Origin: Acidimicrobiia bacterium
GTDB lineage: Bacteria; Actinomycetota; Acidimicrobiia; Acidimicrobiales; Poriferisodalaceae
Reading direction: 5' to 3'
Length of the DNA stretch: 64,000 nucleotides
NCBI GenBank assembly: GCA_022826045.1
Contig: JAJDVQ010000038.1
Location: 1-64,000, forward strand
The position numbers and the translations under genes are program-made. Below are positions 1-64,000 of the stretch, in pieces (positions within the stretch are counted from its first letter, which is position 1; each line of letters starts with the position of its first letter). The notes under the pieces are model-generated. The model searched no databases. It was not told the DNA's origin and was given only the letters and a program-made list of their open reading frames with translations.

Positions 1-1
1 G

Positions 2-437
2 ATCGCTCTGGCCGCTGCGCGCTTCGACGCCCGCGAGGTCCCCGCGTCGCGCTCGGCCGCGCAGCGCCGCTCTCGGCGGCTGGACAAGACCGACGCCGTC
101 GACGCGGTCGCGTCCGCGCGGGCGCTGCTGGCCGAGCCCGCCCTCGGCCCGGTCCAGGCGCTGGAGGTCTATGACCCCCTCGTCGCGGAGATCGAGGCCG
201 TGCTCGAGCACCGCAGAACCCTTGTGGGGGCTCGGACATCGGTGCTGCACATCGCGTCGGTCACCCAGGCCCGCAGCCAGCCCGCCGCCGCCGCCCTGCC
301 CCGACCGCAAAACCGGCGAAAACAAGACCCGACGCGAAGCCAGACGAGCCCACAAACGCCACCTCGCCAACCGCGCCATCCGACGCATGCGGCGCGACGA
401 AAAACACCGACAACACACCCGACTACACGCCGCCTGA
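2..437 (+). pseudogene. IS110-family transposase remnant, internally deleted
   Basis: The reading frame from base 2 gives an N-terminal DEDD-type IS110 fragment with the signature LDKTDAVDAVASARALL, followed by a helical EIEAVLEHRRTLVGAR stretch. From about base 290 the similarity moves to the next frame, which gives the typical IS110 C-terminus (DRKTGENKTRREARRAHKR) and stops at 437. The middle of the protein, including the Tnp20 catalytic serine region, is absent. This is a deletion derivative that cannot encode a working transposase. The sequence after the stop (cttgacaagggagc) resembles the usual IS110 3' flank. The 5' part lies outside the window. Family assignment is from motif recognition. 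Confidence 0.7.
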
Positions 438-755
438 CGACTCCACTTGACAAGGGAGCGTCTGACAGGCCCGGAAGCTCAGATCGAATCGCGTCAGCCG
501 ATTCGTTCACCCTGAACGTAGGCTAGCGTTCATCGCCGTTTTGGCGGGTGACCGCCAAGAGTGAGATCTGCCCCCCACGCCAGTGGGGGGCAGATCTGCA
601 TTACGGGCGCCGGCGAGCTTCGATGTCCTCTGCGTCCTGCTGGGTAGGCAGCTGGCTGCAGTAGGGGTAACCGTGGCGGGCTTCCATGAAGTCGTCGAGG
701 TGGACGCGCAGGCGTTCGCCCGTATTCGAGAACAGTCAGAGGCCCGAGACGAGCG
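438..755. other. Intergenic stretch, no convincing gene
   Basis: This holds the 3' flank of the IS110 remnant and a strong hairpin (annotated separately). On the minus strand at 601-735 there is an open stretch of 44 codons containing GERLRVHLDDFMEARHGYPY. It has no usable start codon and reads like the tail of a small DNA-binding protein, but it cannot be assigned. No other gene is seen. Confidence 0.5.
564..597. terminator. Perfect 15-bp hairpin, probable bidirectional terminator
   Basis: AGATCTGCCCCCCAC (564-578) pairs perfectly with GTGGGGGGCAGATCT (583-597) around a GCCA loop. It lies downstream of the minus-strand peptidase gene that ends at 756 and downstream of the IS110 remnant on the plus strand. 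No long T tract follows on either side, so a termination role is inferred from position and stem strength. Confidence 0.55.
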
Positions 756-2348
756 CTACATGAAGTCGGCGGACGACAGCCCTGAAACAGCGGACCGCAG
801 TCTGGGCCGGTCCTCCTCGTCGATGAAACCCAGATTCCAGAGATGATCGACGAGTGCGGTTTGGCTGACGTTGAGACGCCGTGCCACTTCCTGAATGCCC
901 TCACGCTCGCGGATTGGCGACTTGCTCGAGGCGATAACCGACTGAACTCGGTCGGGCGGCATCAGCAGGAATGCCGCGAAGGCGTTCGCGCGCTGCTCTA
1001 TGGCTTGAGGCGCCCAGGGGCCGCTGGCGATCGCCAGGCTCGCTCCGTGGGAGCGGTCGTGAAGCAAGTGGCAGAGTTCGTGGGCCAGAGTGAACCTTCG
1101 TGCGGGCGGCATCTCCGATGACCAGTGGTTGAGGTTCAGAAGAATGGTCGGTGAGTGGTGTTCGCTCACGAACGACACTGCGCGCAGGTTTGCATCGCTC
1201 AGGTGGATCTCGTCAATTCGGACACCGTGGTCGCGCAAGAACGCTTCCACAGGAATCTCGGACTTCCAAGGCTCGATTTCGAAGTGTTCGTCGAACTCTT
1301 CCAGCAGTTCGTCCGCGAGCTCGTAGCCGTGCTTCCACGGCGGTTGTCTCGGGTCGAGATCTACATCCCAGACGGCATCGGCTAGCCCATCCGCTGGCGC
1401 CGGGTCGTACGCCTCCAGGAGATGTTCTGCGAGCGACAGCGCATCAGCTTCCGCAACGCTGGGAGCCGCTGACCCAAACAGCAGGGCAGCGGCACAGCTC
1501 CCCGACAGAACGACATCTGTTTCGCTGCGCGGACCCAGGATCGCATCGACAGCGGCCGCTCCGGCCTTCGTGCCTGCTCGCTCGACAGACTCCCGGATGC
1601 GCCGCCAGCGCGAAACGATTTCCTTTTGATTGCTCCCCAAACCGGCAACCCATGCCGTTCGCTGCTCAGCTCGCTCAGGCGACCGCAAATCGTTGACAGC
1701 ATCGACTAGTTCCTCGCACTGCTTGGACCCTGGGAGCCGCTCGTGGAGCCATTCCGCCGCGCAGCTGAGAATCTCGTAGAGCGGCTGTGCAACGGCCTGC
1801 GGATCTACGAACTGCGTGCCCTCGGGCGCAAGGAACTGCACATCACTTGCACCCGCCAGCGGAGTGGATGCCCAAGCGACCTCGATCTGGTCACGGAGGC
1901 GCCGAAGGCGCACGTCGGGAAGAAGACCTCCGTCGCGGGCCGCCCACAAGGAGTGGCGCTGCTGCCATTCGTACTGATACTCAAGAACGTCGCCCCGTTC
2001 GCCGCGGTCGTCGTAGGTGTACGACGCGGCGACTGCCGCTCCCTGGACATCCGCAGCGTTTCGGACTCCCTTGTTGCCGACGGGCAGACGCTCTTCGTGC
2101 AAGAGCGGGTCCCAGTTCGCGCACAGCCATTCGAGCAACGGCAAGAAATACCAGTGTGCGCTGTGGAGGGTCTCGCCTTGATCGACATGGGCGCAGAGGT
2201 TCTTGCCGTCTACCCAAATCTGCAGCGCTCCCCAGCTCTCAGACATTTCGGGGGTAGCAGCCGCGCCATCGTCCGGGTCATGGAGGAAGGTGAGCCGCAA
2301 CGCAAAGGTGGAGGTATCGCCAGCGAACCTCTCCCAGCGGATGCTCAC
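756..2348 (-). CDS. ImmA/IrrE-family metallopeptidase, long two-part protein
   Basis: 530 residues. The C-terminal third is an ImmA/IrrE (COG2856) zinc-peptidase domain: HELCH at about residues 422-426, then ANAFAAFLLMP, the usual third-ligand region, and a winged-helix-like tail (EVARRLNVSQTALVDHLW). The first 300 or so residues match no domain I recognise; they hold a WYFLPLLEWLCANWDPLL segment and an Ala-rich middle. Family members usually cut a repressor or anti-repressor to trigger phage or ICE induction or stress responses. The GTG start at 2348 overlaps the stop of the upstream small gene as GTGA, so the two are translationally coupled. It sits between IS remnants, which suggests acquired DNA. 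Peptidase domain sure; role inferred. Confidence 0.82.
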   Translation of the reverse strand: MSIRWERFAGDTSTFALRLTFLHDPDDGAAATPEMSESWGALQIWVDGKNLCAHVDQGETLHSAHWYFLPLLEWLCANWDPLLHEERLPVGNKGVRNAADVQGAAVAASYTYDDRGERGDVLEYQYEWQQRHSLWAARDGGLLPDVRLRRLRDQIEVAWASTPLAGASDVQFLAPEGTQFVDPQAVAQPLYEILSCAAEWLHERLPGSKQCEELVDAVNDLRSPERAEQRTAWVAGLGSNQKEIVSRWRRIRESVERAGTKAGAAAVDAILGPRSETDVVLSGSCAAALLFGSAAPSVAEADALSLAEHLLEAYDPAPADGLADAVWDVDLDPRQPPWKHGYELADELLEEFDEHFEIEPWKSEIPVEAFLRDHGVRIDEIHLSDANLRAVSFVSEHHSPTILLNLNHWSSEMPPARRFTLAHELCHLLHDRSHGASLAIASGPWAPQAIEQRANAFAAFLLMPPDRVQSVIASSKSPIREREGIQEVARRLNVSQTALVDHLWNLGFIDEEDRPRLRSAVSGLSSADFM

Positions 2349-2569
2349 GACTTACGCCTCTTGGCTTGCCGCAATACCCGTCTCGGGACAACGCCATGCT
2401 TGATCCAGTCGCGCACCAGCGGAGTCGGAACTTCGTTCCAGTCGACGGGATAGCCATGCCAGCGGTCGCCAACATGGTCGTGGCACTGTGCGCAATAGGC
2501 GCTCTCGCCGTCGGTGGCGTAGCGCTTCTTCCCAAACAAGCACGCTGTCTGCCAAAAGTTGATCGGCAT
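2345..2569 (-). CDS. Small Cys/His-containing protein coupled to the peptidase, probably frameshifted
   Basis: The 74-residue frame begins MPINFWQTACLFGKKRY and carries CAQCHDHVGDRWHGYP and a basic tail; the Cys/His spacing suggests a metal-binding knuckle. The overlapping frame upstream, from a GTG at 2648 behind GAGAGGAAG, encodes YEPNPKHKPVPTPGRRGS then ADADQLLADS. To my recollection this is the N-terminal half of the same small-protein family. One extra base near 2537 would separate the two halves; removing it gives a continuous protein of about 100 residues ending in the GTGA overlap with the peptidase gene. So this is either a recent pseudogene, a sequencing error, or a shortened protein starting at 2569. 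Function unknown. Confidence 0.6.
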   Translation of the reverse strand: MPINFWQTACLFGKKRYATDGESAYCAQCHDHVGDRWHGYPVDWNEVPTPLVRDWIKHGVVPRRVLRQAKRRKS

Positions 2570-2915
2570 CCGCGTGCCTTGGGCAGATCGAACCCCTGCG
2601 ACCAGGTGTCGGAACTGGCTTGTGCTTCGGGTTTGGTTCGTACTGCACAGGCTTCCTCTCAGCCGAACCTAGGGTGACCGCTGCTGCCGTGCACCGCACC
2701 AGCCAGCGCTGCTGGCCTGTCGGTCGACTCGCAAGTGCCAAGCGTAGAGGCGACAACAGGCATCGAACCTCACTGGGTCTTGTGCAGGCTGTGGGGTTCC
2801 CTGAGCTGTCCAGAGTTGAGTCCCTGGTAGTGGTGTATGGAGGGGGGCATTCCTTGGGCGCGTGATCACCGCGTCTACCTCTGGAAGTAACGACTCATCC
2901 AGAGAGGAAGACACG

Positions 2916-3137
2916 GTGATCAACCCCAACACGATGGACGCGCTCGGGTGGCTGCGCAAGCACCTGGACGAAGATGGCGGCAGTGACATGGTCCGCGAGA
3001 TGGTCGCGGCGTTCGCGCAGCAGCTGATGTCTGCTGAGGCGGACGCGGTCTGCGGTGCCGGCTATGGCGAGGTGAGCCCGGACCGGGTGAACTCGCGCAA
3101 CGGCTACCGCGAGCGGCGGCGGCCCGGTGCTGAATGA
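2916..3137 (+). pseudogene. IS256-family (Mutator) transposase, N-terminal remnant
   Basis: GTG at 2916, behind AGAGAGGAAG, starts VINPNTMDALGWLRKHL, then MVAAFAQQLMSAEADAVCG and VNSRNGYRERR. This is the standard N-terminus of IS256-type transposases (usual length about 400 residues). Similarity stops at about 3117 and the frame ends at 3137, so all three DDE residues are missing. The bases from there to 3293 hold a short open plus-strand frame and a Cys-containing minus-strand frame, neither recognised. The 267 bases before it (2649-2915) hold the small gene's leader and no gene. Confidence 0.8.
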
Positions 3138-3293
3138 CCGGCTCGAGGTGGTCGGCGTAGCGACGCAGCTGCGGGTGGCCCTCACAGACAGCGGCGGGTT
3201 CGCTGTCGGCAGTCTCAGCCTGCTGGCACCGGCAGTGGACGTGCTGGCGCTGCTCGACGGCGAAATCGGCAGGCAGTCCCACGCCGCTAGGCG

Positions 3294-5744
3294 TTGATGC
3301 ATCAGGATTCTTGCCTGCGGGCGGTTACTAGCTTGCGGCGGGTGCGACGTCTGACGCTGGTGGCGCTGTCGGTGCTGGTAGGCCTCGGCGGCGTTTTGGT
3401 GCTTCCGGCAGCAGCGGCGGGTGCTGCTGAGGGCGACGACAGTCCCGCCGGCTCGGATGTGTCGGTGATCCGCTATGGCGGCGCTGACCGTTATGCCACG
3501 TCCTTGCTGGTAGCCGAGGCGTTCGCGGCCGACGCCGGAGGCTCATTGGAGCGAGTGGTGCTGGTGTCGGGCGAGCGTTGGACCGACGCGGTGGTGGCTG
3601 CGCCGGTGGCGGGTGCGTTAGGCGCTCCGGTGCTGATGACTCAGCCAGATGAGCTGCGCGCCGACGCGCTGGAGTTCCTAGAGCGGGTGGGCGTCTCCAA
3701 GGCGCTGGTGGTGGGGCCTGATGCGAGCGGCGGCGCGCACGGTTCCGGGCGCGGTGTGGGCGCCGAGGTGCTCGACGCGCTCCGCGAGGCCGCGATCTCG
3801 GCGGAGCGAGTGGCGGGCGATGACCTGTACGCCACCGGTGTGGCGGCTGCTGGGCGGGTGACACCGGGCGCGATGGGCGATCTGGGCCGCACCGCGGTGA
3901 TCGCCAGCGGGGAAGTATTCGCCGACGCGCTGGTGGCGGGTCCGTTTGCCGCGCGGGGCATCCATCCGGTGCTGCTGAGCCCGCCCGGAGAGCTGCACGC
4001 CGACGTGGTCGGCTACCTGAGCGGCGCGGGTATCGAGCATGTGGTGTTGATGGGTGGCACTGCCGCGCTCAGCGACGCCGTCGAGCAGGCCGTGGAGGAC
4101 CTCGGCATCGACGTGTCGCGGGTGGCGGGCAGCACCCGCTACGACACCGCGGTGAAGGCTGCCGAGCAGGCCGAGGACCAATACAGCGCGGGTGCCGGCA
4201 TGACGTGCTTCGCCAACGACACGATCGGCGTTGCCCGAGCACGGGTGCCGTTCGATTCGTTCAGCGCAGCCCCGCTGCTGGGCCGGCTGTGCGCTCCGCT
4301 GGTGCTCGCCGACCCCGACAAGATCCCCGACGACACCGCCGCCTTCCTCGACGGCGCCCGCGATCAGCACGACGCCGTGGGCCTGCAGGTGTTCGGCGGC
4401 GACGCAGCCGTGTCTCAGGCCGCCATCGACACCTACCTCACCGGCGAGGAAGCGGAAGATGCCACTGCCGAAACAGATGATGCCGAATCACCGCTGGCAC
4501 CGTCGGGTGACGTTGACAGTTGCAAACCCCGCGGACTTACCGACACGACTGCCGGTTTCCCTTTGCCCAGCTGGACAGAATCGTCGACGGGCACGCTGCG
4601 GGTTGCAGCGCTGTTCATGGATTTCCCAGATGCGCAAGCGACGAGGAGTCCGGAGGCGGAAGGCGAGATCGGCCTGCCAGTCATGGAGGACTATCTCGAA
4701 GCTGCCAGCTACGGCGAACTCGACATCGAAGTGGTGCCGCACTACCACTGGCTGCGAGCCGATCATCCGTCCAGCGAGTATGTCGAGCACAGGGCGTACG
4801 GTTCGGGCTTGGACGAGCGTGCGGGCGCGCACGCCGTCGCGCTAGCGGACGCGGATGTCGACTTCTCGAACATCAATTCGGTCATGGTGGTTTTCCCCGG
4901 CGAGTACTTCGCCAACTCGGGCAACGCGGGCGGCACTGCCACCGCCGACGGCAACACCATGAACTTCTTCCGGGTCAACACCAAACGCCTGCAACCCGGT
5001 TTCCACGAACAATCCGAGTGGGTCCAGCGAGCGAACTCAGAATGGGGGATCTTGGCGGCGCACGAACTTGCCCACAACCTCGGCTTGCTCGATCTGTATC
5101 CCTTCGACGCGAGTGCGCATGCACGCCCTGCGGCGCTGAGCAACAAGGAATGGATTCCGGTCGAGATCGGCTTGATGGATCTCCACGGTTACTTCCTCGC
5201 TGATGCCTCAGAGATGTTGCGGCAGATCCGCACTTCGTATCCCGACGGCTACACCTACTGGTGGGATGCCTATGCCCTTCAATTGCTTGAGATGCTCGCT
5301 TGGAGCCGCTTTCAGCTCGGCTGGCTCGGCGACGAGCAAGTCTGGTGTGTCGATAACGGCGAGGCCAGCGTGGCACTGGCGCCGGTCGCTCAGCCCGGCG
5401 GTCGTGCAGCCGTCGCGGTTGTTCCGCTGAACGGTCGCGAGGTGATCGTGGTGGAGAGCCGTCGCAACCTCGGATACGACCGGGGCACCCCGCTGACGTG
5501 GCCACGTGGCGACACAACGAACCGACGGGCGTTGCTGCACGAAGGCGTACTCGTGTACACGGTCGATGCGAGCGTCCCATCGGGACAGTTGCCCATGCGA
5601 ATTGCTGGCGACAAGGGCGATGGCCAAGTGGCCGGGTTCCCCGTGATCGGTGTGGGCGAGTCGGTGACGCTGCACGGCTACACCATCACGGTCACCGCCG
5701 ACGACGGCAGCACCCACACAGTGTCCATCACCCGCAATTCCTGA
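3294..5744 (+). CDS. Secreted CWB2-repeat protein fused to an M6-like metalloprotease
   Basis: 816 residues. A basic N-terminus and hydrophobic stretch (VALSVLVGLGGVLVLPAAAA) form a signal peptide. Three cell-wall-binding repeat 2 (PF04122) units follow, each opening with an RYGGADRYATS-like motif, at about residues 54-150, 165-265 and 275-385. A Glu/Asp-rich linker leads to a catalytic module from about residue 420 that resembles immune-inhibitor-A (M6) peptidases: VAALFMDFPD near its start and HELAHNLGLLDLY at 590-602, where HELAH is the zinc site. The repeats should hold the enzyme on the wall while it cuts extracellular proteins. A GTG at 3340 (VRRLTLVALS) is an equally good start, since no clear ribosome site separates them. 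It is followed by the sigma-factor gene on the same strand. Confidence 0.85.
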   Translation: MMHQDSCLRAVTSLRRVRRLTLVALSVLVGLGGVLVLPAAAAGAAEGDDSPAGSDVSVIRYGGADRYATSLLVAEAFAADAGGSLERVVLVSGERWTDAVVAAPVAGALGAPVLMTQPDELRADALEFLERVGVSKALVVGPDASGGAHGSGRGVGAEVLDALREAAISAERVAGDDLYATGVAAAGRVTPGAMGDLGRTAVIASGEVFADALVAGPFAARGIHPVLLSPPGELHADVVGYLSGAGIEHVVLMGGTAALSDAVEQAVEDLGIDVSRVAGSTRYDTAVKAAEQAEDQYSAGAGMTCFANDTIGVARARVPFDSFSAAPLLGRLCAPLVLADPDKIPDDTAAFLDGARDQHDAVGLQVFGGDAAVSQAAIDTYLTGEEAEDATAETDDAESPLAPSGDVDSCKPRGLTDTTAGFPLPSWTESSTGTLRVAALFMDFPDAQATRSPEAEGEIGLPVMEDYLEAASYGELDIEVVPHYHWLRADHPSSEYVEHRAYGSGLDERAGAHAVALADADVDFSNINSVMVVFPGEYFANSGNAGGTATADGNTMNFFRVNTKRLQPGFHEQSEWVQRANSEWGILAAHELAHNLGLLDLYPFDASAHARPAALSNKEWIPVEIGLMDLHGYFLADASEMLRQIRTSYPDGYTYWWDAYALQLLEMLAWSRFQLGWLGDEQVWCVDNGEASVALAPVAQPGGRAAVAVVPLNGREVIVVESRRNLGYDRGTPLTWPRGDTTNRRALLHEGVLVYTVDASVPSGQLPMRIAGDKGDGQVAGFPVIGVGESVTLHGYTITVTADDGSTHTVSITRNS

Positions 5745-5914
5745 CTCCAGTCTGGCGCTGGACCGGCCGCAGCCTTGCTGCATTGCGTCCGGCCGACGGA
5801 TCGGTTGCAACTTCGCGACCTCCCGAAATGTGACGGCAATGGCTCTTGGGGGTCGCGGTAGCATCGTGTTTGACGGGAGCGATGGCGTTCTCGATGTTCG
5901 GATGCGTAACTGCA

Positions 5915-7543
5915 ATGGCCTTGCGCCTTGAAGACCGAGATCTGGTTCTCGCGTACCAAGCCGGCGACGACGAAGCGTTCGCCGAGCTGGTGCGGGAGTA
6001 CCGGCCGCAGCTGCTCGGTCACGCGCGCCGCAAGCTCGGCTGCCCCGAGGCGGCGGAAGACGCCGTGCAGGAAGCGCTGGTGCGGGCGCTGCGGGCCATG
6101 CCGCGGTTCAACGGCAACTACCTGGTGGGGCCGTGGCTGCATCGCATCCTGTCGAACGTCTGCAGCGACGAGGGCAACCGCCTGCGCCGCGACAGCGAGA
6201 AGACCGAGCGGTTCGCGTCGAACGACCGGGCGCTGAACCCGCCGTCGTCCATCGAGGACGAACTCGGCCTCGACATCGACGATTCCGAGCTGGCCGATGC
6301 GGTCGGCAACCTGTCCGAGCAGTACCGCGAGGCGCTCATGCTGCGCTTCGTGGAGGAACTGAGCTACGAGGAAGTGGCTGCCAAGGCCGGTGTGTCCGAG
6401 GAGAACGCCCGGGCACGGGTGTCGCGGGCCCGCAACGCTGTGCGGGCTGCGCTGAAGCTGGCAGCCGCTGCGCCGGTGGCCCTGATCGGGATGCTGCGCC
6501 GCGGCGAGCGTGCCGCCGCTGCGGTGACGAGCCAGTCGTCGCCCGGCAGCGGGCGGGCTGCGCTGCATTCGGCCATGCCGATGCTGGCCGAGACCGCCCC
6601 GATGGCCACACGGGCCGCTGCCGCCACGGCGAATGCGGCCACCGTCGGCGTGCCGGTGGTGGCCAAGGCCGCTGTCGGCTTCGGGCTGGCTACCGCCGTG
6701 ATCGCCCCGACAGTCGATTCGCCGGTGCACAAGGCGGCCGACCGGGTGCTGCCCGATTCTGTGATGGAAGTGCTGACGCCGCTGGCCGTGGAGCTGCCGA
6801 CGCCCGATGCGCCCGTGATCGTTCCCGCCGCCGCGCCGGTGACCGGTGTTGCCGACGTGGTCGACCCTGCTGGTTCCGAGGCGCCTGCGGAGGCTGCGGC
6901 CCCCGCGGCTGCTGCGCCCGTGGTGGAGGCAGCTCCGCAAGAGGCCGTGGCCGTGGCAACGGTTGCTGCTCTTGCTGCGACGCCGGTGATCGACGACAGC
7001 CAGGCTTCGGAGGCGGCCGCTGACGGTGCCGAGGAGATCGTCGAGACGAGCGTTGCGACGCAGGTCGTGATCCAGCCCGACACCGCGGTGTCGGCCAGCG
7101 GCAGCGTGCAGGGCGCCGAGCTGACATTCACGCCCTCGGGCGCCAGTCGCTACGACGTGGCCGGTTCGCTGTCGTTGACGGTCACCACGGTCACCACCTC
7201 CACGGTTGACGGCGTCGAGACCTCCGAGACGGTCACCTCCACCGAGTCGGTTGCGGTGATCTCGCCGAGCACAGCGTCGCTGGACGCTGCCGATCCGGCG
7301 GTCGACGAACGACGCTTCAGCGCCCTGCTGGTCTTCGCCCCCGGCGACGACGGCATGTCCGCCGAGATGCGCCTGGCCGCCCGCGGCACCGCCAACGACG
7401 ACGGCTCGCTGGCCATGACAGGCTTCTTCACCGCCGTCGGCACCGAGTCGCTCCCGCTCGTCGAGCGCGGCGACCTCTCCGGCATGCTCACCCTCGATGC
7501 CGAAGGCATGCCCGCCGCCCTCTCCATCACTCTCACCCAGTAG
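5915..7543 (+). CDS. ECF sigma factor with long membrane-crossing C-terminal extension
   Basis: 542 residues from the ATG at 5915; an ATG at 5882 is also possible. Residues 1-190 are a standard ECF sigma factor: region 2 (AFAELVREYRPQLLGHARRK, then EDAVQEALVRALRA) and region 4 (EQYREALMLRFVEELSYEEV and a helix-turn-helix ending RARVSRARNAVRAAL). ECF sigmas are usually about 200 residues. Here another 350 follow: a probable transmembrane helix near 240-266 (PVVAKAAVGFGLATAVIAP), an Ala/Pro-rich linker, then a Thr/Ser-rich beta-type domain (SLSLTVTTVTTSTVDG to the end). This suggests a sigma factor tethered to the membrane with an outer sensing domain. No anti-sigma gene is adjacent. Sigma domains are seen; topology is inferred. 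Confidence 0.82.
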   Translation: MALRLEDRDLVLAYQAGDDEAFAELVREYRPQLLGHARRKLGCPEAAEDAVQEALVRALRAMPRFNGNYLVGPWLHRILSNVCSDEGNRLRRDSEKTERFASNDRALNPPSSIEDELGLDIDDSELADAVGNLSEQYREALMLRFVEELSYEEVAAKAGVSEENARARVSRARNAVRAALKLAAAAPVALIGMLRRGERAAAAVTSQSSPGSGRAALHSAMPMLAETAPMATRAAAATANAATVGVPVVAKAAVGFGLATAVIAPTVDSPVHKAADRVLPDSVMEVLTPLAVELPTPDAPVIVPAAAPVTGVADVVDPAGSEAPAEAAAPAAAAPVVEAAPQEAVAVATVAALAATPVIDDSQASEAAADGAEEIVETSVATQVVIQPDTAVSASGSVQGAELTFTPSGASRYDVAGSLSLTVTTVTTSTVDGVETSETVTSTESVAVISPSTASLDAADPAVDERRFSALLVFAPGDDGMSAEMRLAARGTANDDGSLAMTGFFTAVGTESLPLVERGDLSGMLTLDAEGMPAALSITLTQ

Positions 7544-7648
7544 CTCCCGAGCACAGCCGCCCCGGCAGCAGCGGGCTTCCGCAGCGTGATGGTGATGCCG
7601 CGTCGGCTCACCCGCCGCGGCTGCCAGATGCCGGGGCTCGGCGAGCGG

Positions 7649-8437
7649 TCAGGCGTTCTTGATGAGGAGGCCGCCGTCTACGGGCAGGACGGCGCCGGTC
7701 ATGTACTGGCTGGCGGGCAGGCAGAAGTTGAGCGTGCCGTGGGCCACTTCCTCGGGCTCGGCGTAGCGGCCGAGGGCGGTGCGGCGCTTGGCGAAGATCG
7801 TCTTGTGCTCCTCGGAGATCTCCGCCGTCATGGCGGTGCGGATCGGCCCCGGGCAGATGCAGTTCACCGTGATGCCCTCACGGCCCAGCTCCACCGCCAG
7901 CGACTTGGTGAGCCCGATCACGCCGTGCTTGGCCGCCGTGTAGGGCGAGCCGAACTTGGTGGCGCCCCACCCCTCGGTGGAGGCGATGTTCACGATGCGG
8001 GCCGCATCAGACTGGCGCAGGTAGGGCAGCGCCGCCCGCACGGTGTAGGTGTGCGCCGTCAGCAGCACCTCGAGCGAGATGGCCCAGTTGTCCTCATAGT
8101 CCTCGGCGTCGATCGGCGAGAAGCGGGAGATGCCGGCGTTGTTGATGACGTGGTCGATGCCGCCGAACCGTTCGGCCACCTCGTCGGTGACCTGGTTGAC
8201 CCGGTCGCGGTTGGCCACGTCCATCGTCCAGCCTGCCGCTGAGCCGCCGGCGTCGTTGATCTCGGCCACCACGGCGTCCACCTCGGCCTGGCCAAGATCG
8301 GTCACCGCAACGTGCGCCCCCTCGTCGGCGAACACATGCGCCGTCGCCCGTCCCTGGCCCATGCCGGCCCCGGTGATCAGCGCCACCCGACCCTCAATCG
8401 ACCGGCTCAATGTCGACAGTCGCTTCGTCATCCCCAT
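7649..8437 (-). CDS. Short-chain dehydrogenase/reductase (SDR)
   Basis: 262 residues; the ATG at 8437 has GAGGAGA seven bases upstream, which decides the start over the longer open frame. It is a classical SDR: cofactor-binding TGAGMGQG near residue 20, NNAG, the catalytic Ser in NIASTEGWG, and YTAAK giving the Tyr and Lys. The C-terminus has the usual PVDGGLLIKNA ending. It oxidises or reduces a hydroxyl/carbonyl with NAD(P); the substrate cannot be read from sequence. Last of three co-directional genes (nitroreductase, SDR, SDR) that probably form an operon. Confidence 0.9.
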   Translation of the reverse strand: MGMTKRLSTLSRSIEGRVALITGAGMGQGRATAHVFADEGAHVAVTDLGQAEVDAVVAEINDAGGSAAGWTMDVANRDRVNQVTDEVAERFGGIDHVINNAGISRFSPIDAEDYEDNWAISLEVLLTAHTYTVRAALPYLRQSDAARIVNIASTEGWGATKFGSPYTAAKHGVIGLTKSLAVELGREGITVNCICPGPIRTAMTAEISEEHKTIFAKRRTALGRYAEPEEVAHGTLNFCLPASQYMTGAVLPVDGGLLIKNA

Positions 8438-8477
8438 TGCGAGTCTCCTCGTTGCGTTCGGTTGTCTGCGGCTGCGG

Positions 8478-9260
8478 TCAGCCGGTTTGCCAGGCGGTGC
8501 CGCCGTCGATCTTGAGCACCGAGCCGGTGGTGTAGCTCGACGCCTCTGAGGCGAAGTAGAGCGCTGCGCCGACCACCTCGTCGGCCTCGCCGCCACGGCC
8601 CAGCGCGATCTCGTTCTCGGCCCGCTCGTTGAAGGCGTCCATGTCCCATGCCTTGGAGATGTCGGTGAGGAACGGGCCGGGCATGATGCAGTTCACCCGC
8701 ACGCGGGGCGCATACTCCCGGGCGAACGACTGCGTGATGGCGTGGATGCCCGCCTTGGCCGCCCCGTAGGCCGTCTCGTTGGGCGAGGGCGCCACGGCCG
8801 CCACCGAGCTCACGTTGATGATGGAGCCGCCGCCCGCTTCGTACATGCGCTTGCCGAACACCGCCGAGGCCCGGAACGGCCCCTTCAGGTTCACGTCGAT
8901 CACCTTGTCGAACAGCCCCTCGGACACCTCGTACAGCGACGGGTACAGCGGCGACAGGCCGGCGTTGTTCACCAGCACCTCGCAGTGGCCGAACTCGTCA
9001 TAGACACGCTCGCACAGGGCGTCGTTCTGGTCCCAATAGCCCACGTGGCACTCCACCGCCAGCGCCTGCTGGCCGGTGGTGTCGCGCACCTCGGCGGCCA
9101 GCGCCTCGCAGTTGTCGAGCTTGCGGGACGCGATCACCACATCGGCGCCGGCCCGGGCGAACGCCAGCACCATCTCGCGGCCCAGCCCGCGCGACCCGCC
9201 GGTCACCACCGCCACGCGGCCCGACAGGTCGAACAGCGTTGCGTTCGACTCGCCAGCCAT
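8478..9260 (-). CDS. Short-chain dehydrogenase/reductase (SDR)
   Basis: 260 residues. TGGSRGLG is the glycine-rich NAD(P) motif near residue 20, followed by NNAGLSP, the catalytic Ser in INVSSVAA and YGAAK; the C-terminus ends VLKIDGGTAWQTG. This is the gluconate-5-dehydrogenase/3-oxoacyl-reductase-like branch, but the substrate is not evident. Its ATG lies one base past the stop of the nitroreductase gene, so the two are almost certainly co-transcribed. The next SDR follows after 40 bases. The pair with a nitroreductase suggests a small catabolic or detoxifying redox cluster (inference). Confidence 0.9.
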   Translation of the reverse strand: MAGESNATLFDLSGRVAVVTGGSRGLGREMVLAFARAGADVVIASRKLDNCEALAAEVRDTTGQQALAVECHVGYWDQNDALCERVYDEFGHCEVLVNNAGLSPLYPSLYEVSEGLFDKVIDVNLKGPFRASAVFGKRMYEAGGGSIINVSSVAAVAPSPNETAYGAAKAGIHAITQSFAREYAPRVRVNCIMPGPFLTDISKAWDMDAFNERAENEIALGRGGEADEVVGAALYFASEASSYTTGSVLKIDGGTAWQTG

Positions 9261-9261
9261 C

Positions 9262-9930
9262 TCAGCGGCTCCAGGAGTTCCAGCTCATCACCGAGTCGAG
9301 ATCGGTGCGAGCGGCCGGTTTGAAGTCGGTGCCCACGGTGTAGGCCACCGGGCTGAGCGCGTACTGGCGCACGTTGTCGTAGGGGATGCCCAGGATCTCG
9401 GCGGCCTCGCGCTCGTAGCCGAGGTGCAGGGTGGTCCAGCAGGTGCCGAGGCCCCGCTCGCGGGCGGCCAGCATGAAGCTCCACGCTGCGGGGATGATCG
9501 AGCCGGCCTGGCCCACCATCATGCGGGCATCGTCGGTGCGGCCGGTGATGCAGGGCAGGAACAGCACCGGGCTGCGATGCATGTTCTCCGACAGGAACTC
9601 CGCCGACGAGGTCACCCGGGCCTGCTGCGCCTCTCGTACCGCACCCAGGCCCGAGCCCACCCGGCCGGCGTACATGGGGCTGTTGCGGTAGGCGTCGAAG
9701 CCCTGCTTGTAGAGCGCCGAGATGGCCTCGATCTTGTCGCGCTCGGTGACGAACACGAAGTGCCAGCCCTGCATGTTGGAACCCGTCGGCGCCTGCACGG
9801 CGATCTCGACGCATTCCCGCAGCACCGAATCGGGCACCGGCCGGTCGAAGTCGAGCCGCTTGCGCACGGCCCGGGTGGTCTGCAGCACCTCGTCGGCCGA
9901 CAGGCCCAGCTTGATTCCGTCTTCGCTCAT
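9262..9930 (-). CDS. Nitroreductase-family flavoprotein
   Basis: 222 residues from the ATG at 9930, which has GAGGAG upstream; the longer frame to 9993 lacks a site. The N-terminal TTRAVRKRLDFDRPVP is the FMN-phosphate-binding region, and APTGSNMQGWHFVFV is the second flavin motif. The later GLGTCWTTLHL and LSPVAYTVG stretches are typical of the family. Such enzymes are FMN-dependent NAD(P)H oxidoreductases acting on nitroaromatics, quinones or enones. First gene of the operon with the two SDRs. The 199 bases upstream (9931-10129) hold its leader and a weak inverted repeat but no gene. Confidence 0.88.
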   Translation of the reverse strand: MSEDGIKLGLSADEVLQTTRAVRKRLDFDRPVPDSVLRECVEIAVQAPTGSNMQGWHFVFVTERDKIEAISALYKQGFDAYRNSPMYAGRVGSGLGAVREAQQARVTSSAEFLSENMHRSPVLFLPCITGRTDDARMMVGQAGSIIPAAWSFMLAARERGLGTCWTTLHLGYEREAAEILGIPYDNVRQYALSPVAYTVGTDFKPAARTDLDSVMSWNSWSR

Positions 9931-10129
9931 GGTGTGCTCCTCGCGCCTGGCGGGGTTGCGGGCGTTGCTGGTGTGATGAATTTCGCGCAGCACCCTAACC
10001 GGCGCCTGTCGGGCGTACCGGGTCGTTCACGCCCGCTTGGAGGTGGTCGCTGATGTTGTGTTGACATGTGCTCGCACGACGTTGCGTTCCCGATGTGAAC
10101 TGGCCAGTCGTGCGAATGCGGTCAGGGCA

Positions 10130-10996
10130 TCAGCGGAGGAACTTGCTGGTGGTGTTGTCGGCCAGCACCCGCCCGCTGGTCTGGCAGCCGGCGCAGTAGT
10201 TGACCGAGTAATCGCGGTATTCAACGGCCCGCACCACATTGCCGCAGACTGGGCATTGCTCGCCCGTGCGGCTGTGCACCGCCGAGGGCCGCTCGGCCGA
10301 CCGGCTCATCTGGGGGAGCTGCCGCTCGGCGGTCAGCGAGTCGTCGACCACGGCGCCGATCGCGGCCACGACTGCCTCGACGCCCTCGGCATCCATCCGG
10401 CCGGTGGGTGCGAACGGCGACAGCTTGGCCCGGTGGCAGATCTCGTTGGCGAGCCGCCGCCCGAGCCCCGAGATCACCCGCTGATTGCGCAGGAAGTTGT
10501 GCAGGCGGGACGGATGCGCCGCCATGAGCTCGGCCATGGCACCGGCGTCGATGTCGGTGGCTTCGGGCCCCAGCCCGGCCAGCGGCTCGGCCGCGGTCGG
10601 ATCGCCCGCCAGCACCCACACGCCGGCCCGCTTCTGCGTGCCCGGCTCAGTGAGCAGCAGCCCCAGCCCGCTCTCGAACTCGAAGCGGGTCAGCCCGTCA
10701 CGGGGCCGCCGGGGCCGCTGAGCACCCGGTTCGAGCACCCGCAGCCGTCCGCCCTGCATGAGATGCACCACAAACGTCAGACCGTCCCCGCCGGCGTCGG
10801 GCGGAGCGAACCGCAGCAGCAGGAACTTGGCCCGCTGGCTCACGCTGCGCAGCGGCCAGCCGACGGCGTCATTCGGTGACGGGCTGGCGGTCTTGAGCGC
10901 AGTGAACGAGAGCGGCTCCACCCGTTCCAGCACTTCGCCGGCGGCGAGCGATTCCAGTCGTTCAGCATGCGCCCGGATTTCCGGGATCTCCGGCAC
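10130..10996 (-). CDS. Fpg/Nei-family DNA glycosylase
   Basis: 288 residues, GTG start, N-terminus PEIPEI after the initiator: Pro2 is the nucleophile and Glu3 the acid of the formamidopyrimidine/endonuclease VIII family. QRAKFLLLRF supplies the conserved beta-loop Lys. A helix-two-turn-helix follows (HNFLRNQRVISGLGRRLANE). The C-terminal zinc finger is complete (CPVCG, then CAGCQ, ending TSGR). It excises oxidised bases and cleaves abasic sites in base-excision repair. The PEIPE form rather than PELPE and the divergent middle fit the actinobacterial Nei/Fpg paralogues better than true MutM. It begins six bases after the SCP2-like gene, so one operon. Confidence 0.9.
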   Translation of the reverse strand: MPEIPEIRAHAERLESLAAGEVLERVEPLSFTALKTASPSPNDAVGWPLRSVSQRAKFLLLRFAPPDAGGDGLTFVVHLMQGGRLRVLEPGAQRPRRPRDGLTRFEFESGLGLLLTEPGTQKRAGVWVLAGDPTAAEPLAGLGPEATDIDAGAMAELMAAHPSRLHNFLRNQRVISGLGRRLANEICHRAKLSPFAPTGRMDAEGVEAVVAAIGAVVDDSLTAERQLPQMSRSAERPSAVHSRTGEQCPVCGNVVRAVEYRDYSVNYCAGCQTSGRVLADNTTSKFLR

Positions 10997-11002
10997 GAAG
11001 CG

Positions 11003-11482
11003 TCAGCCCCCGCCGTTGCCGTCTTCAGCTGCGTCGTCAGCGCTGCCCGTCCCGTCGCCGGAGGCACTGTCTTCCTCCTCGGCGAGCGCTCGCCCCAACG
11101 CCGTGTTCACCAGCGCCAACGCCTCGGAAGCCGCGATCAGCACCCGCACATCGCCGCTCACCGTAATGAGCCCTGCCTGCAATGCAGCCAGCGCACCCAG
11201 TTCACCCCGCCGCACGGCCTCGGCCGTCTCCCGGGACTGGCTCATCACCACGACGTCGCCGTCATCACCGATGCCCACGCGCCCCCCGTCACCGGCCCCG
11301 CCGTCCGCCTCGCCGTCGACGTCCGCCGAACCGGCATCGGGCGGCACTGGCTCCAAGTGCGCCCGACCACCGTCGATCACCAGCCGGTAGGCCACCACGG
11401 GCCCCCCGTTGCCGTCGCCGATCCGCTGCTCCACCGTGGCCCGCACCTTCGGCAGCTCCACGTCGACCAGCACCTCTGACAT
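11003..11482 (-). CDS. SCP2 sterol-carrier-like protein
   Basis: 159 residues from the ATG at 11482 (MSEVLVDVELPKVRATVEQR). A longer frame extends to 11551 but its extra residues look non-coding. RRGELGALAALQAGLITVSGDV is the conserved segment of SCP2 lipid-carrier domains. Before it is a Gly/Asp-rich loop (about residues 50-75), and the tail is acidic and Gly-rich. In actinobacteria such stand-alone proteins are thought to bind fatty-acyl or sterol-like lipids; the ligand here is unknown. It lies immediately upstream of the glycosylase gene on the same strand. Confidence 0.62.
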   Translation of the reverse strand: MSEVLVDVELPKVRATVEQRIGDGNGGPVVAYRLVIDGGRAHLEPVPPDAGSADVDGEADGGAGDGGRVGIGDDGDVVVMSQSRETAEAVRRGELGALAALQAGLITVSGDVRVLIAASEALALVNTALGRALAEEEDSASGDGTGSADDAAEDGNGGG

Positions 11483-11761
11483 CGCAGCGCACCAGCCCTC
11501 GGACCCGATCTCCACGCCAGCGAACCTATGCCGCTCGCCACCGCATGTCACGCCAGCGGTCTACAGACAAGGCACTGCGAGCGGTCCGGGGACACGTTCG
11601 ACTCGGTGATGCACGACGGGCCTGAAACTGAGTGGCGACGGCCCGCGGGCGCTCGCTACGGTGCACCGCAACGCATCAATGCGTACCCGTATCGCTGGCA
11701 GTTCGCCGGTCTCTGGGCGGAAATCCCGCCTGTTACCGTTCCGAAAGGAAGTCCTCTGGAC

Positions 11762-12049
11762 GTGAACTCATTCGTCATTCTTGCTGCAGTCGTGACGCTG
11801 TTCAGCTCCAACCTGACGGCCAGCCCGATGTGCTGCCGCTCACGGGGCCGGCGCGTCGACCGACTCGAACACCGTCTTGACCGACTTGAAGATCGCATGG
11901 ATCGCTTCGAGCAGGTGCTCATGCAGCTGGTGGTGGACATGACATTGGCCAAAGCGAAGCTGGGCATCGAGACTGCGACGCCCTCCGCTGTGCTGCAGCC
12001 GGCGCTTGTACCTCCGTCGGACGGTTCTTCTGGCGCAGCAGCGCAATAG
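11762..12049 (+). CDS. Small coiled-coil protein, unknown function
   Basis: 95 residues from a GTG at 11762 with GAAAGGAAG upstream. A short hydrophobic N-terminus (FVILAAVVTLFSSNL) is followed by a heptad-like charged helix (VDRLEHRLDRLEDRMDRFEQV) that should form a coiled coil, then a low-complexity Ala/Pro/Ser tail. It could be a membrane-anchored oligomer. It ends nine bases before hemB and may be co-transcribed with it. No family is recognised. A longer frame starting at 11528 has no ribosome site and is not favoured. Confidence 0.5.
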   Translation: MNSFVILAAVVTLFSSNLTASPMCCRSRGRRVDRLEHRLDRLEDRMDRFEQVLMQLVVDMTLAKAKLGIETATPSAVLQPALVPPSDGSSGAAAQ

Positions 12050-12058
12050 CATGGCGGG

Positions 12059-13039
12059 GTGACCTTTCCGGCTCGCCGCCTTCGTCGGTTGCGTCGCACT
12101 CCGGCGCTTCGTCGCCTCGTTGCGGAGACAACCGTCACTCCCAGCGATCTCATCGCACCGCTGTTCGTGCGTGAGGACGTCGACGAGCCACAGCCGATCG
12201 TCTCGATGCCGGGCATCGTGCAGCACAGCCAAGAATCGCTGCGCAAGGAAGTCAACGAGCTGGCCAACCTCGGCATCAGCGGGGTGGTCCTGTTCGGGCT
12301 GCCGGCCCGCAAGGACCCGGTGGGCTCTGAGGCTTGGAACCCCGACGGCGTCGTGCAGGTGGCGCTGCGCAACCTGCGTGACGATCACGGCTCGGAGATG
12401 GCGATCATCGCGGACCTGTGCGTCGACGAGTACACCGACCACGGCCACTGCGGCGTGGTGACCGACGGCGGCGATGTCGACAACGACGCCACGCTCGAGC
12501 TGTACCAGCGGGTGGCGCTGGCCCAGGCCGAGGCCGGCGCCGACATGGTGGGCCCCTCGGGGATGATGGACGGCCAGGTCGGGGCGATCCGCCAAGTGCT
12601 CGACCGCAATGGCTACGAGCACATGCCGATCATGGCCTACTCAGCGAAGTACGCATCGGCCGAGTACGGGCCGTTCCGCGACGCCGTGGACGTGACCATC
12701 GCCGGCGGGGGCAATCGCAAGGGCTACCAGCAGGATCCTGCCAACGCCCGCGAGGCCATGGCCGAGATCGAGCTCGACATCGCCGAGGGCGCCGACATCA
12801 TCATGGTGAAGCCGGCGCTGGCGTATCTCGATGTGATCGCTGCGGCCCGGGCCCGCTTCGACCTGCCGCTGGCTGCGTACCACGTGTCGGGCGAGTACGC
12901 CATGCTCAAGGCGGCCGCCGCGAACGGCTGGATCGACGGGGCCGCCATGGCGGTCGAGCACCTCACCGCCATCAAGCGGGCCGGTGCCGACCTGACCCTC
13001 ACCTACCTCGCACGAGAGTTCGCCGAAACCCTGCAGTAG
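12059..13039 (+). CDS. hemB: Porphobilinogen synthase (delta-aminolevulinate dehydratase)
   Basis: 326 residues, GTG start. It condenses two 5-aminolevulinate molecules into porphobilinogen for haem and corrinoid synthesis in the cytoplasm. The family signatures are clear: LIAPLFVRE, SGVVLFGLP, YSAKYASAEYGPFRDA with the first Schiff-base Lys, and IIMVKPALAYLD with the second. The metal site reads DLCVDEYTDHGHCG. Two of the three Cys of the classic zinc site are kept and the middle one is Asp, so the metal preference is probably mixed zinc/magnesium. Length is normal (about 325). No other haem genes are adjacent. Confidence 0.95.
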   Translation: MTFPARRLRRLRRTPALRRLVAETTVTPSDLIAPLFVREDVDEPQPIVSMPGIVQHSQESLRKEVNELANLGISGVVLFGLPARKDPVGSEAWNPDGVVQVALRNLRDDHGSEMAIIADLCVDEYTDHGHCGVVTDGGDVDNDATLELYQRVALAQAEAGADMVGPSGMMDGQVGAIRQVLDRNGYEHMPIMAYSAKYASAEYGPFRDAVDVTIAGGGNRKGYQQDPANAREAMAEIELDIAEGADIIMVKPALAYLDVIAAARARFDLPLAAYHVSGEYAMLKAAAANGWIDGAAMAVEHLTAIKRAGADLTLTYLAREFAETLQ

Positions 13040-13143
13040 CCGCCGCCCGCGGGTCTCGGCTTCTCGCTCGGCGGCATTGCAGCCCCGGTGTGGCGGTGGG
13101 CAGCTTCGCGCCGGGCGGTCCCGCGGCCCGAGGCGCGGCCGGA

Positions 13144-13881
13144 TCAGCTCGACGGGTGCGTGACCCGGGCGACCGCGATGGCGCAGAGCGCCCCGATGAA
13201 CTGGGCCACGATGAACAGCGGTGCGCTGGCCGGAGCGATGCCGGCGAACGTGTCGGAGAACATGCGACCAACGGTCACCGCCGGGTTGGCGAAGCTGGTG
13301 GAGGACGTGAAGAAGTAGGCCCCGCCGATGTAGGCGGCCACGGCGAAGGCCACGAACTGGGTCTTGCCTGAGCGCACCACGCCGATGATGACGATCACCA
13401 GCCCGAATGTGGCGATGATCTCCGAACCGAAGGCGGCCCCGCTCATCCGGTCTTTGGTCGACCAGAACACGGCGTCGAGCTCGAAGATCACATTGGCAGC
13501 CATGACGCCCAGGATCCCGCCGGCCACCTGCACCACCACGTACAGCCCGGCCATGCGGTTGTCGAGGTCGCCGGCGAGGCGCGCCCACAGCGTCACCGCC
13601 GGGTTGAAGTGCGCCCCCGACGTCGACCCGAACAGCAGGATCAAACACGTCAGCGCACCGGCGGTGGCGATCGAGTTCTCGAGCAGCTGCAACCCCACGT
13701 CGTTCGGGCTCAGCCGCTCGGCCATGATCCCCGAGCCCACCACGCTGAGCAGCAGGAACCCCGTCCCCACGAACTCCGACGTCAGACGGCTGGCCGTGGT
13801 CTCACGCAACTGCGGCACCGGGACAGCCTGCCACCCACGGGTAAACGAACCCTGTCTCCCGGGTGAACACTGGACCCACAC
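13144..13881 (-). CDS. Aquaporin / MIP-family channel
   Basis: 245 residues with six hydrophobic segments. Both half-helix signatures are present: GAHFNPAVTL and SFANPAVTVGR, giving the two NPA motifs. Such channels pass water or small neutral solutes; actinobacterial members with this spacing often serve as arsenite or glycerol channels, but the selectivity filter was not resolved. The first 25 residues (Gln/Arg/Pro-rich) look less conserved, so the true start may be at an internal codon nearer TSEFVGTGFLLL. Convergent with hemB; the 104 bases between hold no gene. Confidence 0.9.
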   Translation of the reverse strand: MWVQCSPGRQGSFTRGWQAVPVPQLRETTASRLTSEFVGTGFLLLSVVGSGIMAERLSPNDVGLQLLENSIATAGALTCLILLFGSTSGAHFNPAVTLWARLAGDLDNRMAGLYVVVQVAGGILGVMAANVIFELDAVFWSTKDRMSGAAFGSEIIATFGLVIVIIGVVRSGKTQFVAFAVAAYIGGAYFFTSSTSFANPAVTVGRMFSDTFAGIAPASAPLFIVAQFIGALCAIAVARVTHPSS

Positions 13882-13919
13882 CGAGATCGGAATGCTTGAC
13901 GCGGCCTAGCGGCGGTGCA

Positions 13920-13976
13920 CTATGAGCCGTCGTAGACGTGACGGCGAACGAGCACATTGGTGTCAATGGCGATCAC
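13920..13976 (-). pseudogene. PIN-domain (VapC-like) toxin, N-terminal scrap
   Basis: Starting at GTG 13976 the frame reads VIAIDTNVLVRRHVYDG and then stops. IDTNVLVR is the first acidic motif of PIN-domain ribonucleases. Only 18 residues remain of the usual 130. It is a degraded toxin fragment, too short to function. Assignment rests on one motif. Confidence 0.45.
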
Positions 13977-14046
13977 GCCGACATGGCTCCCTTGGCGTAC
14001 GCCCAGCTGATTGCCCCGTGTTGCTCTGGTGCTGGCTGGGCCGGGG

Positions 14047-15222
14047 CTACGACTCGCGGAGGTCGAAGGCGATCTTGACCGAGCCTCGGGCGCCGGCGTT
14101 GGCGGCGTGCTCGAGGGCGCTGCGGTACTCCTCCAGCGGATAGAGCTCGGACACCAGGCGCTCCAGGTTGCAGTCGCGCACCAGCTTGATCGCGGCTTCG
14201 AAGGTGTGGCCCCCGTCGAGCCTCGGCTCGGTGCCATAGCAGTAGGCGCCCACCAACTCGGTCTCGCGGTGCCACAGGGCGGACAGGTTCAGCTCGACGT
14301 TGGCGGGCATGCCCAGCACCACCACCCGGCCGCGGGGGCGGGTGAGGGCGATGGCGTCGGTGAGCGACTGCGACGAGGCCACGGCGTCGATCGTCACGTG
14401 CGTGCCTGAGCCGAGTGTCTCGCCGATCACCCGGGTGCCGGCAGCGCGGCGCACGGCCCGGCCGAGCTCGTCGGGCGACACCGCCAGGTCGGCGCCGAGC
14501 TCTCGGGCCAGGCGGCGCTGGTGGCTGTAGCGGGCGCCCACCACGATCGCCGCGACACCGGTGCACTGGCGCAGCGCAGCCACCGCCGCCAAGCCCATCG
14601 TGCCGGCGCCGATCACCGCCGCCGTGCCGCCCTCGGTCACGCCGGACCGCAGCGCAGCATGCACGCCCGCCGCGGTCGGCTCGATCATCACTGCGGCATG
14701 GTCGGACAGGTCCTCGGGTCCCAGCGATCCCAGCGAATGCAGCTGGGACTCGTGCGCAGCGAACATCTCCGACCAGCCGCCCCCGGTGGACGCACACGAA
14801 CCGGTCTGCAGACCGGCCTCGATCTGGCCCCCGATCAGGTGGCTGTAGTCGTCGCCGTCGGCAGGGGCAGCATCGGGCCACGGCGGGGCACAGCCGTGGG
14901 CCTCATGACCGAGCACCGCCTCGAGCACCACCCGGGTGCCGTCGTCGGCATGCCCCACCACCTCGTGGCCCGGTACGAACGGGAACGACACCAGCGGCTC
15001 GAAGTAGCGCGACACCTTCCCGTCCACCGTCGCCAGGTCGGACCCGCAGATGCCCGACAGCGCTGGTCGCACGTACTGCCACCCGTCGCCGGGCAGCTCC
15101 GGCGGATCCATCTCGGTCAAGCGCAACGGGCCGACCCCAGCGCCGGATCCCGGCTTCAGCTTCCCCGCGGCCATCGCCGCGGCAAACCGCAGCTCCTTGC
15201 GCTCGAAGACCAGCGCCTTCAC
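14047..15222 (-). CDS. Medium-chain (zinc-type) dehydrogenase
   Basis: 391 residues, GTG start. SGICGSDLATVDG carries the catalytic-zinc Cys, and FVPGHEVVGH its His/Glu pair. AAVIGAGTMGLAAVAAL is the NAD(P)-binding Rossmann turn. The four-Cys structural zinc loop of classical alcohol dehydrogenases is not obvious; the region instead reads VLGHEAHGCAPPWPDA. This places it among the threonine/sorbitol dehydrogenase-like MDR proteins of unknown substrate. It lies 113 bases downstream of thrS on the same strand and may be read through from it. Confidence 0.85.
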   Translation of the reverse strand: MKALVFERKELRFAAAMAAGKLKPGSGAGVGPLRLTEMDPPELPGDGWQYVRPALSGICGSDLATVDGKVSRYFEPLVSFPFVPGHEVVGHADDGTRVVLEAVLGHEAHGCAPPWPDAAPADGDDYSHLIGGQIEAGLQTGSCASTGGGWSEMFAAHESQLHSLGSLGPEDLSDHAAVMIEPTAAGVHAALRSGVTEGGTAAVIGAGTMGLAAVAALRQCTGVAAIVVGARYSHQRRLARELGADLAVSPDELGRAVRRAAGTRVIGETLGSGTHVTIDAVASSQSLTDAIALTRPRGRVVVLGMPANVELNLSALWHRETELVGAYCYGTEPRLDGGHTFEAAIKLVRDCNLERLVSELYPLEEYRSALEHAANAGARGSVKIAFDLRES

Positions 15223-15335
15223 GCAGCGTCGCCTGCTCGAGCCATGCGCCTGCAGCTCATTGTCAGCAATTCTGCACCGACAACGGAGACTGTGGGCCGC
15301 ATGCCTCCGACTGTCGCGACTCGGCGCACGCTGTC

Positions 15336-17399
15336 TCAGCCCTGCTCGGCAGAACCCGCATCGGTGGCTGTGCTGCTTGCGCCGCCTACATCGGCGGCTT
15401 TGCTGTCGACTTCGTCGGTCAGCTGTGCAATGAATTCGGCCAGCGGCACGTCGCGGCGCACCTTCTGGCCGCGGGGGTTCACGCCCACCGTGCCCGCCGC
15501 CACGTCGTCGTCGCCCACCACCAGCACGTAGGGCACCTTGCCCAGCTTGGCCCGGCGGATCCGGGCGCCCAGTGGGTCATCTGCCGGCACGGTCTCGGCC
15601 CGGAAGCCCGCCTCGGCAAGCTGGGCCACGACGGAGGAAGCGAACGAGTCGTGATCGTCCCGCACGCCGAGCACCACGGCCTGGGTCGGCGCCAGCCACG
15701 GCGGGAACGCGCCGGCGTAGTGCTCCACCAGGACCCCGAAGAACCGCTCGATCGAGCCGAACAGCGCCCGGTGGATCATGATCGGCCGGTGCACCTCGCC
15801 GTCGGCGCCGGTGTAGCGCAGGTTGAACCGCTCGGGCAGGTTGAAGTCGACCTGGATGGTGGACAGCTGCCACGAGCGCCCGATCGCATCGGTCACGTCA
15901 ATGTCGATCTTCGGCCCGTAGAACGCCGCCTCGCCCGCGGCTTCCATGTAGTCGTGGCCGCGCCGGTCCAAGGCAGCCCGCAGCGCAGCCGTCGCCCGTT
16001 CCCAGCCCTCGTCGTCGCCCACGTACTTGTCGGGATCCTGGGTGGACAGCTTGAACTCGAATTCGTCGAAGCCGAACGCGTTCAGCACCGACAGCACGAA
16101 GTCGAGCAGTCGCTCGATCTCGTCGCCGAGCTGCTCAGGCGCCACATACAGGTGGCTGTCGTCTTGGGTGAACCCCCGGATCCGCATCAGCCCGTGCAAG
16201 GTGCCTGAACGCTCATAGCGGTACACGGTGCCCAGCTCGAACAGCCGCAGCGGCAGCTCCCGGTACGAACGCTGGCGCTGATTGAAGATCAGGCAGTGCA
16301 TCGGGCAGTTCATCGGCTTGGGGTAGTAGATGCCGTTGTCCATCTCCATCGGCGGGTACATGCCGTCGGCGTAGAAGTTGAGATGGCCCGAGGTCTCGAA
16401 CAGCTGGGCGTTGGCCAGGTGCGGCGTGTACACGAACTCGTAACCGCCCCCCGAGTGGCGGTCGCGGCTGTAGTCCTCCATGAGCTTGCGGATCACCGCG
16501 CCCTTGGGGTGCCACACGGCGAGCCCGCCGCCCAGCTCGGCGGGGAAGCTCAGCAAGTCCAGCTCGGTGACGAGCCGACGGTGGTCACGCTTGGCGGCCT
16601 CCTCCAGCCGCTCCAGGTGTGCAGCCAGCTCGCCCTTCGAGCCCCACGCGGTGCCGTAGATGCGCTGGAGCATCTGGCGGTTCTCGTCGCCCCGCCAGTA
16701 CGCGCCCGCTACCCGCATCAGCTTGAAGTGGCCCAGCCGCCCGGTGTCGGGCACGTGCGGGCCGCGGCACAGGTCCACGAACTCGTCGGTGTTGCGGTAG
16801 GTGGTGATCACCCCGCACTCGGGGCCCGACGCAGGGTCGTCGGCCTCGCCGTCGAGGATCTCGATCTTGTAGGGGTGCGCGGCGAACAGCTCATCGGCCG
16901 CAGCGCGGTCCACCTCGGCACGGATGAACGGCTGGCGAGCCGCCACGATGGCCCGCATCTCGGCTTCGATCGCCTCGAGATCCTCATCGGAGAACGTGCG
17001 CGCCCGCCCGCTGCTGTCGAGGCCCAGGTCGAAGTCGTAGTAGAAGCCGTCGGTGATCGGCGGCCCGATCGAGAACGTGGCGCCCGGGTGCAGCCGCAGC
17101 ACCGCCTGGGCCAGCACGTGGGCGGTGGAGTGGCGCAGCACTTCGAGTCCCTCGTCCGACGACCCGAACACCAGCGACACCGAAGCGCCGTCGGGCAAGG
17201 GCCGGTTGAGGTCGAGCTGCTCGCCGTCGGCAACGGCGATCAAGGCGTCCTTGGCCGCCCGCCGTCCCAGCGACGCGGCGAGATCGGCGCCGGTCGCGCC
17301 CGCGGGCAGATCACGTGTCTGCCCGTCGGGCAGCACCACCGTGACCGCCGCGCGCCCGCTGGGGGCGTCACCCGAATCTGCGTCGTTGCTGCCGCTCAT
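15336..17399 (-). CDS. thrS: Threonyl-tRNA synthetase
   Basis: 687 residues. Order: TGS domain (VTVVLPDGQTRDLPAGATG), editing domain with HSTAHVLAQAV, then the class II catalytic core with MNCPMHCLIF (zinc Cys), RLFELGTVYRYERSG (motif 2 region) and HRALFGSIERFFG, and a C-terminal anticodon-binding domain. The N-terminal 16 residues and an Ala/Ser-rich tail make it slightly longer than the usual 640. It charges tRNA-Thr and clears Ser-tRNA-Thr. A tRNA-Thr(CGT) gene is present at 62.2 kb. No T-box is seen upstream. Confidence 0.96.
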   Translation of the reverse strand: MSGSNDADSGDAPSGRAAVTVVLPDGQTRDLPAGATGADLAASLGRRAAKDALIAVADGEQLDLNRPLPDGASVSLVFGSSDEGLEVLRHSTAHVLAQAVLRLHPGATFSIGPPITDGFYYDFDLGLDSSGRARTFSDEDLEAIEAEMRAIVAARQPFIRAEVDRAAADELFAAHPYKIEILDGEADDPASGPECGVITTYRNTDEFVDLCRGPHVPDTGRLGHFKLMRVAGAYWRGDENRQMLQRIYGTAWGSKGELAAHLERLEEAAKRDHRRLVTELDLLSFPAELGGGLAVWHPKGAVIRKLMEDYSRDRHSGGGYEFVYTPHLANAQLFETSGHLNFYADGMYPPMEMDNGIYYPKPMNCPMHCLIFNQRQRSYRELPLRLFELGTVYRYERSGTLHGLMRIRGFTQDDSHLYVAPEQLGDEIERLLDFVLSVLNAFGFDEFEFKLSTQDPDKYVGDDEGWERATAALRAALDRRGHDYMEAAGEAAFYGPKIDIDVTDAIGRSWQLSTIQVDFNLPERFNLRYTGADGEVHRPIMIHRALFGSIERFFGVLVEHYAGAFPPWLAPTQAVVLGVRDDHDSFASSVVAQLAEAGFRAETVPADDPLGARIRRAKLGKVPYVLVVGDDDVAAGTVGVNPRGQKVRRDVPLAEFIAQLTDEVDSKAADVGGASSTATDAGSAEQG

Positions 17400-17460
17400 C
17401 TGGACAGTTTCCTAGCCTCTGCACGACGAGTGCCAGCGAATTTGCGGCATGCCGCAGCGG

Positions 17461-17643
17461 CTAGCCCCCGGATCCGCCGCCCGAGAAGACGATGTTGATC
17501 AGGATGATCAGGAACAGCAGCCCGCCCAGCACCCAGAGCTTGTCTGCAAACTCGAAGCTCTTGAACTTCGCGAACGGCACCATCATCTTGTGAGGGTCCT
17601 CGATCGCCTTCCCGTCGACCTTGCGGGTATCGGCGTCGCTCAT
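17461..17643 (-). CDS. 60-residue single-pass membrane protein, unknown
   Basis: A clear AGGAGA lies just before the ATG at 17643. The N-terminal 35 residues are charged (VDGKAIEDPHKMMVPFAKFK), then one transmembrane helix (LWVLGGLLFLIILINIVF) and a Ser/Gly tail. By the positive-inside rule the N-terminus should stay in the cytoplasm. It lies between dnaE and thrS, 61 bases upstream of thrS and on the same strand, and could share its transcript. No family recognised. The 168 bases before it (17644-17811) hold no gene. Confidence 0.7.
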   Translation of the reverse strand: MSDADTRKVDGKAIEDPHKMMVPFAKFKSFEFADKLWVLGGLLFLIILINIVFSGGGSGG

Positions 17644-17811
17644 GAGTTCTCCTGCAGAAGCTGCTCAGCGGCCGATGCCGCGGCTCGGGGGCCGGCTGCG
17701 CTCGCAGCCGCCGGGCAAAGACTAGTGGTCTGACTCGCTCATGGCTGAGGAACTGTCGACCGAATCCTGCTGCCTGTGCGCCCGTCGACCGAGTCCGCTC
17801 GATGCCGCCGG

Positions 17812-20800
17812 CTAGGTGCTGACGGCATTCATGCCGAGCAGCTCCCGCATCGGGCCAGCCAAGGAGCGGGCATCCACCCAGCGCGACTGCGGCAGCTGCA
17901 CGACCGAATCGCCCACCCGTAGGCGCACCGGCGCATCGCCGGGGCATTCGGACAGCATCCGCTCGAACGCCTCGAGCCAGTGGTCGTCGATGTCGACCCG
18001 CTCCACGTCGAGCGATAACGGCACCGGTCCCTTGCGCAGCTCCAGCGCCTCCACCTCGTTTGCCAGGAACGCTGTCTCGCCCTCGCCGCGACGGTCGGGC
18101 CGACCCCGCACCAGCACCACCGCGTCTTCGGCCAGCACGGCGCCGGCGGCAGCGAAGCCCTTGGGGAACAGGGTCACCTCGATCGAGCCGGACAGGTCTT
18201 CGAGCATGAAGCGGGCCATCGGGTCGCCGCCGCGTGTGTAGCGGCGCTGCAGGCTCTGCACCACGCCGCCCAGCGTCACCCACTGCTGGCCGCCGTCGGG
18301 GCTGGGCGGCAGGTCGCCCAGACCGCTCACCTGGCAGTCCACCAACCGCCGCAGCTGCGCCTCGCCGCCGCGCAGCGGATGATCCGACACGTACAGCCCG
18401 AGCAGCTCCTTCTCCCACGCCAGCGTGTCGCGCTCGGAGGCCTCGATGTCGGGGATCTCGATGCGCTCGTCGAAGCCGGAACCGTCGGCATCGTTGCCGC
18501 CATCGGGTTGGCCGTTGTCGCCGCCGAACAGCGACTGCACCCCGGCGGCGGCTTCTTCCCGCCGTCGCAGCGCCGATTCGACGATCTGCTCGAACACTCG
18601 CAGCAGCCCCGCCCGGCTGTGCCCGCACGTCTCGAAGGCGCCCGCCTTGATGAGCGACTCGGTGAACCGCTTGTTGAGCACTTCGCGTGGCACACGCATG
18701 CAGTAGTCGTCGAAGTCGGCAAACGGCCCGTTGGCCGCACGCTCGTCGAGGATCGGCTCGGCCACCCTCACGCCCACGTTGCGCACCGCCGACAGCCCGA
18801 AGGGAATCGTCCGCCCGTCGGCGGCGAAGTCGAGCTCGGAGCGGTTGATGTCGGGCACCAGCACGTCGATGCCCGACTGGCGGCAGTCGGCCAGGTACAC
18901 GCCGGCCTTGTCGATGTTGCGCTTGGAGCCGGTCAGCACGGCCGCCAGGAACTCGGTGCGATGGTTGGCCTTCAGGTAGGCCGTCTGGTAGGCGATCAGC
19001 CCGTAGGCGAAGGCGTGGCTCTTGTTGAACGCGTAGTCGGCGAACGGCTCGATGATGTCGAAGAGCTGCTCTCCGAGGTCTTCGCCGTATCCCTTCGCTG
19101 CAGTGCCTGCGATGAACTTGGTGCGGTGCTCGGCGATCTGCTCGCGGTTCTTCTTGCCGCACGCCTTGCGCAGGTCGTCGGCTTCGGCCATGGAGTAGCC
19201 GGCGATCTCCTGGGCCACCCGCATCATCGACTCCTGGTAGATCATCAGCCCGTAGGTCTCTTCGAGCAGCTCGGCGAGGTCGGGGTGCGGCGGCGTGGCG
19301 GGCTGACGGCCGTTCTTGCGGTGCGCGTAGCTGTTGTGCATGTCGGCAGCCATCGGTCCGGGCCGGTACAGCGCCACCAGCGCGCAGATGTCCTCGAACC
19401 GGGTGGGGCGCATCGACTGCAGCAGCGACCGCACCGGTGTCGACTCCAGCTGGAACACGCCCATCGTGTCGCCGGCGCACAGCAGCTTGAACGTGGCGTC
19501 GTCGTCGAGCGGCACCGCATCGATGTCGAGTTCCGCGCCGGTGGTGCGCTCGACGAGCCGCACCGCATCGTCGATGATCGACAGCGTCCGCAGCCCGAGG
19601 AAGTCCATCTTCAGCAGGCCCAGGTCTTCCACGCCGCCCATGTCGAACTGGGTGACGATCGGGGCCTCTTCGGGGTCGGCGCCCGACTCGGGCTTGCGTT
19701 GGATGGGCAGGTATTCGGTGAGCGGCTCGGGGCTGATCACCACCGCGGCGGCGTGCACCGAGTCCTGCCGGATGAGGCCCTCGAGGCCGCGGGCCACGTC
19801 CACCACCTCGCGCACCTCGTCGTCGCTGGAGTACATGGTGCGCAGATCGGCAGCGGCTGCGTACCCGTCGGCGTGCTTGTCGTCGCGTTCGAGGCAGGCG
19901 CCCAGCGGGGTGTCGCGGCCCATGATCAGCGGCGGCATGGCCTTGGAGATGCGGTCGCCCAGCGAATACGGCTTGCCCAGCACCCGGGCCGCGTCGCGCA
20001 CGGCGGCTCGTGCCTTGATGGTGGAGAAGGTGATGATCTGCGCCACGTGGTCATGGCCGTACTTGCGGGCCGCGTAGCGGATCATCTCGTCGCGGTAGCG
20101 GTCGTCGAAGTCGATGTCGATGTCGGGCATCGAGACGCGGGCCGGGTTCAGGAACCGCTCGAACAGCAGGCCGTACTTGATCGGATCGAGATCGGTGATG
20201 CCCAGGCAGTAGGCCACCACGCAACCGGCCGCCGAGCCCCGCCCGGGTCCCACGCGGATGTTGCTCTCGCGGGCATGGCGGATGAGGTCCCAGGTGATCA
20301 GGAAGTAGCTGCTGAAGCCCATGTCGGAGATGACCCGCAGCTCGTACGCGATGCGTGCAGCAGTGCTCTCGGGCACGTTCGAGCCCCAGCGCTGCTTCGC
20401 CCCCTCGAACGCCAAGTTCGAGAGGTAGGCGTCGGCGTCGGCGTGGGGAGCGGGCACCTCGAAGTGCGGCAGCAGCACCTGGCCGAAGGAGATGTCGGTC
20501 TCGGCCCGGTCGGCGATGGCCAGCGTGTTGTCGCATGCCTCGGGGAACTCGCGGAACAGCTCCCGCATCTCCGCTGCCGACTTGAGATAGTGCTGGTCGC
20601 CGTGGAACTTGAACCGGTCGGCGTCGCTGCGCAGCGAACCGGTCTGCACGCACAGCAGCGCGTCGTGCGCTACCGCATCGTGCTGGTGGGTGTAGTGCAG
20701 GTCGTTGGTGGCGAGCAGGGGGGCGTTGAGGTCGTGGGCGATCTGCAGGAGTTGCGGGTTGCAGTCGTGCTGGGCGCCGATGCCGTGGTCCTGCAGCTCC

Positions 20801-21372
20801 ACGTACAGCGAGTCACGGCCGAAGATGTCCTGCAGGCGCCCGGCCCGGCGGCGGGCCTCGTCGTAGTCGCCGTTCAGCAGGGCCTGCTGCACCACGCTGC
20901 CGAGGCAGCCGGTGGTGGCCGTCAGGCCCTCGGCGTGGTCGGCGAACATCTCCCAGTCCATCCGGGGCTTGTAGTAGTAGCCCTCGAGGAAGGCTCGGCT
21001 GGCCAGCTTGAGCAGGTTGCGGTAGCCGGCGTCGCTGTGGGCCAGCAGCGTCAGGTGGTAGTAGAGCTTCCCGCCGCCGGTGCCGTCGTCGCCGGTGTCG
21101 TCGACCTTGGCGTTCTTGGCCCGGTTCCGGTTGGGGCGCTCGTGGCGGCTCTCGAGCGCCATGTAGGCCTCGGTGCCGATGACCGGCTTGATGCCGTGCG
21201 TCTTGCATGCCCGGTAGAAGTCGAGGACGCCGTACATGTTGCCGTGGTCGGTGATGCCCAGCGCCGGCTGGCCGTCGGCCGCGGCCGCCGCCACCACCTC
21301 GTTGACGCGCGCCGCGCCGTCGAGCAGGGAGTACTCGGTGTGGGTGTGCAGGTGAACGAACGACGCTGCCAC
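17812..21372 (-). CDS. dnaE: DNA polymerase III alpha subunit
   Basis: 1186 residues; GTG start behind GAGGAG. Order: PHP domain (FVHLHTHTEYSLLDGA), the C-family polymerase core with the catalytic PDIDIDFDD, thumb and fingers (RPGPMAADMHNSYAHRKNG), a helix-hairpin-helix region, and an OB-fold (VTLGGVVQSLQRRYTRGGDP) before the C-terminal tail. The length fits replicative DnaE1 of actinobacteria (about 1180) rather than the error-prone DnaE2/ImuC. It synthesises both strands at the fork with the clamp loader, whose delta' subunit is encoded at 60.8 kb. Divergent from the HD-domain gene. Confidence 0.96.
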   Translation of the reverse strand: MAASFVHLHTHTEYSLLDGAARVNEVVAAAAADGQPALGITDHGNMYGVLDFYRACKTHGIKPVIGTEAYMALESRHERPNRNRAKNAKVDDTGDDGTGGGKLYYHLTLLAHSDAGYRNLLKLASRAFLEGYYYKPRMDWEMFADHAEGLTATTGCLGSVVQQALLNGDYDEARRRAGRLQDIFGRDSLYVELQDHGIGAQHDCNPQLLQIAHDLNAPLLATNDLHYTHQHDAVAHDALLCVQTGSLRSDADRFKFHGDQHYLKSAAEMRELFREFPEACDNTLAIADRAETDISFGQVLLPHFEVPAPHADADAYLSNLAFEGAKQRWGSNVPESTAARIAYELRVISDMGFSSYFLITWDLIRHARESNIRVGPGRGSAAGCVVAYCLGITDLDPIKYGLLFERFLNPARVSMPDIDIDFDDRYRDEMIRYAARKYGHDHVAQIITFSTIKARAAVRDAARVLGKPYSLGDRISKAMPPLIMGRDTPLGACLERDDKHADGYAAAADLRTMYSSDDEVREVVDVARGLEGLIRQDSVHAAAVVISPEPLTEYLPIQRKPESGADPEEAPIVTQFDMGGVEDLGLLKMDFLGLRTLSIIDDAVRLVERTTGAELDIDAVPLDDDATFKLLCAGDTMGVFQLESTPVRSLLQSMRPTRFEDICALVALYRPGPMAADMHNSYAHRKNGRQPATPPHPDLAELLEETYGLMIYQESMMRVAQEIAGYSMAEADDLRKACGKKNREQIAEHRTKFIAGTAAKGYGEDLGEQLFDIIEPFADYAFNKSHAFAYGLIAYQTAYLKANHRTEFLAAVLTGSKRNIDKAGVYLADCRQSGIDVLVPDINRSELDFAADGRTIPFGLSAVRNVGVRVAEPILDERAANGPFADFDDYCMRVPREVLNKRFTESLIKAGAFETCGHSRAGLLRVFEQIVESALRRREEAAAGVQSLFGGDNGQPDGGNDADGSGFDERIEIPDIEASERDTLAWEKELLGLYVSDHPLRGGEAQLRRLVDCQVSGLGDLPPSPDGGQQWVTLGGVVQSLQRRYTRGGDPMARFMLEDLSGSIEVTLFPKGFAAAGAVLAEDAVVLVRGRPDRRGEGETAFLANEVEALELRKGPVPLSLDVERVDIDDHWLEAFERMLSECPGDAPVRLRVGDSVVQLPQSRWVDARSLAGPMRELLGMNAVST

Positions 21373-21557
21373 GCTGCGCTGCTCCTCGGGGGTGTGTCGG
21401 CGGGTTGGTGTGCTGACGGGCTGTCCCGCTCACGGCCCGAATCGGCCCGTCTTTCGAACATAGACCCGCCGCCTCGACGCGGTGCGAACCCGCAGCCGAC
21501 ACGCGGCGTGCGGTGCCGGAAACCCCGGATATCTCGGTTGGAGGGCCGTCCTCAGTG

Positions 21558-22457
21558 ATGCATCATGGAGGCGTGACCACCCCGCAGCGCGCGCACGACG
21601 GCGCGCACAGCGCGCACGACGGCGCGCACAGCGCGCACGAGGGCGCCGATGTCGACGAGCTGGAGCTCGACGTCGGCGCCGTGCTGCCCTGCGACGAGCT
21701 GAGCAGCGTGCTGGTGGTCGACGATCCGCGCCAAGGCCTGTGGGAGCTGGTCGACAGCGGCTGGGCAGACGAGCACCTGCCCGAGCTGCCGGCGCTGGCG
21801 CTGCAGCAGGATCCGATCCACCGCCACAAGGACGTGCTGGCGCACACGATCGCCGTGGTGGCCCAGAGCCCGCCCCGGCTCCGGGTACGGCTGGGAGCGC
21901 TCTTCCACGACATCGGCAAGCCGCTGACCCGCGAGATCACTCACAGCGGGGTGACGTTCCGCAACCACGAGGCCGTCGGGGCGAAGATGACCCGCCGCCG
22001 CATGCCCGAGATGGGCTACAGCGACGATCTGACGTCGCAAGTCGCCCGCTTGGTGCACCTGTCGGGCCGCTTCAAGGGGTACGACACCGGCTGGACTGAT
22101 GCCGCCGTGCGCCGGTATGCGCGCGACGCCGGTCCCTTGCTGGGCGACCTGAACGACATGGTGCGCAGCGACTGCACGTCACGCAACGTGCAGCGGATCG
22201 AGGCCCTGCACGACGCGCTCGACCGCTTCGAGGTGCGCATTGCCCGGCTGGCCCGCGAGCAGTCCCGCAAGGAACTGCGCCCCGAGCTGAACGGCGACGA
22301 GGTGATGGCCCACCTGGAGCTGTCTCCGGGCCCCGAGGTCGGCCGGGCCATGAAGTTCCTGCTGGAGCTGCGCCGCACCGAAGGCGAGCTCGGTGACGCT
22401 GAGGTCCGCCGCCGTCTCGATGCCTGGTGGGCCGAACAGGTCGCAGGCGATCAGTAG
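21558..22457 (+). CDS. HD-domain phosphohydrolase, like the C-terminal half of CCA-adding enzymes
   Basis: About 299 residues from the ATG at 21558; TTGGAGG lies 13 bases upstream, and GTGs at 21555 and 21573 are alternatives. RHKDVLAHTIAVV, then LFHDIGKPLTR with the HD pair at about residue 117, then NHEAVGAKMTRRRM are the metal ligands of the HD domain as seen after the nucleotidyltransferase head in actinobacterial tRNA CCA-adding enzymes. That head is absent: the first 60 residues are a His/Ala/Asp-rich repeat and an acidic segment. It is probably a stand-alone metal-dependent phosphatase or phosphodiesterase acting on RNA ends or nucleotides (inference). Confidence 0.8.
   Translation: MHHGGVTTPQRAHDGAHSAHDGAHSAHEGADVDELELDVGAVLPCDELSSVLVVDDPRQGLWELVDSGWADEHLPELPALALQQDPIHRHKDVLAHTIAVVAQSPPRLRVRLGALFHDIGKPLTREITHSGVTFRNHEAVGAKMTRRRMPEMGYSDDLTSQVARLVHLSGRFKGYDTGWTDAAVRRYARDAGPLLGDLNDMVRSDCTSRNVQRIEALHDALDRFEVRIARLAREQSRKELRPELNGDEVMAHLELSPGPEVGRAMKFLLELRRTEGELGDAEVRRRLDAWWAEQVAGDQ
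21591..21647 (+). repeat. 21-bp tandem repeat coding AHDGAHS
   Basis: Two identical 21-base units (21591-21611 and 21612-21632) and a partial third (to 21647) encode AHDGAHS-AHDGAHS-AHEGAD near the start of the HD-domain protein. The unit is a multiple of three, so copy-number slippage would keep the frame. The His-rich product could bind metal or simply be a linker. Confidence 0.85.
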
Positions 22458-22538
22458 CGCGATCAGCAGCGAGGCGACCGTCGGGACACGAACGGCGGGT
22501 CCGGCCGTACCCCAAGCACACCACTAGCGTCGTCGGCT

Positions 22539-23357
22539 GTGGAATGGATCGCGAATCCCGAGGTCTGGATCTCTCTGGTCACGCTGACCGTGCTCGAGAT
22601 CGTGCTCGGCATCGACAACGTGATCTTCATCTCGATACTTGCCGGACGCCTGGGCGGCAAGGAGGCCGAGCGCGCCCGCGTCGTCGGCCTGTCGCTGGCC
22701 ATGGGCATGCGGGTGCTCCTGCTGCTGGGCATTTCGTGGATCGTGCGGCTCACGACGCCGCTGTTCTCGGTGTTCGGGCACGAGCTGTCGGGGCGAGACC
22801 TGATCCTGCTGGGCGGCGGGCTGTTCCTGCTGGGCAAGGCCACCTTCGAGATCCATCACAAGCTCGAAGGCGACGACCACGATGACGCGGGCGAACGGGC
22901 AGGTGCCACGTTCACCCGGGTGATCATCCAAATCCTCGTGCTCGATCTGGTGTTCAGCCTCGACTCGGTCATCACCGCGGTCGGAATGGCCGACCGGGTG
23001 GGCGTGATGATCGCTGCAGTCGTCATTTCCGTCGGCGTGATGCTGTGGTCGTCAGGACCGGTGATGCGCTTCGTGGGCAAGCACCCGACGGTGAAGATGC
23101 TGGCGCTGGCGTTCCTGCTGCTCATCGGCATGTCGCTCGTGGCCGAAGGCGCCGAGTTCCACATCCCGAAGGGCTACATCTACTTCGCCATGGGATTCGC
23201 GGTGCTGGTGGAGGCGCTCAACCTGCGGATGAAGCGCAACCGCCAGTCGCGCACGCCGCCCGTCGAGTTCCACGAGCGCCGCATGCCCGAGTTCGCACCT
23301 GCAGATGCCGGCGACGCTGCCGACCCGCCGCCCAGCAATCCAGGGACCGCTGCCTAG
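22539..23357 (+). CDS. TerC-family integral membrane protein
   Basis: 272 residues, GTG start, seven hydrophobic segments. LEIVLGIDNVIFISIL and VLDLVFSLDSVITAVGM are the paired acidic family motifs of TerC, with membrane Asp residues that probably bind metal. A charged His/Asp loop (HHKLEGDDHDDAGE) separates the halves. Members export manganese or other cations during protein secretion, or confer tellurite resistance; Mn export is the best-supported general role. The last four bases overlap the end of the convergent flotillin gene. The tail after residue 230 is Pro/Ala-rich and not conserved. Confidence 0.92.
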   Translation: MEWIANPEVWISLVTLTVLEIVLGIDNVIFISILAGRLGGKEAERARVVGLSLAMGMRVLLLLGISWIVRLTTPLFSVFGHELSGRDLILLGGGLFLLGKATFEIHHKLEGDDHDDAGERAGATFTRVIIQILVLDLVFSLDSVITAVGMADRVGVMIAAVVISVGVMLWSSGPVMRFVGKHPTVKMLALAFLLLIGMSLVAEGAEFHIPKGYIYFAMGFAVLVEALNLRMKRNRQSRTPPVEFHERRMPEFAPADAGDAADPPPSNPGTAA

Positions 23358-24814
23358 ACGTCAGCGCCGCCGTCGCCCTCGTCGGCCGCCTCGGCATCGG
23401 TGACGTGTGCGCCCGCCGAGCGTTCGCGAAGCTGCTCGGCGATCTGACGCAGCCGCTCGACGGTGTCTGCGTTGTCGAGCTCGCCCAGGAATTCAGGCAG
23501 CCGGATGCCTGCCTGGCTGGCGACCTCGTGCAGCGGGGGAAGCGCGCCGATGAGGCCGGAGATGAAGTTGGCGGTGGTGCCGTTCTCGCCATTGGGACCG
23601 CCGCCGGAATCCCACACGGTGATCTTGTCGATCTGCAGGTTCGAGATGGCCTTCACCTGCTCGGCCACGAGGTTCGGCAGTTGCTCGGCAACCAGCAGCA
23701 GCGCCGCTTCTGGCGCTGCACCGCCGCTGGCAGTCACCAGCGCGCCCAGGCCCTCGGCTCGCCGGGTCAGCAATGCCAGCAGGCCCATGGCCTCTGCTTC
23801 CATCAACAGCCGCTGACCGTCGGCCTCACCCGACTTGACCAGCCGGATGCGGTCTGCCTCGGCTTCGGCCAGCGTGCGGACCCGCTCGCGCTCCACCTGG
23901 GCCGGCACCACGATGTCGGCGTCCTGGGAGGCCTTGTCGCGCTGGGCTCGGGCCTGCTCGGCCTCAGCCTCGGCGGCGAACGACTCCTGCTCGGCCTGGG
24001 CCTGGCTGACACGCTCAGCCGCCAGCGCCGCTCGTTCGGCCTCGGCCTCCTGCTGCCGGCGCACGCTGTCGGAGCGAGCAACCACCACCTGCGACTCGTT
24101 CTCGCCCTCGGTGGCGCTGGCATTGGCCTGCGCCACCCGGATGCGCTGCTCTCGCTGCGCCTCGGCGGCACCGATGTCGCCGTCGCGCTCCTGCTCGGCC
24201 ACCTTGATCTTGGCTTCGTTGATGGCCCGGGCGGCGGCTTCGCGACCCAGTGCGTCGATGTAACCCGACTCGTCGGTGATGTCCTGGATATTGACGTTGA
24301 TGAGGCGCAGGCCCACCTTGCGCAACTCGAGTTCGAGCGACTCGGTGATGTTGGTGATGAGCTGTTCCCGGTCGGCGTTGATCTGCTCGATCGGCATGGT
24401 GGCGATCACCACGCGCATCTGCCCGAAGATGATGTCCCGGGCCAGGTTCTCGATGTCGAGCAGCGAGAGACCCAGCAGCCGCTCCGCGGCGTTCTGCATC
24501 ACGCCCGGCTCGGTGGAGATCCCGACGGTGAACGTTGCAGGCGTATTGACTCGGATGTTCTGCTGGGAGAGAGCCCCCTGCAGCTTGATCTCGATCGGGA
24601 TCGGCGTCAGGTCGAGGTACGCGTAACCCTGCACGATGGGCCACACCAGGGCGCCGCCGCCATGCAGGCAGCGTGCAGACTCGCCCTCGCCCCCGACGCG
24701 GCCGTACACAACGAGCACACGGTCGGACGGGCAGCGCTTGTAGCGCGAGGAGATCCACAGCAGGGCGATCAAGAAGATGGCGAAGAGACCACCTGCGAGT
24801 GCGATGACGGCCAT
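23354..24814 (-). CDS. Flotillin-like SPFH-domain protein
   Basis: 486 residues; the ATG is preceded by GAGAGG. One N-terminal membrane helix (LAGGLFAIFLIALLWIS), the SPFH/band-7 domain to about residue 190 (VLVVYGRVGGEGES, ending RLINVNIQDITDESGYIDAL), then a long Ala/Glu-rich coiled coil and a C-terminal oligomerisation region (KAISNLQIDKITVWDSG). Flotillins scaffold membrane microdomains and influence fluidity and secretion. The partner NfeD-like gene lies upstream on the same strand with 77 bases between, matching the usual flotillin/NfeD operon. Confidence 0.92.
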   Translation of the reverse strand: MAVIALAGGLFAIFLIALLWISSRYKRCPSDRVLVVYGRVGGEGESARCLHGGGALVWPIVQGYAYLDLTPIPIEIKLQGALSQQNIRVNTPATFTVGISTEPGVMQNAAERLLGLSLLDIENLARDIIFGQMRVVIATMPIEQINADREQLITNITESLELELRKVGLRLINVNIQDITDESGYIDALGREAAARAINEAKIKVAEQERDGDIGAAEAQREQRIRVAQANASATEGENESQVVVARSDSVRRQQEAEAERAALAAERVSQAQAEQESFAAEAEAEQARAQRDKASQDADIVVPAQVERERVRTLAEAEADRIRLVKSGEADGQRLLMEAEAMGLLALLTRRAEGLGALVTASGGAAPEAALLLVAEQLPNLVAEQVKAISNLQIDKITVWDSGGGPNGENGTTANFISGLIGALPPLHEVASQAGIRLPEFLGELDNADTVERLRQIAEQLRERSAGAHVTDAEAADEGDGGADV

Positions 24815-24891
24815 GACTACCTCTCAGTGCTGTCGTTCGTTCCAGTGCCTGTGCGATCGCGTCAGCGATCCCAGTGCCACAGTGGCGCAGG

Positions 24892-25440
24892 CTAACGAGG
24901 CGCTACCAGCACAGTTCCGGGATCGACGAGGTCGATCACTTCCACCCTGGTCGGCGGCGCCAAGTCGTCATCAGCCTCGGTGTAGGCGTCGATGACCCGC
25001 ATGCGGCCTTGCACCAGCACTTCGACTTTGCCCGGTCCGCCGCGGTTCGCGGCGATAGTGAGATAGACGGTGCCGTGCTTGCCGACAGCGGAGCGATAGT
25101 CGATCGAACCGCTCTCGCCGAGCTTCGCGAATGAGCGCCACAAGAAGCCGACGCCCAGGAAGACGGCGAACGCCACGATGAGCGCCACCACCACCGCCAG
25201 CACCGTCGAGCTGTCGCCCTGCTTCATCAGCACGCCGGTCCAGCCGAAGGCGAATGCGAACGCGATGAGCGACCGGATCGACAGGAAGCCGCCGCTGGTG
25301 TCGTCCTCTCCGACTTCGAAGTCGCTGCCGACGCCGAAGGCCAGCAGCACCAACTGCATCAGGAGGAAGAAGCTGGCGATGATGCCGATTGCATAGAAGA
25401 TCTGCAGATCCCCGGTCAACGATTGCCACCAGTCGCCCAT
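24892..25440 (-). CDS. NfeD-like membrane protein with OB-fold
   Basis: 182 residues from the ATG at 25440 (GGGGAGG five bases upstream); the much longer frame to 26001 is out-of-gene. A hydrophobic segment at residues 13-36 and further helices at 55-65 and 80-105 are followed by a C-terminal beta-rich domain (HGTVYLTIAANRGGPGKVEV, then DLVDPGTVLVAPR) typical of short NfeD/OB-fold partners of flotillins. It lies directly upstream of the flotillin gene and presumably forms one membrane complex with it. Confidence 0.82.
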   Translation of the reverse strand: MGDWWQSLTGDLQIFYAIGIIASFFLLMQLVLLAFGVGSDFEVGEDDTSGGFLSIRSLIAFAFAFGWTGVLMKQGDSSTVLAVVVALIVAFAVFLGVGFLWRSFAKLGESGSIDYRSAVGKHGTVYLTIAANRGGPGKVEVLVQGRMRVIDAYTEADDDLAPPTRVEVIDLVDPGTVLVAPR

Positions 25441-25535
25441 GAACGGCCTCCCCGCCGGAACTCTACGCGTCGGCGCGAGCGACCCGTCTGCGTGGATTGC
25501 CGGAGACAGTTCTCCCGGGAGCCGGGGGAGGGGGG

Positions 25536-26039
25536 CTAGCTGAGGCGGCGTTCGGTCAGCCCGCCGGACGGCGTCCAGGTCTCGACGACGAGATGCTGAC
25601 CGTCGACGCGCACGAGAACGGCGCGGGCGATCGTGACGGTGAACAGTGCCATCGGGGTCGCGTTGTCGATCTCGTGATGGTGGCCGCGCATGAACGTCTC
25701 GAGCTGGTCGGCGTCGGCTGGCACTGCCGTGCCCTCGATGCGTGCGTCGCCCGCCTTGAGTTCCCCGCTCTCGGGCGCTGAGTGCAGCCCGAACCGGGGG
25801 TCGCGCCGCAGATCGGCGGCCTTGCGCGAGTTGCGGTCCATCCCCAACCAGAGATGACCATCGCGGATCGGGGCCTCCATGCCCGACATGCGGGGAGCGC
25901 CGTCGGCTCGGATCGTGGCCATGACCGCATGCAGATGGCTCTCGAAACGCCGCTGGATGCGTGCGGCCAATTGGGGGCTGGCCGCCGCAAACGTTCCCCA
26001 ATCCACGTCGCCGCCAGTTGCATTGCCCGTCGTGTTCAT
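25536..26039 (-). CDS. Pyridoxamine 5'-phosphate oxidase-fold protein
   Basis: 167 residues. HAVMATIRADGAPRMSGM and HLWLGMDRNSRKAADLRRD are the flavin/F420-binding strands of the split-barrel PPOX fold; the end (VDGQHLVVETWTPSGG) fits the F420-type branch common in actinobacteria. The substrate is unknown; such proteins reduce or bind flavin, F420 or haem. It stands alone: 95 bases before the NfeD-like gene on the same strand, divergent from the sugar-dehydrogenase gene. The 208-base gap to that gene holds one copy of the dispersed repeat. Confidence 0.85.
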   Translation of the reverse strand: MNTTGNATGGDVDWGTFAAASPQLAARIQRRFESHLHAVMATIRADGAPRMSGMEAPIRDGHLWLGMDRNSRKAADLRRDPRFGLHSAPESGELKAGDARIEGTAVPADADQLETFMRGHHHEIDNATPMALFTVTIARAVLVRVDGQHLVVETWTPSGGLTERRLS

Positions 26040-26102
26040 TCGATTTTTGCCCCGTTCACGACCTGAGATGCCTCGCCGTGAGGCTAGGAGGCTGGGCCGA
26101 TG

Positions 26103-26122
26103 GGCGAAGCCGCGGCCCGAGC
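26103..26122 (-). repeat. Dispersed repeat, partial copy
   Basis: On the minus strand this reads GCTCGGGCCGCGGCTTCGCC, differing in one base of 20 from the core of the 51-nt repeat found at 34.6 and 39.2 kb. It lies in the divergent intergenic region. Confidence 0.5.
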
Positions 26123-26247
26123 CCCGTGGGCCTCATCGCATGCGGATGGGGAATGAGTGCAACAAGCACGTGGTTCGCCGGCCGGACTGCTCGCCCGGTG
26201 GCGTACATGTGTGAGGCTGAGCGACTGCCGCCGATACCGTCGCCGAA

Positions 26248-27681
26248 GTGAAACTGGTGCGGACCGCGGTGATCACTGCGGTGGGAATGCTGCTAGTCGG
26301 GGGATGCGGTGTCGCTCCCGCCGATCAAGACGGCCCGGTGCTCGGTGGGCAGAACGACGCCCCCAGCGACGCGCCCGCAGCTGCGGTGACGGCGCCGCCA
26401 GCGCTGCGGTCCATCCCGTCCACCACAGCGGCGAGCCAACCGTCGGGCACGGCAGGCGGCAGAAGCGGGGCTGGCGCGGCCCCTGAGTCGACGACGGCGC
26501 CGCAGACGAGCGCGCCGCCGGCCGGCGATGCTGTGCCTTCGCTGGTCGAGACACGGTTCGAGCTGGTGCCGGTCGCGGAGATCGAAGCGCCGATCGCGCT
26601 CGTTGCTCGGCCTGGGACCGGCCAGCGGTACGTTGCCACCCTGACCGGGTTGGTGTGGCTGCTGGACCCCGCCGAGGGAAGCGACCCTGACGGGGGCGCT
26701 GCCGGTGCCTCCGACAGCCGCGCTCGTGGCCTCAGCAGGGCTGCTGCCGTGGGCGCGGCGCCCCGGCTTGTGGCCGATATCGGTTCGCGGGTCAGCCAGG
26801 GGTGCGAGAACGGGCTGCTGGGCATCGCCTTCAGCCCCGACGGATCGCAGCTGTATCTCAGCTACACCGACACGGCGCGCAACAGCCGAGTCGCCGTGGT
26901 GTCGATGGAGGGCGAGACGCCCCAGACCGACCGGCGCCGGGTGCTGCTGGCACTCGATCAGCCGGCGTGCAACCACAACGGCGGCGACCTCGCGTTCGGG
27001 CCCGACGGGCACCTGTGGATCGGCTTCGGCGACGGCGGTGGGGCAAACGACGTCTTCGGTCAAGGCCAGAACAGCTCCACCCTGCTGGCCACGATGGCTC
27101 GCATCGACCCCAATCCCGCCTCGGGGCAGGGCTACGGCATTCCCGCCGGCAATCCCTTCGCTGCCGCCGCCGGAGCGCCCGAAGCGTGGGCGTATGGCAT
27201 CCGCAACCCGTGGCGCTTCTCGTTCGACCGGCTGACCGGCGACCTCTGGATCGCCGATGTCGGCCAGAACCGCATCGAGGAGATCCACATGCTGCCCGCC
27301 GCCGATGGCTGGATGCCGGGGGCCAACCTGGGGTGGCCGCTGTTCGAGGGCAACGAGCGCTTCTCCGGCGACGAAACGCCCGCCGATCTCGATTTTCCCG
27401 TCTACACCTACACCCACGACGAGGGCTGCTCGGTGACCGGCGGCTACGTCTACCGGGGCAGCGCCATGGCAGCGCTGGAAGGCACCTACGTGTTCGGCGA
27501 CTACTGCACCGGCGACCTGTGGGGCCTCGTCCGCGGCCCCGACGGCACAGCCGAACGCATCGATCTGGGCGTGTCGGTGCCGCGCAACACGCTCGTGTCG
27601 TTCGGCGAGGATGCCGACGGCGAGCTGTACGCGCTCAGCGCCGCCGGCACGGTGTACCGCCTAGCCGCTGCGCTGCCGTAG
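26248..27681 (+). CDS. PQQ-dependent sugar dehydrogenase-type lipoprotein
   Basis: 477 residues, GTG start. Signal peptide with lipobox LLVGGC (Cys about residue 20), so the mature protein is lipid-anchored outside the membrane. A Pro/Ala/Thr-rich spacer of about 80 residues is followed by a six-bladed beta-propeller of the soluble glucose/aldose dehydrogenase (GSDH, YliI) family: NGLLGIAFSPDG, CNHNGGDLAFGPDGHLWIG, AYGIRNPWRFSFD, GGYVYRGSAM. Members oxidise sugars with PQQ and pass electrons outside the cell. No PQQ synthesis genes are nearby, so cofactor supply may be external. Its closing 88-base gap to the convergent gene holds no gene. Confidence 0.88.
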   Translation: MKLVRTAVITAVGMLLVGGCGVAPADQDGPVLGGQNDAPSDAPAAAVTAPPALRSIPSTTAASQPSGTAGGRSGAGAAPESTTAPQTSAPPAGDAVPSLVETRFELVPVAEIEAPIALVARPGTGQRYVATLTGLVWLLDPAEGSDPDGGAAGASDSRARGLSRAAAVGAAPRLVADIGSRVSQGCENGLLGIAFSPDGSQLYLSYTDTARNSRVAVVSMEGETPQTDRRRVLLALDQPACNHNGGDLAFGPDGHLWIGFGDGGGANDVFGQGQNSSTLLATMARIDPNPASGQGYGIPAGNPFAAAAGAPEAWAYGIRNPWRFSFDRLTGDLWIADVGQNRIEEIHMLPAADGWMPGANLGWPLFEGNERFSGDETPADLDFPVYTYTHDEGCSVTGGYVYRGSAMAALEGTYVFGDYCTGDLWGLVRGPDGTAERIDLGVSVPRNTLVSFGEDADGELYALSAAGTVYRLAAALP

Positions 27682-27769
27682 AGGCTGTCACCGAGCGCGG
27701 GCACTCCGGCGAGCAACAAAGCAGCGTCCGCGCTTACTCCGCGCTGCGGCACCTCAGCGGGCTGATGCT

Positions 27770-30109
27770 CTACTCGGCAGCGGGGAGCGGCTGCCACTCG
27801 CCCCAGGTGACGTCCGCGGTCAGGCGATGCGTCCACTGCGAGCCGTCGGTGGCCACGCTCCATGCCTCCACCCCGCGACCGCGGTCGCGGAACCAGCCGA
27901 CAAGCGACTCGATAGAGCCCGAGGCATAGATCAGGTAGCTGCTGTCGGGAGACCAGATCACGACACGGGTTGGCGCAGGCAGGGCATGCACCTGCGCGGC
28001 GTCGTCCGCGTCGTCACCGGGCGTGTGCACATACAGCGCCTCGCGGTCGGGCACGCCGTCGCCGTCGTCATCGTGGTAGGCGACGTAGGCGACGCGGCCG
28101 TCGGGAGACCACGACAGCGAGTTGCCGAGCTCGGCCAGCGTCGTCGTGCCGCCCGATCCGTCCACGAGTTCGGTGCGTGCGGCCAGCGCAACCTCGTTGC
28201 CGTCGCCGTCGCGCAGGATCTCGCTGTAGGAGATGCGCGAGCCGTCAGGCGACCAGAAGACCCAGCCATAGGCCGACGGCGAGACCTCGCCGATGTAGCG
28301 CTTCCCGAGTCCATCGCGACGCACGATCCACGACTGCTCAGGCAGCAGGTAGTCGGTGACGGGACGATCGGTCTCGACGCCGTACTCGAGGTAGACGCTG
28401 TCGGGCGACCAGCCCAGGAAGTTGGCATCGGCTGCGACCGTCAGCGGCTCGGCGCCAGGCTCGACGGAGCCGACGCGGACTTCAGCCGAGCAGTCCTGCG
28501 GGTCGAGTGCCCGGTAGGCGAAGTGCGTGCCGTCGGGCGACCAGGGGTTGATGATGAGCACGTCGAAAGCGTCAAAGTCGATGATGCCGACGCGGCGAGC
28601 CTCGCTGCCGTCCGCATCGGTGACGAACAGCTCCCAGCTGTCGTTGTCCTCGTCGGCGTCGCAGTCGTGTGCTGTGGCGTAGAGCAGGTGCCGTCCGTCG
28701 GGTGCCCAGCGGATGACGATGGCGTCGTCGGCCAAGGCGACGGCGGGCGCGCTGGCATCGGCTAGCTCGATGCGAGCCTGGTTGACCGTTTCACCCGTCT
28801 CGGGATCGGCGTGGGCGGTGACGTAGGCGAGGCGAGTGCTGTCGGGCGACCACAGCGCATCGGTGGTCTCCGCGTAGTACCATGTCCGAACGTCCATCTG
28901 GCCCAAGCTGCGCAGCCGCTCGCCGTCGGCGTCGTAGAGCACCGCCTCGAAGGAATCGCTGCGATCATCGCCGTCGGTGTCTGCGACGTTCCAAGCGATG
29001 AGGCGCGTGCCGTCGGGTGACGACCACGGCCAGATGCCTTCGGCATCGAGCAGATGCCCCTCACGGTCGGCGTCGGCAGCCATCACCCGTGCGTCGGTAT
29101 CTGCCCAGATCAGCCGGCCGTCGGTGGGATGCCAGCCCCAGCCTGCCCGCTGGTCGGTGCGCAGGATGCGGTCGCTGCCGTCGGCTCGAAGCGTCCACAG
29201 CGAACGTGCTCCGTCGGGGCCGGTTGTGGCTCGTGTGAGTGCCACGAACGGCAGCGGCTCACCTTCGCCGGTGTCGCGTTGGACCTGTTCGCCGTTGCTG
29301 ATCGCAGTGAAGAGCGCATGCGCGTCACGCACGAGCGTCGCGGCGTCTGATTCGGCAACGGGCATGACCACGGCTGGGGCGACACGCTCGACGGCGACAT
29401 CGGAACCGATGTCACGCAGCACGGCCGCTGTCGCGGCCTCCGCGGCGCGGCCGGTCTCGTCGGCATAGCCGGCGAACACGACCCGTGCTGGCCGGTAGTC
29501 GGCAATGAGCGATGCCGTGGCCTCGGACAATCCGTCGGCGACCGCGACCGGCGAGTAATAGGCGAGTGCGGCCTCGTCGAAGGTCGCAGCGAATGCGCGT
29601 GCGATGTCGGCATCGGCAGCGTTCCAGCCGTCGGCGACCACCAGCGTCACCGTGTCGGCACCGACCACGCTGGGTGCTTCCAGCGCAACCCGCGCTGCTG
29701 CCGCCGCGGTCTCGACGCGGGTGGCGCCGTCGAGTCGCTGGACGATCGCCCACCGGTAGGCAGCCCGCACGGCAGCGCGCAACTCGTCCATTACCGCAGG
29801 CGTCACGGCATCGGCGCCGCCGACGGCGATGACACGATCCGGCTGGAATCCGGCGATGAGTCCCGCGAGCTCCTCCCCGACCCCGTCTTCGCCGAGACAC
29901 ACGGGCGCGGCGTGACGCGCATGCTGCGCCAGTGAGCGAGCGACGGCCATGTCGGCAGGGCGCGAGCAGTCGGCCACGACGAGCGTCAGGTTGGGTCTGC
30001 TGCGCACGAAGTTTGACGGCCCTTGCTGCGCGGCAGCAGCCGACGGCGCCGCGGCGATGGCACCCAGCGCAATGGTCAGTGCGGCCAGCAGCGTGGCAGC
30101 TCGCTTCAT
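27770..30109 (-). CDS. Secreted CWB2-like / TolB-type beta-propeller protein
   Basis: 779 residues. AGGAGG precedes the ATG. A signal peptide (LLAALTIALGAIAAAPSAAAA) leads to two degenerate cell-wall-binding repeat 2 units at about residues 38-265 (VIAVGGADAVTPAVMDEL; RLDGATRVETAAAAARVAL). From about residue 285 there are at least eight propeller strands with the WSPDG/WSPDS motif typical of TolB/PD40 repeats (for example PWSSPDGTRLIAW, FWSPDGSRISYSE). It is probably a wall-attached binding or scaffold protein; no catalytic residues are evident. Convergent with the sugar dehydrogenase and downstream of the sdh operon. Confidence 0.85.
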   Translation of the reverse strand: MKRAATLLAALTIALGAIAAAPSAAAAQQGPSNFVRSRPNLTLVVADCSRPADMAVARSLAQHARHAAPVCLGEDGVGEELAGLIAGFQPDRVIAVGGADAVTPAVMDELRAAVRAAYRWAIVQRLDGATRVETAAAAARVALEAPSVVGADTVTLVVADGWNAADADIARAFAATFDEAALAYYSPVAVADGLSEATASLIADYRPARVVFAGYADETGRAAEAATAAVLRDIGSDVAVERVAPAVVMPVAESDAATLVRDAHALFTAISNGEQVQRDTGEGEPLPFVALTRATTGPDGARSLWTLRADGSDRILRTDQRAGWGWHPTDGRLIWADTDARVMAADADREGHLLDAEGIWPWSSPDGTRLIAWNVADTDGDDRSDSFEAVLYDADGERLRSLGQMDVRTWYYAETTDALWSPDSTRLAYVTAHADPETGETVNQARIELADASAPAVALADDAIVIRWAPDGRHLLYATAHDCDADEDNDSWELFVTDADGSEARRVGIIDFDAFDVLIINPWSPDGTHFAYRALDPQDCSAEVRVGSVEPGAEPLTVAADANFLGWSPDSVYLEYGVETDRPVTDYLLPEQSWIVRRDGLGKRYIGEVSPSAYGWVFWSPDGSRISYSEILRDGDGNEVALAARTELVDGSGGTTTLAELGNSLSWSPDGRVAYVAYHDDDGDGVPDREALYVHTPGDDADDAAQVHALPAPTRVVIWSPDSSYLIYASGSIESLVGWFRDRGRGVEAWSVATDGSQWTHRLTADVTWGEWQPLPAAE

Positions 30110-30205
30110 GTGACAGCCTCCTTCAGCTGTAGTCCACGGCCGATTGCGGCAACACCGCAGTCAACAGGAAATTCGGTGCAGTTGCGCGGCCGGTGCTTGA
30201 CCGGC

Positions 30206-31020
30206 TCAGCTCTGGCCGGACAGCTTGCGGTTCTTGATCTTGGCCTTGACGTAGTCGCGGTTCATGAACGCGATGAAGTCGAGGCTGATCTCCTTCGGGC
30301 AGGCCTCCGTGCACTCGCCGTGATTGGTGCACGAGCCGAAGAACTGCTCCATCGTCTCCACCATGGCCTCGGTGCGCTCCCAGCGCTGCGGCTGGCCCTG
30401 GGGGATCAGGTTGAGATGCGCCAGCTTCGCCGAGGTGAACAGCTGTGCTGCCGAGTTCGGGCAGGCTGCCACGCAGGCCCCGCAGCCGATGCACGCCGCA
30501 GCGTCCATCGAGGTGTCCGCGGCTTGTTTCGGCACCGGCGTCTGGTTGGCGTCGCCGACCGCACCGGTGTTGACCGAGATGTAGCCGCCCGCCTCGATGA
30601 TGCGATCGAACGAGCTGCGGTCGACCACCAGGTCGCGCACCACCGGGAACGCCTTCGCCCGGAACGGCTCCACCGTGATGACGTCGCCGTCGGAGAACTT
30701 GCGCATGTGCAGCTGGCAGGTGGTGGTGGCCAGCTCGTGCCCGTGGGCCCGGCCGTTGATCATCAGGCTGCACATGCCGCAGATGCCCTCGCGGCAGTCG
30801 TGGTCGAACTCGATCGGGACGTCGCCGCCCTCGATGAGCCGCTCGTTGATGATGTCGAGCAGCTCCAGGAACGACATGTCCTCGCTGATGTTCGGGGCGT
30901 CGAAGGTGTGGAACCGCCCCGGTGCGTCGGGTCCGTCCTGGCGCCAGATGCGCAGCGTGAGGCTCAAGGTGCCGCCATGGCTCTGCTGGCTCGTCTGGCC
31001 GTTCACGCCGTTTGCCCCGC

Positions 31021-31024
<4 letters not shown>
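30206..31024 (-). CDS. sdhB: Succinate dehydrogenase iron-sulfur subunit
   Basis: 272 residues; GTG at 31024 overlaps the sdhA stop as [13 protein letters not shown] plus a later Cys bind the [2Fe-2S] cluster, [14 protein letters not shown] binds [4Fe-4S], and [14 protein letters not shown] gives [3Fe-4S] ligands. It carries electrons from the SdhA flavin to quinone through SdhC at the inner face of the membrane. Order sdhC-sdhA-sdhB with no sdhD matches B-type complexes, which have a single five-helix, dihaem anchor. Confidence 0.96.
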
Positions 31025-32949
<1,925 letters not shown>

Positions 32950-32950
32950 C

Positions 32951-33790
32951 TCAGTGCGCCTCCGCCTCAGCCTCAAGACACTCCAGGCCGGTGGTGTCGT
33001 TGACCGGGCAGTCCCGGTTGTCCTCGTCGACCAGCCCGGCCTGCACCAGCACCGGGAATGACAGGTTGCCCACCAGCACCACGCCGGCCAGCGCCGTGGC
33101 CAGGTTGCGGCGCAGCCCGTTGTAGCGCGGGTTGTTCACGCCGAGGCTCTGGAACATGCTCCAGGTGCCGTGGAAGATGTGGACGGCCAGCGCCACGTTG
33201 GCCACCACATAGATGATCGCCACCGGGATCGACGACAGCGACTCCACCACGTTGTGGTACGGATCGCCGCGCACATAGGCGTCGCCCAGCCACCAGCCCC
33301 ATGTCAGGTCGGCCAGGTGGAACAGCACGTACAGGCCCACGATGGGACCCGTCCAGCGCATGGTGCGCGAGGCGTAGTTGGCGGCGATGTAGTCGCGCTT
33401 GGATGCGTACTTCTTGGCGCCGCCTACGAAGCCCGCCCGCTCAGAGGCCAGCCGGCTGCGTTCCTTCAGCGTGTACGCCGAGTGCAGGTGCACCACGAAC
33501 ATGGCCAGCAGCCCGACCCGCATGATCCACAGCAGCAGCGTGCGGGGCAGCAGCCCGCCGCCGAGCTCGCGCAGCGTCTCGGCGTACTCGTACATCCGCG
33601 AGGGGCCCTCGTAGAGGTGCAGGTTGCCGATCATGTGAACGATCACGAAGCCCAGCAGCCCGATGCCCGTCCACGCCATGACCCACTTGCGGCCGATGGC
33701 TGACTGGTAGATGTTCAGTGGGAATGGCAGCGGACGCTTGGACTTGAACACAGGTGCAGACCCGGCGGCCTGCGTGGCAGTCGGCGCCAT
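32951..33790 (-). CDS. sdhC: Succinate dehydrogenase cytochrome b subunit (B type)
   Basis: 279 residues with five hydrophobic segments; GGGAGGAA precedes the [63 protein letters not shown] and [15 protein letters not shown] supply the His residues for two haems b. It anchors SdhAB and passes electrons to menaquinone. First gene of the operon. The upstream 109 bases hold its promoter but nothing I can define. Confidence 0.93.
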
Positions 33791-33899
33791 GTGTTCCTCC
33801 CGTGCGTGGCGTGGTGCGGCGATCGGCGCGGCCTGCCTTGGAGGCTGTTCGCGCCAGGGCCGTACGGTACTTGCAGATCAGCTCACGCGTCCGTTCACC

Positions 33900-35297
33900 T
33901 CACGGGTGCTGCCTGAGTGCCGCCTTTGGGCGGATCTGGGTTTGGGGGCGGGTGGGGTCGGCGGTTTGCATGGCTGCTCGCACGGTGCGATCGGTCCATG
34001 AGCCGCGCCATGGTGTGCGGCGCCGGCTGCCGGGTGGATGCACTGGTTGCCAGGTGGCGACGCTGGGGTGGTGGCCTGCGTGATCGGCGGCTGCTGCGGC
34101 GGCTTGGGCGGCGAGCGCGCGCAGGCCGCGTTCGGCGCCGGTGAACACGCTGGGATCGAGCGTGACCTGCTGGCACAGCAGCCTGCCGTCGGTGTTCGCC
34201 GATTCGTAGAAGCTGGGATGGCTCAGCTCGTGCTCGATGACGCGCAGGGCGTCGAGCCCGTCACGGTGCGGCTCGCCGTTCACTGCCAGCCTGCCGCGGC
34301 GGACCGTCACGGTCCGGATGCCCGTGGGGAGCCTGACTGCGTGGCTGGACCGTCCGTCGATGGCGACGTCGATGTCGATGCAGTACAGCGCCTGGTCGCC
34401 CATGCCGGCCGGCCACCACAGCGACGGCCGCTCCAGTGCAACCAGCCATTCCAGCTCGTTGCGCCCATGTGCCAGCACAGGCTCGGACAGGGCTAGGCCA
34501 TCGCCCAGCGACGCGACCTGATGGATGCGCGGACGGGAGAAGCCCGCCGTCGCGTCACCTGTTGTTTCCCGCTCTTGTTCGCTGCGCTCACGGGCCGCTC
34601 GGGCCACGGCTTCGCCATCCGGCTCAGCCTCTTGGCGGGTGGCGTCCTGCGACCAGCCGGCGTCGGGGTCATCGGCAGGCAGCACCGTGGTGGTGACCTC
34701 GCATCGATGCGTGCCGGCGCTGTCGACGGTGGCAGCTATGCGCAGCACGGCCCGGTCAGGGCTGGCCTCGATCACCAGTGCACGCACCCGCTCGATGCGC
34801 GCGGGTCCGGTTTGCTGGATCTGCACCTGCGCGTTCTCGGTCTGCGGCACCCGGACGGTCCCGTGCGCAGCTTCGACCGCCACGAGGTGCTCGCGGCCGC
34901 GGCGGAGCAGATGGTCTACCTCGAAGGCGTGCTGCGTGTGCCGCCCCCGCAGATCCCCCAGGTACGTGCCGTCGAACCACAAGTGGCCGAGCTCGCACAG
35001 GCCGGTCGCAACGAGCCACCAACGAGCGTCCCGGTGAGTGTCAGGGTGCCCGGCACTGTCCAGCTCAGCCGCCAGGTCCGGCGGAAGCTCGAAGTGCCGC
35101 CGGTAGAGGACAGCGCTCTCGTCGGCGAGACCAGGGTCCAGCCACCACCGGCCGGGAGTCGTCGTGGCCTGCCAGCCCGACTCGTCGAGCCCGCGTTCGG
35201 CCACCGTGCGCCACTTGCCCTCCGCTGCGGCCCGCACCAGCCAATCGCCCGCCAGCGAGCGAGCGTCCTCGCCGGGGGCGGTCAGCGTGAAGATCAT
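33900..35297 (-). CDS. GH2 / beta-mannosidase-like protein, C-terminally truncated
   Basis: 465 residues from the ATG at 35297; no strong ribosome site is seen. The N-terminal GH2 sugar-binding jelly roll is present (LAGDWLVRAAAEGKW; YRRHFELPPDL; LWFDGTYLGDLRGRHTQHAFEV), then an Ig-like domain, then the start of the barrel (LAVNGEPHRDGL; HHPSVATWQ). Full-length relatives run to 700-900 residues with two catalytic Glu in the barrel; here the protein ends soon after RAAMQTADPTRP, so the catalytic half is missing. A dispersed repeat copy is read in frame at about residues 220-245 (ARAARERSEQERE). It is likely a decayed glycosidase or a sugar-binding remnant. Confidence 0.65.
   Translation of the reverse strand: MIFTLTAPGEDARSLAGDWLVRAAAEGKWRTVAERGLDESGWQATTTPGRWWLDPGLADESAVLYRRHFELPPDLAAELDSAGHPDTHRDARWWLVATGLCELGHLWFDGTYLGDLRGRHTQHAFEVDHLLRRGREHLVAVEAAHGTVRVPQTENAQVQIQQTGPARIERVRALVIEASPDRAVLRIAATVDSAGTHRCEVTTTVLPADDPDAGWSQDATRQEAEPDGEAVARAARERSEQERETTGDATAGFSRPRIHQVASLGDGLALSEPVLAHGRNELEWLVALERPSLWWPAGMGDQALYCIDIDVAIDGRSSHAVRLPTGIRTVTVRRGRLAVNGEPHRDGLDALRVIEHELSHPSFYESANTDGRLLCQQVTLDPSVFTGAERGLRALAAQAAAAAADHAGHHPSVATWQPVHPPGSRRRTPWRGSWTDRTVRAAMQTADPTRPQTQIRPKAALRQHP
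34564..34631 (+). repeat. Dispersed 51-nt repeat, copy inside the GH2-like gene
   Basis: From TTCCCGCTCTTGTTCGCT (34566 on) to CACGGCTTCGCC (34616) this matches the copy at 39.2 kb with one mismatch in 51 bases; ggctcagcctc follows in both. Here it is translated on the minus strand as part of the glycosidase-like protein. Other partial copies are at 26.1, 46.6 and 53.05 kb. Confidence 0.75.
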
Positions 35298-35344
35298 TGA
35301 AAAGTATTGAAAGTTATGAATGCGTGTTGCACGAATATCATGCG

Positions 35345-35376
35345 AGACCCCCGCCCAGCGAGCCGAGCGGGGGTCT
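35345..35376 (+). terminator. Perfect 10-bp GC-rich hairpin
   Basis: AGACCCCCGC (35345-35354) pairs with GCGGGGGTCT (35367-35376) around a 12-base loop. It lies between the divergent GH2-like gene and the tRNA-like elements. The following bases are not a T tract, so it may be an intrinsic terminator of a short upstream RNA or a structural part of the leader. Confidence 0.5.
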
Positions 35377-35408
35377 TCGAGGAGCGGAGCTGTGTGGGCT
35401 TCGTTCCA

Positions 35409-35479
35409 GGGAGCAGCCAGGTGGCCGGGAGGGCCTCTAAATCCATTCCCGAGGGGTTCGAGTCCCCTTGCTTCCACCA
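35409..35479 (+). ncRNA. tRNA-like element 1
   Basis: A 71-base unit. Acceptor stem GGGAGCA (35409-35415) pairs over seven positions with TGCTTCC (35469-35475), followed by A and an encoded CCA. A D-arm-like GCC-AGGT-GGC follows the acceptor. The T arm is canonical: AGGGG, loop TTCGAGT, CCCCT. In place of a normal anticodon arm there is CGGGA, one G, GG, a nine-base loop CCTCTAAAT, CC, AT, TCCCG. An ordinary seven-base anticodon loop cannot be drawn, so this is not a standard tRNA. Could be a pseudo-tRNA, an attachment-site duplicate or a functional tRNA mimic. Confidence 0.6.
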
Positions 35480-35501
35480 GTCACGCTATGCGGGACGAAT
35501 T

Positions 35502-35566
35502 GGAGGCGCAACCGGGACGGTCTCTAAATCCACTCCCGAGGGGTACGAACCCCTGCGCCTCCACCG
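35502..35566 (+). ncRNA. tRNA-like element 2
   Basis: A 65-base relative of element 1, 22 bases downstream. Acceptor GGAGGCGC (35502-35509) pairs perfectly with GCGCCTCC (35555-35562), followed by A-CC-G instead of A-CC-A. The middle arm has the same plan: CGGGA, one C, GG, loop TCTCTAAAT, CC, AC, TCCCG. The T arm is AGGGG/CCCCT with a six-base loop TACGAA. There is no D arm. The acceptor sequence differs from element 1 but remains fully paired, which argues for selected structure. The sequence after both units is also shared (gtcacgcta). Confidence 0.58.
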
Positions 35567-35618
35567 GTCACGCTACGCGCGGGGAACTCACTGCGCAACC
35601 AGCCTGCGCGGAATCGAA

Positions 35619-35639
35619 GCGGGCGGGTAGGTTGCCCGC
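35619..35639 (+). promoter_or_regulatory. Hairpin touching the start codon of the ATPase gene
   Basis: GCGGGC (35619-35624) pairs with GCCCGC (35634-35639); the loop gggtaggtt contains the only AGG that could act as a ribosome site, and the ATG follows at 35641. Such a stem could limit initiation. Confidence 0.4.
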
Positions 35640-35640
35640 C

Positions 35641-37080
35641 ATGACCCAACCCACCACGCTCGGCGAACTGCGCAAGATCGGCTGGGTCTCCCGGCCGGTC
35701 AAGGAGGAGATGCGCGCGAATGCCGCGAAGGCCATCGCCGCGTCCGAGCCGCTGTTCGACGGGGTGCTGGGCTACGAGAACACGGTGCTGCCCCAGCTCG
35801 AGAACGCCATGCTGGCCGGCCACGACGTGGTGTTCCTGGGAGAGCGGGGCCAGGCCAAGACCCGCATGATCCGCTCGCTGGTGAACCTGCTCGACGAGTG
35901 GATGCCCTACATCGAGGGCTCGGAGATCTTCGACGACCCCTACAACCCGGTGTCCCGCCATGCGCTCGATCTGGTTGCCGAGCACGGCGACGACACGCCG
36001 ATCGCCTGGGCGCATCGCAGCATTCGCTACGGCGAGAAGCTGGCCACGCCCGACACGTCCATCGCCGACCTGATCGGCGAGGTCGACCCGATCAAGGTGG
36101 CCGAGGGCAGGTACCTGTCCGACGAGCTGACGCTGCACTACGGCCTGGTGCCGCGCACCAACCGCGGCATCTTCGCCATCAACGAGCTGCCCGACCTGGC
36201 CGAGCGGATCCAGGTGGGCCTGCTGAACGTGCTCGAGGAACGCGACGTGCAGATCCGCGGCTACAAGATCCGCCTGCCGCTCGACGTGCTGCTGGTGGCC
36301 ACGGCCAACCCCGAGGACTACACCAACCGGGGCCGCATCATCACGCCGCTGAAGGACCGATTCGGCGCCCAGATCCGCACCCACTACCCGCTCGATGTCG
36401 ACACCGAGATGGACATCGCGTCGGCGGAGGCCCGCCCGCTGGACCTGACTGAGATGGGCGAAGGCGTGGTGGTGACGCTGCCCGACTTCATGGCCGAGAT
36501 CGTGGCGACCTTCAGCCATGTGGCCCGTGCCAGCAGCCAGGTCAACCAGCGCTCGGGCGTGTCGGTGCGCATGACGGTCACCAACACCGAGACGCTTGCG
36601 GCCAACGCCACCCGCCGGGCGCTGCAACGGGGCGAGCGGCACGTGGTTCCTCGCGTCAGCGACCTGGAATCGCTCATGAGCTCCACCGCCGGCAAGATCG
36701 AGATCGAGTCGATGACCGACGGGCAAGACGGCAAGATCGTGGAGACCATGCTCAAGGCGGCCGTGCTCGAAGTGTTCAAGAACCGCTTCTCGCCCGACGA
36801 GCTGAGCGACGTGGTTGCCAGCTTCGGCGAGGGCAAGGTGGTGCACACCGGCGACGACCTCGGCTCGGAGGCCTACATGGAGCTGCTCGCCGGCAACCAG
36901 GCGCTGGCAGTTGCCGCGGAGTCGCTGGTCGCCGCCGCAGCCGATGCGCCGTCGGACGAAGGCGCAGCGCCCGCAGTGCTGGCCTCGGCCGTGGAGCTGG
37001 TGCTCGAAGGCCTGCACCTCTCCAAGCGGCTCAACAAGGAGCATGTAGGTGCGCGAGCTACCTACCGCTCGCGTGGTTAG
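35641..37080 (+). CDS. MoxR / magnesium-chelatase-type AAA+ ATPase
   Basis: 479 residues from the ATG at 35641; the open frame upstream covers the tRNA-like elements and is not coding. Walker A is FLGERGQAKTRMIRSL, Walker B is GIFAINELPDLAERIQ, sensor 1 is VLLVATANPEDYTNRG, and the lid has the R-rich RSGVSVRMTVTN stretch. It resembles the ChlI/BchI-like subgroup that works with von Willebrand factor A proteins in metal insertion or protein-complex remodelling. The next gene, 98 bases on, encodes such a VWA protein, so the two form a chaperone-like pair; the client is unknown. Confidence 0.88.
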   Translation: MTQPTTLGELRKIGWVSRPVKEEMRANAAKAIAASEPLFDGVLGYENTVLPQLENAMLAGHDVVFLGERGQAKTRMIRSLVNLLDEWMPYIEGSEIFDDPYNPVSRHALDLVAEHGDDTPIAWAHRSIRYGEKLATPDTSIADLIGEVDPIKVAEGRYLSDELTLHYGLVPRTNRGIFAINELPDLAERIQVGLLNVLEERDVQIRGYKIRLPLDVLLVATANPEDYTNRGRIITPLKDRFGAQIRTHYPLDVDTEMDIASAEARPLDLTEMGEGVVVTLPDFMAEIVATFSHVARASSQVNQRSGVSVRMTVTNTETLAANATRRALQRGERHVVPRVSDLESLMSSTAGKIEIESMTDGQDGKIVETMLKAAVLEVFKNRFSPDELSDVVASFGEGKVVHTGDDLGSEAYMELLAGNQALAVAAESLVAAAADAPSDEGAAPAVLASAVELVLEGLHLSKRLNKEHVGARATYRSRG

Positions 37081-37178
37081 ACGCGGCCGCTCACATCGCG
37101 TGACAGAGTGAAGTTCATGCGGGCCTGCGTTCGATTCCCGAGGCGCTTGCAGCAGAAACGTCCGACGGGGCTGGCACA

Positions 37179-39212
37179 GTGATTCGCTGGCGTCGGGCCC
37201 GTCGCGAGGGCGCCCGGTTCCGCTACTCGGCGTGGGACGGCACCCAGACCGGCTTCGACTTCGACGCGGAGAGCCTCTTCGCCGAGATGACCGACGACCT
37301 GCTCTATCACGGCGATCTCAATGCCGCCCTGCGCCGGCTCATGCAGCAGGGCTTCACCGACTCCGAGGGCAACCGGCTCGAAGGCCTGCGCGAGATGATC
37401 GAGCGGCTGCGCGACCGACGCAAGGACATGCTCGAGCAGTTCGACCTCGGCGGCGTGTACGACGACATCGCCCGCGAGCTCGACGAGATCACCGACACCG
37501 AGCGCGAGGCGCTGGAGGAGTTCGCGCAGGACGCGTCCGACAGCGGCGACGAGCGGCGCGAAGAGATCGCTCAGTCCAGCGCGGCGGAGCGCAACCTGCA
37601 GCTCGACATGCTTCCCCCCGACCTGGCCGGCAAGATGCGCGGCCTGCAGAGCTACGACTTCGAGTCGCCCGAGGCCCGCGAGCAGTTCAACGAGCTCGTC
37701 GAGCGGCTGCGCCAGGAAGTCGCCCAGAGCTACTTCGACCAGATGACCGGCGCCATGGGCAACATGAGCCCCGAAGACCTGGCCCGCACCAAGGACATGA
37801 TGGCCGAGCTCAACCAGATGCTCGAGCAGCGTGCCCGCGGCGAGGAACCCGATTTCGAGGGCTTCATGGATCGCTACGGCGATTTCTTCCCCGAGAACCC
37901 CCAGACGCTCGATGAGCTGCTCGAGATCATGGCCAAGCGCATGGCGGCCATGGCCTCGATGCTGAACTCGATGACGCCCGCCCAGCGCCAGCAGCTCGCC
38001 GACCTGGCGTCGCAGCTCATGGACGACATGGACCTGCAGTGGCAGGCCCAGCAGCTCGCGCAGAATCTCCAGCAGGCGTTCCCTGACATGGGCTGGGACC
38101 GGGGCTACCAATTCGGCGGCGACGACCCGCTGTCGATGTCCCAGGCCGCCGACGTGCTCGCCCAGCTCGGCGACCTCGATGCGCTGTCGGAGATGCTGCA
38201 GGGCGCGGTCAGCCCCTCGGCGCTGGCCGAGGTGGATCCCGAGCGGGTGCGCGAACTGCTCGGCGACCAGTCGGCCGAGGCGCTCGAACGGCTCAGCGAG
38301 ATGGCGCGCATGCTCGAGGAATCAGGCCTCGCGCAGCACAACGAAGGCCGCTTGGAGCTGACGCCGCGCGCACTGCGCCGCATTGGGCAGAACGCGCTCG
38401 GCGACCTGTTCAACCGCTTGATGGACGACAAGGTCGGCAGCCACCAGGTGCGCAAGTCGGGCGTCGGCCACGAGTTCGCGTACGAGACCAAGCCGTACGA
38501 GTTCGGCGACGCGTTCAACCTGAACATCGAGCGCACCGTGCGCAACGCCGTCGCTCGCCAGGGCACCGGCACGCCGGTGAGCCTGACGCCCGACGACTTC
38601 GAGATCGAGCGATCCGAGCTGCTGTCGCGGGCATCAACCGTGCTGATGCTGGACCTGTCGCTGTCGATGCCGATGCGCGACAACTTCCTGCCCGCCAAGA
38701 AGGTCACGATGGCGCTGCACTCGTTGATCTCCACGCAGTTCCCGCGCGACTACCTGGGCATCGTGGGCTTCGCGGAGTCAGCCTCGGAGCTGACCGCGGC
38801 GCAACTGCCGGAGGTGTCGTGGGACTTCGCCTACGGCACCAACATGCAGCACGGCTTCATGATCGCCAGGCGTCTGCTGGCCCGCCAGACCGGCTCGAAG
38901 CAGATCATCATGATCACCGACGGCGAGCCCACTGCTCACCTGGCGCGTGACGGGCGGCCGTACTTCGCCTACCCGCCGGTGCGCGAGACCATCGAGGCCA
39001 CGCTGCTCGAAGTGGCCCGGGCCACCCGCGAGGACATCCGCATCAACGTGTTCATGCTCGATCCGAACAGCTACCTGCGCGCGTTCGTGGAGAAGATGAC
39101 CGAGATGAACGGCGGGCGGGCCTTCTTCACCAGCCCCCACAACCTGGGCGACTACGTGCTGGTCGACTTCCTCGAGCACCGCCGCAAGCTCATCACCAGC
39201 GGCCGCCTGTAG
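37179..39212 (+). CDS. VWA-domain protein, partner of the AAA+ ATPase
   Basis: 677 residues, GTG start. The first 450 residues are a highly charged, helical region rich in Glu, Gln and Met (for example DRRKDMLEQFDLGG; MAKRMAAMASMLNSMTPAQR), probably an extended coiled array. The C-terminal VWA domain has the MIDAS motif MLDLSLSMP (about 490-498; DxSxS), the threonine-type site in TNMQHGF, and IIMITDGEPT. It binds a divalent cation and a partner protein. It is the second gene of the ATPase/VWA pair and ends 43 bases before the TetR gene on the opposite strand. Confidence 0.88.
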   Translation: MIRWRRARREGARFRYSAWDGTQTGFDFDAESLFAEMTDDLLYHGDLNAALRRLMQQGFTDSEGNRLEGLREMIERLRDRRKDMLEQFDLGGVYDDIARELDEITDTEREALEEFAQDASDSGDERREEIAQSSAAERNLQLDMLPPDLAGKMRGLQSYDFESPEAREQFNELVERLRQEVAQSYFDQMTGAMGNMSPEDLARTKDMMAELNQMLEQRARGEEPDFEGFMDRYGDFFPENPQTLDELLEIMAKRMAAMASMLNSMTPAQRQQLADLASQLMDDMDLQWQAQQLAQNLQQAFPDMGWDRGYQFGGDDPLSMSQAADVLAQLGDLDALSEMLQGAVSPSALAEVDPERVRELLGDQSAEALERLSEMARMLEESGLAQHNEGRLELTPRALRRIGQNALGDLFNRLMDDKVGSHQVRKSGVGHEFAYETKPYEFGDAFNLNIERTVRNAVARQGTGTPVSLTPDDFEIERSELLSRASTVLMLDLSLSMPMRDNFLPAKKVTMALHSLISTQFPRDYLGIVGFAESASELTAAQLPEVSWDFAYGTNMQHGFMIARRLLARQTGSKQIIMITDGEPTAHLARDGRPYFAYPPVRETIEATLLEVARATREDIRINVFMLDPNSYLRAFVEKMTEMNGGRAFFTSPHNLGDYVLVDFLEHRRKLITSGRL

Positions 39213-39230
39213 CTGCCAGCGCTCAGCTGC

Positions 39231-39300
39231 TGCTTCCCGCTCTTGTTCGCTCCGCTCACGGGCCGCTCGGGCCACGGCTTCGCCCTGTGGGCTCAGCCTC
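39231..39300 (+). repeat. Dispersed 51-nt repeat, copy at the TetR 3' end
   Basis: Core from TTCCCGCTCTTGTTCGCT at 39234 to CACGGCTTCGCC at 39284, one mismatch from the copy at 34.6 kb, then gggctcagcctc. It lies between convergent genes and supplies the last residues and stop of the TetR frame. Confidence 0.75.
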
Positions 39301-39957
39301 CGGAGGGTGCAGGCCGTCGAGGACCATGTCGGCGAACTGGCGGGCGAGGTCTTCGAGACTCAGTTCGCCGCCGGGGCGGTACCAGCTGGCAAGTGAATTG
39401 AGGCCCGAGATCATGATGCGGGCGAGGACCTTGGCGTTGGCGCCGGCCCGCAGCGAACCATCGGCCTGACCCTCGGTGAGCAGGCCGACCCAGAGGTTGG
39501 TGAACTCGCGCAACGGCACCGCCAGGCTCTTGCGGGTCTGCGAGGGCGATTCGTTGAAACAGCGGATGTTGGCGACCGTGAAGCTGCTCTCGGCGACGAT
39601 GCAGTTGACGTAGGCCACGATGGCCTCGGCCAAGCGGTCGGAACCCCGCGCTTCGGGGCCCAGCGCCTCCAGTGCGGCGTTGATCGCAGAGCGGGCGTGG
39701 TCGATGCCCACGCTCAGCACCTCTTCGACGATCGCGTCCTTCGAGTCGAAGTGGTAGTAGAGGCTGCCGGCCTGCATCTCGGCAGCGCCGGCGATGTCGG
39801 TCAGCGTGGTGGCGGCGTAACCGCGGCACGAGAGCAGGCGCGCGGCGGCATCCAGGATGCGCATCCGGCTGCGCTCGCCCTTGCGGATCCTGCGGCCGTT
39901 GCCATCGCCATCGCCGTTGCCGATGTCTAGGTTTGTGCTGTCGTCGGTGACGTTCAT
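39256..39957 (-). CDS. TetR-family transcriptional regulator
   Basis: 233 residues. After a Gly/Asp-rich N-terminus, the helix-turn-helix is clear: ILDAAARLLSCRGYAATTLT, DIAGAAEMQAGSLYYHF, DSKDAIVEEVL. The ligand domain (from about residue 85) is of the KstR/FadR-like kind. The last residues (TGRSRGPSGP) are encoded by the dispersed repeat, so the original C-terminus may have been replaced. Divergent from the LLM oxidoreductase gene with 47 bases between; it probably controls that gene and itself. A CCTAGG sits in the gap but no clear operator could be defined. Confidence 0.88.
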   Translation of the reverse strand: MNVTDDSTNLDIGNGDGDGNGRRIRKGERSRMRILDAAARLLSCRGYAATTLTDIAGAAEMQAGSLYYHFDSKDAIVEEVLSVGIDHARSAINAALEALGPEARGSDRLAEAIVAYVNCIVAESSFTVANIRCFNESPSQTRKSLAVPLREFTNLWVGLLTEGQADGSLRAGANAKVLARIMISGLNSLASWYRPGGELSLEDLARQFADMVLDGLHPPEAEPTGRSRGPSGP

Positions 39958-40004
39958 CGCGTCGCAGAACCTAGGCGACCGATCAGCACGGCGGGGAGGC
40001 CGGA

Positions 40005-41129
40005 GTGAAGTTCAGCTTGTTCATGTACTGCACGATCGGCCGGCGCCACGAGCTGGAAGCCGGCCTCGCAGGGCTCAACAACGACTACTACCAGCGGATG
40101 CTCGGAGAGATTGCCGAGATAGCGCGTTTCGCCGACGACAACGGCTGGTACGGCTTCGGCCACCCCGAGCATCACCTGCAGATCGAGGGCTTCGAGATCT
40201 CCAACGACCTGAACCTGATGGCCAGCTGGATCGCCCAGCACACCAGCCGGCTGCGGCCGATCGCGTGCGGATACGTGTCCACCACCCACAACCCGATGCG
40301 TGTCGCCGAGCAGGTGGCGACCCTCGACCACATGACCGGCGGGCGGCTCTGCTTCGGCGTCGTGCGCGGCTACCAGCACCGCTGGGTGGACCAGTTCAAG
40401 ATCCGCCCCGACCTCGCAGCGGTGGGCAAGTGGAACCGCGGCACCGACGAGGACGTCTACAACCGCCGCTTCTTCGAGGAGTTCGTGGATGTGGTGCTCA
40501 CCGCCTTGAAGAACAACACGTTCTCGTATGAGGGCGAGTTCTGGCGCTTCCCCAACGACAATCTCAACCCGCACACCCACACCGTCTATGCCGACTACGG
40601 CGCCGGGGTCGATCCCGACATGACGATCCACGAGGTGGGCATCGCCCCGCGCCCGCTGCAGTCGCCGCATCCGCCGCTGTACGGCGGGTTCACCATGTCG
40701 ATGGACTCGGCGGTCTTCTGGGCCCGCTACGGCGGCACGCCGATCGTGCTGAGCGACAAGATGGACTTCTGCGAGGCGCTGTGGAAGGCGTACCGCACCG
40801 AGGCCGCGCAGCATGGCGTGGAGAAGCCCCGCGGCCACGAGTGCGGCTGGGGCGGCGTGGCGGTGTGCGCGCCTACCGACGCCGAGGCCTGGGAGCTGTT
40901 CGCCGACATGGAGTGGTTCTGGAACCAGTGGGCCATCCAGTTCGGCCAGGGCATGCCCCTGCATCTCGTCGGCAGCCCTGACACGATCAGCCGCCAGATC
41001 TCCGAGGCGCAGTCGGTGCTCGGCGTGGAGGAAGCGTTCTTCCTGGTGCCCCAGGGCATCCACTCCGCCGACCAGATCAACGCATCGCTCGAGCTCATCA
41101 GCGACAAGGTGATGCCCCGCTTTGCGTGA
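40005..41129 (+). CDS. LLM-class (luciferase-like) flavin-dependent oxidoreductase
   Basis: 374 residues, GTG start with GGGGAGG upstream. A TIM-barrel luciferase-like monooxygenase: AEIARFADDNGWYGFGHPEHH, CGYVSTTHNPMRVAEQVATLDHM, GRLCFGVVRGYQHRWVDQF, and the C-terminal GSPDTISRQISEAQSVLG. Such enzymes use FMNH2 or F420H2 to oxidise organic substrates; the PEHH motif near residue 50 is the usual flavin/substrate site. The substrate is unknown. Control by the divergent TetR protein is likely. Confidence 0.9.
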   Translation: MKFSLFMYCTIGRRHELEAGLAGLNNDYYQRMLGEIAEIARFADDNGWYGFGHPEHHLQIEGFEISNDLNLMASWIAQHTSRLRPIACGYVSTTHNPMRVAEQVATLDHMTGGRLCFGVVRGYQHRWVDQFKIRPDLAAVGKWNRGTDEDVYNRRFFEEFVDVVLTALKNNTFSYEGEFWRFPNDNLNPHTHTVYADYGAGVDPDMTIHEVGIAPRPLQSPHPPLYGGFTMSMDSAVFWARYGGTPIVLSDKMDFCEALWKAYRTEAAQHGVEKPRGHECGWGGVAVCAPTDAEAWELFADMEWFWNQWAIQFGQGMPLHLVGSPDTISRQISEAQSVLGVEEAFFLVPQGIHSADQINASLELISDKVMPRFA

Positions 41130-41189
41130 GCCGCCGGCTGGTTCCATGCGCCTGTCGACGCCACCGCGACGAACAGCACAGTCGCCCTG

Positions 41190-41570
41190 ATGCTGGGCAT
41201 CGCTGAGCGCACGGTGACGGCCGCCGATGGCACCACCGTCGTGGTGGTCACGCCGCGCGGCGAGCTCGACCTGGCTGCGGTCGCGTTGCTGGACAGCGCG
41301 CTGCGCTCGGCGCTGGCGACGGCGGGCACACAGCCGCGGCTGGTGATCGACCTGTCCGATGTGGATGTCCTGCAGCCGGTCACCCTCGGCGTGCTGCTCG
41401 ACGCGCGTCGACGCTGCCGGGCCGCCGATGGCGGCTTGGTGCTGGTGGTGAGTGCGCCCGGGGTGGCCGCGACCTTGGCCGAAACCGGGGTCGATCCGCT
41501 CTTCGACACGGCGACTGAACTGCAAGCCGCGCTTGCGCGCATATGCGAAGCAGCGCACTCGAACCACTAG
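41190..41570 (+). CDS. STAS-domain protein, anti-sigma-antagonist-like
   Basis: 126 residues. VVVVTPRGELDLAAVALLDS and LVIDLSDVDVLQPVTLGVLL are the two conserved strands of the STAS fold. In SpoIIAA-type antagonists the second is followed by DSSGL, whose Ser is phosphorylated; here the aligned residues are QPVTL, so the usual Ser is missing. The protein may therefore not respond to an anti-sigma kinase in the standard way. The stop overlaps the start of the large hairpin before nhaA. Confidence 0.78.
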   Translation: MLGIAERTVTAADGTTVVVVTPRGELDLAAVALLDSALRSALATAGTQPRLVIDLSDVDVLQPVTLGVLLDARRRCRAADGGLVLVVSAPGVAATLAETGVDPLFDTATELQAALARICEAAHSNH

Positions 41571-41661
41571 GTGCAGGTGCCTGCGGAGCCGCGCGGATAG
41601 GTTCGCCCCATCCGCCGCGAACCACAGGCTCCGCGGCAAGGCACCCCTCGTAGCTGCACCT
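41569..41661 (+). promoter_or_regulatory. 93-nt nested hairpin upstream of nhaA
   Basis: Four consecutive helices: AGGTGCA (41569-41575) with TGCACCT (41655-41661); GGTGCCT (41576-41582) with AGGCACC (41639-41645); GCGGAGC (41583-41589) with GCTCCGC (41628-41634); CGCG/CGGAT (41590-41598) with ATCCG/CCGCG (41610-41619, one bulge). The nhaA ATG is 15 bases downstream. No T tract follows, so it is more likely a structured leader or small palindromic element than a plain terminator. Confidence 0.65.
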
Positions 41662-41676
41662 ATCCTGTGCGGCCAT

Positions 41677-43041
41677 ATGGCGGGTCCAGAGTACCTGTTC
41701 CAGCGCGAGACATTCGCGGGCGGCGACAGGTGGCTGGCCCGGTTCGTGGCCCGGCCGATCCTCAGCTTCGTTCACCGTGAGGTGGCCGGCAGTGTGTTGC
41801 TGCTGCTCGCCACGGCCATCGCACTCATCTGGGCGAACTCGCCGTGGAGCGACACCTATTTTGACTTCTGGCACACCCACATCGACATCACGATCGCCAG
41901 CTACCACATCCACCCGCTCGACTTCAGGGAGCTGGTGAACGACGCCCTCATGGTGCTGTTCTTCTTCGTGGTGGGCCTCGAGATCAAGCGCGAATTGGTG
42001 ACGGGCTACCTCGCCAGTGCCCGTGCCGCCGCACTGCCGGCGATAGCCGCCGTCGGCGGGATGGTCGTGCCCGCGCTGTTCTATTTCATGCTGAACACGT
42101 CCGGCGAGGCCGCGGCGGGCTGGGGCATCCCGATGGCCACCGACATCGCGTTTGCGGTGGGCGTCGTGGCGCTGCTGGGCTCACGCGTGCCGCCGATGCT
42201 GAAGCTGTTCCTGCTGACGCTGGCGATCGTGGACGACATCGGGGCCATCGCCGTCATCGCGATCTTCTACACCGGCAACCTCGATCTGCGTTGGCTGGTC
42301 GCCGCCGTGGCGCTGCTCTTCGTTGTGCGAACGCTCACGTTGATGAAGGTGTGGGCCATCGGGGTCTACTGGGTGATCGGCATCGTGATCTGGTACTGCG
42401 CGCTGGAATCAGGCGTGCATGCCACCATCGCCGGCGTGGCACTCGGCCTGCTGACGCCGGCCCGGCCGCTGGTCAAACGGGAATCGGCCCAAAAGGCGGT
42501 CGACGACCTTCCGGACGATCCCAATATCGAGCAAGTGCACCAGGCAGCGTTCGTGGTGCAGGAATCGGTGCCGATGACCGAGCGGCTCGAGGTGATGCTG
42601 CACCCGTTCACCGCGTTCCTGATCGTGCCGATCTTCGCCCTGGCCAACGCCGGCGTGCCGCTGTCGGGCGACGCGATCTCCGATGCCGCCGGCTCGCCGG
42701 TGACGTGGGGCGTGATTCTGGGCCTGGTCGTCGCCAAGCCGCTGGGTATCACGCTGTTCACCTGGGTGGCCACCCTGTTCGGTTTCCAACTGCCCCAAGG
42801 GATGAACTGGCCGCAGTTCGTCGGGATGGGCTTCGCCGCGGGCATCGGATTCACCGTGTCGATCTTCATCACCGGGCTCGCCTTCGACGACGGGGGCATC
42901 ATCGATCTCGCCAAGATCGGCATCCTGGTTGCATCGGCGTGCGCTGCGGTGGCCGCGCTGGTGCTGCTGCGGCTCTCCGGTGAGCACGGCGCCCACACTG
43001 AGATCCCGCCCAATATGGACGAGGTCCCCTCCGAGTCCTGA
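41677..43041 (+). CDS. nhaA: Na+/H+ antiporter NhaA
   Basis: 454 residues from the ATG at 41677. Twelve or so membrane helices. Key residues are kept: MATDIAFAVGVVAL (the Asp equivalent to E. coli Asp133) and LAIVDDIGAIAVIAI (the Asp163/Asp164 pair). EIKRELVTGYL and GVHATIAGVALGLLTP are typical. A cytoplasmic loop (LVKRESAQKAVDDLPDDPN) divides the halves, and the Glu/Pro-rich tail ends EVPSES. It exports Na+ in exchange for protons at alkaline pH or high salt. A related 3' end reappears at 46.5 kb beyond the accessory island. Confidence 0.95.
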   Translation: MAGPEYLFQRETFAGGDRWLARFVARPILSFVHREVAGSVLLLLATAIALIWANSPWSDTYFDFWHTHIDITIASYHIHPLDFRELVNDALMVLFFFVVGLEIKRELVTGYLASARAAALPAIAAVGGMVVPALFYFMLNTSGEAAAGWGIPMATDIAFAVGVVALLGSRVPPMLKLFLLTLAIVDDIGAIAVIAIFYTGNLDLRWLVAAVALLFVVRTLTLMKVWAIGVYWVIGIVIWYCALESGVHATIAGVALGLLTPARPLVKRESAQKAVDDLPDDPNIEQVHQAAFVVQESVPMTERLEVMLHPFTAFLIVPIFALANAGVPLSGDAISDAAGSPVTWGVILGLVVAKPLGITLFTWVATLFGFQLPQGMNWPQFVGMGFAAGIGFTVSIFITGLAFDDGGIIDLAKIGILVASACAAVAALVLLRLSGEHGAHTEIPPNMDEVPSES

Positions 43042-43056
43042 ACCGCTGGGTTCTCA

Positions 43057-43156
43057 CTAGTGGTGTGTCGCGGGTTTGGCTGCGCGGCATCTCAACCGTC
43101 TGACCTCGGCAAATGTGTCGCTGTACCCCGCAAGCAAAGTGCCGACACACCACTAG
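43057..43156. mobile_element. 100-bp MITE-like element with 14-bp perfect inverted ends
   Basis: CTAGTGGTGTGTCG (43057-43070) and CGACACACCACTAG (43143-43156) are perfect inverted repeats around 72 bases that have no gene and show weaker continued symmetry (TTTGGCTGCG against CTTGCGGGG). The palindromic CTAG or TA at each end could be the target duplication, as for IS5/IS630-type elements. It begins 15 bases after the nhaA stop and cuts off the end of the GHKL gene. Confidence 0.65.
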
Positions 43157-44172
43157 GGAAGGGCGACGAGATAGCTGCTCCGTTTAGCAGAATCTTCTCA
43201 AGCTCAGGAGTATTCTGCACCAAGTCCCGGAGCGCATCGGCCAGAGGGCGAGCATCGTCCAACTGTTGCTCGATCAGTTTCTGACGCCTTCTCGTACGCA
43301 GTTTTCTCAGGTTCTCGTCGCTACGCAGCAGACGTTCCAGCTCCGTCTCGGGCGCGCGGCCGATATCCTTGTTACGCAATCGATCCCGACTGTTCATAAA
43401 CAGGTCTTCATGTAGCGTACCCGTTATTCCGCTACAATCGACCACAACAAGCAAACCATCGGCAAGTTGATCCAAGCTGAGGCGGCTCCCTTCGCACGAT
43501 TGTAAATCCCCATTCTTGCGCTCGTGGATCGCCATTCATGACAATGGCCGGGTTACGACGTGACACGATGAGTTGCAGGTGGTGCTTCGGACTGCAGAAG
43601 CTCAGTGCGCCGGTTCCGCCCATGTTAAATTTGCCCTGGACGAATGGGATGCGCAGCTTGTTGCTCTTGCCTAAGGACATGAAAGTATCAGGAAAGTCTC
43701 CAGGACTCTGACCCTCGCCACAGTCCGAGATGCTGAGTGACGGAAAGCCTGACCCGGTACGCGGCGAGTTGCCGGTTGCGACGACGGTGAGGAGCTCACC
43801 CTCCTCGGTTGCGCGAGTGTCCCGCCACTCGGAAATGTTCCCAGCATCTGGAGGAGGGTGCTCGTCGTGCCCTTCGAAGAACTGAGCTACGGCGATGCGC
43901 ATGTCCTTTGGTGCCGCGTCGGAAGCAGGGTCGATGTCCCGTAGCAAGCATTCATTCATTAAGCGCGCATCAACTCCGTTAATGATCTTCTCGATGAGAG
44001 CAGCGACTGGTTCACGCTGTTGGTTGCCAATAGATCCGAAATTGTTGTCGGTATCCCCGAGGTAACGCCAACTTGCTTCATCGTCCCAATGGCCAGCCTT
44101 GCGTAACAGGGTCACAACCTCATCTTCAGTGTCGGCGTGCATGAGATTCATGCACAGCTCCTCATTGGTCAC
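43157..44172 (-). pseudogene. GHKL (histidine-kinase/Hsp90-like) ATPase, deleted and frameshifted
   Basis: The N-terminal part starts at GTG 44172, overlapping the upstream gene by 11 bases, and shows the GHKL fold: GSIGNQQREPVAALIEKIIN then GVDARLMNECL (N box), LSISDCGEGQSPGDFP (G1) and GKFNMGGTGALSFC (G2). At about 43490 the frame shifts and a large middle section is missing. The C-terminal part continues in the next frame (ADGLLVVVDCSGITGTLHED, then RNKDIGRAPETELERLLR) until the MITE. GHKL ATPases of this sort occur in anti-phage and restriction-like loci. The gene appears dead. Confidence 0.7.
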
Positions 44173-44803
44173 GGCTGCCTCCCTCGGCCTCAAGTGCGCG
44201 TTTGCGCCCGGACTCGGTTATTTCCCACACTCCACGGCTCGAATCATCTCGCAAGAACCCTTGCTTGATGAGGCTCAGTCGTGCGAACTGAACTCGATTT
44301 TTCCAGCGGGGCATTCCCGACTGAAGCATGTCGTGATCAAGCTCGGTGAATTGATCCTGCAACCGATGCCCAACTCGTTCGATGATTTCAGAGGTGGGCG
44401 CTCTACCGCCCGCGGCCACCAGCGCCCGCAATAGCGGTAGCTCGTATTGGGACTCCGGCAGGAGAACTCCATGGGGCGCTCTCGAGCGCGCTTCTCCTCT
44501 GCCCGAGCGGCTTCGAGTGCCTCTGGCTGGGGAACTTCGTCTGCGAGCCGCTTGGTGCGATGCCGTTGCACTTGCTGCAGCCGGCTCTTGCTCCGCGAGA
44601 TCGGCGATGCGTCGAAGCGTCGACTGCGACGGCAGCTCACGTAGGTCTTCATCGGCATGGACGCTGGCAGCTGCATCGCCCGTAGAGGAGTCGAGCCCCA
44701 GGATGCGTCTGAGCACGCTGTTTGCGTCGTCGACGAGTGGCTCAGCGTGACGCTGGAGCTCTCGAAAAACCTCGTGATCAACGCGAAGAGTACGTTTCGC
44801 CAT
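44162..44803 (-). CDS. Mrr-N type winged-helix protein
   Basis: 213 residues from the ATG at 44803, preceded by GAGGAGGGG. A short N-terminal part (RVDHEVFRELQRHAEPLVDD) resembles a ribbon-helix/antitoxin-like DNA contact; a long basic linker follows (about residues 80-110). The C-terminal domain (YELPLLRALVAAGGRAPTSE, NRVQFARLSLIKQGFLRDD, GVWEITESGRKRAL) is the winged helix found at the N-terminus of Mrr restriction enzymes. No nuclease domain is present. It is coupled to the GHKL ATPase gene and may be its DNA-recognition partner (inference). Confidence 0.75.
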   Translation of the reverse strand: MAKRTLRVDHEVFRELQRHAEPLVDDANSVLRRILGLDSSTGDAAASVHADEDLRELPSQSTLRRIADLAEQEPAAASATASHQAARRRSSPARGTRSRSGRGEARSRAPHGVLLPESQYELPLLRALVAAGGRAPTSEIIERVGHRLQDQFTELDHDMLQSGMPRWKNRVQFARLSLIKQGFLRDDSSRGVWEITESGRKRALEAEGGSRDQ

Positions 44804-44841
44804 CACCCCTCCTCGGGCTCAGGGCTACACGCTAACCGCTC

Positions 44842-44900
44842 TTTGCAATAATTGCAAATTAAGATATGGGCAAAATATTGCAATTGCGGATAATGTTGCA
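44842..44900. promoter_or_regulatory. Divergent promoter with TTGCAAT palindromes, probable operator
   Basis: A perfect palindrome TTTGCAAT-A-ATTGCAAA (44842-44858) and a second cluster (ATTGCAAT at 44877-44884, TTGC at 44885-44888, GTTGCA at 44895-44900) lie in a notably AT-rich stretch between the divergent winged-helix and AbiEi-like genes. AbiEi antitoxins are known to repress their own promoters through inverted repeats, so this is a good candidate site. GATAAT at 44889-44894 could be a -10 element. Confidence 0.55.
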
Positions 44901-44932
44901 GAAATGACAGAAACTCGCTACGATTTGCTGTC

Positions 44933-45550
44933 GTGAGAGAATCGATCGCAGATTACGTAGCCCGTCAGGTGGACTTGCTCCCTACTCGGAGCTTTGTCGC
45001 TGTGCGAGATCTTGAGGGGCCGCGCAGCGCCATTGAATCTGCCTTTTCTCGGCTGGCATCTGGTGGGACGATCCTGCGAGTCCGAAAGGGCCTCTATTGG
45101 AAGGGCACCGATACCGGCACAGGCATGTCCCCTCCCCGAACCGAGGAGATCGCGCTAGCGATTGGCGGTCTCGGTTCAGGTCCGGCAGGCGTGGCCGCTG
45201 CTCATTCCCTCGGACTGACAACACAGGTCCCGTCCACGTACCTGTGCGCTGTGCCAGGGCGCGCTCCGACTCCGTGCCAAGGCATTCGCTTTGTGCAACG
45301 ACCTGTGGGACGGCTGGTCATGGGTCTCAGGCCCATGGAAGTCGCAGTCCTAGAGATCCTGCGGGATGGCCCAACTGGCCTGGAATTCGATTGGTCTCGG
45401 TTCGAGGATGTGATAGGCGACCTGAGTGATCGCGACATCATCCGCCTTGACAGCTTGGACCGCGCGTTGACCGACGAACCGCATCGAGAAGCGCGAGCCC
45501 GGTGGCAGAAGCTGCTTCGAGAACCGCTGATGTCAGTGGCCGAGTCGTGA
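44933..45550 (+). CDS. AbiEi-type antitoxin / DUF6088 winged-helix protein
   Basis: 205 residues, GTG start. The N-terminal winged helix (DYVARQVDLLPTRSFVAVRD, AIESAFSRLASGGTILRVRK, GLYWKG) binds DNA; the C-terminal part (GSGPAGVAAAHSLGLTTQVP, IRFVQRPVGRL) is the usual antitoxin/regulator region. It is paired with the toxin gene by a GTGA overlap. In AbiE systems this protein represses the operon and neutralises the toxin after transcription (non-classical type IV). The upstream palindromes fit autoregulation. Confidence 0.82.
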   Translation: MRESIADYVARQVDLLPTRSFVAVRDLEGPRSAIESAFSRLASGGTILRVRKGLYWKGTDTGTGMSPPRTEEIALAIGGLGSGPAGVAAAHSLGLTTQVPSTYLCAVPGRAPTPCQGIRFVQRPVGRLVMGLRPMEVAVLEILRDGPTGLEFDWSRFEDVIGDLSDRDIIRLDSLDRALTDEPHREARARWQKLLREPLMSVAES

Positions 45551-46497
45551 GCCGATCGATCAACGCTGGCCTCGCACGCCTCGCAGAGGCTGCCGGCTCA
45601 ATCGCGGACGTGACTGGCATTCCGGTCGCACAGGTGGAAAAGGACTTCTGGATCACAGAAGTCTTGCGTGGGGTAGCAGCGCACGGTTCCGAGGCTGAAG
45701 TGACCGCCGTGTTCAAGGGAGGCACCAGCCTGTCCAAGGCGTACGGACTGATTCATCGCTTCTCGGAAGACGTCGACATCGTCGTTGTGCTTGCAGGCTC
45801 AGGCAGCAGTGCGGCGCACCGGGTTCTCAGGTCCTTTGTGGAAGCCGCTGAGAACGCGACTGGGCTGTCTGCGGAGATCGATGAGGCAGCTACTTCGAGA
45901 GGCGTTCGGCGCACTGCAGTGTTCCGCTACCCGACGGATGCCCAAAGCGACGTCCTGTCAACTGGCGTCCGCCTCGAACTGGGGACCCGCGGGGGTGCGA
46001 TGCCAACGGAGCGACGCGCGATAACCAGTTTGCTCGACCAATTCCTGAGTTCCCGCGCATCCGGCATCGAATCGCTCATCGGCCCGCCCATCGAGATGCA
46101 TGTACAGGCGCCGGTGCGCACGCTCATTGAGAAGCTGATGATCCTCCATCACGCTGCGGTCGAGGACGATGTGGTGGAAAGACGACGGCTCGTGCGCCAC
46201 TACTACGACATCTGGTGTCTCCTCAGAAGTGATGATGTCCGTGCAGCCCTTAAGGAGTCTCCTGCTGATGTACTGGCCCGCGACACGCTTGTCCATTCAG
46301 AGGTGGCTAGCAGACCCGCAACATCCCGCCCCAAAGGCGGCTTCGCTTCATCGCCCGCATTCAACTTGCCGTCGGGAGCGGGCGTAGCAGATGCGTACGA
46401 AACGATCGTGCGGCGGCAGTTGCTGTGGCCGGGAAGCCCTGAGCCGACCATTGAGGATTGCTGTCAGCAGGTCCAGCGCCACGCAGCTCTGTTGTAG
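45547..46497 (+). CDS. AbiEii/AbiGii-type nucleotidyltransferase toxin
   Basis: 316 residues; GTG at 45547 overlaps the antitoxin stop. FKGGTSLSKAYGLIHRFSED then VDIVV gives the nucleotidyltransferase GGTS and DxD-like acidic motifs; RTLIEKLMILHH and RHYYDIWCLL are further conserved blocks of DUF1814. Such toxins transfer nucleotides (to tRNA acceptor ends in characterised cases), halting growth during phage infection. With the upstream gene it makes a complete AbiE-type pair, the only apparently intact part of this island. Confidence 0.88.
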   Translation: MSRSINAGLARLAEAAGSIADVTGIPVAQVEKDFWITEVLRGVAAHGSEAEVTAVFKGGTSLSKAYGLIHRFSEDVDIVVVLAGSGSSAAHRVLRSFVEAAENATGLSAEIDEAATSRGVRRTAVFRYPTDAQSDVLSTGVRLELGTRGGAMPTERRAITSLLDQFLSSRASGIESLIGPPIEMHVQAPVRTLIEKLMILHHAAVEDDVVERRRLVRHYYDIWCLLRSDDVRAALKESPADVLARDTLVHSEVASRPATSRPKGGFASSPAFNLPSGAGVADAYETIVRRQLLWPGSPEPTIEDCCQQVQRHAALL

Positions 46498-46529
46498 ACG
46501 GTGGTGAAGCAGTCCAATGCTCGCGGCCA

Positions 46530-46588
46530 ACCGGCGCGGCGCTCACACTGAGGTCCCGCCCGAGGAGCACCACGCCCACCGCGAGTCC
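46530..46588 (+). repeat. Remnant copy of the nhaA 3' end
   Basis: Reads GGCGCTCACACTGAGGTCCC, then after a divergent stretch CGAGTCCTGA, against GGCGCCCACACTGAGATCCC and CGAGTCCTGA at the end of nhaA (42987-43041). Translation is GAHTEVPPEEHHAHRES and stop, versus GAHTEIPPNMDEVPSES. It lies right after the toxin gene and marks the far border of the island. Confidence 0.65.
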
Positions 46589-46600
46589 TGAGGAGCCGCG

Positions 46601-46636
46601 CGGGCCACGGCTTCGCCGCTCAGCGCCTCAGCCTCC
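46601..46636 (+). repeat. Dispersed repeat, partial copy
   Basis: CGGGCCACGGCTTCGCC (46601-46617) followed by gctcagcgcctcagcctcc: the right half of the 51-nt dispersed repeat plus its usual ctcagcctc end. Intergenic, before hppA. Confidence 0.55.
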
Positions 46637-46744
46637 AAGCATCCTGAGCCGCGGTCCGGCATACTCCCCCGAGCCATCCCGGCGTGACCTGATCCTGTCC
46701 TGACCTGATCCTGACTTGATTCCGATGTGCCCTTGGAGGCCCAT

Positions 46745-48853
<2,109 letters not shown>

Positions 48854-48871
48854 CCAGTCCTGCTGCGCCCC

Positions 48872-49270
48872 TCAGGCGCCGAGGACGGCCATGCCGATGG
48901 CGCGGGCTGCTTCTGCCTGACGCCGGTCGAACGTCAGCACGGCCGCGTTCGGGCTCGCCCGTCGGGCCGCGGCCAGGTGGATCGCGTCGAGCGAGCGGCA
49001 GAGCGTGTCCTCAGCAATCCGGGCTGCGTCTTCGCATACCTCGGCATCGAGGCCAACCAATGCGAATTCGTCAAGGTCAATCTGCAGCCGGCGTTGCACA
49101 CGCGCCAACTCCTCGCCAGCGAAGTGGCGCACGAAGTTGCGGCGCACTTCGATCTCTGTGAGCCGCGAGGTGACCAGCGCCCGTTCCTCGGTGACGGCGC
49201 GGAGTGTGATGTCGGAGCCGACTTCGGGTCGGAACAGCTTCATCATCGCGCTGGACTCCACGTAGAGCAT
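48872..49270 (-). CDS. PIN-domain toxin (VapC-like)
   Basis: 132 residues. LYVESSAMMKLF is the first acidic motif (with Glu where most have Asp), TEIEVRRNF the second, RSLDAIHLAAA the third and LTFDRRQAEAARAIG the last. These form the Mg-dependent RNase site of VapC toxins, which cut tRNA or rRNA. Its start overlaps the antitoxin stop by one base (TGATG), giving a coupled toxin-antitoxin pair. Convergent with hppA. Confidence 0.87.
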   Translation of the reverse strand: MLYVESSAMMKLFRPEVGSDITLRAVTEERALVTSRLTEIEVRRNFVRHFAGEELARVQRRLQIDLDEFALVGLDAEVCEDAARIAEDTLCRSLDAIHLAAARRASPNAAVLTFDRRQAEAARAIGMAVLGA

Positions 49271-49557
49271 CAGTCACCGCGGTCTTCGTCGAGCATTTCT
49301 TGGATGGTTGGCCCGTCGGACAGCAAGAGCGGGCGCGCCTTCCCAAGACCGCCCCGCCGCTTGGCGGGCGTGATCCAGCCCTCTGCGACGCCCTGTTCGA
49401 TGCGTGCCAGGTCGTCCAGCGTCTCATCGTCCAAGGCCGTCAGCTGCGCGACGGGGCGCCCGCGGTCGGTGACAACGATGCACTCACCGTCGGCGGCCCG
49501 CCGCACGTAGTCTGAGAGCTTTGCCTTCAGTTCTCGGATGCCGATGTGCGCGCCCAT
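49270..49557 (-). CDS. Phd/YefM-type antitoxin
   Basis: 95 residues. IGIRELKAKLSDYVRRAADG and IVVTDRGRPVAQLTAL form the Phd/YefM DNA-binding fold; the acidic C-terminus (SDGPTIQEMLDEDRGD) should wrap the toxin. It represses the pair and blocks the PIN RNase encoded next. The 123 bases before it hold its promoter region and no gene. Confidence 0.87.
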   Translation of the reverse strand: MGAHIGIRELKAKLSDYVRRAADGECIVVTDRGRPVAQLTALDDETLDDLARIEQGVAEGWITPAKRRGGLGKARPLLLSDGPTIQEMLDEDRGD

Positions 49558-49680
49558 GTGACCACATTAGTGCATAACGTGGCCACGAAATATGGCGAAT
49601 TTGAGACTACATCGGCGTACAGCACCGGTTATGCCTCCGTTTGCCGGCTTGCGATCCGCGTCCACGCCGCGGTCAAATGC

Positions 49681-51396
49681 CTACGGAGTCTCTGGACCCG
49701 GCAAGAGGGCTTGGTGCACCGGCACGTCAAGCGGTGGGAGCGGCTGGTTGCCGAGCAGCAGGTCGGCTGCCTTCTCAGCGATCATCATGACCGGTGCGTA
49801 GATGTTGCCGTTGGTGACTGTGGGCATCACCGAGGCGTCTACAACGCTGAGGCCTGAGGTGCCGTGCACGCCCATCGTGGACGGATCGGTCACGGCCAGT
49901 TCGTCGGTGCCGAGGCGGGCGGTGCCTGCGGGATGCAGCGCCGTCTCGGCATCGCGTGCCACCCAGTCCATGATCTCCTCGTTGGACTGGACCGTCGGGC
50001 CGGGCGACAGCTCGCCGTCGTTGTAAGGCTCGAAAGCGGGCTGGTTCATGATATTCCGCGTGACGCGCACCGTCTCGACCCACTCGCGGCGGTCTTGGGC
50101 GGTCGAGAGATAGTTGAACCGGACAGCTGGCTTGGCGGCGGGGTCGGTTGAGCGGATGCGCACCCAGCCGCGGGCATCGGAGTACATCGGCCCGACATGC
50201 ACCTGGTAGCCGTGCTCGGCCGCCGGCGCCGACCCGTCGTAGCGCACGGCCAGCGGCAAGAAGTGGAACATCAGGTTGGGGTAGGCCGCGTCGGCGTTGC
50301 TGCGCACGAAGCCGCCTGCCTCGAAGTGGTTGGTGGCCCCGGGTCCGCGCCGTGCCAGCCACTGCAAGCCGATCCACGGCCGGCTTCGAAGCCGCAGGTG
50401 CGGCTGCATCGACACCGGCAGCTTCGAGGTGTACTGGATGTACACCTCGAGATGGTCTTGAAGGTTCTCGCCGACGCCTTCGAGGGGCGCGACGATGTCG
50501 ATGCCGTGCTCGCCGAGCAGTTCGGGAGCGCCCACGCCGGAGAGCTGCAGCAGCTGGACGGACCCGAACGCCCCTGCGCACAGGATCACGTGCCCTGCTC
50601 GGGCCACTCGTCGCTGCCTGCCGCTGCCGGCATGGCCCGCGTCCGCGGAGCGCCGCAGGAGGCGGCGCATCCCGCGCTGTCGATAGGCCACGCCGACCGC
50701 CCGGTTCCGCTCGAAGAGCACCCGCTCGATCAGCGCTCCCGTGCGGAGTGTCAGGTTCCGGCGCCCCATCACCGGGTGCAGGTAGGCCTGCGAGGCCGAC
50801 AGGCGCCGGCCGCGGTGAATGTTGCGGTCGAATGCTGCAAAGCCTTCCTGGCGGAAGCCGTTCACGTCGGCGGTCAGCTCGTAGCCGGCCTGCTGCACGG
50901 CGTCGAAGAAGGCCTCGAACAGCGGGCTGGTGGCCGGGCCCCGCTCGAGCACCAGCGGGCCGTTGCCGCCGCGCCAGTCGTCGGGGCCCGCCAGGCAGGT
51001 CTCCATCCGCTTGAAGTACGGCAGGCAGTGCCGGTAGCTCCACGCGGCCATGCCGGGCCGGCCGGCCCACTTGTCGTAATCGGCCGGGTTGCCGCGCTGG
51101 AAGATCATCCCGTTGATGGAGCTGGAGCCGCCGAGCACCTTGCCGCGTGCGTGGTACACCTGCCGCCCGCCCATGTGCGGCTCCGGCTCGGTCTCGTACT
51201 GCCAGTCGTAGAAGCGGTTGCCGATCGGCATGGCCAGCGCAGCCGGCATGTGGATGAGCACGTCCCAGCGGTAGTCGCGGCGACCGGCCTCGAGCACGAG
51301 CACCTTGTTGGCGGGATCCGCGCTCAGCCGGTTGGCGAGCGCGCAGCCGGCCGATCCGCCGCCGACGATGATGAAGTCGTACAGGGGTTCTTTCAC
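49681..51396 (-). CDS. GMC-family oxidoreductase, choline-dehydrogenase-like
   Basis: 571 residues, GTG start. [20 protein letters not shown] is the ADP-binding turn for [23 protein letters not shown] is GMC signature 1; [20 protein letters not shown] is signature 2; HPAGTARLG holds the catalytic His. It oxidises an alcohol, and resemblance is closest to BetA choline dehydrogenases. It is divergent from a choline-sulfatase-like gene (100 bases between), which supports choline to betaine aldehyde as its reaction. Confidence 0.9.
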
Positions 51397-51496
51397 AGGT
51401 CAGATTGTTCACGATTTTGCTGGTGGGCTGGCTCATCGGCACCATGACGGTTCAGAGTGCTCGGGTCGACGCCGGGCGGGCCTACTGTGCGGATTG

Positions 51497-53002
51497 ATGA
51501 CAGCACCCAACATTTTGCTGGTGATGGCCGATCAGCTCGCGCCTCACTTCACTGGTGCCTACGGTCACCCCTTGGTGCAGACGCCGTCGATGGACTCGCT
51601 GGCCGAGCGGGGCGTTCGGTTTGACGCCGCTTACTGCAACTCCCCCATCTGTGCGCCGTCCCGTTACTCGATGATGACCGGGCGGCTGCCGTCTCAGATC
51701 GGCGCGTGGGACAACGCCGCCGAGTGGCGGGCCGACATTCCCACATTCGCCCACTGGCTGAACCTGGCGGGCTACCGCACCGTGCTGTCGGGCAAGATGC
51801 ACTTCGTCGGCCCCGACCAGCTCCACGGGTTCAGCCGGCGGCTCACCACAGAGATCTACCCAGCCAACTTCGCGTGGACCCCGAACTGGGACGCCGCCGA
51901 CGAGCGGATCGACGCGTGGTACCACAACATGGGCAGCCTGTCCGGGGCGGGCACGGCGCTCGCCACCTACCAAATCGACTACGACAACGAGGTCGGATTC
52001 GCCGCGCGCCGCTGCCTGTACGACCTGGCCCGCGACGCAGACGAGCGTCCCTTCTTTCTGACGGCGTCGTTCATTCACCCGCACGACCCCTATGTGGCCC
52101 GCCCCGAGTGGTGGAATCGCTACAGCGACGACGAGATCGACCTGCCCGGGCCGCCGCCGGCCGAGTTCGACCCCCACACGCTGCGCCTGCGGGCGGGCAT
52201 CGAGGCCGACAGCATCGGCTGGACCCCCCAGCAGTGCCGCAACGCCCGCCGCGCCTATTACGCCAACACCAGCTATTTCGACTGGTGGCTCGGCGAACTG
52301 CTCACCACGCTCGACGAGACCGGTTGGGCCGACGACACCGTGGTGATCGTCACCAGCGACCACGGCGACATGCTCGGCGAGCGGGGCAGCTGGTTCAAGT
52401 TCTCGTTCTTCGAGTGGTCTGCGCGGGTGCCGCTGCTGATCGCCGGCCCAGGCATCGCCCAGGGCACGGTGCCCGGTGTGTGCTCCCTGCTGGACCTGGC
52501 GCCCACCCTGATCGACATTGCGGGAGGACTGCCGGTCGAGCCGAGCGCACCGCTCGACGGCCGCAGCCTGTGGCCGGCAGCAAGCGGGAGCGCCGGTGCG
52601 ACCGGGAGCGCCGGGGGCGAAGCCATCGGCGAGTACATGGCCGAGATGACCTCCCATCCGATGTTCATGATCCGCCGCGGTCGCTACAAGTACATCCACT
52701 GCGACACCGATCCGCCGCTGCTGTACGACATCGAGGCCGACCCGGCCGAGCATCGGAACCTGGCGGGCTCGCCTGAGCTGGCGGCCCTGTCGGCTGCATT
52801 CGCCACGGAGGTCGCCCGGCGCTGGGACTCCGCTGCGATCCGCGAGCGGGTGGTGGCCTCTCAGCGCGCCCGCCGGGTCGTTCACGCCGCCGCCGGGGAG
52901 GGCTGGGACTACTCGCCGACGCGAGTTGCCGCCAACGAATACGTCCGCGACCACATGGACTGGGCCGAGGCCGGCCCCAAGCTCCGCTACCCCGCGGGCT
53001 AG
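51497..53002 (+). CDS. Sulfatase, choline-sulfatase-like
   Basis: 501 residues from the ATG at 51497. NILLVMADQLAPHFTGAYGH gives metal ligands; SPICAPSRYSMMTGRLPSQ holds Cys52 in CxPSR, which is oxidised to formylglycine. VVIVTSDHGDMLGERGSWFK completes the site, and the C-terminal region (MIRRGRYKYIHCDTDPPLLY) matches choline sulfatases. It would release sulfate from choline-O-sulfate, giving choline for the divergent GMC enzyme. A Ser/Gly/Ala low-complexity insert lies near residue 360. No dedicated formylglycine-generating enzyme is in the window. Confidence 0.9.
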   Translation: MTAPNILLVMADQLAPHFTGAYGHPLVQTPSMDSLAERGVRFDAAYCNSPICAPSRYSMMTGRLPSQIGAWDNAAEWRADIPTFAHWLNLAGYRTVLSGKMHFVGPDQLHGFSRRLTTEIYPANFAWTPNWDAADERIDAWYHNMGSLSGAGTALATYQIDYDNEVGFAARRCLYDLARDADERPFFLTASFIHPHDPYVARPEWWNRYSDDEIDLPGPPPAEFDPHTLRLRAGIEADSIGWTPQQCRNARRAYYANTSYFDWWLGELLTTLDETGWADDTVVIVTSDHGDMLGERGSWFKFSFFEWSARVPLLIAGPGIAQGTVPGVCSLLDLAPTLIDIAGGLPVEPSAPLDGRSLWPAASGSAGATGSAGGEAIGEYMAEMTSHPMFMIRRGRYKYIHCDTDPPLLYDIEADPAEHRNLAGSPELAALSAAFATEVARRWDSAAIRERVVASQRARRVVHAAAGEGWDYSPTRVAANEYVRDHMDWAEAGPKLRYPAG

Positions 53003-53046
53003 CGCCGGTCCGAGCGGCCGGCGAGCCCGTATCGAATCGAATCCGG

Positions 53047-53063
53047 GAACAAGAGCGGGAAGC
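53047..53063 (-). repeat. Dispersed repeat, partial copy
   Basis: On the minus strand this reads GCTTCCCGCTCTTGTTC, identical to the left end of the 39.2-kb repeat copy (17 of 17). It lies between the sulfatase and amt. Confidence 0.45.
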
Positions 53064-53161
53064 GCAGTTCGCAACGCGGCCGAAACATCTCCGCAACAGC
53101 CCCGACCCGCGCTGTGCATCGAGCAGTCATGTCGGGGTGACTCCCGCGCAACACGCCATTT

Positions 53162-53204
53162 CTAGGTTCGGCGCATCAGCCACATATCGGGAGCCGAGTC
53201 CTAG
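53162..53204 (+). promoter_or_regulatory. Leader hairpin overlapping the amt ribosome site
   Basis: CTAGG (53162-53166) and TCGGC (53168-53172) pair with GCCGA (53193-53197) and CCTAG (53200-53204). The AGGAGA ribosome site starts at 53203, so the hairpin covers its first bases. This could limit translation of the ammonium transporter. Confidence 0.4.
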
Positions 53205-53214
53205 GAGATTGGCC

Positions 53215-54588
53215 ATGAAACGCAAGCTGTTCGTCATCGTCGCGGGCGCCCTCGGCGGCCTGTTCCTGTTCGCCGGGCCTGCCGGCGCGCAGGACGATTC
53301 GCTGTCTGCAGAGATGGTGCAGGCCGTCATGGACAACCTGTGGGTGTTCATCGCCGGCGTGCTCGTCTTCTTGATGCAGGCCGGCTTCGCCATGCTCGAG
53401 TCGGGCCTGACCCGCTCGAAGAACGTGGCCAACATCATGGCCAAGAACCTCGCCGATGCATCCATCGGCATCCTGGCGTTCTTCCTGGTGGGCTACGGGC
53501 TGGCCTACGGGGGCGACGGCAACAGTGCGTTCGGCTGGGGCTCGTTCGCCCTGTCGGGCGTCGACCTGTTCGACATCTCAGAAGGCCTGTCGGGTTCCAC
53601 CGACTTCTTCTTCCAGGCCGTCTTCGCGGCCACGGCGGTCACGATCGCCTCGGGCGCCATGGCGGAGCGCACCAAGTTCAGCACCTACCTCATCTTCAGC
53701 CTCGTGACCACGGCGATCATCTACCCGATCGTGGTCCACTGGACCTGGGGCGGCGGCCTCATCGCCAACATCTCGATCGGCCACGCCGTCTACAGCGACT
53801 TCGCAGGCTCCACCATCGTGCACAGCGTGGGCGGCTGGATCGCCCTCGTCGGCGCCTGGATGCTCGGGCCGCGCATCGGCAAGTACGCAGCCGACGGCAC
53901 GTCACGCACCATCCCGGGCCACAACGTGACGCTCGCCATCCTGGGCGTGTTCATCCTGTGGTTCGGCTGGTTCGGCTTCAACCCCGGCTCGGAGCTCGCA
54001 GCCGACGAGTTCGTGATGTTCGTGGCACTGAACACGGTGTTGGCAGCATGCGCCGGCACCATCGGCGCCACGGCGCTGAACTGGCTGCGCACCGGCCGGC
54101 CCGACGTGCCGATGGCAGGCAACGGCGCGCTGGCCGGCCTGGTCGGCATCACCGCCGGCTGCGGCACCATGACGCCCTGGGGCGCCATCATCACCGGCTT
54201 CATCGCCGGGCTCATCGTGGTGGTCGTGGTGGGCTTCGTGGATCGCAAGATGAAGATCGACGATCCGGTCGGCGCCTTCGCCGTTCACGGCGCTGCAGGC
54301 ATGTGGGGCACGCTCGCCATCGGCCTGTTCGCAACGCACGACGATGCGTTCCTGGGCCGTGAGAACGCCGGCCTGTTCTACGGCGGCGGCATCGAGCAGT
54401 TGATCGTGCAGTTCCTGATGGTGGTGATCGTGGCCGCATGGGTCATCGTGACCTCGATGATCCTGTTCGGGGTCCTGAAGGCCACCATCGGGCTGCGAGT
54501 GTCGGCGGAGGAGGAAACGGTGGGCCTCGACGTTTCCGAACACGGGGGCCCCGGCTTGGCGCTGGACGACGTGGTTTCGAGCGGCTGA
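53215..54588 (+). CDS. amt: Ammonium transporter (Amt family)
   Basis: 457 residues from the ATG at 53215, AGGAGA seven bases upstream. A cleaved signal peptide (VAGALGGLFLFAGPAGAQ) and eleven helices. MQAGFAMLESGLTRSKN is the family start; the twin His of the pore are in STIVHSVGGWIALVGA and FAVHGAAGMWGTLAIGLFA. FNPGSELAADEFVMFVALNT lies between. It brings in NH4+/NH3. No glnK (PII) gene follows, which is unusual for amt loci. A strong terminator lies just downstream. Confidence 0.94.
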   Translation: MKRKLFVIVAGALGGLFLFAGPAGAQDDSLSAEMVQAVMDNLWVFIAGVLVFLMQAGFAMLESGLTRSKNVANIMAKNLADASIGILAFFLVGYGLAYGGDGNSAFGWGSFALSGVDLFDISEGLSGSTDFFFQAVFAATAVTIASGAMAERTKFSTYLIFSLVTTAIIYPIVVHWTWGGGLIANISIGHAVYSDFAGSTIVHSVGGWIALVGAWMLGPRIGKYAADGTSRTIPGHNVTLAILGVFILWFGWFGFNPGSELAADEFVMFVALNTVLAACAGTIGATALNWLRTGRPDVPMAGNGALAGLVGITAGCGTMTPWGAIITGFIAGLIVVVVVGFVDRKMKIDDPVGAFAVHGAAGMWGTLAIGLFATHDDAFLGRENAGLFYGGGIEQLIVQFLMVVIVAAWVIVTSMILFGVLKATIGLRVSAEEETVGLDVSEHGGPGLALDDVVSSG

Positions 54589-54641
54589 CACTCGGCCATG
54601 GGCTGAGTTGCCCAGCGGCACCATCTCTGCTGTCAGCGGAA

Positions 54642-54665
54642 GTCCCCGGGCTGCGGCCCGGGGAC
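54642..54665 (+). terminator. Intrinsic terminator-like hairpin after amt
   Basis: GTCCCCGGGC (54642-54651) and GCCCGGGGAC (54656-54665) form a perfect 10-bp stem with a TGCG loop, 54 bases after the amt stop, followed by tctcc. Its position argues that the next gene starts downstream of it, at 54689. Confidence 0.65.
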
Positions 54666-54688
54666 TCTCCGCGTCTAGCTTCGGCCGT

Positions 54689-55585
54689 GTGGCTCGGCGC
54701 GTCATTGCGAACTTCGCGCGGGGGTTGGCGATGGGGGCCGCCGATGTCGTGCCGGGCGTCTCAGGCGGCACGATCGCGCTGCTGCTGGGGATCTACGACC
54801 GGCTGGTGCACCAGATTGCGCAGTTGAGCACCGCCGCCGGCCAGCTGCTGCGAGGCCGGCTGCGAGAGGGGCTCGCGACCGCCTGCCGAGCGGAGTGGGT
54901 GTTTCTGGCGAGCTTGGTCACCGGCATCGCCATCGCGGTGCTGGGCCTGGTCGAGCTGGTGCGGCTGGGTATCGACCGCCAACCGGTTGCGCTGTCGGCA
55001 GCGTTCTTCGGGCTCGTCGCCATGACCGTGGTCACGACGCGCCGCGAGGTGCGTCGGTGGCGCCCGGGGCTCGTGGCGACGGCCGCCGCCACGGCCGCCG
55101 CGGTGTTCGTGCTCGGCGGGGTACGTGCGGGCAGCGTCACCGACCCGGCTGTGGCGGTAGTCGTCGGTGCGGGCGCGCTGGCCATCTGCGCCATGATCCT
55201 GCCCGGAATCTCGGGGGCGTTCATCCTGCTGCTGCTGGGCCTGTACGACCCGATCACCGAGGCGGTGGCCGACCGGGAGCTCTCCACTGTCGCGCTGTTC
55301 GCGCTGGGCGCCGTGATCGGGCTGGGGCTGTTCTCGCGCCTGCTGCAGCGTCTGCTGGAGCGCCACCGAGACGTCGTCGTGGCGGCGCTCATGGGTCTCA
55401 TGGCGGGTTCGCTCCGTGTGCTGTGGCCTTGGCCTGTGGGCAACCCCGATGCCGAAGGATTCGGCAATTCCGCCCTCGGCGCACCGGTTGGGACCGATGC
55501 GGCGGCGGCCGTCGTGACCGCCGCCCTCGCCGCCCTGGTGGCTTGGACCCTGCACCGGCTGGGGGCGCGGCAAGCATCGGTGTAG
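54689..55585 (+). CDS. DUF368-family membrane protein (PopT-like undecaprenyl-phosphate transporter)
   Basis: 298 residues from the GTG at 54689; a longer frame to 54608 would run through the terminator. About eight helices. NFARGLAMGAADVVPGVSGG is the DUF368 signature, and AICAMILPGISGAFILLLLG is its repeated counterpart, so the protein is an inverted duplication. DUF368 proteins have been shown to return undecaprenyl phosphate across the membrane for wall synthesis. It precedes topA by 110 bases. Confidence 0.87.
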   Translation: MARRVIANFARGLAMGAADVVPGVSGGTIALLLGIYDRLVHQIAQLSTAAGQLLRGRLREGLATACRAEWVFLASLVTGIAIAVLGLVELVRLGIDRQPVALSAAFFGLVAMTVVTTRREVRRWRPGLVATAAATAAAVFVLGGVRAGSVTDPAVAVVVGAGALAICAMILPGISGAFILLLLGLYDPITEAVADRELSTVALFALGAVIGLGLFSRLLQRLLERHRDVVVAALMGLMAGSLRVLWPWPVGNPDAEGFGNSALGAPVGTDAAAAVVTAALAALVAWTLHRLGARQASV

Positions 55586-55695
55586 CGGTACGCCACCGCC
55601 GCACGCCGAGCCTGTTCCGCTACCGTCCGGCGCGGACCGCTCCGGTGCCGTTGAACCCGGCATGCCCCGAGCGGACGCAGCCCCCTCGGAGGCCC

Positions 55696-58485
55696 ATGTC
55701 CAATTCTCTCGTCATCGTCGAGTCGCCCGCGAAGGCGCGCACGATCTCGCGCTTCCTCGGTGACGACTACGTGGTCGAGTCCTCCGTCGGCCACATCCGG
55801 GACCTGCCGCGCAACGCGTCAGAGGTGCCTGCGGCCTTCAAGTCCGAGCAGTGGGCGACGCTCGGCGTCAACCCTGACGACGGCTTCAAGCCGTTGTACG
55901 TGGTGACCGCCAAGGACCAGGTGCGGCGGCTGAAGTCGCTGCTGCGCAACGCAGACGAGCTCTATCTCGCCACCGACGAGGACCGCGAGGGCGAGGCCAT
56001 CGCCTGGCACTTGCTCGAAGTGCTCAACCCCCAGATCCCGGTGCGCCGCATGGTCTTCCACGAGATCACCGCCGCAGCCATCCGGGAGGCCATCGACAAT
56101 CCCCGCGATCTCGACCGGCGCCTCGTCGACGCGCAGGAGGCCCGCCGCATCTTCGACCGGCTGTACGGGTACGAGGTCTCGCCGGTGCTGTGGCGCAAGG
56201 TGGCGCCGAGGCTGTCGGCGGGACGCGTGCAGAGCGTCGCCAACCGTCTCATCGTCGAGCGCGAGCGCGAGCGGATGGCGTTCAGGGCTGCGGAGTACTG
56301 GAGCCTGGTGGCCACGCTCGACGCCGGTGCAGATCCCACCGGTGCGGCCAGGCCCGGGCAGTTCGACGCGTCGCTGGCATCGCTCAACGGCCGCCGTATC
56401 GCCGCCGGGCGCGACTTCGACCAGCAGGGCGGGCTGCGCACCGACGGGGTCGCGGTGCTCAACGGCAATGCCGCGGCCGCGCTGGCCGAAGATCTCGACG
56501 GCGGGCAGTTCGCTGTGACGTCGCGCGAGTCCAAGCCGTACCGCCGCCGGCCCCCGGCGCCGTTCATCACCTCGACGCTCCAGCAGGCGGCGGGCGCACG
56601 GCTGGGCTTCTCTGCGTCGCGCACAATGGCGGCAGCCCAGCGGCTCTACGAGAACGGCCGCATCACCTACATGCGCACCGACAGCACCACCCTGTCCGAC
56701 CAGGCGCTGGATGCGGCGAGGCGGATCGTGGCCGGACGCTTCGGCGCCGAGAACCTGCCGCCCAAGCCGCGCATCTACACCCGCAAGGTCAAAAACGCGC
56801 AAGAGGCGCACGAGGCCGTCCGCCCCGCGGGCGAGAACTGGCCTCAGCCCGGCGGCGTCAACGATCTCGGCGGCGACGCCGCCCGCCTGTACGACCTGAT
56901 CTGGCAGCGCACGATCGCCAGCCAGATGATCGACGCCACCGGCGAGACCGTCACCATCCGGCTGGCGGGAACGGCGAGCTGCGAGCTGGCGCCCGAGCTG
57001 GCCGGCAGTGCGGGTGCGCCTGGCCCGCACGACGTGGAGCTCTCCGCCGCGGGCACGGTGGTCACCAGTCCCGGGTTCCGGCTGGTGTACGTGCCGGCAG
57101 CGGCGGGTGCCGACGAGGAGCCCGAGCGCATCCTGCCCGACATCGACGCCGGCGACGAGGCGACTGCAGTGGCGCTCGAGGCGTCCGAGCACAGCACGAG
57201 CCCGCCGGCCCGCTTCACCGAAGCATCGCTGATCCGCCGCCTCGAGGAGTTGGGCGTCGGCCGCCCGAGCACCTACGCCAGCATCATCGAGACGATTCAG
57301 GCACGCGGGTACGTGTGGAAGAAGGGTTCGGCGCTCGTCCCTGCGTTGGTGGCGTTCGCCACGGTCGGGCTTATGGAGCGCCACTTCGACCACCTCGTCG
57401 ACTACGCGCTCACCGCCCGGATGGAATCCGACCTCGACGAGATCGCGAACGGCGATCGCGACGCCGAGCCGTGGCTCACAGCGTTCTATTTCGGGAACAA
57501 AGATGCCCCTACGCCCGAGGCGGCCGGCGGCCTGCGCTACCTCGTCTCGGACGATCGGCTCGCGGACATCGACCCCGCAGAGATCAACAGCATCCCGATC
57601 GGCGTCGATGCCGACGGCGAGGCGGTGATGGCCCGGGTAGGGCGTTTCGGCCCGTACCTGCGGCGTGGTGACGCCACCCGCCCGCTGCCCGACGATCTCC
57701 TGCCCGACGAGCTCACCTTGGACCGGGCGCTCGAGCTGCTGGCCGAGCCCACCGAACGTGTGCTGGGCACCGATCCCGACTCGGGCCTCGACGTGCTCGT
57801 GAGGCCCGGCCGGTTCGGCCCCTACGTCTCGGTCGGCCGGCCCGACGAGACCGAAGACCGTCCCCGGACCGCTTCGCTGCTCTCTGGTCAGACGCCCGAG
57901 ACCGTGACGCTGGCAGATGCGCTGCAATTGCTGACGCTGCCGCGCACCGTCGGCGTCGACCCCGCCGACGGCGCGGAGATCACCGTGCAGAACGGGCGCT
58001 ACGGCCCCTATCTCACCAAGGCGGCTGTGGGCGATGCGAAGGCCGAGAACCGCAGCCTCGAGTCCGAGGAGCAGCTCTTCACGCTCACCGTGGACGAGGC
58101 GCTGGCGCTGCTCGCTCAGCCCCGCCGCCGCCGAGGCCAGCAGGCGGCGAGCGCGGGCCGCGAGATCGGCCAGGATCCCGACAGCGGCAAGCCGATGATC
58201 CTGCGGGACGGCCGGTTCGGGCCGTACGTGACCGACGGCGAGTACAACGCGTCGCTGCGCCAGGGCGATGATGTCGAGACGCTCACCGTCGAGCGGGCGG
58301 CGGATCTGCTGGCCGAGCGGCGGGCGAAAGGCCCCGCCAAGAAGCGCGCAGCTCGGCGCAAGGCGCCGGCGAAGAAGAAGGCAACTGCCCGCAAGAAAAC
58401 GGCGGCTCGCAAGAAGTCCGCGGCGAAGAAATCGGGGGCACGCAAGGCGCCTTCTCGAAAGAAGCCGCCCGGCACGAGCGGTTGA
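55696..58485 (+). CDS. topA: DNA topoisomerase I
   Basis: 929 residues from the ATG at 55696, GGAGG five bases upstream. Toprim domain: LVIVESPAKARTISRFLG and YLATDEDREGEAIAWHLLE. The active-site Tyr is in RITYMRTDSTTLSDQALDAA. VGRPSTYASIIETIQARGYV follows. Instead of Cys zinc fingers the C-terminal third has four repeats with GRFGPYV/GRYGPYL, as in actinobacteria, then a Lys/Ala/Arg tail of about 45 residues that should bind DNA non-specifically. It relaxes negative supercoils. Confidence 0.96.
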   Translation: MSNSLVIVESPAKARTISRFLGDDYVVESSVGHIRDLPRNASEVPAAFKSEQWATLGVNPDDGFKPLYVVTAKDQVRRLKSLLRNADELYLATDEDREGEAIAWHLLEVLNPQIPVRRMVFHEITAAAIREAIDNPRDLDRRLVDAQEARRIFDRLYGYEVSPVLWRKVAPRLSAGRVQSVANRLIVERERERMAFRAAEYWSLVATLDAGADPTGAARPGQFDASLASLNGRRIAAGRDFDQQGGLRTDGVAVLNGNAAAALAEDLDGGQFAVTSRESKPYRRRPPAPFITSTLQQAAGARLGFSASRTMAAAQRLYENGRITYMRTDSTTLSDQALDAARRIVAGRFGAENLPPKPRIYTRKVKNAQEAHEAVRPAGENWPQPGGVNDLGGDAARLYDLIWQRTIASQMIDATGETVTIRLAGTASCELAPELAGSAGAPGPHDVELSAAGTVVTSPGFRLVYVPAAAGADEEPERILPDIDAGDEATAVALEASEHSTSPPARFTEASLIRRLEELGVGRPSTYASIIETIQARGYVWKKGSALVPALVAFATVGLMERHFDHLVDYALTARMESDLDEIANGDRDAEPWLTAFYFGNKDAPTPEAAGGLRYLVSDDRLADIDPAEINSIPIGVDADGEAVMARVGRFGPYLRRGDATRPLPDDLLPDELTLDRALELLAEPTERVLGTDPDSGLDVLVRPGRFGPYVSVGRPDETEDRPRTASLLSGQTPETVTLADALQLLTLPRTVGVDPADGAEITVQNGRYGPYLTKAAVGDAKAENRSLESEEQLFTLTVDEALALLAQPRRRRGQQAASAGREIGQDPDSGKPMILRDGRFGPYVTDGEYNASLRQGDDVETLTVERAADLLAERRAKGPAKKRAARRKAPAKKKATARKKTAARKKSAAKKSGARKAPSRKKPPGTSG

Positions 58486-58597
58486 CGGCGCTGGGGAACA
58501 CGACGGACGAATCCGGGTTGTTCTGCTGAGACTGGCCCGGTGAGACTGGCGCGATGAGAGAGGGCGGCGCGCGCCTGCTCCTAGCCTGCTGAGTGCC

Positions 58598-60076
58598 ATG
58601 TGTTCGGATCGTCCGTCGCAGCCGTTCGAGTGCTCTGACGCGCCCGCCGCCGACGCAGTAGACGACACTGACACGGAGACGCGACAGCCGGGATTGTTCG
58701 CAGCCCCGGGCTTCTTGCGCCTGTGGGTCGCGCAGGTGGTGAGCTCATTCGGCGACTGGATCGGGCTGCTGGCAATCCTCGTAGTCGCGAATCGCGTCGG
58801 CGGCGATCAGCCCGGCGCAGCCATCACGCTCGTCATCACGGCGCGGATCCTGCCGGGGTTCTTCCTGGCTTCGGCGGGCGGCATCATCGTGGACCGCTTC
58901 AACCGCAAACGGCTCTTGGTGGTCTGCGACATCGTGCGGGCCAGCGTGCTGCTGACCATCCCGTTCATCGATTCGGTGTGGGCACTGGTGCTGGCGTCGC
59001 TGGCACTGGAGCTGGCGACATCGCTGTGGAGCCCGGCCAAGGAGGCCATCGTTCCCAACATCGTGCCCGAGCGGCACCTGACGGCGGCCAACTCGCTCGG
59101 CATGGTTGCTGCGTACGGCACGTTCTTCGTGGGTGGGCTGGCATTCGCCGGCATGGCCAAGCTCGGTGCTGCGTTCGGCTGGACCGACGTCGGGCAGGTG
59201 GAAATGGCCCTCGTCGTCGACTCGGCAACGTTCCTGGTGGCGGCGTTGCTGATCGCCACGCTGCCCTTGGCGCCACATGTCACCGCGGCGCATCGCAAGC
59301 GCGACTCTGGCCGACGCATCGACTGGAGCCAGGGTTTCCGCGACCTGCGCGAAGGCTGGGACTTCATCTTCCTGAGCCCGCAAGTCAGGGCGGTGCTCGT
59401 GGGGCTGAGCACCGGCATGATCGCCGGCGGCATGCTGATCCCGCTCAGCGTGGTGTTCAACGACGAGATTCTCGGCGCGGGAAGCGCCGGTCACAGCACG
59501 ATTCTCGTCGTCATGGGCGTCGGCGCCGGAGTGGGCGTCAGTCTCGTCACGCTCCTGCAGAGCATCGCCACCCGGCGACGCGAGCGCGTGGGCACCGAAC
59601 CCCTCGGCCGGACACGGCAGTTCGTGACGTCGTTGTTCCTCGCCGGCGGGGCGCTCGGATTCGCCGCGACGATCTCGATCTCGATCGTTGCGTACGCAGC
59701 TGTGTTTGTGCTCGGTGTGGCAGCCGGCTCGGTGTACGTGACCGGCGTGACGCTGCTGCACGAGAACGTGGAGGAGGTGCTGCGCGGGCGGATTTTCGCT
59801 GCGATGTTCACCCTCGTGCGGTTCTTCGTGCTCGTCGGCATGGCGATGGGCGGTTTCCTGTCGGACGGCTTCAACTGGCTGTTCGATGAGCTCTTCGACA
59901 ACCGCATCGCACTCGGCGACTGGGAGCTGGCGCTGCCCGGCGTGCGCGGGGCGCTGTGGCTGGGCTCGCTGCTGATGCTGCTGGCCGGTGCTCTGGCCGC
60001 CCTGTCGCTGCGCAGCAAGAAGGGTGTGGGGCGGCGAGCGCCGCAGTCCGCTGGAACCACCGAGGACACGGCATGA
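58598..60076 (+). CDS. MFS transporter
   Basis: 492 residues with twelve hydrophobic segments after a polar 40-residue N-terminus. FLRLWVAQVVSSFGDWIGLL and the loop VDRFNRKRLLVVCDIVRASV are typical of the MFS_3 (EntS/multidrug-like) branch. A long central loop (TAAHRKRDSGRRIDWSQGFR) joins the halves. Substrate unknown; export of a drug or metabolite is likely. The stop overlaps the tmk start (ATGA), so it is read with tmk and holB. No ribosome site is evident before the ATG at 58598. Confidence 0.88.
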   Translation: MCSDRPSQPFECSDAPAADAVDDTDTETRQPGLFAAPGFLRLWVAQVVSSFGDWIGLLAILVVANRVGGDQPGAAITLVITARILPGFFLASAGGIIVDRFNRKRLLVVCDIVRASVLLTIPFIDSVWALVLASLALELATSLWSPAKEAIVPNIVPERHLTAANSLGMVAAYGTFFVGGLAFAGMAKLGAAFGWTDVGQVEMALVVDSATFLVAALLIATLPLAPHVTAAHRKRDSGRRIDWSQGFRDLREGWDFIFLSPQVRAVLVGLSTGMIAGGMLIPLSVVFNDEILGAGSAGHSTILVVMGVGAGVGVSLVTLLQSIATRRRERVGTEPLGRTRQFVTSLFLAGGALGFAATISISIVAYAAVFVLGVAAGSVYVTGVTLLHENVEEVLRGRIFAAMFTLVRFFVLVGMAMGGFLSDGFNWLFDELFDNRIALGDWELALPGVRGALWLGSLLMLLAGALAALSLRSKKGVGRRAPQSAGTTEDTA

Positions 60077-60819
60077 CCCGGCGTGGCCGCTACATCGCGC
60101 TCGAGGGATTCGACGGCAGCGGCAAGTCCACCCAGGCGGCCCTGCTGGCGGCGGCACGAGACGCGGTGCTCACCCGTGAACCGGGAGGCACGCCGCTGGG
60201 GGAGGCCCTGCGGAGTGCGCTGCTGCATGCTGACGCCGAGGCGGCCCCTGCCCCGCGGGCTGAGGCGCTGCTGTTCTGCGCCGATCGGGCGCAGCACGTC
60301 GCGTCCGTTGTAGCGCCAGCGCTGGAGTCGGGCCGCGACGTGGTCACCGACCGGTCCTACGGGTCGACGCTGGCCTATCAGGGCTACGGACGGGGGTTGC
60401 TGCTGGACGAACTGCGCGAACTGATCGACTACGCCAGCCGCCGACCTGCAGACGGGTCCGGCGAACTGCCCGAGCTCATTCTGCCCGACGTGGTGGTGCT
60501 GCTCGATGTTCCGCTTGCGGATTCGGATCGGCGCGTGCACCGTCTCGATCGCATCGGCGGCGAGCAGATGTCGCTGCTGGAACCAGACGTGGAATCAGGC
60601 TCGGCAACCGACCAAGGCGCCGATGAGCCGACCGGCGACGGCCCGGACCGCCTCGAGGGCGAGGAGCTGGAGTTCGCGTTGCGCGTGTGGCGCAGCTATC
60701 GCGAGCTGTGCGACGCCGAAGGTGATCGCTGGGTGCTCGTGGACGCCACGGGCAGCGTCGATGAGGTGGCGGCGCGCGTGGCCGAGGCGGTCACGACCCA
60801 TCCCGCAATGGCGGGCTAG
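60073..60819 (+). CDS. tmk: Thymidylate kinase
   Basis: 248 residues from the ATG that overlaps the MFS stop. ALEGFDGSGKSTQAALLAAA is the P-loop, LTREPGGTPLGEALR the DRX/TMP region, and VVTDRSYGSTLAYQGYGRG the second TMP motif. Near residue 170 an acidic, low-complexity stretch (SGSATDQGADEPTGDGPDR) makes the protein longer than the usual 210; the canonical catalytic lid may be altered. It phosphorylates dTMP for DNA synthesis. holB follows after nine bases, the standard tmk-holB arrangement. Confidence 0.95.
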   Translation: MTRRGRYIALEGFDGSGKSTQAALLAAARDAVLTREPGGTPLGEALRSALLHADAEAAPAPRAEALLFCADRAQHVASVVAPALESGRDVVTDRSYGSTLAYQGYGRGLLLDELRELIDYASRRPADGSGELPELILPDVVVLLDVPLADSDRRVHRLDRIGGEQMSLLEPDVESGSATDQGADEPTGDGPDRLEGEELEFALRVWRSYRELCDAEGDRWVLVDATGSVDEVAARVAEAVTTHPAMAG

Positions 60820-60828
60820 GCCCTCGCG

Positions 60829-62190
60829 ATGGCCACGACGTCAGATGACGACGGCGACGCAGCGGCAGCCGCAGTCGGCAGCGCCGAACCCGCAGAGCTC
60901 TCGCTGTTCGACTTCGGCGACGAGCCGGCGCTGGCATCCCCCGAGTCTGCGCCGCCGCCTGAGCCGCCCCCGCCGGTCGCCGAGCCCGCACAGCGCGTCG
61001 CAGCGGCTGTCCCGGCAGAGGAGGCAGTGCCGTCCGACGAAGCTGCCCCGGTTGCCGACGCAGCACCAGGCGATGTGGCAGTGCCGTCCAAAGCGGCCAT
61101 GCGCGCACCCGCTGCGCCGCCCCCGGCCCCGCCAGCCGACGAGCCGCCGGTGGGCAACCTGCTCGATGGCATCGTCGGGCAGCCGGCCGCAGTCGACCGC
61201 CTGCAGGCATCGCTCGACTCGCCGCTGCCTGCGTACCTGTTCGTGGGCCCCGCGGGCGCCGGCCTGCGCAGCGCGGCATGCCGGTTCGCCGGCGAACTGC
61301 TCGCGGCCCGCAGCGCCACACCCGAGCGGGAGCGCCGTCTCGCGCTCGCCGACCAGCACCCCGACCTGTTGGTATTCGACCGAGTCGGCGCGGCCATGAC
61401 CGCGCAACAGGCCCGTTCCGCAGTCCGCGCCGCCGCCGCCGCACCCGTGGAGGGGGGCCAGAAGGTCATCGTGCTCAGCGACGTCGACCGCGCCGGGCTG
61501 CAGGCGCCCATCCTGCTCAAGTCCGTGGAGGAGCCTCCGCCGTCATGCGTGTTCGTGCTGCTCGCCGAGGAGGTCAACCGGGCGATGGAGACGCTGGCCT
61601 CCCGCTGCGTCCGCGTCGACTTCGAGGCGCTGAGCGAGGCAGACCTGAGCGCTCTGCTGCGCGGCGACGGCATCAGCGAGGAGCGTGCGGCCTTTGCCGC
61701 GGCGGCAGCCGGCGGCTCGATCGAGCGCGCCCGCCTGCTCGCCTCCGACGACGCTGCTGCGGCACGCATCGAATCGTGGCGGGGTCTGCGCCGATCACTG
61801 GACGGCACCGCGTCGAGCGCCATGGCAGCCACCGACGCCGCGCTGGCCGCCGCCGAGGATGCTGCGGCCCCACTCGAGGCCCGTCACGACGCCGAGCGAG
61901 CCGAGGCCGATGAGCGCGCCGAGCTGTACGGCACCAACGCCGGCCGCAGCTCGCTCGACGAGCGCCACCGCCGCGAGCTGCGGCGAGTGCGCACCGACGA
62001 GCTGGCCATGGGATTCGCCGTGCTGTCGGCACAGATCCGCGACGAGGCCCGCACCGGAGCGCTGCGGGCCGAGGCTGCGGCGAACGAGCTGGGGGCCATC
62101 GCGGATGCCGCTGAGGCCTTGCGCTTCAATGCCAACCAGCGGCTCGCGCTGAGCCGACTGTTCATCAGCCTCGGTCGTTCCCGGCTCTAG
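60829..62190 (+). CDS. holB: DNA polymerase III delta' subunit
   Basis: 453 residues. The first 105 are Ala/Pro/Glu-rich and disordered (ESAPPPEPPPPVAEPAQRVA), an unusual addition. The AAA+-like core starts at LLDGIVGQPAAVDRLQASL; its P-loop is degenerate (LFVGPAGAGLRSAA, no GKT/S), fitting the non-hydrolysing delta' role. VIVLSDVDRAGLQAPILLKS and ETLASRCVRVDF (an SRC-like arginine finger region) follow. No zinc-module Cys are seen. It is part of the clamp loader that places the sliding clamp for DnaE. Confidence 0.9.
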   Translation: MATTSDDDGDAAAAAVGSAEPAELSLFDFGDEPALASPESAPPPEPPPPVAEPAQRVAAAVPAEEAVPSDEAAPVADAAPGDVAVPSKAAMRAPAAPPPAPPADEPPVGNLLDGIVGQPAAVDRLQASLDSPLPAYLFVGPAGAGLRSAACRFAGELLAARSATPERERRLALADQHPDLLVFDRVGAAMTAQQARSAVRAAAAAPVEGGQKVIVLSDVDRAGLQAPILLKSVEEPPPSCVFVLLAEEVNRAMETLASRCVRVDFEALSEADLSALLRGDGISEERAAFAAAAAGGSIERARLLASDDAAAARIESWRGLRRSLDGTASSAMAATDAALAAAEDAAAPLEARHDAERAEADERAELYGTNAGRSSLDERHRRELRRVRTDELAMGFAVLSAQIRDEARTGALRAEAAANELGAIADAAEALRFNANQRLALSRLFISLGRSRL

Positions 62191-62222
62191 CACCCCGCCG
62201 CCGAGCCCGCCGCCGACCTGTG

Positions 62223-62294
62223 AGCCCGAGGTGGGGATTGAACCCACGACCTGCTCTTTACGAGAGAGCCGCTCTGCCACTGAGCTACTCGGGC
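62223..62294 (-). tRNA. tRNA-Thr(CGT)
   Basis: A full 72-base cloverleaf on the minus strand: acceptor GCCCGAG/CTCGGGC, D arm GCTC-AGTGGCA-GAGC, anticodon arm GCTCT-CTCGTAA-AGAGC (anticodon CGT), T arm GTGGG-TTCAATC-CCCAC, discriminator T. CCA is not encoded. It reads ACG codons. Confidence 0.95.
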
Positions 62295-62482
62295 AGGGGT
62301 TGGTGCGTTTTCCGGCGGGTAATTCGGCCTTCGGGTCGCTCAGGTGGCTGGTTGAGCGATAGCCGACACCGGGCGCAGGTTACTGGGCCGCCGCCGGGGC
62401 TGCGTGGCTCGGTCGCCTGGTGAGAGCCGGTGTGCGGGCGCGGCAAAGCCGGCCGGTTCGGGTCTGCGGGGTCAGGCGGCGG

Positions 62483-63889
62483 TCAGGTGTTGGGCGGCAG
62501 CTTGTGGCACCCGAACCATTCGTCGAACTGTTCGCGCTTGTTGCGGCGCATGTAGTAGGCGAGCGCCCGGATGCCGGTGAACAGCTGATAGCCGGCGAGT
62601 TCGAAGGTCACTCGATTGCGTCCGGTGGTGCGGGCGCGGCGGCTGGGCAGCCGTGCTTTGAGGTCGGCGTTGAGTGATTCGACGTCTTGGCGGAGCCCGA
62701 GCAGCTCCCGGCCCGCGGGGTCGCTTTCGGGCAGCACGCTGAGCGCTCGGGTGCGCCGCTGCCCGCTCTTGATCTCGTCGCGGGTGGAGTTGAACTGGAT
62801 CGTGACGCGGGCTTTGCGGAATCTCTCGGGCACGCCGGGTGCGTCGGGGATGATCCGGCGGCCGTACACGACGGTGCGGTTCTCGCGTCGGTAGCGGAAG
62901 TCCGTGCCGGGCCGCAGCGCGACGCACTGCTTGTTGCCTTTGTTGTCGTAACACACGGCGGCTGGTGTCCCGTCGATTGCTTCGATGTCGAGTTCGGTCT
63001 TGGTGCCGTCGGTGAGGGTGAAGATGTGCTTGCCGAGGTGACGGTAGGCGTAGCGGCCGCCTTTGGTGCGTTGGACTTTGCCGACGGGGATCACGCCGCG
63101 GTCCAACAGCGTGTCGCGCTCCTTCTGGTGCATGGCCATGTCGTAGACGAACGCGGCGACCTTGCCGCCGCGGCCGTCGATCATTCCGATGAGGTCGAGT
63201 GCCATGTCGACCGCGAGGCCGCATTCGTTGGCGGGGCTGCCGTGCGAGGGGTCGTGCAGGCGGATCGACAGCGGGACGCGTTCGCCTTTGTGGGGCGCTC
63301 GGGCCTCGCAGATTACTGCGAGGTGCCCGGCGTTGCGGAAGTGGCGGGCTTGGGAGTCGCGGGTGAACTGCAGCGCATCAGGGTCGTGGAGCAGCAGCTT
63401 CTCGCCGGTGCTGCGGTCGATGGCGTCTTCGGCGAGGGCTTTGTAGCGGGCGGGTATCCATGTGCCGTCGCCGATGATGCAACTCGACGACGGCGGGCGG
63501 CTGAAATTGCCGTCGGTTTTGAACAGTTCGATGGCGATGGCGATGCACACGCTGATGGCGTCGATCTTGGTCAGCAGGTCGCCGAACGACGCGAGGTCGG
63601 CGATGCGGTTGCGCCAGCGGCTGTACTGGTCGCGGCTGGGCGGGGTCTCCGACAGCCGCCGGCTCTCGTCGTCGGGGTAGGCGGCGGCGACGGTCCGGCG
63701 CAGCCGTTCCCAGGTCTTGGGGTCGCTGAGTTCGCGTTCGGCGGCGCGTTGGCTGCCTGTGGCCCACACGGCGAGCCAGAACAACAAGATGTCGGCGAAC
63801 TTGCAGCTGCGGGGCCGCCCCGCCGCAGCCGAGTGCCGGGCGAATTCGTCTTCGAGGTCGGAGTGCATCTGCCACAGCGGCCCGAACAC
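62483..63889 (-). CDS. DDE transposase, IS4/IS5-like
   Basis: 468 residues from a GTG at 63889. The frame stays open to the window edge (preceding residues include SITGRPLGTSAAQDIELC), so the true start may lie outside. Candidate catalytic residues: Asp in IIGDGTWIPAR, Asp in AAFVYDMAMHQKERD, Glu in RQDVESLNADLKARL, as in IS4/IS5-type DDE enzymes. A beta-rich insert (YAYRHLGKHIFTLTDGTKTE) lies between the second Asp and Glu. No stop breaks the frame. Terminal repeats cannot be defined because one end is missing. The 188 bases between it and the tRNA hold no gene. Confidence 0.78.
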   Translation of the reverse strand: MFGPLWQMHSDLEDEFARHSAAAGRPRSCKFADILLFWLAVWATGSQRAAERELSDPKTWERLRRTVAAAYPDDESRRLSETPPSRDQYSRWRNRIADLASFGDLLTKIDAISVCIAIAIELFKTDGNFSRPPSSSCIIGDGTWIPARYKALAEDAIDRSTGEKLLLHDPDALQFTRDSQARHFRNAGHLAVICEARAPHKGERVPLSIRLHDPSHGSPANECGLAVDMALDLIGMIDGRGGKVAAFVYDMAMHQKERDTLLDRGVIPVGKVQRTKGGRYAYRHLGKHIFTLTDGTKTELDIEAIDGTPAAVCYDNKGNKQCVALRPGTDFRYRRENRTVVYGRRIIPDAPGVPERFRKARVTIQFNSTRDEIKSGQRRTRALSVLPESDPAGRELLGLRQDVESLNADLKARLPSRRARTTGRNRVTFELAGYQLFTGIRALAYYMRRNKREQFDEWFGCHKLPPNT

Positions 63890-64000
63890 CGCGCACAGTT
63901 CGATGTCCTGCGCGGCCGAGGTCCCCAGCGGCCGCCCGGTGATGCTGCGGGAGCGGTTCGCGTTCGGGTAGGGCGTGGATGGGGCCGTCGGTGCGATCCG

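Follow-up and report, generated by a model that had tools for sequence, protein, structure and literature searches.

The nearest described kind of RNA to the elements reported here is that of the allo-tRNAs. In the relevant parts of PMC7609411, these are presented as non-canonical tRNAs with an acceptor/T arm of 8/4 or 9/3 bp and with non-cognate and very diverse anticodons, some of which carry G3:U70, the major identity element of alanyl-tRNA synthetase (AlaRS), and insert alanine, and some of which are suspected of links with transposons or toxin-antitoxin systems; the hosts named in these parts are Clostridia, Proteobacteria, and Acidobacteria. Neither the 8/4 or 9/3 arm nor the long variable arm of the allo-tRNAs is present in the units analyzed in this study, which occur in Acidimicrobiia and differ in their 7/5 arrangement, lack of a variable arm, stems without linkers, adjoining hairpins, and conserved predicted antisense promoter.

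Several other systems resemble the units in part. The tRNA-like domain of tmRNA (RF00023) has alanine identity in common with them, and a D and an F unit (subfamilies are given below) match tmRNA ends weakly, with 36.1 and 32.3 bits at a cut-off of 47, but the units have no mRNA-like domain and no tag reading frame, and those scanned stay below the Rfam cut-off. A substitute for tmRNA was rejected, as tmRNA over the cut-off was found in 10 of 11 genomes of the genus; the exception is the source assembly, where its absence is probably an assembly gap, and a search with a poorly chosen alpha-tmRNA model found nothing. Bacterial tRNA-Sec (RF01852) shares the UGGU tetraloop of the D arm, and in two genomes a subfamily B unit is flanked by selA and selB. 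However, the B units have neither a UCA anticodon nor a long variable arm, one of them (L148) reaches 26.5 bits where the cut-off is 47, and the source genome has a separate tRNA-Sec (67 bits). A further likeness concerns tRNA-Pyl, which has a CTCTAAA anticodon loop, as in a unit of the window (the whole stretch of 64,000 nucleotides analyzed), together with a small D loop and close stems, whereas the loop is not conserved among the units, which carry G3:U70. A tRNA-Pyl/amber system was rejected after a PylS search of the 90.8% complete source genome, in which no PylRS exceeded the cut-off and the two matches below it were LysRS and ThrRS by eye.

In addition, RNA I and RNA II of ColE1 form a convergent sense/antisense pair with three arms in the fold, whereas the units are chromosomal, have no known replication origin beside them, and carry AlaRS identity bases. 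The mistranslating tRNA-Pro hybrids of Streptomyces are reportedly non-canonical actinobacterial tRNAs of changed identity; the units differ from them in pointing to alanine and not proline, in their non-canonical fold, and in the lack of a second full AlaRS. A literature search found no such RNA family described.

The cloverleaf units and their fold

The source assembly (genome G000), an Acidimicrobiia metagenome-assembled genome, comprises 3.64 Mb in 104 contigs, of which the window is contig C98. An earlier note on this DNA had described two tandem tRNA-like units with a common middle arm and hairpins 5' of them, and both their positions and the stems returned by folding agree with that description (Table 1). 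A pattern of the middle arm and T arm, with up to two mismatches allowed, matched only these two units in the window (expected 0.00). Unit 1 folds at -30.8 kcal/mol with a z-score of -1.0, so that by itself it is not unusually stable, and unit 2 at -35.1 kcal/mol with a z-score of -4.3. The operon 3' of the units encodes an AAA/MoxR-like ATPase followed by a protein whose VWA match is below the cut-off, and the sole call by ARAGORN or Rfam in the window is a tRNA-Thr at 62222-62294.

Table 1. Features of the locus in window coordinates; promoters and the role of hairpin 1 are predictions
Feature	Position	Strand	Remarks
Hairpin 1	35345..35376	-	14 facing positions: 12 Watson-Crick, two A-C on + (G-U on -); loop 4 nt
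Hairpin 2	35381..35407		Stem 10 bp, loop 7 nt; ends one base 5' of unit 1
Unit 1, alanine-tRNA-like cloverleaf	35409..35479	+	Folding, homologues
Unit 1 acceptor stem	35409-35415/35469-35475	+	Pair G3:U70 = 35411/35473
Unit 1 D arm	35416-35425	+	Loop AGGT
Unit 1 middle arm	35426-35451	+	
Unit 1 middle-arm loop CTCTAAA	35435..35441	+	Orthologues at 34-36: CTA, GTA or GAA
Unit 1 T arm	35452-35468	+	
Unit 1 ACCA end	35476-35479	+	
Predicted antisense promoter 3' of unit 1	35483..35511	-	-10 TAGCGT 35483-35488; -35 TTGCGC 35506-35511; spacer 17
Unit 2, tandem derivative	35502..35566	+	Acceptor 8 bp with A3:U70, no D arm, T loop altered
Predicted antisense promoter 3' of unit 2	35570..35598	-	-10 TAGCGT 35570-35575; -35 TTGCGC 35593-35598; spacer 17

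The two acceptor stems had been said to pair perfectly. Both stems are real, but pair 3 of unit 1 is G-U and not Watson-Crick, and it turned out to be the most informative pair. The claim that no normal anticodon loop can form needs a similar amendment, for a 7-nt loop with a U33-like T is present in unit 1; its middle arm is still not a normal anticodon arm, because 31:39 is mismatched and the stem below is broken. The lack of a D arm in unit 2 was confirmed, and with this loss and its altered T loop the unit could be a decaying tandem copy. The -35 element of the predicted antisense promoter of unit 1 sits in the acceptor stem of unit 2 (window 35502-35511), so unit 2 may have been retained partly as promoter DNA.

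In the family described below, the + strand forms a 7-bp acceptor stem, a D arm of 3-5 bp whose loop is mostly an (A/T)GGT tetraloop (but 3 nt long in subfamily F and 6 nt in four units of H), a 4-5-bp middle arm with a bulged or mismatched upper continuation, and a 5-bp T arm with a loop that usually reads TTCGANT, followed by ACC in most units. The stems abut without linkers, the variable loop is absent, and the middle arm is interrupted or, in B and C, ends in a large terminal loop. A 7/5 acceptor/T arm with a TTC loop is found in the unit 1 type and not in unit 2, while a 5-bp anticodon stem with a 7-nt loop, a variable loop of at least 4 nt, and linkers 8-9 and 26 were not found. The bases at the place of an anticodon vary between related species.

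Compensatory change between the acceptors had been taken as a mark of selection, which the wider family supports; among the orthologues of unit 1 alone the case is thin, with covariation in one of 22 pairs and 62 of 500 shuffles as good. In alignment A10 (16 rows, MAFFT, structure not used for fitting), pairing is kept in 99.7% of cells and both sides change at 13 of 20 pairs; none of 500 shuffles was as high on four measures, and 10 of 500 were on the fifth. Alignment A7, with 21 rows fitted to the model, gave 13 of 22 pairs, and energy folding alone returned the cloverleaf in 14 of 21 H units.

Family members and gene contexts

The units belong to a family of four-way-junction RNA elements with at least 58 units, at least 52 of them distinct, in at least three families of one order. 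The distinct units in the counts number 8 in subfamily A, 7 in B, 5 in C, 3 in D, 4 in E, 6 in F, and 19 in H, and five copies of unit 2, all with A3:U70, were excluded from the totals of 58 and 52. Seven named records matching the unit pattern are MAGs labelled Acidimicrobiia, Acidimicrobiales, Acidimicrobiaceae, or Microthrixaceae. Within the genus, the window locus is present in 8 of the 11 genomes examined, and unit 2 in five of those eight; the relatives keep the locus ahead of an identical start-of-gene sequence. No unit scored over 36 bits in G009, a 95% complete genome of the same genus, which suggests that the family is dispensable and patchy even at this level.

By running a model of unit 1 (R1, 8 rows) on 397 genomes of the order, at least seven homologues, each of exactly 71 nt, were identified in at least six genomes of another family (g45/f36) at 51-61 bits, with hairpin, hairpin, and cloverleaf in the same order as in the window and a different sequence. 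Weaker R1 matches of 75-77 nt were ordinary tRNA-Cys in all seven cases checked. With model R2, the 11 genus genomes yielded 22 additional loci at more than 36 bits, including two in the source genome (G000:C18:33548 and G000:C71:4380). A third model (R3), built from subfamilies B, C, and E and run on the same 397 genomes, matched in g45 and in two f46 genomes, from which 20 places with 21 units were fetched (41-63 bits). These scores overlap those of canonical tRNA-Ala (41-45 bits), and all 11 of the 77-nt matches checked were tRNA-Ala by ARAGORN; units were accepted from matches of 72-76 nt without a tRNA-Ala call (ARAGORN found none in 20 of 20 loci), L202 (76 nt, the same as the L231 unit) being uncalled. 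Among 396 genomes of a phylum sample, R3 at 1e-7 had no match beyond the source genome, in a search with stricter filters and a sample that included members of the order, so that weak or unsampled members may be missed. A phage or plasmid origin was dropped after searches of viral contigs (three patterns), plasmids (subfamily B), and phages (window) returned no matches.

ARAGORN called one of the 58 units, the F copy of G388, as tRNA-Trp, and no unit exceeded any Rfam cut-off among the window units and the eight paralogues scanned; with the Rfam tRNA model the window units are below the cut-off, and the unit on G000:C71 reaches 17.3 bits against a cut-off of 29. The replacement of a missing tRNA was also rejected. 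In the source genome, 44 RF00005 matches exceed the cut-off and stand for 19 amino acids, Ile being absent, and since a tRNA-Ile(GAU) pattern was found with zero mismatches in 10 of 11 genus genomes, the source genome excepted, the gap is probably one of assembly.

The gene contexts are diverse (names were assigned by eye unless a family id is given). Subfamily A stands ahead of a moxR-like gene. Subfamily B in the source genome lies between selA (TIGR00474, 387 bits) and selB (TIGR00475, 297 bits), with the unit (G000:C18:33548-33619; L148; L170 3549-3620) exactly between the two; selA/selB recur in G001 (by eye), and the place is different in G010 (three of the seven B loci were read). The real tRNA-Sec is at G000:C18:20975, 12.6 kb from this B unit. 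Subfamily C in the source genome is 3' of an SDR-like gene and 5' of an ABC substrate-binding gene; an ABC-type gene is also found in G003, G004, and G006, and the gene following the G001 unit is on the other strand. Judging from an antisense frame shared with the source genome, the C unit of G010:C24 probably sits where selA ends. Subfamily D lies 71 nt 3' of gyrA in G010, and a frame without an assigned identity ends at an equal distance in G003. Three of the four E loci are between TPP-enzyme-like and leuS-like genes, both on the other strand, and the fourth differs. Subfamily F lies approximately 95 nt 3' of a PAC2-like gene in G256 and G418. In G185, the F-unit copies at L115 and L116 are preceded by the apparent last codons of a PAC2-like gene, one copy being near a transposase-like gene, and the arrangement looks like a duplication of the gene end plus unit. 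A tandem pair of units with a gap of 8 nt is present on G293:C13 (L215, 301-373 and 382-454).

Identity bases and predicted minus-strand signals

Pair 3:70 is G-U in all 58 units (52 of 52 distinct), a count biased in its favour by the training of the search models on such units, and position 73 is A in 52 of 52. Exceptions to G3:U70 can be found, as in the A3:U70 of unit 2. Among the distinct units, pair 1 is G-C in 51 of 52 and pair 2 in all; pair 4 is GC in 37, CG in 9, AU in 5, and UA in 1, pairs 5-7 are variable as well, and pairs 4-7 covary across the family. The T loop is canonical, its count being likewise biased by the search models and orthologous units not being independent, and a GG is found in the small D loop of most copies. 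CCA is encoded in 18 of 52 units, including all of B and C. A73 counts as part of AlaRS identity, and with this base and G3:U70 in 52 of 52 distinct units the earlier suggestion of tRNA mimics holds up and, as far as sequence goes, may be sharpened to alanine-tRNA mimics.

The 25 genomes searched, 17 of them carriers and 8 controls, each have exactly one AlaRS over the cut-off, which makes a special charging enzyme unnecessary for the carriers; a special synthetase was accordingly rejected, no second full AlaRS being found. A second, weak AlaRS match, AlaX-like by length, occurs in carriers from the window's own family, in non-carriers, and in none of the nine g45/f46 carriers.

On the minus strand, an exact TTGCGC-17-TAGCGT occurs twice in the window, once behind each unit (expected 0.00). 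Of the 52 distinct units, 48 are followed at 2-5 nt by a predicted minus-strand -10 element (A...TA on the + strand, TANNNT on the minus strand; A 8/8, B 6/7, C 5/5, D 3/3, E 4/4, F 6/6, H 16/19), compared with a mean of 3.0 and a maximum of 11 of 52 in 2000 rounds of letter shuffles. Half of the distinct units, 26 of 52, have the complete TTGNNN-17/18-TANNNT (all of A and C, B 6/7, H 7/19, and none in D, E, and F), compared with a mean of 0.09 and a maximum of 2 of 52 in as many rounds. The canonical tRNAs of the source genome showed the -10 in 0 of 29 cases and the full promoter in 0 of 29. The -10 is absent from the f46 units L225 and L227, and in the G293 tandem pair it is found at the distal unit only, as expected if the pair forms one minus-strand transcript. 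From the usual spacing, the predicted antisense start would be approximately opposite position 73/74. Upstream of the units, a + strand TTGNNN-TANNNT (spacer 16-18) was found in just 5 of 52 (four g45 units and L163), implying that the + strand RNA may depend on read-through.

In subfamilies B and C (L148-L162), a stretch 40-80 nt 5' of the unit, upstream of the hairpin, is conserved and in many copies contains an inverted repeat CAGAA...TTCTG, possibly an operator or a + strand promoter. A 10-bp inverted repeat, CTCAGTATAT...GTATGCTGAG, is similarly placed at the g45 unit L223.

Hairpin 1, which fits the minus strand better, is a candidate terminator of the predicted antisense transcript, without a U tract; no clear U tract was seen at the hairpins of the family, of which one or two stand immediately 5' of the cloverleaf, so that their role as terminators is one we infer. 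Strand-neutral scoring of 41 distinct hairpins gave 59 A-C on the + strand (G-U on the minus strand) versus 17 G-U on the + strand, in fixed stems and with many orthologous rows, so that the events are not independent; the split is 31 versus 1 in A, B, C, E, and F together, 3 versus 5 in D, and 25 versus 11 in H. Without three H rows in which the finder picked the wrong hairpin (one of L215, L225, and L227; 5 A-C and 6 G-U), the count is 54 versus 11. Hairpins as + strand structures were dropped on the full counts. Both G-U pairs of hairpin 2 are on the + strand, contrary to the antisense reading of hairpin 1. On the minus strand, the hairpin loop reads UUCG in all 6 distinct hairpins of B, 3 of 4 in C, 2 of 2 in D, and 1 of 3 in E. 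No hairpin abutting a canonical tRNA was seen by eye in 29 upstream regions, but folding energies of whole regions overlap. The window locus folds better on the + strand (z -4.1 versus -1.8 on the minus strand), and nine other loci fold about equally on both.

Alternative readings of the locus

On the evidence of sequence, we tentatively favour, at somewhat less than even confidence, the reading that the locus is a member of a dispersed sense/antisense RNA gene family, in which an antisense gene would overlap an alanine-tRNA mimic. The case for an antisense transcript is made by the minus-strand signals, and that for a + strand RNA recognized by AlaRS by the invariant G3:U70, A73, and T loop, whose neighbours are free; this reading is adopted since no single-strand account was seen to cover both.

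The main rival, which appears rather unlikely, is that the minus strand alone is used, in the form of a small cloverleaf RNA that has a promoter and a terminator of its own and would serve as an anti-tRNA sponge or regulator, its loops being complementary to invariant parts of tRNA (the T loop, the GG of the D loop, and U70-C71-C72-A73). The promoter, the orientation of the hairpins, and the wobble bias all point there, and the cloverleaf stems read on the + strand have 10 A-C cells versus 4 G-U cells (the misregistered row L150 contributes one A-C and two G-U), an excess that favours a minus-strand RNA alone. However, pair 3 would then be mismatched as A-C in every one of the 52 units while pairs 4-7 vary. 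In addition, the A and C acceptors of the source genome match none of the three tRNA-Ala acceptors read, so pairing with tRNA-Ala does not explain the retention of just the AlaRS identity bases.

It is improbable that the units are programmed mistranslating or suppressor tRNAs that place alanine at non-alanine codons (UAG in the case of unit 1). AlaRS does not need the anticodon, and a 7-nt loop with a U33-like T is seen by eye in several subfamilies, both of which would suit such a function. Allo-tRNAs with G3:U70 also gave mainly Ala and Ser at UAG in vivo, according to the relevant part of PMC7609411. On the other hand, the anticodon-like bases differ between orthologues at one locus (CUA, GUA, and GAA for unit 1), the arm is interrupted or, in B and C, large-looped, and the variable loop and linkers are absent.

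A non-decoding alanine donor for cell-wall, lipid, or peptide chemistry, with no antisense regulation, seems very unlikely. Alanine identity combined with the loss of a normal decoding arm would be in keeping with it, and a peptide ligase using Ala-tRNA, described in the relevant part of PMC12550832, offers a precedent, but no partner gene common to the units was seen in the contexts read, and the antisense promoter would be left unexplained.

The earlier idea of a leader RNA regulating the ATPase/VWA pair was not borne out, and it is highly improbable that the units act in cis as a leader or processing element for the operon downstream (MoxR/VWA in the window, selB or an ABC transporter elsewhere). 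A same-strand gene begins within approximately 260 nt of the unit start in the window and at several paralogous loci (B L170 and L184; C L171, L180, L182, and L186; E L175), whereas in L178, L179, L183, and three of the four E loci (L174, L176, and L177) the gene predicted next runs on the opposite strand. A leader of one operon is not supported, because paralogues of like build have unrelated neighbours, and in some cases the gene that follows them is encoded on the other strand.

Decayed tRNA genes or mobile-element debris are hardly credible. Such an origin is suggested by the damaged state of unit 2, by a transposase-like gene close to one g45 copy, and by two copies of a single genome that repeat a PAC2-like gene end. 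Against it, the stems covary, the identity bases are invariant, the window locus is retained before the same gene start in relatives, and the viral-contig, plasmid, and phage searches were empty. This reading is already contradicted for the family, for which the decayed class II tRNAs offered as an alternative in the earlier note are not supported.

Under the preferred sense/antisense reading, a minus-strand promoter would give a short antisense RNA that starts approximately opposite position 73/74, crosses the complement of the cloverleaf, and ends at the terminator-like hairpin. The + strand RNA, which is probably no normal decoding tRNA, would arise by read-through from the gene upstream or start at a promoter of its own, be processed in a tRNA-like manner, and be charged with alanine by the single ordinary AlaRS, and the antisense RNA would sequester or silence it. 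The likely purpose would be to keep an alanyl-tRNA mimic under antisense control, perhaps as a non-ribosomal alanine donor, a decoy for AlaRS or EF-Tu, or a conditional mistranslator. With distinct reserve, we also consider it possible that this is a new regulatory locus, in which an alanine-chargeable mimic is overlapped end to end by its own antisense gene, with several paralogues per genome and a toxin-antitoxin-like or switch-like control of alanyl-tRNA use or mistranslation.

If real, the units would be RNAs of tRNA identity that are missed by ARAGORN and Rfam in at least three families of one actinobacterial order and that bear signs of selection on both strands. The prediction at the level of base pairs, with G3:U70 kept and its neighbours free, makes charging simple to test, and the units allow direct tests of whether cells keep alanyl-tRNA mimics for non-decoding uses and whether dedicated antisense genes can control tRNA-like RNAs. 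If the antisense gene is confirmed, the units would be a kind of their own among non-canonical tRNA-like RNAs.
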